A stretch of 42,930 nucleotides of DNA, taken from contig CAHJWM010000043.1 in assembly GCA_903642325.1 (NCBI GenBank), positions 1 through 42,930 of the forward strand, in the 5' to 3' direction. Both the position numbers and the translations under genes were made by a program. Under the pieces are notes generated by a model, which worked only from the letters and a program-made list of their open reading frames with translations, did no database searches and was not told the origin of the DNA. Positions 1 to 42,930 of this stretch are shown here, piece by piece (position 1 is the first letter of the stretch; each line of letters starts with the position of its first letter). The DNA is from Myxococcales bacterium. Its GTDB lineage: Bacteria > Myxococcota_A > Polyangia > Polyangiales > Polyangiaceae.

Positions 1-687
1 CGGCTGGCCATCGACCACGAGGCGAGGAGCCCCTTCCGGCGACTCCACTCGGACCGTGAGCGCCGGGGCCGCGGCCGCACCAGCAACGGCGGGCGCTCCG
101 GCGACCGGCGCCGCTTCTTCTTCACCGCGCATGATCTCGTGCACGATGGAGACGACCGTCTGATCCGCTGGCAAGCGCACGGAAACGCCCTCCGGCAACG
201 ACAGATCCTTGGTCGCCACGTGGCCGTCGAGCGTGAGTGTCGTCACGTCGTGCACGACCTTGACCGGGATCAAGTCGGGCAAGCACCGGATCGGCAATTT
301 GCGGAACACCTGACGCAATGTGCCGCCCGCTGCGACGCCCGCGGCCTTGCCCGTGAGCTCGAGTGGTACTTCGACGTTCACCGGTTGATCCAATAGGATC
401 TGCACGAAGTCGGCGTGCAGTAGCTCGCGCGTCAAGGGGTGGTACTGAAAATCCGAGAGCAACACCGTGAGACCGGCCTTGCCGTCGACGTCCAAATTCA
501 CGACCGTATTGCGGCCGCGCTCGCTCGAGAGCACTGCCTTGATCGACGCCGGCTGTACCGCGAGCGCCTGCGAAGGCAGACTCTTGCCGTAAGCGATGGC
601 CGGAATGCGGCCCTCGCTGCGCAGACGGCGCGCGGCGCCCTTCCCGTGTTCGTCCCGTCGGCTGGCCGTAACTTTGATTGCTTCCAT
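1..687 (-). CDS. rplY: 50S ribosomal protein bL25, long CTC form (3' end cut by window)
   Basis: The visible 229 codons begin MEAIKVTASRRDEHGKGAAR and match the bL25/CTC family, which binds 5S rRNA in the large ribosomal subunit. The L25 domain covers about residues 1-93, with the LLHADFVQI segment at its end. A CTC-type beta domain follows (about 95-185), then an Ala/Pro-rich tail that is still open at the window edge. The ATG at 687 is preceded by AGGAG at good distance. The gene starts 22 bp after the prs stop, the prs-rplY order common in bacteria, so the two are very probably co-transcribed. No stop codon is present, so the gene is partial only because of the window limit. Confidence 0.95.
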   Translation of the reverse strand, partial: MEAIKVTASRRDEHGKGAARRLRSEGRIPAIAYGKSLPSQALAVQPASIKAVLSSERGRNTVVNLDVDGKAGLTVLLSDFQYHPLTRELLHADFVQILLDQPVNVEVPLELTGKAAGVAAGGTLRQVFRKLPIRCLPDLIPVKVVHDVTTLTLDGHVATKDLSLPEGVSVRLPADQTVVSIVHEIMRGEEEAAPVAGAPAVAGAAAAPALTVRVESPEGAPRLVVDGQP

Positions 688-709
688 CTGTCTTCTCCTG
701 AAATTGCCG

Positions 710-1657
710 CTAAACGAACAGTGAGCTCACCGAATCACTGTTGTGAATGCGCCGAATGGCTTCGCCTAACAGGCGACCGATCGACAAGAATTTTATTTTC
801 TTCGAGGCACGGGCCTCTTCCGTGTGCAGAATCGAGTTGGTCACGACGACCTCGCTCAGCGCCGACTCTTCTATCCGTTTTACGGCCGGTCCGCTCAACA
901 CGCCGTGTGTGGCCACGGCCACGACGCTCTTGGCGCCACCATCCTTGACCGCCCGCGCGGCGTTGCACAGGGTGCCAGCCGTGTCGATCAAGTCGTCGAC
1001 GATGATGCAATCCTTGCCCGCCACGTCGCCGATCAGGTTCATCACTTCACTCACGTTGGCGCGCTCTCGACGCTTGTCGATGATGGCCAAGCCCGCGCCC
1101 AGGCGCTTGGAGTACGCCCGCGTGCGCTCGACGCCGCCCGCGTCCGGCGCCACGAATACAGCGTCTTTATTGAACCGGACCTTCAGATAGTCGTCCAGAA
1201 ACACCGGCAGCGCGTACAAGTGGTCGAGCGGGATGTTGAAAAATCCCTGAATTTGCCCGGCGTGTAGATCCACACACAGCACGCGGGACACGCCTGCCGT
1301 GACCAACAGGTCCGCCACCAGCTTGGACGTGATGGGCGTCCGCGGCGCGACTTTCCGATCTTGGCGCGCGTAACCGTAGTACGGAATGACGGCGGTGATA
1401 CTGGAGGCGGACGCACGGCGCAGCGCGTCGCACATGATCAATAGCTCCATCAAGTTGTCGTTCACGGGCGAGCACGTCGGCTGAATCACGTACGTATCGA
1501 GGCCCCGAACGTTCTCGCGGATCTCACAGAACGTCTCACCGTCGCTGAAGCGAGACACGCGGACTTCCCCAAGAGGCGTGTCGAGCACCTTGGCGATTTC
1601 GGCGGCTAGCTCCGGATTCGCATTGCCGGTAAATAAGCAGAATCTCTTGACCGCCAC
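710..1657 (-). CDS. prs: Ribose-phosphate pyrophosphokinase (PRPP synthetase)
   Basis: This cytosolic enzyme makes 5-phosphoribosyl-1-diphosphate from ribose 5-phosphate and ATP, the precursor for purines, pyrimidines, histidine, tryptophan and NAD. The 315-residue protein has the full family length. Family blocks seen are [10 protein letters not shown] near the N-terminus, RFSDGE, the ATP-loop segment [23 protein letters not shown], and the PRPP-binding signature [10 protein letters not shown] near residue 225. The C-terminus [16 protein letters not shown] is also typical. The start is GTG at 1657, with only a weak GAGC upstream. rplY follows after 22 bp. Confidence 0.97.
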
Positions 1658-1841
1658 GGGGTGCTCAGGCTCCAGTGTCTGGCTGGCTCATCGAACAACC
1701 TCGCGAAAACACTGAATTTGTCTCGGAGGAGCTGGTAAGGCGCGGGACAACTAGCAGCCGAGCCAGTGGATGTCAACGGAGCCCGTCCTTGCGAGGCAGC
1801 AAGCGAACGCCGCGTCGCTCCACCTGGTTCCGACGCTCGCG

Positions 1842-3287
1842 CTACCGATACGGATTGCGGAAGTCGACGTCATCAGCCGCTTTCTTTTTCGCCTTCTTGG
1901 CCGCGGCCGTGCCCGCGCCAGCCGTCGCCGCTTTCGGGCGCGGCGCAACGACGGGCTTAGGGGCAATTTCCACAGTCACCGTGCCCCCACTACTGCTGGC
2001 CATGGGCTCGGGGATGGGGGCCGAGTAAACCTGTGCCGGGGCGGGCGGCGGGGCGGGGGCAGCCACCGCGGGAGGATGATATTCCGTCTCGCGCGCAAAT
2101 AGGAAGCTGCCCGCGCCCACCGCTAGGAGCAGTAGGAGCAGTAAGGCCAAGAGCCCCGCCCGGCTCCGCGCCCTCGGCACCGAGGTTCGCGTGAGCATGC
2201 CGGCCTGTGAGGCATCGGTGCCGGTTAGACTCATGACCGCGGCCGAGACACTGGATGACGAGGTGCTGGAAGCGGCGTCGACCGAGCTCGGCTCGCTGCG
2301 GGCGATCCAGGCACGCACCGCATCGCGTTGCGCCGAGACTTCCTCACCCAGGACCTCGGTGACGTAGGCCGCGAGCTCCCGCGGCGTCGCGATGCCCTCA
2401 CGCGGGATCGCCGCGGTCTCGAGCGCGTCCGCAAACTGCGCGCAGGTGGCAAAGCGTTGATCCGGTGAGCGATCGAGCGCGCGTAGTACGACGTCCGATA
2501 GCTCCTTGCTAAATCCCGGGACCATCGCCGTCAGCGGAGTCACGGGCTCGGTCATGACTCGGGACAGGGTCGCCGCCTCGTTATCGGCCTTGAACAAGCG
2601 CTTGGCGGCGAGCGCCTCCCAGATGACGATGCCCGAGGCAAACACGTCGGCGCGGCGATCGAGCGACTCCTCCCCCGCGGCCTGCTCGGGCGCCATGTAC
2701 GCGATTTTGCCCTTGAGCTGGCCGACGCGCGTCGCGGTCAAACGGCTGGCCGCGCGTGCCACGCCGAAGTCGGTGATGCGCGCGATTCCATCGACGCCCA
2801 CCAGCACGTTCTGCGGGGACACGTCGCGATGCACGAGCTGCACGGCCTCCCCCGTGTCGTCGCGCAGCTCGTGCGCGGCATGTAAACCGGAGAGCATGTC
2901 GAGCGCGATCCGAAGCGCGATGGGGACCGGCAGGCGCTGCCCTCGCGTCGCCGCGCGCGCCAATAGGCGCGCCAGGGTGTCGCCCTCGATGTACTCCATC
3001 ACCAGGTAGTAACCAACCGGGCTCGCCCCGACCTCGAGGATCGGCACCACGTTGGGGTGATGGATGCGCGCCGCAATGCGCGCCTCGTCCAAAAACATTT
3101 CGACGAACTCTTTCTCGCTCGCCAAATGCGGATGCAGACGCTTCATGGCGACGAAGCGCTGGAAGCCGCCGACCCCGGTCAAGCGCGCGAGATACACCGT
3201 CGCCATACCGCCGGAGGCGATCTCGCCCACGAGCTCATAGCGATCGACGCGCTGTCGCCCCGCGCCGGGGTCAAAGAGTTTTGCCAC
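1842..3287 (-). CDS. Membrane-anchored Hanks-type Ser/Thr protein kinase
   Basis: A eukaryotic-like kinase with an intact catalytic core. In the 481-residue reading these are the Gly-rich loop GEIASGGMATVYLA (21-34), Lys49 in VAMKR, HRDVSPQN (153-160), DFG (173-175) and MAPEQ (198-202). A Ser-rich linker follows (about 331-360), then one hydrophobic segment (about 377-397), then a Pro/Ala-rich tail ending in a Lys-rich patch and DFRNPYR. The expected topology is a cytoplasmic kinase with the tail outside the membrane. I chose GTG at 3287, two bases after the upstream TPR gene stop, because GGAAGG lies 8 nt before it. An upstream in-frame start at 3338 would overlap that gene by 49 bp. Substrates cannot be read from sequence. 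The tail has no PASTA or TPR repeats. Confidence 0.9.
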   Translation of the reverse strand: MAKLFDPGAGRQRVDRYELVGEIASGGMATVYLARLTGVGGFQRFVAMKRLHPHLASEKEFVEMFLDEARIAARIHHPNVVPILEVGASPVGYYLVMEYIEGDTLARLLARAATRGQRLPVPIALRIALDMLSGLHAAHELRDDTGEAVQLVHRDVSPQNVLVGVDGIARITDFGVARAASRLTATRVGQLKGKIAYMAPEQAAGEESLDRRADVFASGIVIWEALAAKRLFKADNEAATLSRVMTEPVTPLTAMVPGFSKELSDVVLRALDRSPDQRFATCAQFADALETAAIPREGIATPRELAAYVTEVLGEEVSAQRDAVRAWIARSEPSSVDAASSTSSSSVSAAVMSLTGTDASQAGMLTRTSVPRARSRAGLLALLLLLLLAVGAGSFLFARETEYHPPAVAAPAPPPAPAQVYSAPIPEPMASSSGGTVTVEIAPKPVVAPRPKAATAGAGTAAAKKAKKKAADDVDFRNPYR

Positions 3288-3289
3288 TC

Positions 3290-4327
3290 CTAGAACCTTC
3301 CGAGCGCCCCGACGCTCGCACCGGAGCCAACCGCCCACCAGGGCTCGATGTGAAGGCCGTCATGCGTGCGCGCCGCCGACCGAGAGGCGACCTCGGCTTT
3401 CTTCGAACCCCAATTCGTAAAGAAGGCGCCGAGTACGCCGGTCGCTAGCCCCACGCCTGCCGTCACGCCAATCAAAATATTGGTCCGGTGCTGCTTGTCG
3501 ACGCCTTGCTGATACAGACTGTTGCAGTCGCTCGCCTGCGCCTGGCAAGCGTCACGCACGGTGCCCGGTCCGGGATTGTTTCGGGTATCGAGCCCGCTCC
3601 ACACCGTCACGATGCCCGACACCGCCGTCAAGCCAACGCCCACGAAAAACACGGCCGGGCTCAAGCCGCTGGTTTTTTGGGGCGATCCTTGGTCGGCATT
3701 TTTATTGGTAGAAGCCGCGCCAGCAGCTCCTGGTTCCGCGACCCGCGCAGTGGGCATGGCGGGCGTAGAGAACTCGAGGGTGCCGGACTCACCGCGGGTC
3801 GCCTCGACCTGCTTGGACGCCGAGCGATCCCCCGACCAGCCCGCGAGTACGGCGTAGACGCCGGGGCCGACGAAAACGGTGCGCTCCGTGGCACGACGGC
3901 CCGGCGCAAGCTTGCCCGCCACCGTAACATCACAGGGCTCGTCGCACTTCAAGTCGACCTCGTACAGCTCGGCCTTGGCGCGCTGAACGATGCCAGGAGC
4001 GATCTTCTGAAGGCCCGGGTCGTCGGGATGCCGCGCTAGCGCGAGGGCCGCCAAGGTGGCGGCGCGGTCGAGCTGGCCTGCCTTGTCGCGGGCGCGAATG
4101 GCAAGCTCGAGCGCCGGCGCGCTCGGCGCATTCGCATCCGCACTCTCGAACTGCTCCGCGGCTTCCATGTACTCTTCGGCCTTGTATGCTTCGCGACCTC
4201 GGTCGAAGGCTTCCGCGGCGCTGCGCACTTGTGCGGGCGTAGGCTCGACGACTTCCTCCGCGGCGAGCGCTTGCCCTGCGAAATGCAGAACGAGCGCTAC
4301 CGAGGCGACACTCGCTAGACCCTTCAT
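3290..4327 (-). CDS. Secreted TPR / PEGA-like protein with two C-terminal membrane segments
   Basis: 345 residues. The N-terminus has a signal peptide (hydrophobic run, then AGQALAAE near residue 23). Helical TPR-like repeats follow (about 30-105; AFDRGREAYKAEEYMEAAEQ is a typical TPR unit). A beta-rich PEGA-like stretch has the pair KCDEPC (about 128-133). After a Ser/Gly linker come two hydrophobic segments, FFVGVGLTAVSGIVTVWSGL and ILIGVTAGVGLATGVLGAFF, flanking a short loop with two cysteines. Proteins of this layout are frequent in Polyangia next to Ser/Thr kinases. Here the kinase begins two bases after this stop, so the pair is one transcription unit, and a sensory or envelope role linked to the kinase is plausible but inferred. 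The specific function is unknown. Confidence 0.8.
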   Translation of the reverse strand: MKGLASVASVALVLHFAGQALAAEEVVEPTPAQVRSAAEAFDRGREAYKAEEYMEAAEQFESADANAPSAPALELAIRARDKAGQLDRAATLAALALARHPDDPGLQKIAPGIVQRAKAELYEVDLKCDEPCDVTVAGKLAPGRRATERTVFVGPGVYAVLAGWSGDRSASKQVEATRGESGTLEFSTPAMPTARVAEPGAAGAASTNKNADQGSPQKTSGLSPAVFFVGVGLTAVSGIVTVWSGLDTRNNPGPGTVRDACQAQASDCNSLYQQGVDKQHRTNILIGVTAGVGLATGVLGAFFTNWGSKKAEVASRSAARTHDGLHIEPWWAVGSGASVGALGRF

Positions 4328-4407
4328 CGTGCTGCAGACTCCCGAGCAGACCCTTGTCCTGACACTCCGTTACACCTTTGCATACGACCCGGCGCGCGGA
4401 CGGGCCT

Positions 4408-4422
4408 CGCTATTTAATAGCG
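4408..4422. promoter_or_regulatory. Perfect AT-rich palindrome upstream of the TPR/kinase unit
   Basis: CGCTATTTAATAGCG has perfect 7-nt arms around one central base. It lies 81 bp upstream of the TPR gene start, in the 226-bp gap after the branched-chain E2 gene. A second, looser inverted repeat (TTGCCG at 4437-4442, CGGCAA at 4457-4462) lies next to it. An AT-rich palindrome in GC-rich DNA in a promoter position suggests a repressor or activator site, but the cognate protein is unknown. I see no convincing terminator for the E2 gene in this gap. Confidence 0.35.
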
Positions 4423-4553
4423 TGAACGGGGCACCCTTGCCGCTTTGTTTTCAGCACGGCAAAGGTTCTGGCCCGGCGTAACACCGCCCAACCGCCAGTA
4501 GCCGTCACTGTGCGCGGATGTAGGAGCCTGTCGGCTTGCCCGCGCAGCGGTCT

Positions 4554-5927
4554 TTATGCCATCTCGACGACTAGGCGGTCGGGCTCTTGCAGATACGAGA
4601 TGATCTCTTGCGCGAAGTTTGCGCCGACGTCGCCATCGATGATGCGGTGATCGAAGGAGAAGCTCAGGTTCATGATTTCTCCAATCACGATCTGGTCGCC
4701 GCGTACGACCGGCTTCTTCTTGATGGCGTGAATGCCAACGATACCCACCTCCGGATAATTGATGATGGGGGGCGCGAACAGGCCGCCTAGCTTGCCCAGC
4801 GAGGTGATCGTGAACGATGAGCCCCCGAGGTCTTCTTTCTGACTTTTGCCGTCCCGGGCCGCGCGCGCCACGCGATCGATCTCGCTTGCGATCTCGAGGA
4901 TACTCAGACGATCACAGCCGCGCACCACGGGCACCATCAAGCCGCCGTCCGTCGAGGTGGCGATGCCGATGTCGTACGTTTTGCGCAGCACGAGCTCCAT
5001 GGCCGCTTCGTCGACGTGCGCATTGAGCCGCGGGTGGCGCTTCAGCGCAGCCACCACGGCTTTCACGATGAAAGGCAGGAACGTGAGCTTCACGCCAGCC
5101 TTCTCTGCATACGGTCGGGCGCGGTCTCTGAGACCGACGATGGCCGCGACGTCGACCTCGTCGATGTAATGAAAGTGCGCGGCCGTATGCTTGGAACGCG
5201 CCATGTTCTCGAAAATGCGCTTGCGCAGGCCGCGGATGGGCTGCCGCTCATCGGCAGCTTGTCGCGACGGCGAGGGCGAAGGCGACGTGGATGGCGTCGG
5301 CTTCGCTGCCGGCTCCTCGCTGGGCTCTGCCGCGGCCGGGGCCGCGGCAGGCTCGGAAGCCCCATCTGCCATGCGCTCTACATCCTCTTTCGTGACGCGG
5401 CCGGCAGAGCCGCTCGGCTCCACACGACGCAGGTCCACCCCCAGCTCGCGTGCCAGCTTGCGCGTCGCAGGCGCAGCCAGCGGCCGATCGGCGAAGTATT
5501 CCGCGCTGCGCGCGACACTGGCCGACGTCGACGCGGACATGCCCGGCAAGCTCTCGCGAATGTCACCCACGGCGCTCGCGACCGGACCATCGCTCTTCGC
5601 TGGCGCAGCGGGCGTCGCATCAGGGGTCGGCGTCGCAATCGGAGTGGCTACGGGAGGAGCCGGCGGGGGCTGAGGCTCGGCAGCAGCGCTCGTTTCGAAT
5701 ACGATCAGTACGCCGCCGACCGGCACCGTGTCGCCCACCTTGAAGCGGAGCTCGGTAACTTTTCCCGACTTGGGCGCGCCGATGGTAACGGTGGCCTTGT
5801 CGGTCATCACCTCGACCATCTCTTGGTTCTCGACGACGTCGTCGCCCGCTTGCACCAACCAGTTGACGATTTCGCCCTCTGCGACGCCTTCGCCGATATC
5901 CGGCAACTTGAACTCGAACTTCGCCAT
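4554..5927 (-). CDS. bkdB: Dihydrolipoamide acyltransferase (E2) of branched-chain 2-oxoacid dehydrogenase
   Basis: The core subunit that carries the swinging lipoyl arm and transfers acyl groups to CoA. Of 457 residues, 1-78 form one lipoyl domain with the target lysine at K44 (VMTDKATV). An Ala/Pro linker follows, then a peripheral-subunit-binding domain at about 150-187 (APATRKLARELGVDLRRVE), another flexible linker, and the catalytic domain from about 225 with DHRIIDG at 426-432. The Met start follows the E1beta gene by 48 bp. It is last in the E1alpha-E1beta-E2 order. The clear branched-chain signatures are in the E1 subunits, and the E2 alone could equally be read as a generic lipoyl acyltransferase. 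No E3 (lipoamide dehydrogenase) gene lies in the window. Confidence 0.9.
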   Translation of the reverse strand: MAKFEFKLPDIGEGVAEGEIVNWLVQAGDDVVENQEMVEVMTDKATVTIGAPKSGKVTELRFKVGDTVPVGGVLIVFETSAAAEPQPPPAPPVATPIATPTPDATPAAPAKSDGPVASAVGDIRESLPGMSASTSASVARSAEYFADRPLAAPATRKLARELGVDLRRVEPSGSAGRVTKEDVERMADGASEPAAAPAAAEPSEEPAAKPTPSTSPSPSPSRQAADERQPIRGLRKRIFENMARSKHTAAHFHYIDEVDVAAIVGLRDRARPYAEKAGVKLTFLPFIVKAVVAALKRHPRLNAHVDEAAMELVLRKTYDIGIATSTDGGLMVPVVRGCDRLSILEIASEIDRVARAARDGKSQKEDLGGSSFTITSLGKLGGLFAPPIINYPEVGIVGIHAIKKKPVVRGDQIVIGEIMNLSFSFDHRIIDGDVGANFAQEIISYLQEPDRLVVEMA

Positions 5928-5975
5928 GGACGTTTGATCTCGCTGAATCGCGGGTTTCGGTCAAGTGCGCGAAGT

Positions 5976-6950
5976 CTAAGACTTTGCGCAGTCGAGCAAG
6001 GCCGGTAAAATGCGGTGGGAGAGCGGCATATACTCCATCTCCAGGGTGTACGGGAACGGCGTATCGAAGCCCGTGACACGCACCGGCGGCGCCTCTAGAT
6101 GGTAAAAACAGCGCTCCACCACCAGCGACACGAGCTCGGCCCCGAACCCGCACGTGCGCGGGGCTTCGTGGACGACGACGAGTCGGCCCGTATGTTTGAC
6201 ACTGGTCACAATCGCCGCGATATCGACTGGCCACAGCGTACGCAGATCGAGCACCTCGGCCTCGACGCCCTTTTCCGCCGCTTTTGCTGCGGCATCGAGC
6301 GCCTCGTACAGCATGGCCCCGTAGGCCAGTACCGTCACATGCCGCCCGGGCCGGACGACTTTGGCGCTCTCCAAGGGCACTAAGTAATCGTGTTCTGGCA
6401 CTTCCCCCTTGGCCGCCCGATACACGCGCTTGGGCTCGAAAAAGAGCACCGGGTCCGGGTCTTGAATCGACGCCAGCAGCAGGCCCTTCGCGTCGTAGGG
6501 ATTGGATGGACAGACCACCTTCAGACCCGCCACATGGATGAACGCGGCCTCCGGATGCTGCGAGTGGTAGTGCCCGCCCTTGATGCCGCCACCGACCGGC
6601 GTCCGGATCACGAGCTTGGCTGGATATTCTCCGCCCGAGCGATAACGATACTTGGCCAGCTCGTTGACGATTTGATCGTAGGCCGGCCAAATGAAGTCCG
6701 AAAACTGTATTTCGACCACCGGCACCATGCCGTACAAGGCCATGCCCACGGCGCAGCCCACGATGCCGTTTTCGCTGAGCGGCGTGTCGATCACCCGTTC
6801 CTCGCCGAACTCCTCGCTCAGGCCAGCCGTGACGCGGAATACACCGCCTACTTTGCCCACGTCCTCGCCGAGCACGACGACCCGCTTGTCGCGCCGCATG
6901 GCCGAGCGAAGCGCCTCGTTGACGGCCTGCACCATATTCATCTGCGGCAT
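5976..6950 (-). CDS. bkdA2: Branched-chain 2-oxoacid dehydrogenase E1 beta subunit
   Basis: The beta half of the thiamine-diphosphate-dependent E1, which decarboxylates 2-oxoacids from Val, Leu and Ile. The 324-residue protein has GEDVGKVGGVFRVTAGL, the VEIQFSDFIWPAYDQIVNE block, KYRYRSGG and YHSQHPEA. The C-terminal transketolase domain has DLRTLWPVD and HEAPRTCGFGAE. Wording such as KYRYRSG and FDTPFP fits the branched-chain rather than the pyruvate type. The start ATG at 6950 directly follows a TAG, with GGGAG about 10 nt upstream. It sits between E1alpha (101-bp gap) and E2 (48-bp gap), so one operon is likely. Confidence 0.92.
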   Translation of the reverse strand: MPQMNMVQAVNEALRSAMRRDKRVVVLGEDVGKVGGVFRVTAGLSEEFGEERVIDTPLSENGIVGCAVGMALYGMVPVVEIQFSDFIWPAYDQIVNELAKYRYRSGGEYPAKLVIRTPVGGGIKGGHYHSQHPEAAFIHVAGLKVVCPSNPYDAKGLLLASIQDPDPVLFFEPKRVYRAAKGEVPEHDYLVPLESAKVVRPGRHVTVLAYGAMLYEALDAAAKAAEKGVEAEVLDLRTLWPVDIAAIVTSVKHTGRLVVVHEAPRTCGFGAELVSLVVERCFYHLEAPPVRVTGFDTPFPYTLEMEYMPLSHRILPALLDCAKS

Positions 6951-7051
6951 CTAAATTCGCTCCCGATCAGAGGCAGCCAACGGCCGAAAATCGGCGCCGT
7001 CCTCGCTCCAAAAAGTTATATCGGCTAGGGCCATGTCGGGCACGCCGACGT

Positions 7052-8185
7052 TCAGGAATGAGAGGAAGGAGCACGCACTCCGCGCAGCAGCTCCACGCGC
7101 TGCTCTTGCAGATGCCAGGGCGGCTTTTCGTACACGTCCTCGAACAACGTCTCGAGCGCGGGCGGCGGCGCTTTCTCGGCGGCGGCGACCGCGGCCCGGA
7201 AGCGTTGGTCGATGTCGGCGATCAGCGCTTGCTCTTTGCGATCGTCCCACCAGACGCGGCGCTCCAAGTAGTGACGAAGGCGCTCGAGCGGATCTCGCTC
7301 GGCCCAGGGCTTGAGCTCGTCCGTGGCGCGGTAGCGGTTGGGATCGTCGCTGGTGGAGTGGCCGCCCATGCGGTAGGTGATCGCTTCCACCAAAGTGGGG
7401 CCGAGCCCCTGCTCTCCCCGGCGCACGGCCTCGCGCACGACGCTGACCACCGCAAAGACGTCATTGCCATCCACGCGGACGCCCGGAATGCCGTACGCCG
7501 GGCCCTTTTCGGCGAAGGTTCGGGTCGCGGTTTGGCGCTCCACCGGAACGCTGATCGCCCAGCCGTTGTTGCGGCATAAGAACACGACCGGAACCTTGAA
7601 GACGCCGGCGAAGTTCATGCCGCTGTGAAAATCAGTCGAGCTGGTCGCACCGTCGCCGAAGTAAACGAGACTCGCCACGTCCTTGCCATCGATCTTCGCG
7701 CCCCAGGAAAAGCCGACCGCTTGCGTGATCTGTGTACCAACTGGCGAGCTCACGGACGCCCAGCCAGACGCGCGGTGCGTGGAGTGGTTGGGCATTTGCC
7801 GACCTCGCACCGTGTCGTTCGCGTTGCCGAACATGTTATCGACGAAGGTTTGCAGGGGCAGCCCGCGCATCAAGGCCGCACCGAACTCACGATAGCAAGG
7901 GAACAACCAGTCGCGCGTACGCATGGCGAAGGCCGCGCCAATGATGGCCGCTTCTTCACCGAGCGATCCGACATGGAAGCCGATGCGACCTTGGCGCTGA
8001 AGTGCCACGAGCCGCTCGTCGAGCTGCCGCGTAGTCACCATCCACCGGTAAATTTCCAACACTTCGCTCTCGCTCAGGCGGGGGTCGTGGCGCGGATCGA
8101 GAGTGCCGTCATCCGAGAGTACCCGGACGACTCGGGCCGGCTGTTCCGACCGAAAGGTTGCAGGAATATCAGGCATCGGGTCCAT
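7052..8185 (-). CDS. bkdA1: Branched-chain 2-oxoacid dehydrogenase E1 alpha subunit
   Basis: The alpha half of E1, binding thiamine diphosphate. The TPP/Mg motif starts at YFGDGATSSTD and runs to FLCRNNGWA. RQMPNHST and especially GGHSTSDDPNRYR match the loop typical of branched-chain rather than pyruvate E1 alpha, so the branched-chain assignment is stronger than usual for reading by eye. In myxobacteria such a complex supplies isobutyryl-, isovaleryl- and 2-methylbutyryl-CoA starters for iso-branched fatty acids (family knowledge). I chose ATG at 8185 (MDPMPDIPATF, 377 residues). An in-frame GTG at 8206 would add seven residues, and neither start has a strong ribosome site. Confidence 0.92.
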   Translation of the reverse strand: MDPMPDIPATFRSEQPARVVRVLSDDGTLDPRHDPRLSESEVLEIYRWMVTTRQLDERLVALQRQGRIGFHVGSLGEEAAIIGAAFAMRTRDWLFPCYREFGAALMRGLPLQTFVDNMFGNANDTVRGRQMPNHSTHRASGWASVSSPVGTQITQAVGFSWGAKIDGKDVASLVYFGDGATSSTDFHSGMNFAGVFKVPVVFLCRNNGWAISVPVERQTATRTFAEKGPAYGIPGVRVDGNDVFAVVSVVREAVRRGEQGLGPTLVEAITYRMGGHSTSDDPNRYRATDELKPWAERDPLERLRHYLERRVWWDDRKEQALIADIDQRFRAAVAAAEKAPPPALETLFEDVYEKPPWHLQEQRVELLRGVRAPSSHS

Positions 8186-8446
8186 TCGAAAGAAACACCC
8201 TGGCACGCGAAACGCTCGGACCCAGCGCTCTATTCACGGACACGTGCTTGGCCGCTGAGAGTGAGACTCGCAGCACATCGAGCACTCCGCCCTCACGCGC
8301 CACGGTGGCGGGGGCTTGCGTGAGCGGGCGCTCGACCTTCCCGAGCAGGCTATGGTTCGCGGCTGGCATCGGCTCGACTGGGCAAGGCGGAGGAGGCTAT
8401 CCGAAGATCACGCCTCCGTCATGTCGGTCGATGGCGCACAGATGCA

Positions 8447-9427
8447 TCAACGACGTACGAGGGATCCGGGGTCGATCAGGCCCCCCGACGTGGCCTCCGC
8501 GAGCGCGAAGGCGGGCGCTGCGATGGGATTCTGCGGCCGCAAACGGGCGGCCACGAAGCCTTCCGCGGCGTGATAGCTCGACCGCACGAGCGGTCCGGAA
8601 GCAACGAACGCGAAACCCATTTCGCGCCCAATGCGAGCGTAATCGTCGAAGCCTTCCGGCGGGACGTAGCGCTCGACCGGTGCGTGCTTGGGTGTTGGGC
8701 GCAAGTATTGGCCAAGCGTGAGGATATCGACCCCGGCCGCACGCAGGTCGCGCATCGTCTCGACGATCTCCTCGTCCGTCTCGCCGACGCCGACCATGAT
8801 CGAGCTCTTGACGAACCGCTCCGGCATGCGCGCCTTGGCATGCGACAACACGCCGAGCGAAAGATCATAGTCGCAACGCTGGTCGCGGATCGTCGGGGTC
8901 AGACGGCGTGTGACCTCGATGTTGTGCGCAAAGACATCGGGCGCCGCGTCGACCATGGTATTTACGTCACGTTGCCGTCCGCCGAAGTCGCCGACCAAGG
9001 TTTCGACCAAGAGGCCCGGGCTGTGCTCATGCAGGGCCACGACTGCGCGGGCCATGTGGGAGGCGCCGCCATCGAGCAGATCGTCACGATCCACCATGGT
9101 TAGCACGACGTAGCGGAGCCCTAATTGCGCGATCGCGCGCGCTACGTGCTCCGGCTCGCGCGGGTCGACCGCGCCGCGCGGATTGCCGGTCGTCACCGCG
9201 CAGAACCGGCAGCCCCGCGTGCAAGTGTGACCAAGCAGCATGACCGTGGCCGTGCCGGATGCCCAGCACTCCGCGACGTTCGGACAGCGCGCCTCTTCGC
9301 ACACCGTGTACAAGTCGAGCTCGCGTAGCGTCTGCTTCAAGCGAGTGTAATTTTCGCCCCCAGGCGCGCGCACCTTCAACCACGGCGGCTTCGGGTCGTA
9401 GATCTTGAGCGCGGGCGAAGCGCTCAC
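8447..9427 (-). CDS. lipA: Lipoyl synthase (radical SAM)
   Basis: Inserts two sulfurs into protein-bound octanoyl groups to make lipoyl, the cofactor of the E2 encoded downstream. The 326-residue protein has the auxiliary cluster ligands C43, C48 and C54 ([12 protein letters not shown]), the radical SAM triad CTRGCRFC (C69, C73, C76) and the C-terminal RSSYHA motif that supplies the unusual serine ligand. The start GTG at 9427 overlaps the gatB stop (GTGA, 4 nt), which decides the start over longer in-frame readings that lie inside gatB. The 240-bp gap to the E1alpha gene may hold its promoter. The lipoylation link to the next operon is inference from context. Confidence 0.95.
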
Positions 9428-10854
9428 GGTGCGCCCCCGAGCAACCGCTCGAAAATGTCGCTCACGAGCTTGGGATTTGCCGCGCCGCCGGTTTCCTTCA
9501 TCACCTGGCCCATGAAAAAACCAATCAGCGCCTTCTTGCCGGCGCGCACCGACGCCGCCTGACTCGGGAAACCATCGATCAGTCGTTGGCACAAGACTTC
9601 GAGCGCCGCGCTGTCGGAGACGACTTTCAAGCCGCGCTCGTCCACGACCGAGCGCGCCGTGCGCGCCGTTCCCTCCAGCGCCGCGAACACTTCTTTGGCC
9701 TGCTTGCCGCTGATCTCGCCCGACTCGACCAGGAGCAGGAGCTCGGCGACCTGAGCTGGGGTGACGGTGAAGGTGGCGGCCAAGCCATGCAACTTCGCGC
9801 CGCGGAGCACTTCATTGGCCACGAAGTTCGCGACCTTGACGGGCTGATCGAAGGACTGACACACCGTCTCGAAGAAGGTCACGTACTGCGGGTGTTGGCT
9901 GAGGGTCTGCGCCGTTGCGGCCGTGAGCCCGAGCGTCTCTACCCAGCGCTTGCGGACGGCGACGGGCAGCTCGTGCAAACCCGCGCGCTGCGCTGCGATG
10001 AAGGCGGCAGTGACGCGCAGCGGCGGCAGGTCAGGCTCAGGGAAGTAGCGGTAGTCGTGAGCGTCGTCCTTCGCGCGCAGGGTGTGGGTGAGGCCCGTGT
10101 CCGGGTCGAAGCTTCGCGTCTCTTGTTTGACCTTGCCGCCCGCGTCCAAAATCGCGGTTTGGCGAATGATCTCAGCGTCGATCGCGCGTTGCACGAACTT
10201 GAAGGAATTGATGTTTTTCAGCTCGCAGCGCGTGCCCAACTTTTCCGTCCCCACGGGACGAATGGACACGTTCGCGTCGCAACGGAAGCTACCCTCCTCC
10301 AGGTTCCCATCGTTCACGCCAACGAACACCAAGAGATCACGCATGGCGCGCAGATAAGCGGCTGCTTCGGCACTAGAGCGTAAATCAGGCTCGCCTACGA
10401 TTTCGCACAAGGGCGTGCCGGCTCGGTTCAAGTCCACGAGCGAATCCCCAGCGACGCCGTGTACGTTCTTGCCTGCGTCCTCCTCCATGTGCGCGCGCGT
10501 GATGCCCACCCGCTTGCTCACGCCATCGACGTCGATGTCGAGGTGACCGTGAGTGGCGATCGGCTCCTCGAACTGACTGATCTGATAGCCCTTGGGCAAG
10601 TCCGGATAAAAGTAATTCTTCCGCGCAAAAATGCTTTTTTCGTGGATCGTGCAGCCGAGCGCGAGGCCGGCCTGAACCGCAAAGGTGACCGCCTGCTCGT
10701 TCAGGACCGGCAGCGAGCCGGGCAAGCCCAGACACACCGGACACACATTCGTGTTGGGCTCCCCACCAAAATCCGTGGAGCAAGCGCAAAATAATTTGCT
10801 CTTCGTGAGCAACTGCGCATGCACCTCGAGCCCAATCACCGGTTCATATTCCAT
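9424..10854 (-). CDS. gatB: Aspartyl/glutamyl-tRNA(Asn/Gln) amidotransferase subunit B
   Basis: Part of the GatCAB complex, which converts Glu-tRNA(Gln) or Asp-tRNA(Asn) to the amide. The protein opens [15 protein letters not shown], followed by the zinc-site region [24 protein letters not shown] and the block [39 protein letters not shown] and the C-terminal YqeY-like tail domain, with [12 protein letters not shown], are also present. I chose ATG at 10854 (476 residues) because it fits the family N-terminus; a GTG nine bases upstream is possible. gatA and gatC are not in the window. The stop overlaps the lipA start. A 111-bp gap separates it from nuoI. Confidence 0.96.
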
Positions 10855-10974
10855 CGCGATCACGGTCTAGCGCCGAACGCCCCCCGGTTCTAGTCGCGCC
10901 CCCGGAAGCCGATTTTTTCACGCTCCTCCTTTTCCGTGCGTCGCGCCCGAGCGCGCGAAGCAGCCCAGCACCTC

Positions 10975-11628
10975 TCAGTGTTTGTCTCGATCAACCCCCG
11001 GATGACCGCCCTCACCCGGCTCATGCCTGGAGTTCCCCGTCAGCCGGGAGCCATCACGACCCGGAAAGCCCATCAGGATGTCTTTCTCGAAGATGAATTG
11101 CTCGCGCGAGTCGTACGGGGCGGCATGCACCCCGGTGTCCATGCGAATGGCGTCTACCGGGCAGGCCTCGACGCAGAAGCCACAGAAGATGCAGCGCAGC
11201 TCGTCAATCACGAAGCGTTTCGGGAAGCGCTCGTAACCGCGGCGCGGATCCCCCTCCGGGTACTCACCTGCTTCGATGTGAATGCACTGCGCGGGGCAGG
11301 CGGTGGAGCAGCACAGGCAAGCGACGCAGCGGGGCGCGCCGTCCTCACGCTGCGTCAGCCGGTGCACGCCGCGGAAGCGCGCCGGATAAGGCCGTTTCTG
11401 CTCGGGGTACGAGATGCAGTTGATGCCGTCTTCGATGCCTTCGAGCACCGGGTCGTTGCGCTGTCCAAAGGCCATCTCTTTCGTGTTCTGAAAGAAATGC
11501 TTCATGGTGATGCCGAGACCCTTGGCGATCTCGGGAATGTACGTCTGAACGGAGGCGCTGCGCTGCGGGCGCGGCACTGGAGCACCGACGACTTGGTTCG
11601 GACCTAAAGCGACAGTCTCGTTCTTCAT
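10975..11628 (-). CDS. nuoI: NADH-quinone oxidoreductase subunit I
   Basis: The 8-Fe ferredoxin-like subunit of complex I, carrying clusters N6a and N6b between the peripheral arm and the quinone site. Two Cys motifs are visible, CVACLCCSTACP and CIFCGFCVEACP. The 217-residue protein starts at ATG 11628, overlapping the nuoH stop by four bases (ATGA). An upstream reading would run into nuoH. The N-terminus carries MKHFFQNTKEMAFG, and a hydrophilic Gly/His/Asp-rich tail ends the protein. It is the last nuo gene here: nuoJ-N do not follow and gatB comes next after 111 bp. Confidence 0.95.
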   Translation of the reverse strand: MKNETVALGPNQVVGAPVPRPQRSASVQTYIPEIAKGLGITMKHFFQNTKEMAFGQRNDPVLEGIEDGINCISYPEQKRPYPARFRGVHRLTQREDGAPRCVACLCCSTACPAQCIHIEAGEYPEGDPRRGYERFPKRFVIDELRCIFCGFCVEACPVDAIRMDTGVHAAPYDSREQFIFEKDILMGFPGRDGSRLTGNSRHEPGEGGHPGVDRDKH

Positions 11629-13409
11629 GCTGACATCCGTGAGCTGCGCGTGCCGCCCGCCGCGATCGCGTATTGCGCCGAAGAGGAGGACAAGGTCTGG
11701 CGTTTGTGCACTGGTTTCACCAAGAACACGATGAAGTAAATCAGGCCGCCCAGGCCGCCGATGGCCAGGAACGCCTTCGTACAATCAGCCAGAAGCGCCA
11801 TGAATTGGCCCACCTCTGGCCCAGCCGACACGATCGCCATCACGATCAAGCCGGTGGCCAACACGTTGGCCAGTGAGGCGGGCAACAACTTGCGCCAGCC
11901 GAGCCGCATCAGCTGGTCGTAACGGAAGCGCGGCAGTGTCCAACGGATCATGAGCTGCAGCCAGCACAGGGTGAGGGTCTTCAGCACGAAGCCCAGCGCG
12001 CCGACCACGACGACCAGCACGTGGGGCAACCCCTGTTCGAACAGCACGGTGCCTCCGATCGCGATGTGAACGCCATCGCGATACAGAAAAGGGAGATCCC
12101 AACCGCCCAGAAAAATGGCCGACATCAGCCCGGCGGACGTGACGACCGCGATGTACTCCGCGAAAAAGAACATCGCGAACTTCATGCCGGCGTACTCGGT
12201 GAAGTAGCCGGCCACGATTTCGCTCTCGCCTTCCGGAATATCGAACGGAATGCGCTTCGATTCCGCAACGGAGGCAGTAAAAAATAGAAAGAAAGCGACG
12301 GGCTGCACGAAGATGCCCCAGGCGTTCTGCGACTGCCACTCGATCATCTTGTCGACGCGCAGCGTTCCGTAAACCATCACGGCGCCCACCAGCGTGAGGC
12401 CCATGGTCACCTCGTAAGAGACCATCTGGCTCGCCGCGCGCACGCCGCCGAGCAGGCTGTATTTGTTGTCGCTCGCCCAGCCCGCCAAAGCCGCGCCGAC
12501 GATGCCTGTGCCAGCCAATGCAAAGAAGTACAGGAGGCCGACGTCCAGATCGACGACTTGTAGACGGAGCGAGCCGGCGGCTTGGCATACGCCGTCACGC
12601 GGCATGGAGCTCATCAGGCTGCCGAGACCTCCGTTTTTGATCGTAAAACAGAGCGTGTCCCCGAACGGGATCACGGCCATGACGACCAACGCCGGGAAGA
12701 ACGAGATGAACGGCGCAAGGCTGTGCAGCAACCGGTCCGCGTTGGGCGGAATAAAATCTTCCTTGAAGATCGTTTTCAGTCCGTCCGCCGCCGGGTGCAA
12801 CAGCCCGGCCAAGCGCAGACCGACGCGCGGCTCATTGCGGATGCTGAATGCGGCGTAGGCCGCACCGCCCAGCACCGAGAAAATCAGAAGCCCGGCGCCG
12901 CAACCGTAGCCGAGGGCGCGGATCTGCGGGCCGAACGCGGAGTCATTGAGCGCAAGCCCCACGAAAAGAGCCAGAAAATGAGCAATTAGCCCAGCATAAA
13001 AGATGCGGCGCGGGTCCCCGATGCCACTGAGCCAGCCATCGAGGCTGCTCTGAGGGCCCCGTGTTTGTACCTTGCCGGCGACCACCGCGAAGGTCAGCCA
13101 AGTGAACAAGATGCCGAGCTGGCTGAACAGCATGGCCCGTTGCCCGAGCTCTTCGGGCGGAGGCTCGAGCTTGAGCAGCGCGAATGCCACCGCGCCGACC
13201 ACGAGCAGAGCAGGCCCCAAGGCCAGCCCCTGGGCGACGAACGTCGGGATCCAAGCCACGGCACGGTTCGGGCCCACTCGGTCCTGAATCATGGCGCCCT
13301 GGCGGCGATCCGCCCAGGTCAAAATCACGGCCACGTTCATGGCGAACATCACCACGACGAAGGCCTTGAGCACGAACAACAGAAACGAGATCAGGGTGAG
13401 CGACATCAT
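11625..13409 (-). CDS. nuoH: NADH-quinone oxidoreductase subunit H, with large membrane insertion
   Basis: The membrane subunit that helps form the quinone-binding cavity of complex I. Conserved parts are QDRVGPNRA (42-50), GLLHPAADGLKTIFKEDFIP (202-221), QVVDLDVGLLYF, the GWASDNKYSLLGGVRAASQMVSYE block, and FDIPEGESEIVAGYFTEYAGMKF. At 594 residues it is far longer than the usual 320-440. About 148 residues (51-198) with several hydrophobic segments sit between RVGPNRA and GLLHPAADG, normally adjacent. A second added loop (about 250-281) carries two cysteines, and an extra hydrophobic segment lies near the C-terminus. The frame is continuous. The ATG at 13409 overlaps the nuoG stop by four bases; a second ATG follows immediately. 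Confidence 0.93.
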   Translation of the reverse strand: MMSLTLISFLLFVLKAFVVVMFAMNVAVILTWADRRQGAMIQDRVGPNRAVAWIPTFVAQGLALGPALLVVGAVAFALLKLEPPPEELGQRAMLFSQLGILFTWLTFAVVAGKVQTRGPQSSLDGWLSGIGDPRRIFYAGLIAHFLALFVGLALNDSAFGPQIRALGYGCGAGLLIFSVLGGAAYAAFSIRNEPRVGLRLAGLLHPAADGLKTIFKEDFIPPNADRLLHSLAPFISFFPALVVMAVIPFGDTLCFTIKNGGLGSLMSSMPRDGVCQAAGSLRLQVVDLDVGLLYFFALAGTGIVGAALAGWASDNKYSLLGGVRAASQMVSYEVTMGLTLVGAVMVYGTLRVDKMIEWQSQNAWGIFVQPVAFFLFFTASVAESKRIPFDIPEGESEIVAGYFTEYAGMKFAMFFFAEYIAVVTSAGLMSAIFLGGWDLPFLYRDGVHIAIGGTVLFEQGLPHVLVVVVGALGFVLKTLTLCWLQLMIRWTLPRFRYDQLMRLGWRKLLPASLANVLATGLIVMAIVSAGPEVGQFMALLADCTKAFLAIGGLGGLIYFIVFLVKPVHKRQTLSSSSAQYAIAAGGTRSSRMSA

Positions 13410-15007
13410 TCGGCTCCGAGCGACGCACTATCGGGAGCGACGCTACGTGGGGCGGCGGGGGCCATGGCGGCTCGAAGCTCCGTGAGCTTTTTCCAGCCGA
13501 GCGGTTTACCTAGCAAGGCGGCGAGCTCCGAAATCAGCCGGAACGCGGGCTGGGAAGAGCCATGCGGGTGGATGGCTCGCTCGCTCTCTTGGCTCATGCC
13601 CTTGGCATTGACGAATGTGCCGTCGGCTTCGGCCCAGCTGCTGGCCGGTAGCACCACGCTCGCGCGATCGACGACCGCGCCCTCGTGGGTGGCGATGGCG
13701 ATCAAGCTTCTCACTTCCGCCAAGGCAGCAGCGCCGCTACCCGTGGGCGTGGCCGAGCCCAAGGCGATAACGGTTGAGGCCTTGCCAGCGCGAATAGCCT
13801 CGACGAGCTCGACGAAGCTCTTCAGCCCGCTCGCCTTGCCGAGCGCGGCGACGCCGGCCGAATTTGGGTTCTTGTCGGGATGGCGGAGAATGTCGTCCCC
13901 CTGCCCCGCTGGGCGCCCGCTTTGATAGATGTCCGAAAAGCCGAGGGACTTGGCGAGCGACAGCAGCGCGAAGTTGTCTTCGTTCGAGTGCTCCGCGCTC
14001 AGCACCACGGCCGTGGACGCGGGACCAGCGGCGACGAGCAGCTGTGCCGCTGTGGCGAGCGCGGCGGCGACCGTTGCCGGGCGACCGGCGACGCGCGCTT
14101 CGAGCACGCGGCCCTCGTGAATTCGGCGGTAATCGAGCATGCCGTCGTCGCACATCCAAAACTTGTTCACGGCTAGGTTCTCGCGCGGCCGGTAGCGGTA
14201 CACCTTCTGATCGCGCGGATCGAAGTCCGAGAAGGAATTGCAGCCGGTGGCGCAGCCGACACACACGGTCCGGCGTGAGCGCAAGAACCAGACTCGGGCC
14301 TTGAATCGAAAATCGATGGACGTGAGCGCGCCGACCGGACACACGTACTCGGTCATCAGGGTGTACGGGTGATCGAGCTGGCGGCCGGGAGCGACGACGA
14401 TCTCGTTCAAGTTCCCGCGCTCACGCACGCTGAGCACCGGATCTTTGGCAAGCTCGTCCGACACGCGCACGCAGCGCGTGCACACGATGCAGCGCTCCGC
14501 GTCGTACACGATCGTCGGGCCAAACACGACGGCCTTGGGCTTGTGCACCGGCTCGTCGCGCATGCGCTTCTTCGTGCCCTGATGCTCGAGCCAGTAGTCC
14601 TGCAATCGGCACTCGCCGGCCTGGTCGCAGATCGGACAATCCACCGGATGATTCAGGAGCAAGAGCTCCTGCACCGAAGCTCGCGCCACGTCGACGTGTT
14701 CGCTGGTTTGACTCTTCACCACCATCCCGTCGGCCGCCGCTTGCTGGCAGGAGGGCACGAGCTTGGGCTTCTTTTGAGGCAGGTACTCTTGCTTGATTTT
14801 GTCCCAGGCGAGCACGTCGAGCAGCATGGCTGGACGACCCGGCGGGGGCATCAGCTCGACCAAGCACATGCGGCAGTTGGCCGCCACCGACAGCCCCGCA
14901 TGCCAGCAGTAGTGCGGGATGTCGATGCCCGCCTTTTGCGCAGCGCGGATGATGGTCTCACCCGGCTCGAACGGGATCTCGCGGTCGTCTAGCTTGAAGT
15001 TAGGCAT
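13406..15007 (-). CDS. nuoG: NADH-quinone oxidoreductase subunit G, short form with N7-type cluster ligands
   Basis: The Fe-S subunit of the complex I peripheral arm. In order: 2Fe-2S ligands C34, C45, C48 and C87; the H120/C124/C127/C133 set (HPVDCPICDQAGEC); C173, C176, C179 and C223; and a fourth set C249, C252, C256 and C286, spaced like the N7 cluster known from Escherichia and Thermus NuoG. The molybdopterin-oxidoreductase-like region is shortened, giving 533 residues against roughly 780-910 in classical NuoG. A segment with VDRASVVLPASSWAEADGTFVN is retained, so this is a compact form rather than a broken gene. The ATG at 15007 lies 52 bp after nuoD, and the stop overlaps nuoH. Confidence 0.93.
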   Translation of the reverse strand: MPNFKLDDREIPFEPGETIIRAAQKAGIDIPHYCWHAGLSVAANCRMCLVELMPPPGRPAMLLDVLAWDKIKQEYLPQKKPKLVPSCQQAAADGMVVKSQTSEHVDVARASVQELLLLNHPVDCPICDQAGECRLQDYWLEHQGTKKRMRDEPVHKPKAVVFGPTIVYDAERCIVCTRCVRVSDELAKDPVLSVRERGNLNEIVVAPGRQLDHPYTLMTEYVCPVGALTSIDFRFKARVWFLRSRRTVCVGCATGCNSFSDFDPRDQKVYRYRPRENLAVNKFWMCDDGMLDYRRIHEGRVLEARVAGRPATVAAALATAAQLLVAAGPASTAVVLSAEHSNEDNFALLSLAKSLGFSDIYQSGRPAGQGDDILRHPDKNPNSAGVAALGKASGLKSFVELVEAIRAGKASTVIALGSATPTGSGAAALAEVRSLIAIATHEGAVVDRASVVLPASSWAEADGTFVNAKGMSQESERAIHPHGSSQPAFRLISELAALLGKPLGWKKLTELRAAMAPAAPRSVAPDSASLGAE

Positions 15008-15059
15008 TCCGAATTTCCGAAAGTCTCAGCGTTGCAAGCATTCATCGGGGGTGAGGCGC

Positions 15060-16274
15060 TCAACGATCGCACTCCCCGCCGATCATGTTCAAAGAGCCAA
15101 AGCTCGGCACGACGTCCGCCATCATGGCGCCGGTGATGATGCGCTCGAGGCCAGCGGTGATCAGGAAGCACGGCGGGCGAATGCGCACGCGGTAGGGCGT
15201 GCCGCTGCCGTCACTGACCAGGTAAAAGCCGAGTTCGCCGTTGCCGCCCTCGGTATAGGCGTACACTTCCCCGGCGGGCAGCTTCAGGCCCTCCATCACG
15301 ATCTTGAAGTGCTGAATGGTGCCTTCGATCGTGTTGTAAACCTCTTCTTTGGGCGGCAAAATGATGCGCGGGTCGTCGATATTGACCGGGCCTTTGTCGG
15401 CCATGCGCTGACACGCCTGCTCGATGATACGCGCGCTCTGACGCATCTCCGCCAAGCGCACCATGAAGCGGTCGAAGCAATCTCCGGTGGTGCCGACCGG
15501 GACCTCGAAATCGAGCTCCCCGTACTTGAGGTAGGGGCTGGCTTTGCGCACATCATAAGCGACGCCCGTTGCCCGCAAGCACGGCCCGGTCCAGCCGAGC
15601 GAGATGGCGTCAGCCTGACTGATGACGCCGATGCCCTCCAACCGGTCGAGGAAGATGCGATTGCCGAGGAGCAGCTTCTCTACCTCGTCCACCACGCTGA
15701 GGATGTGCTGGGTAACCGCGCGCGCGTTGTCCTTCAAGTTGTCGGTCGGGGGCGAGGCCATACCGCCGACGCGGCCAAAGCTATGCGTCAGGCGTGCACC
15801 GGTCTCCTCCTCCAGAAGATCCCAGATCATTTCGCGGGCTTTGATCATCCACAAGAACGGCGTGAACGCGCCGAGCTCCATGGCCATGGCGCCGTCGCAG
15901 GTCAGGTGATCCGACATGCGCGCAAGCTCGCCCAGGATGATGCGGTACCACTGGCAGCGCTCGGGCACGGTAACGCCGAGCATCTTCTCGCAGGCCAGGG
16001 CAAAGGCCACGTTGTTCAACATGGGCGAGACGTAGTTGCAGCGGTCGACGTACGGGAACACCTGCGTCCACGTGCCCCGCTCGCACATCTTCTCGAACCC
16101 GCGGTGCAGATAACCTACCTGCACGTCGACGTGCTCGATGATCTCCCCACTGAGCTCCATCACGCAGCGCACGGTGCCGTGCATGGCCGGGTGGGCCGGG
16201 CCGACGTTCAGCAGCATGGGCTCGGTCGGCATCTCGAGCTCGGCTTCGTCTAATTCCTGATCGAGGGGCTCCAT
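15060..16274 (-). CDS. nuoD: NADH-quinone oxidoreductase subunit D
   Basis: The 49-kDa-type subunit that forms much of the quinone site with NuoB. Motifs are NVGPAHPAMHGTVR near the N-terminus, GYLHRGFEKMCE, YVDRCNYVSPM, RIILGELARMSDHL, and the C-terminal block ADVVPSFGSLNMIGGECDR. The length of 404 residues is normal. ATG at 16274 shares one base with the nuoC stop (TGATG); a TTG one codon upstream is also in frame. NuoC and NuoD are separate here, unlike the fused NuoCD of enterobacteria. Confidence 0.97.
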   Translation of the reverse strand: MEPLDQELDEAELEMPTEPMLLNVGPAHPAMHGTVRCVMELSGEIIEHVDVQVGYLHRGFEKMCERGTWTQVFPYVDRCNYVSPMLNNVAFALACEKMLGVTVPERCQWYRIILGELARMSDHLTCDGAMAMELGAFTPFLWMIKAREMIWDLLEEETGARLTHSFGRVGGMASPPTDNLKDNARAVTQHILSVVDEVEKLLLGNRIFLDRLEGIGVISQADAISLGWTGPCLRATGVAYDVRKASPYLKYGELDFEVPVGTTGDCFDRFMVRLAEMRQSARIIEQACQRMADKGPVNIDDPRIILPPKEEVYNTIEGTIQHFKIVMEGLKLPAGEVYAYTEGGNGELGFYLVSDGSGTPYRVRIRPPCFLITAGLERIITGAMMADVVPSFGSLNMIGGECDR

Positions 16275-16870
16275 CAATTCACCCGTGAGTCGTCGGTATC
16301 GTGCCTGGCTTGCGCGTGGGTTTGGCGCCCGAAGGCCATTCCTTCATCCACGCCAAACGGCGCCACCTTATCGATGTTCGGAATATCCCGGTAGGCGATC
16401 AACGGCTGGATCTTGTCGGCCGGGTAATCTTTGCGCAGCGGGTGCCCCTCGAACTCGGGGTACAGGAGGATCCGCCGCAGATCTGGGTGATTCTTGAAGA
16501 CCACGCCGAACAGGTCGAAGCATTCCCGCTCCAGCCAGTTGGCGCTCGCCCAGAATTCACACAGCGACTCGACCTCGGCTTCGTCGCCCTCGGAGTCGCC
16601 GGTGCGCGTCTTCAGCCGCAGGCGATGGCCTCTGGTGAGCGAATAAAAATGCGCCACGATCTCGAAGCGCGGCTCGCGTTCGGGAAAATCGACCGCGGTC
16701 AAGTCCGTCAGCATGTCCATGCTGACCTGCGGAGAATCCCGTAGGAAGCGGGCCACTTCTTTCCAGGCGCGCAGCTCGACCACCACCGTGTCGTCCCCGT
16801 GCAGTGAGTGCGACTCGAGCACGGCCGAGCCGAAGTCTCTTTGGATCAGCTCGATCAAAGCCTTTGACAT
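16274..16870 (-). CDS. nuoC: NADH-quinone oxidoreductase subunit C
   Basis: The 30-kDa-type subunit of the complex I peripheral arm. The diagnostic stretch is WLERECFDLFGVVFKNHPDLRRILL, followed by EGHPLRKDYP. The ATG at 16870 has GGAAG five bases upstream and lies 16 bp after the nuoB stop, which fixes a 198-residue protein. A longer reading would overlap nuoB. The C-terminus beyond the family core is hydrophilic and His/Asp-rich. The stop TGA overlaps the nuoD ATG by one base, a sign of translational coupling. Confidence 0.95.
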   Translation of the reverse strand: MSKALIELIQRDFGSAVLESHSLHGDDTVVVELRAWKEVARFLRDSPQVSMDMLTDLTAVDFPEREPRFEIVAHFYSLTRGHRLRLKTRTGDSEGDEAEVESLCEFWASANWLERECFDLFGVVFKNHPDLRRILLYPEFEGHPLRKDYPADKIQPLIAYRDIPNIDKVAPFGVDEGMAFGRQTHAQARHDTDDSRVN

Positions 16871-16886
16871 GTTGCTTCCGAAGAGT

Positions 16887-17477
16887 TCAGGCAACCGAAG
16901 CGCGGGATTTGCGCAAGGTGACAAGACCCGTATTTTGATCGAGCGCCGGATCTTGCCGGGGCTTGACGATAGCGGGCGTGCGGTTGCCGGTTTGAATTTT
17001 GTCTTGCAGCAGCATCAAGCCGTCCAGCACCGCTTCCGGGCGGGGCGGACAGCCAGGCACGTATACGTCGCACGGGATGACCTTGTCGACACCCGCCACG
17101 CACGCGTAATTGTCGTAAAAGCCGCCGCAAGACGCGCACGTGCCGAACGCCAGAACCCATTTCGGCTCCGACATTTGCTCGTAGATGCGCTTCAAGATGG
17201 GGGCTTGGCGCTGGGTGATCGTGCCCACCACCCACAGCAGATCCGATTGACGCGGCGAGAAGCGAGGCGCCTCCGAGCCGAAGCGCGAGAAATCGTAGCG
17301 CGGGCTCGAGACCGACATGAATTCCATGCCGCAGCAGGCGGTCACGAACGGATACATGAAGAGCGAATATTTCTGCGCCCAGGCTAGAACCGCCTCTAGC
17401 CGTGTCGTCGCAAACCCGGCACCTTCGGCGCCCCCGGGCTCGACGATTTGTGTCGAAGTCTGCTTCAGCTCTCCCAT
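16887..17477 (-). CDS. nuoB: NADH-quinone oxidoreductase subunit B
   Basis: Carries cluster N2, the last Fe-S centre before quinone. The ligand pattern is complete: the adjacent pair in FVTACCGMEFM, then FGTCASCGG, then YVPGCPPRPEA. The ATG at 17477 (MGELKQTSTQIVEPG, 196 residues) has GGGAG seven bases upstream and overlaps nuoA by 13 bp in another frame. The longer in-frame reading to 17588 lies entirely in nuoA and is not supported. The C-terminal extension after GCPPRPEAVLDGLM, about 50 residues, is hydrophilic. Confidence 0.96.
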   Translation of the reverse strand: MGELKQTSTQIVEPGGAEGAGFATTRLEAVLAWAQKYSLFMYPFVTACCGMEFMSVSSPRYDFSRFGSEAPRFSPRQSDLLWVVGTITQRQAPILKRIYEQMSEPKWVLAFGTCASCGGFYDNYACVAGVDKVIPCDVYVPGCPPRPEAVLDGLMLLQDKIQTGNRTPAIVKPRQDPALDQNTGLVTLRKSRASVA

Positions 17478-17824
17478 TCGAGTGCTCCCTTTTTCCAGCA
17501 GTACGCGAGGCCGACGACGAGAGCCACGATGAAGCTGAACATCGTGGCAAAGCCATTCCAACCGAGGGTTTTGAACAAGGTCGCCCACGGGTACATGAAC
17601 ACGACCTCAATGTCGAAAACGACGAACAGGATCGCGGTCAAGTAAAACTTGACGCTCAGCTTGGTGTTCTTGGCGCCTTCACTGTCGTTGCCACACTCGA
17701 ATGGGCTGAGCTTTTCGGGATTCGGATTTTTGGGGCCGATTAGCTGACCTCCAAAGAACATCACGGATGAGATCACCAACACGATGGCGAACATCACGAA
17801 CATCGGCAAATAGGTTTGAAGCAT
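17465..17824 (-). CDS. nuoA: NADH-quinone oxidoreductase subunit A
   Basis: Small three-helix membrane subunit of complex I. From ATG 17824 the 119-residue protein opens MLQTYLPMFVMFAIVLVISS. It has the conserved FECG in the first loop (LSPFECGNDSEGAKN), then FYLTAILFVVFDIEVVFMYPWA and a last helix ending in a charged tail. These are the hallmarks of NuoA. A start 24 codons upstream is open but adds a basic, non-family leader. It is first in the nuo operon. The 214-bp gap upstream, to the TPR gene stop, should contain the operon promoter, though I cannot point to specific boxes. Confidence 0.95.
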   Translation of the reverse strand: MLQTYLPMFVMFAIVLVISSVMFFGGQLIGPKNPNPEKLSPFECGNDSEGAKNTKLSVKFYLTAILFVVFDIEVVFMYPWATLFKTLGWNGFATMFSFIVALVVGLAYCWKKGALEWES

Positions 17825-18038
17825 TCGGGGCTCGGTGCGGGGGCTTCGGGGGCGGGCTGCGCGTGTGGAGATCGAGCGCTGCACAAACGCCGACATTTGG
17901 CTCTAGGGGCCGGGGTCGGCGTACGCAACCTCTGGAAATCACGCTACGTCTGGGCGCTATCTAGTGCTTGGGTCCGCGGGCTGTCAATGCACGGCTTCAG
18001 GGCTCGCGGCTGCTCGAGACACTAGCGCAGCGGGGCTC

Positions 18039-19169
18039 TCAGGCCAGCGAGGGCGCAGAATTTTCCGTTGCCCGCCGCCAAACGTCGAAGGACGGCCCAA
18101 GGGCCGCTTGGACTTGATCGAGCAGCGTTGCGACGGCCTGGGGGGTGCTGCCCGCCTCGAGGGCTTCGACGATAGCAGAGTAGGCCGCTACGTAGCGGGA
18201 GCGAGCCAAAAAAGCGCGCGCTAAGAGGGGCCAAACCTGGTCCCCGGCAGCCCCGAGGTTCGCCGCTCGCCGCAGTGGACCGATCGCTTCCCCCGCCCGC
18301 GAGTCGCCCAGCATGGCTTCGCCAAGCCGAAAATAGATGTCGGAAGCGGCAGGACCGTCCCCGGCATACTGCACGCCCAAGCGCAGTACTTCCTCTCCCT
18401 TGCCCATCTCGCCGAGGGCGATGCATGCGCTGCCGAGTAAACCGAGGGCCTTCGCAATCAACGCCCGGGTGTCCGCATTCAGCATCTGCCCATCGGGGGT
18501 ACGCAGAAAGATCGCGAGCGGCGCGGGCCAGGCGCCCAGTAACTCTAGGATCTTGACCTGATCGCCGCGCGCCGCGGCGATTTCGGCCTCCGCGACTCGG
18601 CTCAGCTCGATCGCGCCGCGCGCAGCAGGCCGCGCTAGGCGGTCGAGCTCTTCCCGAACGTGCGTGCGGAGGCGCGCCCGAAATGCGCCCACCGGGTAGC
18701 TCTCCTCGACGCCGTCGTGGGAGAGACGGAGCTGCGAGCCTTCTCGTTCGACGGACAGCTCCCGCAGAGTGTAGCCGTAGAGCGGCGCCAGCAGCAGGTA
18801 ACGCACGCCTATGTGCAGCTGCACGGCTTCTAGATCCGTCGCGCGGCGCGGGGCCGGCCCGAGTGGCTCCTCCGTCACCAGTGTACTCACGAGGCGGCGC
18901 CGAAAATCCCCGAGCGTCAGCCGCTGCGTGTCGGTCTCGGTGACCTCCGCATCTTCAGCGCCGACTACGAAGTCGACCAGGGTGTTGTCCGGCGTACGCC
19001 GGTCGACCGTGAGCGACGTGATGCGCGCGCCCGTGATCATCGCGAAGCCGAAGAAGCGAGGCCCGACGATGTCGCACAAGGCTTGAAAGCTGCCGATGCC
19101 CTCACCGATGCGCTCGAACCAACCGTCGGTACGTATGGACTCGAGCGAGACGAGGAGGGGCTCCGCCAT
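18039..19169 (-). CDS. Conserved TPR-type protein of unknown function
   Basis: 376 residues, no signal peptide and no membrane segment, so probably cytoplasmic. The N-terminal half (1-185) is an alpha/beta region that I do not recognise (GPRFFGFAMITGARITSLTV, LGDFRRRLVSTLV). The C-terminal half from about 230 is helical with TPR-like units: LLGSACIALGEMGKGEEVLRLGV, FRLGEAMLGDSRAGEAIGPLRRA, LARAFLARSRYVAAYSAIVEAL. The start is uncertain. The ATG at 19169 shares the sequence CATG with the opposing ATG of the small cysteine protein at 19168, so one start or one gene call may need revision. It lies just upstream of the nuo operon on the same strand, but a 214-bp gap argues for separate transcription. 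Confidence 0.7.
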   Translation of the reverse strand: MAEPLLVSLESIRTDGWFERIGEGIGSFQALCDIVGPRFFGFAMITGARITSLTVDRRTPDNTLVDFVVGAEDAEVTETDTQRLTLGDFRRRLVSTLVTEEPLGPAPRRATDLEAVQLHIGVRYLLLAPLYGYTLRELSVEREGSQLRLSHDGVEESYPVGAFRARLRTHVREELDRLARPAARGAIELSRVAEAEIAAARGDQVKILELLGAWPAPLAIFLRTPDGQMLNADTRALIAKALGLLGSACIALGEMGKGEEVLRLGVQYAGDGPAASDIYFRLGEAMLGDSRAGEAIGPLRRAANLGAAGDQVWPLLARAFLARSRYVAAYSAIVEALEAGSTPQAVATLLDQVQAALGPSFDVWRRATENSAPSLA

Positions 19170-19314
19170 GAAATCCGAATGCTCTTTTTGTCACGGAACC
19201 CGAGGCCCAAACAAGTCAAAGTCGGACCTCTCGCCGATCACGCTGGTTCAGGGTACACGAGTCGCGCGACTTTGCCTAAAACGAGTGGGCGTAGATGTGT
19301 GCAAACGTCGCTAA
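19168..19314 (+). CDS. Candidate 48-residue four-cysteine (zinc-finger-like) protein
   Basis: A short open frame with ATG at 19168 and TAA at 19312-19314. GAGGAGGGG lies 7 nt before the ATG, a strong Shine-Dalgarno. It ends three bases before the mutY ATG, an operon-like spacing. The protein has C5-x2-C8 followed by His9 and Gly10, a basic middle, then C36 and C45, and ends KRR. The opening CSFCHG followed by RLC recalls the small C4 zinc domain of ClpX, but the second pair is spaced x8 rather than x2. Caution: it overlaps the first codon of the TPR gene on the other strand, and the Shine-Dalgarno lies inside that gene, so it could be chance. Function is unknown. Confidence 0.45.
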   Translation: MKSECSFCHGTRGPNKSKSDLSPITLVQGTRVARLCLKRVGVDVCKRR

Positions 19315-19317
19315 TCG

Positions 19318-20442
19318 ATGATCTCGATGACACGCTTGCGAGACGACGAAACTGCCCGGGCAATTGGCCGGGCGCTCTTGGCTTGGTATGTGCTGCATCG
19401 GCGCGAGCTTCCGTGGCGACAATCGCTCGACCCCTACGCGGTGTGGGTGAGCGAGATGATGTTGCAGCAGACGCAGGTTGCAACCGTCATCCCCTACTTC
19501 GAGCGCTGGATGCAGCGGTTCCCAGACGTAGCAACGCTGGCCGCAGCCGCCGAGAGCGACGTGCTGCACGCCTGGCAGGGCCTCGGCTACTACTCGCGCG
19601 CGCGCAACCTGCAGCGGGCGGCAACGCGCATGGTCGAACACCACGACGGCCGGGTCCCTGCGAGCATCAACGCGCTGCGCGCGCTGCCGGGGATCGGCCC
19701 GTACTCGGCCGGCGCAATCGCCAGCATCGCTTATGGGCAAGCCGAGCCGTTGGTCGACGGCAACGTGAACCGTGTACTTTCGCGCTTGTTCGCGCTGCGC
19801 GGCGATCCCAATCGTGCGCCTCTAAAAGCGGCGATCTGGGATTACGCGCGCGCCCTGGTGAGCGCCGCCGAGCGCGCTCCGGGCGATTTCAATCAGGCGT
19901 TGATGGAGCTCGGCGCGACGGTGTGCACGCCGCGTGCGCCGCGCTGCACGTCCTGTCCGCTCGCCGCCCTGTGTCAGGCAAAAAAGCTCGACCTCGTGGA
20001 GCAGCTGCCGGAATTGCCCGCGCGCGCCAAAGCGACGCCGGTGCACATGGTAGCGGTCGTGGCCACACGTAACGCCTGCGTGCTGGTGGGCAGGTTGAAG
20101 GCGGACGCGCCGCGCTGGGCCGGCATGTGGCTGTTTCCAAACGCCGAGGTCAAGAGCGGCCAGACGCCGGAAGCCGCCGTTCGAGACGTGCTCTTCCGCA
20201 CGGCGGGGCTCCGCGGGTCCCCCTCGAGCATCGTGTGCGTGGTGCGGCACAGTGTGACTCGGTTTCGCATCACGCTCGATGCCTACCGCACCCTCGAGCC
20301 GAGCGGCGTGGCACGGGCGCTCAGCGTCGCGGAGATCGCCTGGAAGTCACCCATGGACCTAGCGGCTCTGGCGATGCCGGCGGCGCACCGAATCATCGCC
20401 GAGCGCGTGCTGAGCGATTCCGCGGGTGCTGGCGGCTCGTGA
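19318..20442 (+). CDS. mutY: A/G-specific adenine glycosylase
   Basis: Removes adenine mispaired with 8-oxoguanine, limiting G:C to T:A mutation. The 374-residue protein has the helix-hairpin-helix region LPGIGPYSAGAIASIAYG (122-139), catalytic Glu45 in WVSEMMLQQTQV and Asp146 in LVDGNVNRVLSR. The [4Fe-4S] loop has C202, C209, C212 and C218 in the C-x6-C-x2-C-x5-C spacing typical of MutY. A C-terminal NUDIX-like 8-oxoG recognition domain runs from about 240 to 360. The ATG at 19318 and an ATG three codons later are both possible. It ends 63 bp from the convergent aceE gene. Confidence 0.96.
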   Translation: MISMTRLRDDETARAIGRALLAWYVLHRRELPWRQSLDPYAVWVSEMMLQQTQVATVIPYFERWMQRFPDVATLAAAAESDVLHAWQGLGYYSRARNLQRAATRMVEHHDGRVPASINALRALPGIGPYSAGAIASIAYGQAEPLVDGNVNRVLSRLFALRGDPNRAPLKAAIWDYARALVSAAERAPGDFNQALMELGATVCTPRAPRCTSCPLAALCQAKKLDLVEQLPELPARAKATPVHMVAVVATRNACVLVGRLKADAPRWAGMWLFPNAEVKSGQTPEAAVRDVLFRTAGLRGSPSSIVCVVRHSVTRFRITLDAYRTLEPSGVARALSVAEIAWKSPMDLAALAMPAAHRIIAERVLSDSAGAGGS

Positions 20443-20505
20443 CGCCGAAGGCTGGGCCGCACTGGGGAAGACTCGTGACCATCCACCCCATCCAAGCTCC
20501 GTGCC

Positions 20506-23178
20506 TCACACCTTCATGGGCTCGATTTTACTGCGATCCACGCCCAGCGTGGATATGGCGGCGGCCATGTCCTGACCGCTGAGCTTGCCTTCTTGGCGGA
20601 GCCCATCGAAAGCACCGATGGCGATGCTCTCCGCATCGACTTCGAAGTGACGGCGCAAGGCTTCGCGGGTGTCGCTCATGCCGAAGCCGTCGGTGCCGAG
20701 CGGCACGAAGCGACCGGGGATGAAGCGCGACACGACGTCGGCGGTGGCTTTGATGTAGTCGGAGGCGGCGATGAACGGCCCTTCCACGCCCGTGAGCACC
20801 TGGCTGAGGTAGGGCACGCGCGGCTCTTGCTCGGGGTGCAAGCGGTTGTGGCGTTCGCAAGACATGCCGTCGTTGCGCAGCTGCTGGTAACTGGTGACGC
20901 CCCAAATATCGGCGGAAATATCGAATTTTTCCGCAAGCAAGGTCTGCGCTCTCAGCACCTGCGTCATGATCGAGCCACTGCCGAAGAGCTGCACGTGGTG
21001 GGTCAGACGCTTGTCGGCGTTCCTGAATTTGTAGATGCCTTTCAGCACGCCCTCGCGCGCGCCTTCGGGCATGGGCGGCATCGGGTAATCTTCGTTTTGA
21101 AGCGTGATGTAGTAGTAGATATTTTCGTTCTTCTCGTACATGCGCGACAGGCCATCTTCGATCACCGCGGCCAGCTCGAACGCGAAGGCCACGTCGTACG
21201 CGACCACGTTGGGTACGCTCATGGCGGCCATGTGGCTGTGGCCGTCCTCGTGCTGAAGGCCCTCGCCGTTCAGCGTGGTGCGGCCCGCGGTGGCACCGAG
21301 CACGAAGCCGCGCGCCATGCTGTCGCCGGCGGCCCACAGCTGGTCGCCCGTGCGCTGGAAGCCGAACATGGAGTAGAAGATGTAAAACGGGATCATCGGC
21401 TGGCCGAGCACCGAATACGAGGTCGCCGCAGCCGTAAATGAGGCCATGGAGCCCGCCTCGGTGATGCCCTCTTCCAACACCTGGCCGTCTTTGCTTTCGC
21501 GGTAGTAGAGCAATTTGCCCTTGTCGATCGGCTCGTACAGCTGGCCGTGAGCGGCATAGATGCCGACTTGACCAAACAGGGCGTCCATACCGAATGTGCG
21601 CGCTTCATCGGGCACGATGGGCACCACGCGTTTGCCGATCTTCTTGTCGCGGAGGAGCTTCGCGAGCATGCGCGAGAAGACCATCGTGGTCGACGCTTCG
21701 CCCTTGGACATGCCTTGGTAGAACTCGCCGAAGAGCTCCGTTTTTGGTGTCTCGAGCTGAACGTCGACCGCGGCGCGGCGTTTGGGGAGCGGGCCGCCGA
21801 GCGCCCGCCGACGCTCCATCAGGTACTGCACCTCTGGGCTGTCGGGGCCTGGGTGGTAGAACGGAAAGTCCTCCAACGTGTCGTCGGCGATCGGCAATTG
21901 CAGGATGTCCCGGAATGCCTTCAGCTCGGACGCTTGCATCTTCTTTTTGGAGTGCGTGACGTTGCTGCCCTCGAAGCTCTCACCGAGCTTCCAACCCTTG
22001 ACGGTGTGGGCCAAGATCACCGACGGGCGACCCTTGCTCTCGAGCGCGCGCTTGTAACCGGCATACACTTTACGGCTGCTGTGACCGCCGCGGCGGAGCA
22101 AGCCCACTTGCTCATCGCTCAGGTGGCTGATCATCTCGAGCATGCGCGGGTCGCGGGCGAAGAATGCCTTGCGCACGGTTTCACCGGACGCGGTAGTGAG
22201 CCGCTGCCACTCGCCGTCCACGACCGCGTTCAGGTGCTCGCGGAGCACGCCTTCTTTGTCGCGCGCAAACAGCTCATCCCAGTTGTCGCCCCAGATGACC
22301 TTGGTGACGTCCCAGCCCGAGCCGCGGAACACGGCCTCCAAGTCTTGGATTATCTTGCCGTTCCCGCGCACGGGTCCATCCAAGCGCTGCAGGTTGCAAT
22401 TGACGATGAACGTCAGATTATCGAGCTTTTCACCGGCGGCGATGCGGAGGGCCCCGAGCGTCTCGGGCTCGTCCGTTTCCCCATCGCCCACGAAGCACCA
22501 CACGTGGGATTTGGAGGTATCCGCCAAACCGCGGTTCTCCATGTAGCGGTTGAAGCGAGCTTGATAGATGGCGCCGATCGGCCCGAGGCCCATGCTCACC
22601 GTGGGGAACTCCCAGTAGTCGGGCATCAAGCGCGGATGCGGGTACGACGACAGGCCACGGCCGCGCTCCGTCTCGCGCCGGAAATGGTGCATGTGGTCTT
22701 CAGTGATGCGGCCCTCGAGGAAGGAGCGCGAGTACATCCCCGGCGAAGCGTGGCCCTGGTAGTAGACTTGGTCGCCCAAGCCGTCGCCGTCTTTCCCGCG
22801 GAAAAAATGGTTGAAGCCGATTTCGTACAGCGTGGCGCTGGAGGCGTAGGTCGAGATGTGACCGCCCAGGCCGTCGAACTTCTTGTTAGCGCGGTGAACC
22901 ATGGCCGCCGCATTCCAGCGAATGATGCGGCGAATGGTCCGCTCGAGGGCGACATCACCGGGGAACTCGGGCTGCTCCTCGACGCGGACCGTATTCACGT
23001 AGTCCGTATTGAGCGGCAGCACCGGAGCGACGCCCTGCCGCCGGCCGTCTTCGATCGTGCGCTCGAGCAGGAAGCGCGCGCGCTCCTTACCTTCGTGCTC
23101 GACCACGGAACGGAGCGAATCAATCCATTCCCGCGTCTCGACGGGATCCTTGTCTGATTCGGGCCTGTAGCTGTCCAA
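20506..23178 (-). CDS. aceE: Pyruvate dehydrogenase E1 component, homodimeric type
   Basis: Decarboxylates pyruvate with thiamine diphosphate and passes the acetyl group to a lipoylated E2, feeding acetyl-CoA to the TCA cycle. The 890 residues match the single-chain AceE length (about 887 in Escherichia coli). Visible blocks are GGHISTYASSATLYEIGFNH, the TPP motif from VGDGETDEPETLGAL to NCNLQRLDGPVRGNGK, and FGMDALFGQVGIY. C-terminal features are GVTSYQQLRNDG and the GTDGFGMSDTREALRRHF block. The start is TTG at 23178, supported by AGGAG eight bases upstream. No aceF or lpd is adjacent. This enzyme is distinct from the alpha/beta E1 at 5976-8185. Confidence 0.97.
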   Translation of the reverse strand: MDSYRPESDKDPVETREWIDSLRSVVEHEGKERARFLLERTIEDGRRQGVAPVLPLNTDYVNTVRVEEQPEFPGDVALERTIRRIIRWNAAAMVHRANKKFDGLGGHISTYASSATLYEIGFNHFFRGKDGDGLGDQVYYQGHASPGMYSRSFLEGRITEDHMHHFRRETERGRGLSSYPHPRLMPDYWEFPTVSMGLGPIGAIYQARFNRYMENRGLADTSKSHVWCFVGDGETDEPETLGALRIAAGEKLDNLTFIVNCNLQRLDGPVRGNGKIIQDLEAVFRGSGWDVTKVIWGDNWDELFARDKEGVLREHLNAVVDGEWQRLTTASGETVRKAFFARDPRMLEMISHLSDEQVGLLRRGGHSSRKVYAGYKRALESKGRPSVILAHTVKGWKLGESFEGSNVTHSKKKMQASELKAFRDILQLPIADDTLEDFPFYHPGPDSPEVQYLMERRRALGGPLPKRRAAVDVQLETPKTELFGEFYQGMSKGEASTTMVFSRMLAKLLRDKKIGKRVVPIVPDEARTFGMDALFGQVGIYAAHGQLYEPIDKGKLLYYRESKDGQVLEEGITEAGSMASFTAAATSYSVLGQPMIPFYIFYSMFGFQRTGDQLWAAGDSMARGFVLGATAGRTTLNGEGLQHEDGHSHMAAMSVPNVVAYDVAFAFELAAVIEDGLSRMYEKNENIYYYITLQNEDYPMPPMPEGAREGVLKGIYKFRNADKRLTHHVQLFGSGSIMTQVLRAQTLLAEKFDISADIWGVTSYQQLRNDGMSCERHNRLHPEQEPRVPYLSQVLTGVEGPFIAASDYIKATADVVSRFIPGRFVPLGTDGFGMSDTREALRRHFEVDAESIAIGAFDGLRQEGKLSGQDMAAAISTLGVDRSKIEPMKV

Positions 23179-23335
23179 CGCTAGCTCCTGCTCTCAAATG
23201 GGTGAATCGCTTGGCGCGGGCGGCTCGCCACGCGCCCCGAATAAGTAGGCCGGGAGGCGCGGCTCTTCAACCCTCGCCGGGCGCTATTTTAAGCCCTTGG
23301 CAGAGCGGCCGAATGTCCCCATAAATGACAGATAG

Positions 23336-24511
23336 ATGACCCGCCTGCTCACGTTCGCGTTGTTCTTGTCTATCTTGGTCACGCTGACCGGAGCGGCTCA
23401 CTACTACGTCTGGTCCCGCCTAGTGCGCGACCCCGGCCTGCCCCCGGCGCTGGCGCAGGTCCTCACTTATGCGCTTATTTTCCTGTTCCTCGCCATTCCG
23501 GGCTCGATGTTTCTGCGCCGCAGCCCGATCGCCACCGCGCTGGAGGGCTTGGTTTGGCTGGCGATGATCTGGCTCGGGCTACTTTTGTTTCTGGTGCTCG
23601 CGTTGGGGGCGGCGGACCTAGTGCGGGGCATTTGGCAACTGGGCCGGGCGTACCACCACGCCGCACCGCTCGACGCCGAGCGTCGGCAAGTGGTCGCCCG
23701 GTTGGTGGCCGGCGCAGCCGCCTTCGTCGGCGGGTCACTCGGGCTGTGGTCAGTGCGCTCGGCGCTGGGTGGCGTCACGCTCCGTCATGTAGAAGTCACC
23801 TTGGCACGCTTGCCCAAAGCGCTGAGTGGCATCCGCATCGTGCAGCTTTCGGATGTGCACGTGGGCCCGACCATCCACAAGAGCTTCATCGAGACGGTGG
23901 TTGCGCAGAGCAACGCGCTTCGGGCCGACCTCATCGCGATCACCGGGGATCTCGTGGATGGCACCGTGGAGGAGCTCAGAGAGCACGTGGCGCCGCTGGC
24001 CAATCTACGCGCCAAGTACGGCGTGTTTTTCGTCACGGGCAATCACGAATACTATTCCGGCGCCGAAGAGTGGTGCGTGGAGCTCGAGCGGCTCGGTATC
24101 CGCGTGCTGCGCAACGAGCGCGTCAGCATCGGCGATGCAAACGGCAGCTTCGACTTGGCCGGTGTCGACGATCATTCCGCGAAGAGCTTTGGCGGCGGCC
24201 ATGGGGAAGATTTGCCCAAGGCCCTGGGGGGCCGCGATCCCGCGCGCGAGCTCGTGCTCCTTGCGCATCAACCGAAGACTATTTTGGCCGCTCAGGCGCA
24301 CGGCGTCGGGCTGCAGTTGTCCGGCCACACGCATGGCGGTCAGATCTGGCCCTGGACCTACCTCGTGCGTTTGCAACAACCCGTGGTCGCCGGGCTCGCG
24401 CGCTTTGGTCAATCGCTCGTGTACGTGAGCAGTGGCACCGGCTACTGGGGCCCGCCGATGCGCCTGGGCGCACCCTCGGAGATCACCGAGCTGACATTAC
24501 GCGCCGTCTGA
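23336..24511 (+). CDS. Membrane-anchored calcineurin-like metallophosphoesterase
   Basis: 391 residues. The first 140 contain about four hydrophobic segments (about 3-22, 40-58, 70-95, 121-140). The rest is a complete binuclear metallophosphoesterase domain: LSDVHVG (171-177), ITGDLVDGT, VTGNHEYYSG, LLAHQPKTI and LSGHTHGGQIWP. It ends near YVSSGTGYWGPPMRLG, typical of the YkuE/YaeI-like family, some of which act on lipid or envelope phosphates. The substrate is not predictable from sequence. The gene is divergent from aceE (157-bp gap) and convergent with the FAD protein. The ATG at 23336 has no strong ribosome site. Confidence 0.88.
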   Translation: MTRLLTFALFLSILVTLTGAAHYYVWSRLVRDPGLPPALAQVLTYALIFLFLAIPGSMFLRRSPIATALEGLVWLAMIWLGLLLFLVLALGAADLVRGIWQLGRAYHHAAPLDAERRQVVARLVAGAAAFVGGSLGLWSVRSALGGVTLRHVEVTLARLPKALSGIRIVQLSDVHVGPTIHKSFIETVVAQSNALRADLIAITGDLVDGTVEELREHVAPLANLRAKYGVFFVTGNHEYYSGAEEWCVELERLGIRVLRNERVSIGDANGSFDLAGVDDHSAKSFGGGHGEDLPKALGGRDPARELVLLAHQPKTILAAQAHGVGLQLSGHTHGGQIWPWTYLVRLQQPVVAGLARFGQSLVYVSSGTGYWGPPMRLGAPSEITELTLRAV

Positions 24512-24521
24512 TTGGCGGCGG

Positions 24522-24554
24522 CGGTGAGCTTAGCTCGCCGGCAGGTCCGTTTTT
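24522..24554 (+). terminator. Possible intrinsic terminator after the metallophosphoesterase gene
   Basis: CGGTGAGC and GCTCGCCG form an 8-bp stem (one G-T pair) around TTA at 24522-24540, and a run of five T lies at 24550-24554. It begins 10 bases after the stop codon. The nine bases between stem and T-run weaken the call. It lies between convergent genes, where a terminator is expected. Confidence 0.35.
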
Positions 24555-24644
24555 AATGGTCACGCGCGAACGGGCAGGCCGTCTCAGCCTCCGGCGGCGC
24601 GGACCTGGAGCGCCGTCGGACCGAACCGTTCGCGTGCCTTCGGG

Positions 24645-26201
24645 TCAGGCGAATCGCTCGGCCAATGCGCTCGCAATGCGCATCCCGTCGAGCGCCGCGC
24701 TGACGATACCGCCCGCGTAGCCGCCGCCTTCGCCGGCGGGGTATAAGTTCTCGATCTGCGGGGAAGCCAGGGTCTGCGCGTCGCGCGGCACGCGCACTGG
24801 GGAGCTCGTGCGCGACTCGACGCCGATCAGCACGGCCTCGTCACTAGCGTAACCGGGCATCGTGCGAGCAAAGCGCGCGAGCGCGGCGCGCAAGCGGCCG
24901 CTCAAGCCGATGCCCACGCTGTCGAGCACGAGCGCGAGGTCGCTGCCGATCAACCCAGGGATGTAACTCGAGGCGGGTAGCGTGGACGACGCACGCTTGG
25001 CCAAAAAGTCGCTGGCACGTGCCGCGGGGGCCACCAGTGCGCCGCCGCCCGCGGCGAATGCGGCTTGCTCCAACCGCTGCTGCAGTCGAACCCCAGCCAA
25101 AGGCCCCGAGAAGCCCGCCTTCAGCCAATCGGCGGGCTCGACGCTCACGACCAAGCCCGAGTTGGCGTACGGTGAATCGCGTCGCGACAGGCTCATGCCA
25201 TTCACGACCAGCTCGCCGGACGTGGTGGCCGCCGGCACCACCCAGCCGCCGGGACACATGCAGAACGAGAACACTCCTCGCTCATCGACCGTTTCGGCGA
25301 TGCGATAAGCCGCGTTCGGCAACTGTGGGTGACCGGCGGCGCTGCCGTATTGCAGGCGATTGATGAGTAGCTGAGGGTGCTCGATGCGCACGCCGAGCGC
25401 GAAGGGTTTGGGCTCGAGCGTGACCCCCGCCGCGCTCAGCCATTCGAAGACGTCGCGCGCGGAATGCCCGGTTGCCAGCACCACCGCGTCAGCGTCTATT
25501 TCGCGGCCATCCGCGAGACGCACGCCCAGCGCGACCTGCCGGCCTCCGCGTTCCTCGCTGACGAGCCCCACCACACGCGCATTGAACTCGAACTTCTGTC
25601 CCACGGCCTCCAGCCGCTCTCGCAAGGCGGTCACGACTTTCGGCAAGCGGTTCGAGCCAATATGGGGGCGCGCGTCGCTCAAGATGGCTTCCGGCGCGCC
25701 GTGCACGGTAAGTAGCTCGATCACGTCCCGCACGTTGCCGCGCTTGTGCGCGCGAGTGTACAGCTTGCCATCGCTGTAGGTGCCGGCGCCGCCCTCGCCG
25801 AAGCAGTAGTTGCTATCGGCGTCCACGCGGCCCGCCTGGTTCAGCGCTTTGAGATCATGGCGGCGCGGCTGCACTGGCTTACCGCGGTCGAGCACGAGCG
25901 CATGCAAGCCATGGCGCGCCAATTGATACGCGCAAAAAAGGCCCGCCGGGCCATCGCCTACGATCACGATCCGCGGCCGTTGGCCCACCTCGCGGAGCGG
26001 CGGCCCGCCGAGCGGCGACCGCGCCGCTGGGTTAGACAACGCCACTTGCAGACGGAACCGAACGCGCCCGCGGCGCGCATCGAGCGAGCGCTTTTCGACA
26101 ATCACGCCTGGGATCGCCGAGGCCGCGACGCCCAGCTTTTGCTCGACCAGCTGGCGCAAGGCGGCCTCGTCCTGGGCCTCGTCCAGACCTAGCTCCAGCA
26201 T
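24645..26201 (-). CDS. NAD(P)/FAD-dependent dehydrogenase (COG2509-like)
   Basis: 518 residues from the chosen start. After an N-terminal small domain with VEKRSLDARRGRVRF comes the dinucleotide motif RIVIVGDGPAGLFCAYQLARHG. It is followed by the family block NYCFGEGGAGTYSDGKLYTR, then ATGHSARDVFEWL, FCMCPGGWVVPAATTSG, and the FAD-closing stretch YPAGEGGGYAGGIVSAALDGMR. This family is widespread and its substrate is not established. I chose ATG at 26201 (MLELGLDEAQDEAALRQ) because family members start close to this LDE segment. The frame is open upstream to 26342, but that part looks non-coding and overlaps the sigma-factor regulatory region. The gene is divergent from the ECF sigma operon, so shared regulation is possible. 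Confidence 0.88.
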   Translation of the reverse strand: MLELGLDEAQDEAALRQLVEQKLGVAASAIPGVIVEKRSLDARRGRVRFRLQVALSNPAARSPLGGPPLREVGQRPRIVIVGDGPAGLFCAYQLARHGLHALVLDRGKPVQPRRHDLKALNQAGRVDADSNYCFGEGGAGTYSDGKLYTRAHKRGNVRDVIELLTVHGAPEAILSDARPHIGSNRLPKVVTALRERLEAVGQKFEFNARVVGLVSEERGGRQVALGVRLADGREIDADAVVLATGHSARDVFEWLSAAGVTLEPKPFALGVRIEHPQLLINRLQYGSAAGHPQLPNAAYRIAETVDERGVFSFCMCPGGWVVPAATTSGELVVNGMSLSRRDSPYANSGLVVSVEPADWLKAGFSGPLAGVRLQQRLEQAAFAAGGGALVAPAARASDFLAKRASSTLPASSYIPGLIGSDLALVLDSVGIGLSGRLRAALARFARTMPGYASDEAVLIGVESRTSSPVRVPRDAQTLASPQIENLYPAGEGGGYAGGIVSAALDGMRIASALAERFA

Positions 26202-26364
26202 TACTTCTTCGGGCAAGTCCGCCAATTTACCGTTCTTTTTTGCCGTTCGGGTCGCGCTGTCAAGCGCCGCTGGAAAACGGAGCAGCGGCGGCGATCCGAT
26301 GTGCCGCTTGGCGCGTACGTCAAAGGGTGTAGCAAGTTTCATCGTGCAGTCGGTTTCCGCCCGG

Positions 26365-26381
26365 GGCGCGTCTTACGCGCC
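26365..26381 (+). promoter_or_regulatory. Perfect inverted repeat just before the sigma-factor ribosome site
   Basis: GGCGCGT-CTT-ACGCGCC has 7-bp perfect arms and a 3-nt loop. The next four bases, 26382-26385, are GGAG, the likely Shine-Dalgarno of the ECF sigma gene. As RNA this would be a stable hairpin abutting the ribosome site; as DNA it could be an operator. Neither role is shown. Confidence 0.35.
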
Positions 26382-26391
26382 GGAGCCGCGA

Positions 26392-27015
26392 GTGGATCAA
26401 GGGAAGGGGCGCTGGTACGGTTCAGCGCGCGTGAACAGTGATCGAAATCAACCCCCTGACGCGCACGGCGTCGACCAGTCGCTGGTTTGCGCCATTGCCA
26501 GCGGCGACACCCGCGCGCTCGCCACGCTCTATGACCGTCACGCCCCGCTCATGCTCGGGCTTGCGCGGCGCATCGTCGGTGGCAAACCGGAAGCAGAGGA
26601 CATCGTGCACGACGTGTTCGTAGAAGCGTGGCGCCGCGCGGCCGACTACGACGAGCAGCGTGGTAGCGTCAAGGCCTGGCTGCTCCTCCGCACACGCAGC
26701 CGCGCCATCGATTACCGGAAGTCAGCCGGGGTCTCGCGCACCGTACCTGCCGGGGACGGCGCCTGGCTCGCGCTGCTCGCCGACCCACGTGGGGATGAAT
26801 CGGAAGCACCGGACCGCGCGCGCCTGCGGCGCGTCGTGGCCGGGCTAGCGAGCGAGCAGCGGGAGGTCCTCGTGCTCGGCTATTTCGAGGGCTTGAGCTC
26901 GAGTGAGATTGCCGCCAAAATTGCCATCCCGATCGGTACCGTCAAATCGCGTGTTGCGGCCGCGCTCGCTGCCTTGCGCGCCGCATTGGCCGACCCAGGT
27001 GGGAGGCCCGCATGA
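26392..27015 (+). CDS. ECF-type RNA polymerase sigma factor
   Basis: Alternative sigma-70 factor of the extracytoplasmic-function class. Region 2 reads ATLYDRHAPLMLGLARRIVG, EDIVHDVFVEAWRRA, GSVKAWLLLRTRSRAIDYRK. Region 4 reads LASEQREVLVLGYFEGLSSSEIAAKI and IGTVKSRVAAALAALR, with its helix-turn-helix. I prefer GTG at 26392 (207 residues), which has GGAG six bases upstream; GTG at 26431 is the next candidate, and the frame is open further upstream to 26299. Its stop overlaps the next gene by four bases (ATGA), and that gene encodes a ChrR-like cupin. ChrR partners belong to the ECF11-type group that answers singlet oxygen or related stress in other bacteria. The signal here is inferred only. 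Confidence 0.9.
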   Translation: MDQGKGRWYGSARVNSDRNQPPDAHGVDQSLVCAIASGDTRALATLYDRHAPLMLGLARRIVGGKPEAEDIVHDVFVEAWRRAADYDEQRGSVKAWLLLRTRSRAIDYRKSAGVSRTVPAGDGAWLALLADPRGDESEAPDRARLRRVVAGLASEQREVLVLGYFEGLSSSEIAAKIAIPIGTVKSRVAAALAALRAALADPGGRPA

Positions 27016-27608
27016 CTGCGTTCAGCGAAGTGGGTCTATTGGCGGCGGACGAGCTGCCGGAGCTCGTCCGCGAGCAGGCGCCCAACGCGACCATGAAGGA
27101 CGAGCTGGCCGAGCTGCTCGTCGGCTTATCAGCGCTCGAAGCGCCCGACAATGAGCTCGAGCCGGGCCGCGCGCGCTTGCTGCAAACCGTGTCGCACCCC
27201 ACGGAGCGCTATGCACCGCTATTCGGGAAACTGACGCAGTTTTTCGACCTGGGCGTGGGCGCTTTGCGTGATGTGTTTGCGCGCGCGGAGCTCGTTAGTG
27301 AGTGGCAGCCTGGGCCACTGCCCTGGGTCTCCCTGTTTCACTTGCAGGGTGGCCCCGCGCTGACCGGGCTCGATACCGGTTTCGTGCGCCTGAAAAAGGG
27401 CATGCCGTTTCCTCGCCATCGTCACGTGGGGCCAGAGCGCGTGCTGATCCTCGCGGGCGGCTATCACGACAACGCCGAGCGTTGGTACGGCCCCGGCGAT
27501 CTGCACGTGATGGAGGCGGGCACGGAGCACGCCTTGCAAATGAACGCGGAGGAGGACGTGCTTTTGGCCGTGATCCTCGCAGCCGATATCGAGGTCGTCG
27601 GAGGGTAA
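27012..27608 (+). CDS. ChrR-like cupin protein, probable anti-sigma factor
   Basis: 198 residues, translationally coupled to the sigma gene (ATGA). The C-terminal half is a cupin resembling the ChrR domain: PRHRHVGPERVLILAGGYHD gives H136, H138 and E142, and H173 completes a likely metal set close to the spacing in ChrR. The N-terminal 90 residues are helical (DELPELVREQAPNATMKDEL) and could contact the sigma factor. They contain no cysteine and no HxxxCxxC, the zinc motif of the ChrR anti-sigma domain. Either zinc is not used there, or the protein is a regulator of another type. A strong hairpin follows the stop. The anti-sigma role is inferred from gene order. Confidence 0.75.
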   Translation: MTAFSEVGLLAADELPELVREQAPNATMKDELAELLVGLSALEAPDNELEPGRARLLQTVSHPTERYAPLFGKLTQFFDLGVGALRDVFARAELVSEWQPGPLPWVSLFHLQGGPALTGLDTGFVRLKKGMPFPRHRHVGPERVLILAGGYHDNAERWYGPGDLHVMEAGTEHALQMNAEEDVLLAVILAADIEVVGG

Positions 27609-27631
27609 GCGGCTCCTGGCGCCGGAGCCGC
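27609..27631 (+). terminator. Hairpin directly after the sigma/anti-sigma operon
   Basis: GCGGCTCC-TGGCGCC-GGAGCCGC has perfect 8-bp arms and starts at the first base after the TAA of the cupin gene. There is no T-run, so it is a strong stem but not a classical intrinsic terminator. Its right half shares the 14-mer GCGCCGGAGCCGCG with the region around the sigma-gene ribosome site. Confidence 0.45.
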
Positions 27632-27725
27632 GCGAACGTTGCTCCCGCCCATGCGAACCAGGCATCGCATCGGATTTTCCCGGCGCGATCTAGGGTCGAA
27701 GCTCCAGACTTCGAATGCGTTTTGG

Positions 27726-30700
27726 TCAGTACTTCGGCAGCGGCCCGGCAAGGCTGTGCCGAAATAGGCGGCCCTCGGGAATTGCGGCGGCAGCCAAAGG
27801 CAAGTCTCGGGCGTGGTGGGTGAAGAACAAAATCTGCATGCGCTCGGCTAGCTCACCCAGCACTTGAAATGCCGCCTCCGCACGCTGATCATCGAAGTGG
27901 ATCAAGACGTCGTCGAGCACCAAAGGCAGCGGCGCATTCCGCTCGAGATAGCGCTCGAGGCTCGCAATGCGCAACGCCAGATAAAGCTGAAAGCGCGTGC
28001 CTTCGCTCAAACCATCCACCGACACTTCCTTGCCGTCTTCCCGCAGCGCCACGATCTGGCGTTCCTCTACGCCCACGCGTAAGCCGCGAAAGCTGCCCAG
28101 CGTGAGCCGCGGGAACAATGCCGAAGCGCGCCTCAAGACCGGGCCCTGGTTTTGCTCGCGGTAGCGCTCGACTTCGCGGTGCAAGACGACCGCCGACAAC
28201 TTGAGCCGCGCGTAGCGCAACGCTTGCTCGCGGATCTCGGCGGCCTGAACGCTCAAGGCCTGCGCCGAGTCCGCCGCGTCCGTGTCCGCGTAGCGCTGCA
28301 AGCCCGCATCGAGATCGCGCACGTGCGCGCTCGTATTCTGATGCTCTTCGTCGAGCCGCTCTAACTCTTCGTGAAGCTCGTGCAGACGCACTTGCAGCGC
28401 CGCGCGGTCCACACCCCGCGCTTGCTCGATCAAGGCCGCCAGCGGAATGCCCTCGTCCTTGAGCAGCGAGCCCTCGACCGCGTCTAGCTGGCGCCGCAGA
28501 TCGCGACCCTCGGCCACGCGCTGCTCGACGGCCGACAACGATCCGAGGTCGCGGGCTTGCGCCGACACACGTAAGCTCTCGAGCTCGCTCTCCGCCTGCC
28601 CGGCGCGCGCCTCGAGCAGGGACAAGGCTCGGCCGATGTCGGCCAGATCTGCCTGGATTTGTGCGTTTTCAGCTCGCTGATGCTCAGCCGCCTGAAAGCG
28701 CCGTACGAGCTCTTCGGCGGCCACGTCCGGAGCCCGGCCGCGGAGCTCCGGCGCGTAGCTCGCGACCCATTCGGCCACGTGCGTCTCGAACACGATGCGG
28801 TCTTCTTCTATACGCGTGGCGCGCCGCCTTTGATCGGCGAGCTTCACGAGGCCGTCGAACAAGCTAGTCAGAGAGTCCAGTCGTGTCGCGACCTCGTCGG
28901 GGGACAGCTCGCCTCCAAAGCCGAGCCGCGCCGTCGCCGTCTGCCACTCGCCTTGCCACTCCTCGAGAGCTGCGCGCTCCACAGCGAGCTCTTGCTCCCG
29001 CTCCGCCTTCTGGCGCTCGATGCCTTTTAGCGTATCGAGCAGCTCGAGCCGTTTGTCGGCCGCACGCGCCCCAACCTCTACCGCCGCTTCGCATGCCGCC
29101 AGAACCGGGCCGAGCGGCGCGCCGACGCTCGGCTCTCGACCCAGCGCTCGGCTTAGCTCGACGACCAGCGCGTCCCGCTCTTCACGCGCGCTCACGAGCT
29201 CACGACGGGCGTCGCTTAGGCGCAGCGAAAGCTCCCGAAGCGCGCGCTGGCGGACGAGCCAGGCGCGCATTTCGAGCGGCGAAAGCGGCTCGATCGCCGC
29301 GGCACGCCACAAAGCCTGCCAGGCCTCCCTGCCTTGGTCGAGGCGACTCTGCAGCGCCGAAAGCTGCTCATCGGACAGCGAGAGCTCGGCCGTGAGCTGC
29401 ACGCGCTCGGCCGACAACGCCGCCAACGTCGACACGCGTTCCGCCTCACGCCGCAGTCGATCCGCCTGTTCATCGGCTTCTTGGCTGGCACGCGCGTAGC
29501 GGTCGGTCAGCGGCAGATCCGGGCTGAGCTCGGCACTCAGCGCACTCTCTCCACGGCCACTTTGCCAGGCCTTCAGCAGGTGGCGCCAGACTTCGTCGCG
29601 CCGCGCCCGCGCCACGGTCAAGGCTTCTTCACTCGGCACGCTTCCCGACCCCACGATCCCGTGGATCCGCTGGGTACACAGCGCCAGCCGTCGCGCGAGC
29701 AACGCGCGATCGCGCTCGACCTCCGCCACCTGCGCCAGAAGCGCGCCGAGCTCCCGCTGAAAGCGATCGATCGTCTCCTCTTGCGGTACCGGCAGGCCCG
29801 CCACCTCGTCTAGCGGGCCCGTCCAAAAACCGAGCGCCGACAGCTGGCTGTGCGCCTGGCTCGCAAGCTGCTCCAAGCTGGAGCTGGCGGCCCGCAGGCG
29901 ACGTTCGATGTCGCCCTGAGCGCGGGCGGTGGCGATCGCCCTGCGCTGAAGCCCGAGCTCGCCCGCCGCGGGCAGCTCGGCCAGTGAAGCCGCAGCTTGC
30001 CCGCGCTGCACCTCCAAGGCGCGCAAGGCTTTGAGGCCGCTCGTCAGGCGCTCGGCGAGCGCGGCCTGACGCTGCGGCAATCTCCGCACGCGCGACAGCT
30101 CGCTCGGGCTCGGGCGCAACGACTCCAAGCTGGCGAGCGCTTGGCCCGGATAAAGCAAGGCCGCTAGGCGCTCTAGCTCGGCCTCTTGCACGCGCGCGTC
30201 CTCGTGCCGGCGCGGCAAGTCTTCTTCCGCAGCCCGAAATCGGCCCACGCGATCGCGTAATTTTTCGATCGCGTCCGCACTCACGCCGAGCAATTTGTCG
30301 GGCGCCACTAGCTCGGCCAGACGCTCGTGTTTTTTCGCGATCTCGCGCTCTAGGCGGACGCGCTCGTGCGCCGCTTCGTCCACCGTACGCTGCGCGCGCA
30401 TACGGCGCTCCGTCGCGTCCTCCGCGAGCACCGGCAGTGTACCGAGAGCGTCGAGCCTCTCGCGCAGCGCGTTACGTTGTGCGATTGGACCGAGCACGGC
30501 ATCTAGTCGGCTTTGTGCATTCGATTCCTGCCGCAGCTGCTTGCGTCGCTCACCTAGCTCCAGCAAGCGCGCGCGTTCGGCGTGCAAAGCCTCTTGCTGA
30601 GCCAGCCATTTTTCCGCCGGCACGCGCGCGTCGCGCATCGCCGTTCTGGCTTCTTTGTAAGCTTCGATCAACACGTTCAGGCGCGCCTTCGTGGAGCGCG

Positions 30701-31226
30701 GCTTGAAGATCTCCTCCGCGGTCTGCTCCAAGCCGTGCAGCACGTTGCGAATGCCCGGGCCGCCGGAGCCCGCATCGAACAGGCTCTCGCCCACGTCGCC
30801 TCGATCTTGGAGCAACGCCTCGCCAGCCTGCCTCAGGCGCTCGTGATCGAGACCGAACAAGCGCTCGAACAGCGCCCCGTCCACGCCGCTCAATAGCGAG
30901 CTCAGCACGCTCTCGTCGATCGGCGCGTCCGCTGCGTCACGCAGTGCGTCCTTGCGCCGCTTCAGGCGCTGTAGCCGAAACACCTGCCCGGCGCCATCGG
31001 CCAGCGCGGCACCGATGCGCAGCTCCGCGTTCGGATGCACGTGCGCGTCCGGCGTGCGCTCGGGGAAACCAAACAATAAATCGTGCACCCCGCGGAGCGC
31101 GCTGCTCTTGCCGGCCTCGTTCGGACCGAAGATGATGTGAAAGCCTCCGGGCTCCCCGCCCGAGAGATCCAACTCGAGCTCCGAAAACGGCCCGAAAGCG
31201 GCAAAGTCGAGACTTTGAAACCTCAC
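27726..31226 (-). CDS. YhaN/SbcC-like coiled-coil ATPase
   Basis: 1166 residues. The N-terminus has the ABC/SMC-type Walker A FGPNEAGKSSALRG (about 33-46) and a YhaN-like block HDLLFGFPERTPDAHVHPNAE. A very long charged, Leu/Glu/Arg-rich coiled-coil region follows. The C-terminus has the signature-like LSEGTRFQLYLALRIASLE, Walker B PLVLDDVLIHFDD and the H-loop FFTHH. The middle contains no CxxC, so no Rad50 zinc hook. It overlaps the upstream nuclease gene by four bases (GTGA, start GTG 31226). The pair should act in DNA end processing or repair like YhaO/YhaN or SbcCD, by family analogy. A defence role is not shown by the sequence. Confidence 0.85.
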   Translation of the reverse strand: MRFQSLDFAAFGPFSELELDLSGGEPGGFHIIFGPNEAGKSSALRGVHDLLFGFPERTPDAHVHPNAELRIGAALADGAGQVFRLQRLKRRKDALRDAADAPIDESVLSSLLSGVDGALFERLFGLDHERLRQAGEALLQDRGDVGESLFDAGSGGPGIRNVLHGLEQTAEEIFKPRSTKARLNVLIEAYKEARTAMRDARVPAEKWLAQQEALHAERARLLELGERRKQLRQESNAQSRLDAVLGPIAQRNALRERLDALGTLPVLAEDATERRMRAQRTVDEAAHERVRLEREIAKKHERLAELVAPDKLLGVSADAIEKLRDRVGRFRAAEEDLPRRHEDARVQEAELERLAALLYPGQALASLESLRPSPSELSRVRRLPQRQAALAERLTSGLKALRALEVQRGQAAASLAELPAAGELGLQRRAIATARAQGDIERRLRAASSSLEQLASQAHSQLSALGFWTGPLDEVAGLPVPQEETIDRFQRELGALLAQVAEVERDRALLARRLALCTQRIHGIVGSGSVPSEEALTVARARRDEVWRHLLKAWQSGRGESALSAELSPDLPLTDRYARASQEADEQADRLRREAERVSTLAALSAERVQLTAELSLSDEQLSALQSRLDQGREAWQALWRAAAIEPLSPLEMRAWLVRQRALRELSLRLSDARRELVSAREERDALVVELSRALGREPSVGAPLGPVLAACEAAVEVGARAADKRLELLDTLKGIERQKAEREQELAVERAALEEWQGEWQTATARLGFGGELSPDEVATRLDSLTSLFDGLVKLADQRRRATRIEEDRIVFETHVAEWVASYAPELRGRAPDVAAEELVRRFQAAEHQRAENAQIQADLADIGRALSLLEARAGQAESELESLRVSAQARDLGSLSAVEQRVAEGRDLRRQLDAVEGSLLKDEGIPLAALIEQARGVDRAALQVRLHELHEELERLDEEHQNTSAHVRDLDAGLQRYADTDAADSAQALSVQAAEIREQALRYARLKLSAVVLHREVERYREQNQGPVLRRASALFPRLTLGSFRGLRVGVEERQIVALREDGKEVSVDGLSEGTRFQLYLALRIASLERYLERNAPLPLVLDDVLIHFDDQRAEAAFQVLGELAERMQILFFTHHARDLPLAAAAIPEGRLFRHSLAGPLPKY

Positions 31227-32485
31227 TGCGCCGCGTCCTCCGCGCCCCGCACCATGGGCAGCAGCGTTGCCTCGACCTCGGTCAGCAAGCGACGCAAGGC
31301 CTCGGGGCTCTCCAAGTCGATGGCATCTGGACCTTCACGAAGCTCCGGAGGCAATTTGCGCTTCAGCTCGAGTAATTCCTGTGCAAGCTGAAGCAGCGCG
31401 GCATCATCGCTGGCCAAGTTGCCCAAGCCGCGCCGCAGCTCTCCGATGGCATCCTCGCGCTCGCGGAGCGGGACACGCCGTGCGAGCGGGCGCGTGCACA
31501 GCTCCACCTTTTCTAGCCACGCTTCTCCGCTCAGATCCAAGGTCAACGCGCGAACCTCGTCGATCACGCGCTCGGAGCGCGCCGCCAAAAGCTCGTGCAC
31601 CGCGCTCGCCCCGGAGATCCGGACCCGGATCGCCGATAATCGCCCCTCGCCGGCCAGAACCGCGCGGCTCAGCGCCTCGCGCACTCGCTCCAAGACCCCG
31701 TCCAGCGAATGCTCGCCGGATACTTCGGCCTCGGCCACATGCCAGCGCACTTCGTCCAAGGCGCGGTGCTCGACCGCGCGCACGCGCTCGCCCTCCACCG
31801 TCACCAAAGTGGCCCCCTTCACGCCCGTCTCACGTGCGTGACGGCCCTGCAAATTGCCCGGAAACACGATCCACGGCTCTTGACTCAGCACCTCGCGGGT
31901 GTGCACGTGCCCGAGCGCGAAGTAGTCATATCCGCGATCCACGAGCGCCGTCAGCCGACAGGGCGCGTACGGCGCGTGCCCGTCGCGACCCTCGAGCGCG
32001 GTATGCAACAGGCCGATGTTGAACAGACTGCGCTTTGGCTCCGGGTAACGGCTGCTAAGATCGTGGCTCACGTCGCGCGTTTCGAAGCCTTGACCATGCA
32101 CGGCGACGCCCAACCCTTCGAGCAGGAAGGACTCCGGCTTCTTGTGCGATAGCTCCCGCACATTCTCCGGCAGCTGAAGGTGCGCGGTGAGCTTACTCGC
32201 CGCGTCGTGGTTGCCACGGATCCATACGACCTGCACGTTTCCGGCGCGCAAGGCCGACATCTGCTTGCTGAAAAACAGGCCCGTCGAATAATCGCGCCAA
32301 TCGCCATCGTACAAGTCACCCGCGATCACCAGGAGCTCGGCGCGCTCCGCCAAGCACAGCTTGACCAAATTTTCGAGGGCCCGCCGGGTCGCGCCGCGAA
32401 TTTGTTCCACGGGCGCGCCCTCGTACCGGGAGAGCCCGGCGAGCGGACTATCCAGGTGCAGATCGGCCGCATGCACGAACTTCAT
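31223..32485 (-). CDS. YhaO/SbcD-like DNA exonuclease (metallophosphoesterase)
   Basis: The 420-residue protein has all Mre11/SbcD-type metal motifs: HAADLHLDSPL at the very N-terminus, VIAGDLYDGDW, WIRGNHDAAS, IGLLHTALEG and FALGHVHTRE. FPGNLQGRHARETGVKGATLV is the capping block typical of YhaO. The C-terminal part is helical and probably contacts the ATPase. It is followed immediately by the coiled-coil ATPase (four-base overlap), the standard arrangement of this complex. The gap to the FAA-hydrolase gene is 21 bp, so a longer operon with the K+ channel gene is possible. Confidence 0.88.
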   Translation of the reverse strand: MKFVHAADLHLDSPLAGLSRYEGAPVEQIRGATRRALENLVKLCLAERAELLVIAGDLYDGDWRDYSTGLFFSKQMSALRAGNVQVVWIRGNHDAASKLTAHLQLPENVRELSHKKPESFLLEGLGVAVHGQGFETRDVSHDLSSRYPEPKRSLFNIGLLHTALEGRDGHAPYAPCRLTALVDRGYDYFALGHVHTREVLSQEPWIVFPGNLQGRHARETGVKGATLVTVEGERVRAVEHRALDEVRWHVAEAEVSGEHSLDGVLERVREALSRAVLAGEGRLSAIRVRISGASAVHELLAARSERVIDEVRALTLDLSGEAWLEKVELCTRPLARRVPLREREDAIGELRRGLGNLASDDAALLQLAQELLELKRKLPPELREGPDAIDLESPEALRRLLTEVEATLLPMVRGAEDAAQ

Positions 32486-32506
32486 GGCGGCCGAGTCATA
32501 GCATGC

Positions 32507-33358
32507 TCAATCGCTGGCGCTCACCGTCTGGCGCGCTTCACCCAGGCCGTCGATGCCGTACTCCACCACGTCATTCGGCTTCAAAAAGCGCGGTGGCTTG
32601 CGCCCGAGCCCAACCCCCGCCGGGGTGCCGGTGCTGATCAAGTCACCGGGCAAGAGCGTCATGAAGCCACTGATGTAAGCGATGAGCTCGGGCACCGAAA
32701 AGATCAACGAGCTCGTCCGGCTGTCTTGGCACAGCTCACCATTTACTTTCAACCACAGCCGGACGTCCGAGGCGTCGATGGCATTTGCCGTGACCAGAAA
32801 CGGGCCGATGGGCGCGAAGGTGTCCGCGCTCTTACCCTTCACGAATTGCCCGCCGCGCTCCTTCTGAAACTCGCGCTCGGAGTAGTCATTGAGCAACACG
32901 AAGCCGGCCACGTAATCCATGGCTTGCTCGCGGGCCACGTAGCGCGCCGTCTTCCCGATCACGACGCCGAGCTCTACCTCCCAGTCCGTCTTGAGCGAGC
33001 CGCGAGGCAGTTGCAGGTCGTCATATGGACCGCAGATCGCCGTCGTCGCCTTCATGAACAGGACCGGCTCGGTCGGGACGGTCCCGCCCGTCTCGAGCGC
33101 ATGATCGCGGTAATTCAGGCCGACGGCGACGATCTTGCTCGGGCGCGCGATGGCCGGCGCGATGCGCGCGTCCGCCCCTACGCGCGGGCAGAGGTCGGGG
33201 TGCTCCGCGTAGAAACGCGCGAGGCGCGCTAACCCGTTCGAGCCGAAGAAGGCCTCGCCATAGTCCTCACCGAACGCCGCTACGCTGACCAAGCCGACAC
33301 CGTCCACGACCAAGCCCGGCTTCTCGGCCCCCGCGGGTCCAAAACGAAATAGTTTCAT
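32507..33358 (-). CDS. Fumarylacetoacetate-hydrolase-family protein
   Basis: 283 residues. Family blocks are KIVAVGLNYRDHALETG (about 75-91), PVLFMKATTAICGPYD, the metal-site segment TDWEVELGVVIGKTARYV, GFVLLNDYSEREFQ, SADTFAPIGPFLV, and SGTPAGVG near the C-terminus. The family includes fumarylacetoacetase, 2-oxo-hept-3-ene-dioate hydratases/isomerases, ureidoglycolate lyase and oxaloacetate decarboxylases; sequence alone does not separate them. Its ATG shares one base with the stop of the upstream K+ channel gene (TAATG), so the two are translationally coupled. Confidence 0.9.
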   Translation of the reverse strand: MKLFRFGPAGAEKPGLVVDGVGLVSVAAFGEDYGEAFFGSNGLARLARFYAEHPDLCPRVGADARIAPAIARPSKIVAVGLNYRDHALETGGTVPTEPVLFMKATTAICGPYDDLQLPRGSLKTDWEVELGVVIGKTARYVAREQAMDYVAGFVLLNDYSEREFQKERGGQFVKGKSADTFAPIGPFLVTANAIDASDVRLWLKVNGELCQDSRTSSLIFSVPELIAYISGFMTLLPGDLISTGTPAGVGLGRKPPRFLKPNDVVEYGIDGLGEARQTVSASD

Positions 33359-34320
33359 TACGGTAACATCCCTTCCGAGTCCGCGTCGGACGCCACCGGC
33401 GGCGCAAGCGAGGAATCCGCCCTTAGGATGGGGCTCACTTCATTCAGTAGCGAATGGTCAATCGTGATCACTCCGGGCTCGGTCGTGGCGTCGATCATGT
33501 CGAGGAAGCGCATGTTGTGCAGCACGGCGTCCGCAACGTAAAATTGACGGGCGTGCACGGTGTCTGCGCTGGTGTCGTCATGGGCGGTCAGCGAGGCGAC
33601 GAACCCGACGATGTCTTTCATGGAGTCGCCGGGGGCGATGCCGCGCAAGGGGCTCCGCTCGTCCAGGACGTGAATCAGGTTCCAGGCCAGACTCAGGATT
33701 GGCATTTGTGAGCGTTCCAGCTCGAGCGGTTGTGCACGGCGCATCGGCTGGCCTTCGGCCGTCACTTCGTCGCGGATCACACTGAGCTTCATGCTCGCGT
33801 CACTCAGCGAGCCGCGGCGTTGGTTGGCCAAACGAAACTCCAGCACCGGCAAACTGTTCCGCACGTGAACCACGATGTTGTCGCTGAACGCGATGCGCGC
33901 GGTGGGCCGCGAAAATTTCGAGAACACGATGCCCGTCCCGAGGGCCATCGCCATCATGCCCACGAAAGCCTCCAGCGTGACCAGCACGTGGGCATAAGTG
34001 GTCGCGGGCGTCATGCCGCCGTAGCCGATCGTCGCGTACGTTTGGACGCTGAACCAAAAGGCGTCGGCGTAGGAACCGGGTCTGGCGTTGGCAATCGCGT
34101 TTCCACCCAACCAGTACAAGAAGCCGAAGAGGGCGTTGGTTGCCACGTACACGGAAAAGAACCAGGCGAGGAGCGTGCGCCAGCTTACCGCCAACATGTA
34201 GTGGTACATGTCCATGAACCAGCGTTGATCCAGGTTCTTGATCTCGAACCGGCTTCGCCCTACGCCATACGCGCTCGGCGGGCGTGCGAGCGGCGCGGGC
34301 TTCGTGAATTTCGTGTCCAA
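33358..34320 (-). CDS. Inward-rectifier K+ channel, KirBac type
   Basis: The 320-residue protein has the Kir layout: an N-terminal slide-helix segment before RWFMDMYHYMLAVSW, membrane helix 1 (about 46-72), a pore loop with the filter TIGYGG (97-102), and helix 2 (about 108-134). A cytoplasmic beta domain follows, with RPTARIAFSDNIVV, GSLSDASMKLSVIRDE and WNLIHVLDERSPLRG. These are close in kind to KirBac1.1-like channels, which let K+ cross the inner membrane and are often pH- or lipid-gated (family knowledge). The stop overlaps the FAA-hydrolase ATG. The gene is divergent from the methyltransferase at 34384, with 63 bp between. Confidence 0.93.
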   Translation of the reverse strand: MDTKFTKPAPLARPPSAYGVGRSRFEIKNLDQRWFMDMYHYMLAVSWRTLLAWFFSVYVATNALFGFLYWLGGNAIANARPGSYADAFWFSVQTYATIGYGGMTPATTYAHVLVTLEAFVGMMAMALGTGIVFSKFSRPTARIAFSDNIVVHVRNSLPVLEFRLANQRRGSLSDASMKLSVIRDEVTAEGQPMRRAQPLELERSQMPILSLAWNLIHVLDERSPLRGIAPGDSMKDIVGFVASLTAHDDTSADTVHARQFYVADAVLHNMRFLDMIDATTEPGVITIDHSLLNEVSPILRADSSLAPPVASDADSEGMLP

Positions 34321-34383
34321 GCGGTCCGAGCTTAGCGCGGGCTCGTTTCAGACCGAAACAGGCTGTACCTTTTCGGCTCTGCC

Positions 34384-36147
34384 ATGAGCGAAACCGAGCC
34401 TCTAGACTGCCCGCACGGCGAACGCTGCGGTGGCTGTGCGTTCCTACGCGTCCCCTACGTGCGGCAGTTGGCGCGTAAGGGCGCGGCGTTGGCCCAGGAC
34501 TTGGCGCGCTATCCAGAGCACGCGTCGCTGCCCATCGAGCCGGTGGCAGCGGCGGAACCGAACCGCGCCTACCGTGTGCGGGCGAAACTCGTGTTCGGTA
34601 AGGACGGTGCCCTCGGACTGTACGCGCGCAACTCGCACGACGTCGTGGACATCCCGCACTGCCAGGTGCTGGCCCCGGCATTGTGGCGCGTCAGTGTAGC
34701 GGCGCGTCGCGCGCTAAATGGTCTGACGCCAGCGCTGGACGGGCTCGATTTGCGGTTGGTCGACCGCGGCGTGATGGTCACGCTAATTGCCCCTCGGGGA
34801 ACGTCGCGACTAGCGCTCGAGCATCTGGCCGACGTGCTACGAGCCGCGAGCCCAGACGTCTGCTCGCTGGCGGCAAGCTTCAGAGCCGAGCCGTCCGCCT
34901 CGCTTTTGGGCGGTGGACACGTGTCCCTCCGCGGCAACGAGGTCGAGCAACACCACGTGGACCCGCGCGGCCCTTATCATTTGGCTTCCCACGGGGCTTT
35001 TGCGCAGGCCCACCTCGGCCAGGCCGATGCCGCCCATCGGGCCATCGAAGGCGAGCTGCGCGCGCTCGGCGCCGTATGCGTGCTCGAGCTGTACGCGGGC
35101 TCGGGCGCCTTGTCTTTGCGACTCGCTTCCGCCGGCTTCACGATCACCTGCGTGGAAGCGTTCGCGCCGGCCCTCGCGCAAATCGAGCGCGCGGCCCGCG
35201 AGCAGCGCTTGACCGTGAGCGCGCGTCGAGGGGACGCCGAGCATGTGCTCGGCGCGCTCGGCCCAGCGCGTTTCGACGCGGTGATCGTCAACCCGCCTCG
35301 GCGCGGATTGTCGCCGGAGGTGCGACGACGCGCGGCGGCGGGCGCGCCGCGGGCCATCGTGTACATGTCATGCAGCCCGGCAACGCTGGCGCGCGATTTG
35401 GCTCATCTCAGGCTCTTGGGTTACGCCGCGACGCGCATCGCGCCATTCGACATGATCCCCCAGTCCGAGGCCGTCGAGTGCCTCGTCACATTGCAACCGA
35501 CTCGTGCGCCGGCCCCAACGGTGATCTACGAAGATGACCAATTCATAGCCGTGATCAAGTCGGGCTACGAGCGGCTGGATCAGGGGCGCGATTCATTGCT
35601 CGCGCGCGTGCGAGCGCTGCCTGGGGCGAGTGAAGCGGTGGTGGTGGCTGCGGTACGTTTGGACCTGGATTCGAGCGGCGTGTGCTTGTTTGCGCGCACC
35701 CCCGCAACGCAGCCCGCGTTTCGACTATGCCCCACGTTCGTGGCCCTCGCTCGCGGCATCACTCATAAAAAAGGCCATCTCCGCGTGCCGACGGGGCCGG
35801 AGCGCGCCTCCGGTCACACCCGTTATCAGCGTACCGCCGTTCACGGCGGGCACAGTCTGCTCACCCTCTTTCCGTCGCCGGGCTCGGCGGGCTCGGCGAG
35901 CTCGTTAGGGATCGTGCGCCGCCAGCTGGCCGGCATCGGGCACCCGATCCTGGGCGATAGGCGCTGCGGCGATCCGGCGTCCAACACCTTCTTCGAGCAT
36001 CGGCACGGGCTCGACCGCAGCTTCTTGCATTGCACCGCCCTCGAGCTCGTGCTCGAGGCCGGCTCATTCAAAATCGAAGCGCCTTTATCGGGCGAGCTCG
36101 TGGCAGCGCTGAGCAGTGCGTCAGAGCAGGCCGCGCCGGCCCGCTGA
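34384..36147 (+). CDS. RNA m5U methyltransferase fused to an RluA-type pseudouridine synthase domain
   Basis: 587 residues. Part one (1-372) is a TrmA/RlmD-type methyltransferase: Fe-S ligands C9, C15, C18 and C93; SAM motif LELYAGSGALSLRL (234-247); VNPPRRG (302-308); catalytic Cys330 in YMSCSP; and the closing DMIPQSEAVE. It has no N-terminal TRAM domain. Part two (about 379-587) resembles RluA synthases: VIYEDDQFIAVIK, catalytic Asp427 in VRLDLDSSGVCLFAR, IGHPILGDRRCG and FEHRHGLDRSFLHCTALEL. The usual RTHQIRVH segment is degenerate (SLGIVRRQL), so pseudouridylation activity is uncertain. RNA targets are unknown. The 3' end overlaps the convergent NUDIX gene by 27 bp. Confidence 0.87.
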   Translation: MSETEPLDCPHGERCGGCAFLRVPYVRQLARKGAALAQDLARYPEHASLPIEPVAAAEPNRAYRVRAKLVFGKDGALGLYARNSHDVVDIPHCQVLAPALWRVSVAARRALNGLTPALDGLDLRLVDRGVMVTLIAPRGTSRLALEHLADVLRAASPDVCSLAASFRAEPSASLLGGGHVSLRGNEVEQHHVDPRGPYHLASHGAFAQAHLGQADAAHRAIEGELRALGAVCVLELYAGSGALSLRLASAGFTITCVEAFAPALAQIERAAREQRLTVSARRGDAEHVLGALGPARFDAVIVNPPRRGLSPEVRRRAAAGAPRAIVYMSCSPATLARDLAHLRLLGYAATRIAPFDMIPQSEAVECLVTLQPTRAPAPTVIYEDDQFIAVIKSGYERLDQGRDSLLARVRALPGASEAVVVAAVRLDLDSSGVCLFARTPATQPAFRLCPTFVALARGITHKKGHLRVPTGPERASGHTRYQRTAVHGGHSLLTLFPSPGSAGSASSLGIVRRQLAGIGHPILGDRRCGDPASNTFFEHRHGLDRSFLHCTALELVLEAGSFKIEAPLSGELVAALSSASEQAAPAR

Positions 36148-36678
36148 CAGCAGCGCGGCCACATGCGCCGCGTGCACGATCTGCCCGTTTTCGATCAGCT
36201 CGAACAGCTCAGGGACCGTGACCAACACGACCTCCAGCTCCTCGCTGCTATCGAGGGCCAGCTCGACCGACCGAACCGCGTCTCGGGCGAAGAAAAAATG
36301 CGCGCGCGTAGTGCTTCGCGCCGGCTCGGGCGCCAGCATGAGCAGCGGTTCGAGCTCGTCTACGGTAAAGCCCGATTCCTCACGCAGCTCGCGCCGCGCG
36401 GCATCGATCGGCGCCTCCGCCGGCTCGATCACCCCTGCCGGCAGCTCCAGACTCATGCCGCCCCAACCGTGCCGATATTGCCGGACCAAGATGACCTGTA
36501 GCTCGGCGGTCAGGCAAAGCACGCTCGCCCAATCTGGCCCGCGAAGCAGATGAAAATTGTCGATCTCGTGGCCATTGGCCAAGCGCACGCGCTGCTCGCG
36601 CACTTCCAACCAACGCCGTGAGATCAGCGACACGTCGCTCAGCACCTGCCAAGCTCGGAGGGGCTCGAAAATTCTCAT
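36121..36678 (-). CDS. nudF: NUDIX hydrolase, ADP-ribose pyrophosphatase-like
   Basis: The 185-residue protein has a perfect NUDIX box at residues 82-104 (G82, E88, then RELREESGF), preceded by QVILVRQYRHGWGGMSLELPAG, the pattern of ADP-ribose and nucleoside-diphosphate-sugar pyrophosphatases. It would cleave ADP-ribose or a related nucleotide sugar using Mg ions. The exact substrate is inference. The stop lies inside the last codons of the convergent methyltransferase gene (27-bp overlap). The start is ATG 36678, 32 bp from the divergent HEAT/methyltransferase start. Confidence 0.9.
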   Translation of the reverse strand: MRIFEPLRAWQVLSDVSLISRRWLEVREQRVRLANGHEIDNFHLLRGPDWASVLCLTAELQVILVRQYRHGWGGMSLELPAGVIEPAEAPIDAARRELREESGFTVDELEPLLMLAPEPARSTTRAHFFFARDAVRSVELALDSSEELEVVLVTVPELFELIENGQIVHAAHVAALLSAGRRGLL

Positions 36679-36710
36679 GCCTGGCTGCTCGCAGTGCTAG
36701 GTCAGCTCAC

Positions 36711-38294
36711 GTGCCGTCCGCAAGCGTTCTTCCGCCCGAGCTTGCGGCTTGGCTCTCGGATCCCGGGTTTATGCCTGGCGCCAAACATTTGGCCCCGTTG
36801 TTCGCCGCGCTCGATCAGGTAGAGCGCGAGCGGGCGCGCAAGCTGGAGCGCGTACTCGGCCGTGGCGGCGAAGCGGCGGGTCGCTTGGCGTGCGCGCGGC
36901 TCCCGGCGGCGGGTGCGCGCGAGCGGGGGCGGCTGCTGGGCGTGCTCGGTCGAGTCGCACGAGCCAGCGCCACCCCCGAATTTCGCGGCGCGCTACTGGC
37001 GGCGCTCGACGATAGTGACGAGCGGGTACGGCGAGTAGCCAGCGGCGCGCTCGGCAAGCTCACAGTTGCTGAACTCGAAGGGCGGCTGATCGAGCGGTGG
37101 CAAACCGCCAGCGCGCTCGAGCGCCGCAGCCTGGCCGAGGCCTTGGGAAAGAGCGGCAGTGAGCGTGCGCTCGCGCTGTTGCGCGCGGAGCGCAATCACG
37201 ACACCGAGTTGCAACGCATCGTCGAGCGGGCGTGTCTCGTGCTGGAACGCGATTTGAAGCGCGCACTGGCCTCGCGCATCGCACTCGACCGTCCGCTCGG
37301 GGAGGCTCAGTCGCTGGTGATCCATTGTCGCGCGGGCTTGTCCTCGGTGCTCGCGGAGGAAGCCCGCGCGTTGGGCGTGGCCACGATCGTTGGCCCCGAC
37401 CGCGTTCGGCTCAGTCATCGCGGCACGTTCGGGCAGCTGCTGCGGCTGCGCACGGCGCTCGATTTCGGGCTCGAAGTACCGCTGCCGGGCACCATTCAAG
37501 ACAGCCTGAGCGGACGCGTGCTGAGCGCACTTCAGCACCCCGATGCGGAACGGGCGGTCCGCCTTTGGACCGAGGGGCGGGCGCGCTTTCGGCTCTCTTT
37601 CGTAGAGGGTGGGCATCAGCGAGACAAAGTATGGCGCATTGCATCGGCGGTCGCGCAGGGCATCCAATGGTTTCACAACGATCCCCATGAATCCACTTGG
37701 GAGGTGGTGATCGATGCGGTCCGCGGCTCAATCGAGCTCTGCCCGCGCCGCTTCGACGACCTTCGTTTCACGTACCGCGTGGACGACGTGCGCGCCGCGT
37801 CCCACCCTACGCTCGCGGCGGCGCTGGCGCGCGTCGCTGGAGTGCGCGCCGACGACGTAGTTTGGGACCCGTTCGTGGGCAGTGGGCTCGAGCTGATCGA
37901 GCGCGGGCTACTCGGGCCGTTCCGCAAGCTCATTGGTTCCGACGTGGCGGAGGGCGCGCTCGCCGCCGCGGGCGCCAATGCCGCGCGCGCACATCTGGAC
38001 CTCGACTTGATCCTGGCAGACGCGCGCAGCCATCGCCTGCGTGGGGTGTCGCTGATCATCAGCAACCCTCCCATGGGCCGGCGCGTGGCGCGGGACGGCT
38101 CGCTGGCTCCTCTTTTGGACGCCTTCCTCGCGAACGCCGCCAACGCGCTCGCGCCTGCGGGCCGGCTCGTTTGGCTTTCGCCGCTGCCCGCCCAGACTGC
38201 CGGGCGCGCACGCCAGTTGGGCCTGCGCGTAACGCGCCACGAAGCGGTGGATTTGGGCGGTTTCTCTGCCGAATTACAGCGTTTCGAGCGCTGA
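36711..38294 (+). CDS. HEAT-repeat / THUMP-type RNA methyltransferase (UPF0020-like)
   Basis: 527 residues from GTG 36711. About 25-180 are HEAT-like helical repeats (LLAALDDSDERVRRVASGALGKL is a clear unit; SLAEALGKSGSERALALLRAE another). About 200-335 resemble the ferredoxin-like/THUMP part of RlmL/Trm14 proteins (SLVIHCRAGLSSVLAEEA). The C-terminal Rossmann methyltransferase has VVWDPFVGSGLELIE, GSDVAEGALAAAGANA, and the catalytic motif ISNPPMG (Asn452). Such enzymes methylate guanosine N2 in rRNA or tRNA; the substrate is not known here. The frame is open upstream to 36618 but would overlap the divergent NUDIX gene, so I prefer 36711. The ribosome site is weak. Confidence 0.82.
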   Translation: MPSASVLPPELAAWLSDPGFMPGAKHLAPLFAALDQVERERARKLERVLGRGGEAAGRLACARLPAAGARERGRLLGVLGRVARASATPEFRGALLAALDDSDERVRRVASGALGKLTVAELEGRLIERWQTASALERRSLAEALGKSGSERALALLRAERNHDTELQRIVERACLVLERDLKRALASRIALDRPLGEAQSLVIHCRAGLSSVLAEEARALGVATIVGPDRVRLSHRGTFGQLLRLRTALDFGLEVPLPGTIQDSLSGRVLSALQHPDAERAVRLWTEGRARFRLSFVEGGHQRDKVWRIASAVAQGIQWFHNDPHESTWEVVIDAVRGSIELCPRRFDDLRFTYRVDDVRAASHPTLAAALARVAGVRADDVVWDPFVGSGLELIERGLLGPFRKLIGSDVAEGALAAAGANAARAHLDLDLILADARSHRLRGVSLIISNPPMGRRVARDGSLAPLLDAFLANAANALAPAGRLVWLSPLPAQTAGRARQLGLRVTRHEAVDLGGFSAELQRFER

Positions 38295-38329
38295 ATTGCG
38301 ATTTGCCTCGCTCGCGCCTTTGCCGTAGT

Positions 38330-38392
38330 TTGACGCTTGACGACTGGGGTCTCGTCACAATATTGACCCTCAAGTCAATGACTCGCAGGTCA
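38330..38392 (+). promoter_or_regulatory. Cluster of TGAC/GTCA half-sites before the TetR gene (promoter/operator)
   Basis: Two sites of the form TGAC-N6-GTCA lie 15 bp apart: 38364-38377 (extended to ATTGAC-N6-GTCAAT, 38362-38379) and 38379-38392. A third pair, TGACGA at 38338-38343 and TCGTCA at 38352-38357, lies upstream. TTGACG occurs at 38330 and 38337 and could serve as -35, with ATATTG at 38360-38365 a possible -10 (17-bp spacing). Overlap of candidate promoter and operators just before a TetR gene suggests autorepression. Confidence 0.5.
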
Positions 38393-38411
38393 CTGAGTTC
38401 TGGAGGCCAGT

Positions 38412-39143
38412 TTGCCGAGACCGAGCGACCCACATGCCAAGAGCCGCCTGCTCGAGGCCGCCGAACGCGTTTTTTCTGAGAAGGGGCTGGATCGCGCGAA
38501 GGTAGAGGACATCACCACCCAGGCGGGGCTGTCCAAGGGCGCCTTTTACCTGCACTTCGACAGTAAGAGCGATGCCTTCAAAGAGCTGCTGTCGGAGGTG
38601 CTCGCCCACCTGCAGTGCCGCATTGGCGAGGCGAAAGACGGCAATTTGCCCGCCTTGAATCAAGGCTTCGAGCACGCGCTCGAAGTCTGGCTCGCCCGCG
38701 ATTTGGCCATGTTCGAATTCATCTGGAAAAACCGCGCCCTCATGCGCATCACCCTGGAGGGCGGGCGCTCTGCCGATTACCAGCACTTGATCGAACACTT
38801 TGCGAGCTACGCGCAGAGCGAGACAGAGGCCTTGCTGCGCCAAGGCGTGGCGGCAGGAATCTACCGCTCGAGCCTCGACGTGGAAGTAGCGGCCGCGTTC
38901 ATCGCGGGCGGTTACGATCGCTTCGCGCGGCAATTGGTGCGCGAGAGCAAGAAGCCCGATCTGAAAAAGCGCCTGCGCGAGCTGCGCTGGATGGTCATTA
39001 CCGGAGCGGGCACGCCCGAGCTGATCAGCTGCTTACAGCAGTTGCCGGCCGAGGCCGAACGGGGTGACTCGATGCCGCCCTCCGAGAGCGCCGCTGGCCC
39101 GGTTGCCGCTTCCGCGTCTGCCGTTCTGTCGAAAACCGTGTAG
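38412..39143 (+). CDS. TetR-family transcriptional regulator
   Basis: 243 residues. The N-terminal DNA-binding domain covers about 10-60: LLEAAERVFSEKGLDRAKVE, then the helix-turn-helix ITTQAGLSKGAFYLHFDSKS. The ligand-binding part is helical, and the last 30 residues are an Ala/Ser-rich tail. The start is TTG at 38412, supported by GGAGG six bases upstream; no ATG or GTG fits better. A TolC-like outer-membrane gene lies 260 bp downstream, so control of export is likely, but the ligand is unknown. Half-site repeats lie immediately upstream. Confidence 0.92.
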   Translation: MPRPSDPHAKSRLLEAAERVFSEKGLDRAKVEDITTQAGLSKGAFYLHFDSKSDAFKELLSEVLAHLQCRIGEAKDGNLPALNQGFEHALEVWLARDLAMFEFIWKNRALMRITLEGGRSADYQHLIEHFASYAQSETEALLRQGVAAGIYRSSLDVEVAAAFIAGGYDRFARQLVRESKKPDLKKRLRELRWMVITGAGTPELISCLQQLPAEAERGDSMPPSESAAGPVAASASAVLSKTV

Positions 39144-39235
39144 AAGTCTCGACCGGCCTGGACACCTGCCTCCGGGGGCCCATATCACGCACTCTCGAGA
39201 AATTTCAGTCTTCAGCAATCACGCCGTCCTCGCGC

Positions 39236-39385
39236 ATGAAAAGGCGGTCCTTTTCCTATCGCGGCCCTGCCGTGGAAGCTCGGCGGTCCATTACCGATCT
39301 TTACCCCCCCAAGGCCGCCGGTTCGCTCGTGGCTAATTCCGACTTGGATGATCGCGAGCCGACCGTGCTCAAACCGATCAAGTAG
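39236..39385 (+). CDS. Possible 49-residue protein before the TolC-like gene
   Basis: ATG at 39236, TAG at 39383-39385, 18 bp before the TolC-like ATG. The product starts MKRRSFSYRGPAVEARRS and ends PTVLKPIK. It is basic at the N-terminus and has no membrane segment. Third-position GC is fairly high, as expected for a gene here, but no Shine-Dalgarno is visible. It may equally be leader DNA. It is the only candidate gene in the 260-bp gap. Confidence 0.25.
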   Translation: MKRRSFSYRGPAVEARRSITDLYPPKAAGSLVANSDLDDREPTVLKPIK

Positions 39386-39403
39386 TTCTAAGGAGTCCGC
39401 GCT

Positions 39404-40918
39404 ATGCTTCGTCGCTCGTTCACGTACGCCGCCCCGCTCGTTTTGGTGCTCACGAGCGCCATTGCACGAGCCCAGACCGCTACGGCCACCGCGCCCGGGG
39501 CAAAGGCTCCTGGCGCGCGTCCTTCCGCGAACCCCCTCGACCCTGGGGCCGCCCTACCCGACGACGGTGGCCCAAACGCGCCGGTCAGCAAAGTAACCGA
39601 GAGCCTGGAAGCCAAGCTTGCGTCCATGAAAACCGGCAATGGGCTCACGGCCGACGAAGCCGCCCGACGAGCGCTCGTGAACAACGTGGACATCACCAGC
39701 AAACAGAAGGGCATCGCTGCCGCGGAGGCGGAGGTCGAGTCGACCCAAGCTCAGTTCTATCCGAAGCTCGACCTCTCGGCCCGCTACACTCGGCTTTCCA
39801 AGTTCACGCCGCCGACGCTCAATTTCGGCGGAATGATGATCGATGGCGCCACCATTTTTCCGGTGATCCCGAACAACTACGCGCTCGGAGCCTCCTTGAG
39901 CATCCCGCTCTCGGACTACGTGCTTCGCCTCTCGAGCAGCATCGCGGCGGTGAAACACACGCGCAGCGCGGCTAAGATCGACGAAAACGCCACCCGCCTC
40001 TCGGTGGCCCGAGACGCGCGCGTCTACTATTACCAGTGGATCCGCGCCCAGGGTGCAAAGTTCGTGGCGGAGCAAGCGCTGCAGGCGGCGCGCGGGCACG
40101 CCGCCGACGCCAAGAATGCATTCGACGCCGGCCTGGTTCCGCGCGCCGACGTCCTGCGCACGCTCAGCCAGGAAAAGAGCGCCGAGCTGACCGTTGCGCA
40201 CTGGGCCAACAACGTGGCCATCTCGACCGAGCAGCTGCGCGTCGCCATGGGCGACAAGCCAAACGTAGATTACGAAATCGGCGAAAATATACTCACTGAT
40301 CTGACGCCATTTGCCGTCCCGCTGGACCCCGGCGCAGGTTACGCGGAGGCGCTCGAGCATCGGCTCGAGATCAAGCAGCTGGGCGAAAGCGAGGCCGCGC
40401 TGCGCGAGGAAGCCAGCGTAGAGCGCGCGGGGGACTACCCGCGACTGGAAGCGCAAGCGAACGCTTTGTACGCCAACCCCAACAACCGTTACGTGCCGCC
40501 CACGGCGGCCTGGCATGGCACCTGGGATGCGGGCGTAGTCCTCTCTTGGACGCCGACCAATATCTTCAACGCCGAGGCCCAGGCCAGAGGAGTCGAAGCC
40601 CGCGCCGATGAAGTTGCCTCTCAAAGAAACGGGATGAAAAACGGCCTTCGCCTGGAAGTGAATCAGGCCATGAATGCGCTCGCAGAGGCCAATTTTGGTC
40701 TGGAAGCGTCGCGTGAGGGCTTAGCCGCCGCGGAGGAAAACTACCGCGTGCGCCGTGAGCTTTACCGCGCCGGCAAAGCAACCATCGTCGACGTAACGGA
40801 CGCCGAGACCGATCTGACGCGTTCCCGTCTCGAGGTGGTCAATTCCCATGTCGACGTACGTATCTCACGGGTGGCCTTGAGCCACGCGCTCGGGCGCGAC
40901 GTTCCGCCGCAAAAGTAG
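39404..40918 (+). CDS. TolC-family outer-membrane efflux/secretion protein
   Basis: 504 residues with a signal peptide (MLRRSFTYAAPLVLVLTSAIARA, cleavage near AQ). A Pro/Ala linker follows, then two TolC-type repeats. Repeat one begins LTADEAARRALVNNVDI and includes AEAEVESTQAQFYPKLDLSARYTRL. Repeat two begins around GYAEALEHRLEIKQLGESEAAL and includes RAGDYPRLEAQANALYANP. The end has YRAGKATIVDVTDAETDLTRSRLEVVNSHVD, characteristic of the family. It should form the outer-membrane duct of a tripartite pump. No membrane-fusion or inner-membrane pump gene follows; hemW does. The ATG at 39404 has AAGGAG eight bases upstream. Confidence 0.93.
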   Translation: MLRRSFTYAAPLVLVLTSAIARAQTATATAPGAKAPGARPSANPLDPGAALPDDGGPNAPVSKVTESLEAKLASMKTGNGLTADEAARRALVNNVDITSKQKGIAAAEAEVESTQAQFYPKLDLSARYTRLSKFTPPTLNFGGMMIDGATIFPVIPNNYALGASLSIPLSDYVLRLSSSIAAVKHTRSAAKIDENATRLSVARDARVYYYQWIRAQGAKFVAEQALQAARGHAADAKNAFDAGLVPRADVLRTLSQEKSAELTVAHWANNVAISTEQLRVAMGDKPNVDYEIGENILTDLTPFAVPLDPGAGYAEALEHRLEIKQLGESEAALREEASVERAGDYPRLEAQANALYANPNNRYVPPTAAWHGTWDAGVVLSWTPTNIFNAEAQARGVEARADEVASQRNGMKNGLRLEVNQAMNALAEANFGLEASREGLAAAEENYRVRRELYRAGKATIVDVTDAETDLTRSRLEVVNSHVDVRISRVALSHALGRDVPPQK

Positions 40919-40957
40919 CTTCGGCTGACCTACGAGAAACGCCCATCAGGCTTAAGC

Positions 40958-42172
40958 GTGCTCAATCCCCCTGTTTCCGATCACGGTCTCCCGCGCGAGC
41001 TGGGCGTGTACGTGCACTTCCCGTGGTGCCTGAAGAAGTGCCCATACTGCGACTTCTTGAGTGTGGCTAGGGATCGGCGGAGCTTGCCGCACGAAGCCTA
41101 CGCGGACGTCGTGATCGCCGAGCTCGAACGCCGGGCCCAAAGCCTACGCAATGTACGCTTGCTGAGCGTGTTCTTCGGTGGCGGGACGCCTTCGCTCTGG
41201 GAACCGAGCGCCCTCGGCCGCGTGCTGTCACGCATTCGAGCGCTCTTTCCTGCCGGCTCGGATGAGGTGGAGGTCACCGTCGAATGCAACCCCACAAGCT
41301 TCGACGTCGAGCGTGGGCGCGCCTTGCAGGCGGTGGGGGTAAACCGCGTCAGCATCGGCGTGCAGGGCCTGGACCAAGCGCGCCTGCAGTTTCTGGGCCG
41401 ATTGCACGATGTCGACTCGGGCCTAGCCGCGGTGCGCGACGCCTTGAAAAGCGGCTTGCCCCGGGTATCTGCCGATTTTATTTTTGGGGTTAGCGGGCAA
41501 GCAGCGGACGCAGCCTCGCGCGAAGCTCGCATCATGAGCGAGCTCGGCACGAGTCACCTCAGTGCGTACGCGCTGACGATCGAGCCCGGCACGCAATTCG
41601 GCGCTCTGGCCCGCAAAGGGAAGCTGCCGCTCCTCGATGAAGCGGCCGTGGCGGACTCGTTCTTGGCGGTCGAAGCGACCCTCGAGCAGGCAGGCTTCGA
41701 GCACTATGAGGTCAGCAACTACGCTCGCAATGGGGAGCGCTCCCGACACAACGTAGGTTACTGGGTCGGCCGAGATTATCTCGGCCTTGGCTGCGGCGCT
41801 TGGGGGACGTTGAGCCAAGGCGGGCTGCGCCATCGTTACCGCAACACCCCCTCGCCCGAGCGCTACCTCGCCGCCGCGTCGAGCTTTGCCCACGCCAATC
41901 TGTCGGAGCTCGGCCCGTTGGTCGCGAGCTATGAGTCGATCACCGGTGAGACGGCGCTCGCCGAGCGCATCATGCTCGGTTTGCGGCTCGCCGAGGGCGT
42001 CGATCTAGAGCGTGCCGCCGCCGACCTCGGAACGCCGCTGTGGACTCGCGACCGCGCGCGCGCGCGCGACCGCTTGCTCGGCCAGGGCAAGCTGACCCTG
42101 GCCGGCGGAGTCGCGACCATTCCCAAACGGCACTGGCTGTTCGCCGACGGCATCATCGCGGATCTGATGTAA
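40958..42172 (+). CDS. hemW: HemW-like radical SAM heme chaperone
   Basis: 404 residues. The radical SAM triad is C24-x3-C28-x2-C31 (FPWCLKKCPYCDF). Further family marks are FFGGGTPSLWEP, VECNPTSFDVERGRAL, NRVSIGVQGLDQARLQFLGR, HLSAYALTIEPGTQFG and YEVSNYARNGERSRHNVGYW. HemW binds heme and delivers it to respiratory enzymes; it was long annotated as an oxygen-independent coproporphyrinogen oxidase. True HemN has an extra cysteine and a different N-terminus. The start GTG at 40958 has AGG seven bases upstream. It lies 39 bp after the TolC-like gene, so co-transcription is possible. Confidence 0.92.
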   Translation: MLNPPVSDHGLPRELGVYVHFPWCLKKCPYCDFLSVARDRRSLPHEAYADVVIAELERRAQSLRNVRLLSVFFGGGTPSLWEPSALGRVLSRIRALFPAGSDEVEVTVECNPTSFDVERGRALQAVGVNRVSIGVQGLDQARLQFLGRLHDVDSGLAAVRDALKSGLPRVSADFIFGVSGQAADAASREARIMSELGTSHLSAYALTIEPGTQFGALARKGKLPLLDEAAVADSFLAVEATLEQAGFEHYEVSNYARNGERSRHNVGYWVGRDYLGLGCGAWGTLSQGGLRHRYRNTPSPERYLAAASSFAHANLSELGPLVASYESITGETALAERIMLGLRLAEGVDLERAAADLGTPLWTRDRARARDRLLGQGKLTLAGGVATIPKRHWLFADGIIADLM

Positions 42173-42368
42173 CGGAGCCGCGCCCACCACGACCTTCGCG
42201 CCCACCGACCGATGTGCGCGTCCCCGCTTTTCGTCACCAGCGAAGTCTCACGCGGCCGTCGCCTTCCGCCCAAGGTCGCCGATCGCTCGTGCACCGAACG
42301 GTACGCTCACCCGTCGCGGTGGGATGCTTCGGTGTACCAGAAAGCGTCGCCGCGGTTTCGTCGCCCAA

Positions 42369-42390
42369 AAAACGCGCCTAAAACGCGCCT
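42369..42390 (+). repeat. Tandem duplication of an 11-mer
   Basis: AAAACGCGCCT occurs twice without spacer (42369-42379 and 42380-42390). It lies about 240 bp upstream of the RRM gene. Confidence 0.7.
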
Positions 42391-42452
42391 CGGGCAGGGT
42401 GCGGGGGCGTACCCGAAGTCTGCTTCGAAGAGGCGGCGGAAATCATTCGACG

Positions 42453-42470
42453 CTCGCGCGCTAGCGCGAG
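42453..42470 (+). promoter_or_regulatory. GC-rich inverted repeat in the RRM gene leader region
   Basis: CTCGCGC-GCTA-GCGCGAG: 7-bp arms around four bases, with an alternative 12-bp perfect palindrome, CGCGCTAGCGCG, in its middle. No T-run follows. It could be an operator or a leader hairpin. Confidence 0.25.
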
Positions 42471-42508
42471 ATAACCCAATATCTAGCCGTAATCCTGCCG
42501 AATTGTGA

Positions 42509-42536
42509 TTGCAGCGGGGGCCGGGTGCGGTATTGT
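42509..42536 (+). promoter_or_regulatory. Possible sigma-70 promoter of the RRM gene
   Basis: TTGCAG (42509-42514) and TATTGT (42531-42536) with 16-bp spacing, about 95 bp before the ATG. The match to consensus is moderate (3/6 and 4/6), so this is only a candidate. Confidence 0.3.
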
Positions 42537-42631
42537 CGGCCCGAGATTCGAACGGTTCCGGTACGGCACGACCCCTTTTCTCTTTGGGCTCGCGACGACT
42601 TTCCGAGCCGCAACGAGAGGAGAAAGTGATC

Positions 42632-42930
42632 ATGGGAAATCGTTTGTACGTCGGGAACTTGTCATTTCATTCAGATACGGAGGCCGTTCGCGCTGCGTTC
42701 ACGCAGTACGGCGAAGTGACTGATGTCCACATCGTGACTGATCGCGCCACTGGGCAGTCCCGCGGCTTCGCTTTCGTGACCATGGGCTCGGATGAGCAAG
42801 CCCAACGGGCGATTGAAGGCGTTAACGGCCAGATGATCGACGGTCGTCCTTTGCGCGTGAACGAGGCTGAAGAGCGTCCGCAGCGCGGCGGTGGTGGTGG
42901 TGGTGGTGGTGGTGGTGGCGGTCGTCCCGG
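42632..42930 (+). CDS. RRM RNA-binding protein with Gly-rich tail (3' end cut by window)
   Basis: The visible 99 codons begin MGNRLYVGNLSFHSDTEAV. One RNA-recognition motif is complete: RNP2 is LYVGNL (5-10) and RNP1 is RGFAFVTM (about 44-51), ending ERPQR before a run of twelve glycines. Single-RRM proteins with Gly-rich tails are abundant in cyanobacteria and myxobacteria (Rbp type) and bind single-stranded RNA; some respond to cold or stress. AGGAG lies 10 bases upstream of the ATG at 42632. The C-terminus is beyond the window. Confidence 0.93.
   Translation, partial: MGNRLYVGNLSFHSDTEAVRAAFTQYGEVTDVHIVTDRATGQSRGFAFVTMGSDEQAQRAIEGVNGQMIDGRPLRVNEAEERPQRGGGGGGGGGGGGRP
42890..42916 (+). repeat. 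(GGT)9 microsatellite coding for glycine
   Basis: Nine identical GGT codons in frame, flanked by GGC, inside the RRM gene. Slippage would change the glycine count without breaking the frame, so length variation between strains is expected. Confidence 0.9.

Follow-up and report, generated by a model that had tools for sequence, protein, structure and literature searches.

We identify an insertion of about 148 residues in NuoH (NADH-quinone oxidoreductase subunit H), encoded within a 42,930-nucleotide stretch of Polyangiaceae DNA, hereafter the window. NuoH/ND1 is among the most conserved of bioenergetic membrane subunits, and the passage of quinone through its narrow entrance is unsettled. The insert is real and well bounded. 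It is confined to a single family (Polyangiaceae-type) as an inherited lineage trait, and other parts of the order show related states, which answers the question of lineage that the first-pass annotation had left open. We propose, with a probability of about 0.5, that it serves as an accessory module built into the heel of complex I, its four helices on the TM1-AH1 hairpin flanking the quinone entrance, a function that we infer by analogy with heel accessory subunits, the Thermus TMH9 helix and NdhL.

The nuoH gene occupies 11625..13409 of the minus strand as a single unbroken frame of 594 codons with an ATG start, and is single-copy in the genome. Its 594-residue product matches the Pfam family NADHdh (PF00146) with an E-value of 2.4e-99 and 332.9 bits against a cut-off of 27, and retains the core residues R.GP, ADG.K and ESEIVAG.F.EY, among other invariant columns of our alignment A1; membership in PF00146 predicts that the inserted protein reduces quinone and pumps protons. 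The minus strand of the window reads nuoA-B-C-D-G-H-I, followed by gatB-like and lipA-like open reading frames, and the remaining complex I genes, with NuoF, NuoJ and three antiporter-type subunits, lie on contig C77 of the same genome. NuoG (13406-15007) is short, at 533 residues, with only a partial molybdopterin domain. A NuoL-like antiporter subunit on contig C77 (L226:4742-7327) has 861 residues, where 600-700 are usual for such subunits, and further complex I membrane subunits may be enlarged too.

The first-pass annotation had described an insertion of about 150 residues at 12816-13259, separating two motifs, RVGPNRA and GLLHPAADGLK, that are adjacent in ordinary NuoH. Our analysis bears this out: the interval corresponds exactly to residues 51-198 (12816..13259, minus strand), and the same motifs are 4-5 residues apart in the other phyla scored and 9-14 apart in uninserted Polyangia. 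RVGPNRA itself spans residues 44-50 (13260..13280, minus strand), immediately before the insert, and R49 and A50 are conserved in 48/48 inserted proteins. Uninserted relatives read RVGPNRA-VIKIGKFELRLAG-LLHP, and inserted relatives RVGPNRA-VVYLP[...]DGKVPLRLAG-LLHP or similar. When NuoH was compared with the cyanobacterial NdhA chain 6hum_A by phmmer, residues 13-48 aligned to chain positions 31-66 and residues 201-254 to 71-124; residues 49-200 are therefore extra relative to the solved NdhA, apart from 4 residues. By these gap lengths, most NuoH proteins lack the insertion.

An artefact, whether a misassembly, a misalignment, or ordinary NuoH helices taken for an insert, is a practically negligible explanation. 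The 594-residue frame is continuous, and homologous inserts of nearly the same length and with alignable sequence recur in dozens of independent assemblies, far more than chance would give, which upholds the earlier view that this is not an assembly break; its flanks are contiguous in the solved NdhA; and the core fold is complete without it. In the AlphaFold2 model the NuoH core superposes on E. coli NuoH (7z7v_H) with Z 33.6 and an rmsd of 3.1 over 320/323 residues, all aligned without recourse to the insert, which rules out normal NuoH helices in disguise. The model thus predicts that the canonical NuoH core fold is intact despite the insert. More broadly, the protein shares core fold, motifs and the usual nuo neighbours with the NuoH/Nqo8/ND1 family (E. 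coli 7z7v_H, NdhA 6khi_A and Thermus 4hea_H; Z 30-34 over about 320-340 residues), and differs from NdhA, its best solved match, by the four-helix module between TM1 and AH1: some 148 residues stand where NdhA has a 4-residue gap.

The several hydrophobic segments noticed in the initial reading appear as four peaks with 19-residue Kyte-Doolittle means of 1.84-2.34, and AlphaFold2 confidently predicts a four-helix bundle in the insert. The full-length NuoH model has a pLDDT of 82 overall and a pTM of 0.84, with blocks at pLDDT 86-97 across residues 51-200. Two strands, at residues 52-55 (13245..13256) and 195-198 (12816..12827; these and all following coordinates on the minus strand), enclose TMa at 56-80 (13170..13244), also delineated by hydropathy; TMb at 85-117 (13059..13157), which contains the invariant Trp104; a short helix at 122-130 (13020..13046) in the positively charged middle loop, followed by a conserved Pro133-Arg134 motif; TMc at 133-153 (12951..13013), which contains Arg134, Gly140 and His144; and TMd at 160-189 (12843..12932). 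Folded alone, the insert gave a pLDDT of 92.9 and a pTM of 0.83, with the four membrane helices recovered and strands again at each end of the bundle (E4-8 and E148-152 in the isolated fold). Because strands flank the bundle, we read the module as an extension of the tip of the hairpin that joins TM1 (residues 6-41, 13287..13394) to AH1 (residues 200-215, GLLHPAADGLKTIFK, 12765..12812), at which the canonical core resumes according to the NdhA alignment and AlphaFold2. How the bundle packs against the core is uncertain, since its position is drawn from connectivity and AH1 itself reaches a pLDDT of only about 61-64.

Loop charges follow the positive-inside pattern: the middle loop averages 4.6 K+R and the end 2.8, whereas the two outer loops average 0.69 and 0.60. 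The module is therefore predicted to have both its ends in the cytoplasm, with NuoH topology kept. The charged and polar residues within the helices bear on another possibility, namely that the inserted bundle provides an extra ion or proton path, for which His144, conserved within TMc, and Arg134, at the edge of that helix, would be candidates. Acidic residues, however, number 0.02 per protein in TMa and 0.00 in TMc, with none conserved in TMb or TMd, and neither sequence nor fold searches found any likeness to antiporter-type helices; we regard such a path as very improbable. Outside the insert, AlphaFold2 places a C-terminal helix at residues 531-564 (11718..11819), the likely equivalent of TMH9 of Thermus Nqo8 by analogy (cf. 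PMC8762328). A pair of cysteines at residues 254 and 275, in an enlarged TM2-TM3 periplasmic loop (window 12585-12650), is conserved in 44/53 and 43/53 aligned NuoH proteins, respectively, and could form a disulfide.

In solved complex I the quinone tunnel opens where TM1, AH1 and TM6 of this subunit cross (PMC8799541), so an insert in the TM1-AH1 loop adjoins the quinone-entry elements, as had been suggested from the sequence. The softest collective motion that opens the tunnel involves TM1, AH1, TM2 and their connecting loops (PMC8799541), and AH1 is reported to protrude into the nanodisc (PMC8357420). We propose that NuoH of a Polyangiaceae lineage gained its four membrane helices as a module on the tip of this hairpin. 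By computation, the even number of helices and the cytoplasmic chain ends keep the canonical topology, the module folds compactly, and the core fold is preserved. The bundle would pack in the bilayer beside the heel, next to the lateral quinone entrance. There it may act as a covalent accessory subunit, shielding the TM1-AH1 gate and making it more rigid, and may shape local lipid and menaquinone access much as separate heel subunits do in other versions of complex I.

Known systems supply the analogy for this accessory role. Mitochondrial ND1 is ringed at the heel by accessory subunits of one helix each (PMC8762328), and in the chloroplast NDH complex the accessory subunit NdhL helps to shape the plastoquinone pocket (PMC12170339). 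NDUFA13, NDUFA3, NDUFA1 and NdhL all place membrane helices near the quinone site of ND1 or NdhA, as we propose for the NuoH module; these are separate proteins, whereas the module is covalent and in one frame with NuoH. A closer parallel in this respect is Thermus Nqo8, which has an extra C-terminal helix, TMH9, at the site of eukaryotic NDUFA13 (PMC8762328): both proteins have a C-terminal helix, and both carry extra membrane helices in the core subunit instead of a heel accessory subunit, although Nqo8 adds one helix at its C-terminus and the inserted NuoH adds four at the quinone entrance loop. Lineage-specific structures in Paracoccus and mycobacteria, at the domain corner, are thought to stabilise a closed resting state (PMC11522691). 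The helices could instead be a docking module that binds a partner, either another respiratory complex or a lineage-specific subunit, to form a supercomplex. The hairpin would put the module on the heel's outer face, which is in keeping with docking, as are conserved residues in the insert; no candidate partner can be named, however, and some relatives have complex I without the insert, and we consider docking distinctly unlikely.

Of the 183 genomes of the order, 64 match the insert-specific profile A3 strongly, every one a member of family f1 with its match at NuoH; five additional matches are weak. Homologous inserts in this family are 144-160 residues long and occur in many of its genera, including all seven other searched genomes of the window's genus. 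About 40 percent of f1 genomes have no strong match to the profile; nearly all NuoH read from these have a gap of 13-15 residues, the exception being a 70-residue form, L022. Among 377 genomes sampled across the phylum, the profile found no further family with the insert. The insert is dispensable for complex I activity as such, because many members of the family lack it.

Unique NuoH proteins of the order fall into 41 with a loop of 13-14 residues, 14 with 70-105 residues and two predicted helices, and 50 with 144-160 residues and four predicted helices; the same loop measures 9-13 residues in other orders of the class and 4-5 in the other phyla scored. The two-helix inserts (70-105 residues), from families f3, f4, f5 and f9, share with the four-helix insert its insertion point, hairpin ends and even helix number, but are about half its size. 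Given that two-helix, larger or no inserts occupy the same site across the order, the TM1-AH1 loop is an order-wide insertion hot spot at which helices are gained almost always in even numbers. Two proteins from two genera of family f3, L159 and L170, have 190 and 280 residues at this loop, in which hydropathy suggests, with uncertainty, five and six helices. In one genome spread over two contigs (G154), an inserted NuoH (L218) appears split over two frames, by a frameshift or a sequencing error.

By the searches made here, the insert is without a recognised relative outside NuoH of Polyangiaceae. Comparison with Pfam and NCBIfam gave no consistent family match, and comparison with the PDB sequence set, heel accessory subunits included, gave no match, a result that a distant relation could escape. 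An unusually long ND1, that of Euglena (8iuf, 670 residues), surfaced in the phmmer search with the whole NuoH. The insert queried alone was found only inside NuoH, and no free-standing copy was detected among the 183 genomes of the order and the 377 of the phylum; of the weak profile matches outside NuoH, the two inspected proved to be an alanine-rich protein in G191 and, in G074, an unrelated membrane protein. An internal duplication of a two-helix unit was likewise rejected, as the halves of the insert fail to align (hhalign probability 0.3). Foldseek with the insert alone returned no match with E under 0.001 (best E 0.14), and the best VIA fold match, to a long helical protein (Z 7.4, rmsd 7.0, 138 aligned residues), is in the range of common arrangements. 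Among open-access papers, we found nothing relevant on NuoH insertions in myxobacteria or on extra NuoH helices, and the nuoH passages of a 2008 Anaeromyxobacter paper mention alignments and no insert; with no account in the open-access literature searched, the insert is a newly described variant of NuoH.

A broader reading, which we offer tentatively, is that a covalent module for quinone gating or access evolved here from no recognisable source, and that the order samples 0, 2, 4 and possibly 6 helices at this position. If so, the order would constitute a natural experiment on quinone entry. Relatives in the one family that carry or lack the four helices at this gate, together with intermediates elsewhere in the order, offer a way to test gate mobility and lipid surroundings. 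The NuoH insert further suggests that membrane helices of an accessory kind can originate within a core subunit and need not come as separate subunits.

Sequence conservation within the insert weighs on whether it does anything at all. The loop tip may simply be permissive, such that hairpins, once inserted, are kept with little or no function in a near-neutral or constructive neutral process. The range of helix numbers at this one site, from 0 through 2 and 4 to more, with 11 changes of loop state on the tree across the order, fits this alternative, as does the faster evolution of the insert (mean pairwise distance 0.68, versus 0.42 for the core). Insert dN/dS also exceeds that of the core in every one of seven pairs; two of these, both very close, have values of 0.59 and 0.96, compatible with weak constraint. 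In the other five pairs, however, insert dN/dS is 0.04 to about 0.36, well below 1. Moreover, Trp104, Arg134 and Gly140 are invariant across 48 inserted sequences from divergent genera, Pro55, Pro66, Gly118, Pro133 and His144 are present in 94 percent or more of them, and the insert has been kept in 64 genomes. We therefore judge mere tolerance unlikely, though better placed than docking, and favour the built-in accessory module.

Pairwise distances of insert and core are correlated (r 0.85; 0/2000 permutations as high), as expected from vertical inheritance, and the insert has been inherited with nuoH from early in the history of the family. On trees built from the core with the insert removed, the four-helix state takes two changes and the two-helix state eight. 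A tree that unites the four-helix proteins and the shortened L022 in a single clade is not rejected (p-AU 0.461), and one gain, two gains, or a gain and a loss are thus all possible. In L022, as read by eye, the first and last helix of the module seem to be kept and the middle pair lost, and such a paired loss fits a topological requirement that helices come in even numbers. A common origin of the two-helix and four-helix inserts is unproven at the sequence level, because the two-helix forms require eight changes and the alignment of the two insert profiles covers just the shared flank (27 columns). One further inserted NuoH, on a contig labelled Actinomycetota (palsa_739; L031:2771-4552), is 88% identical to that of the window and nested among Polyangiaceae; its genome is probably mislabelled or misbinned.
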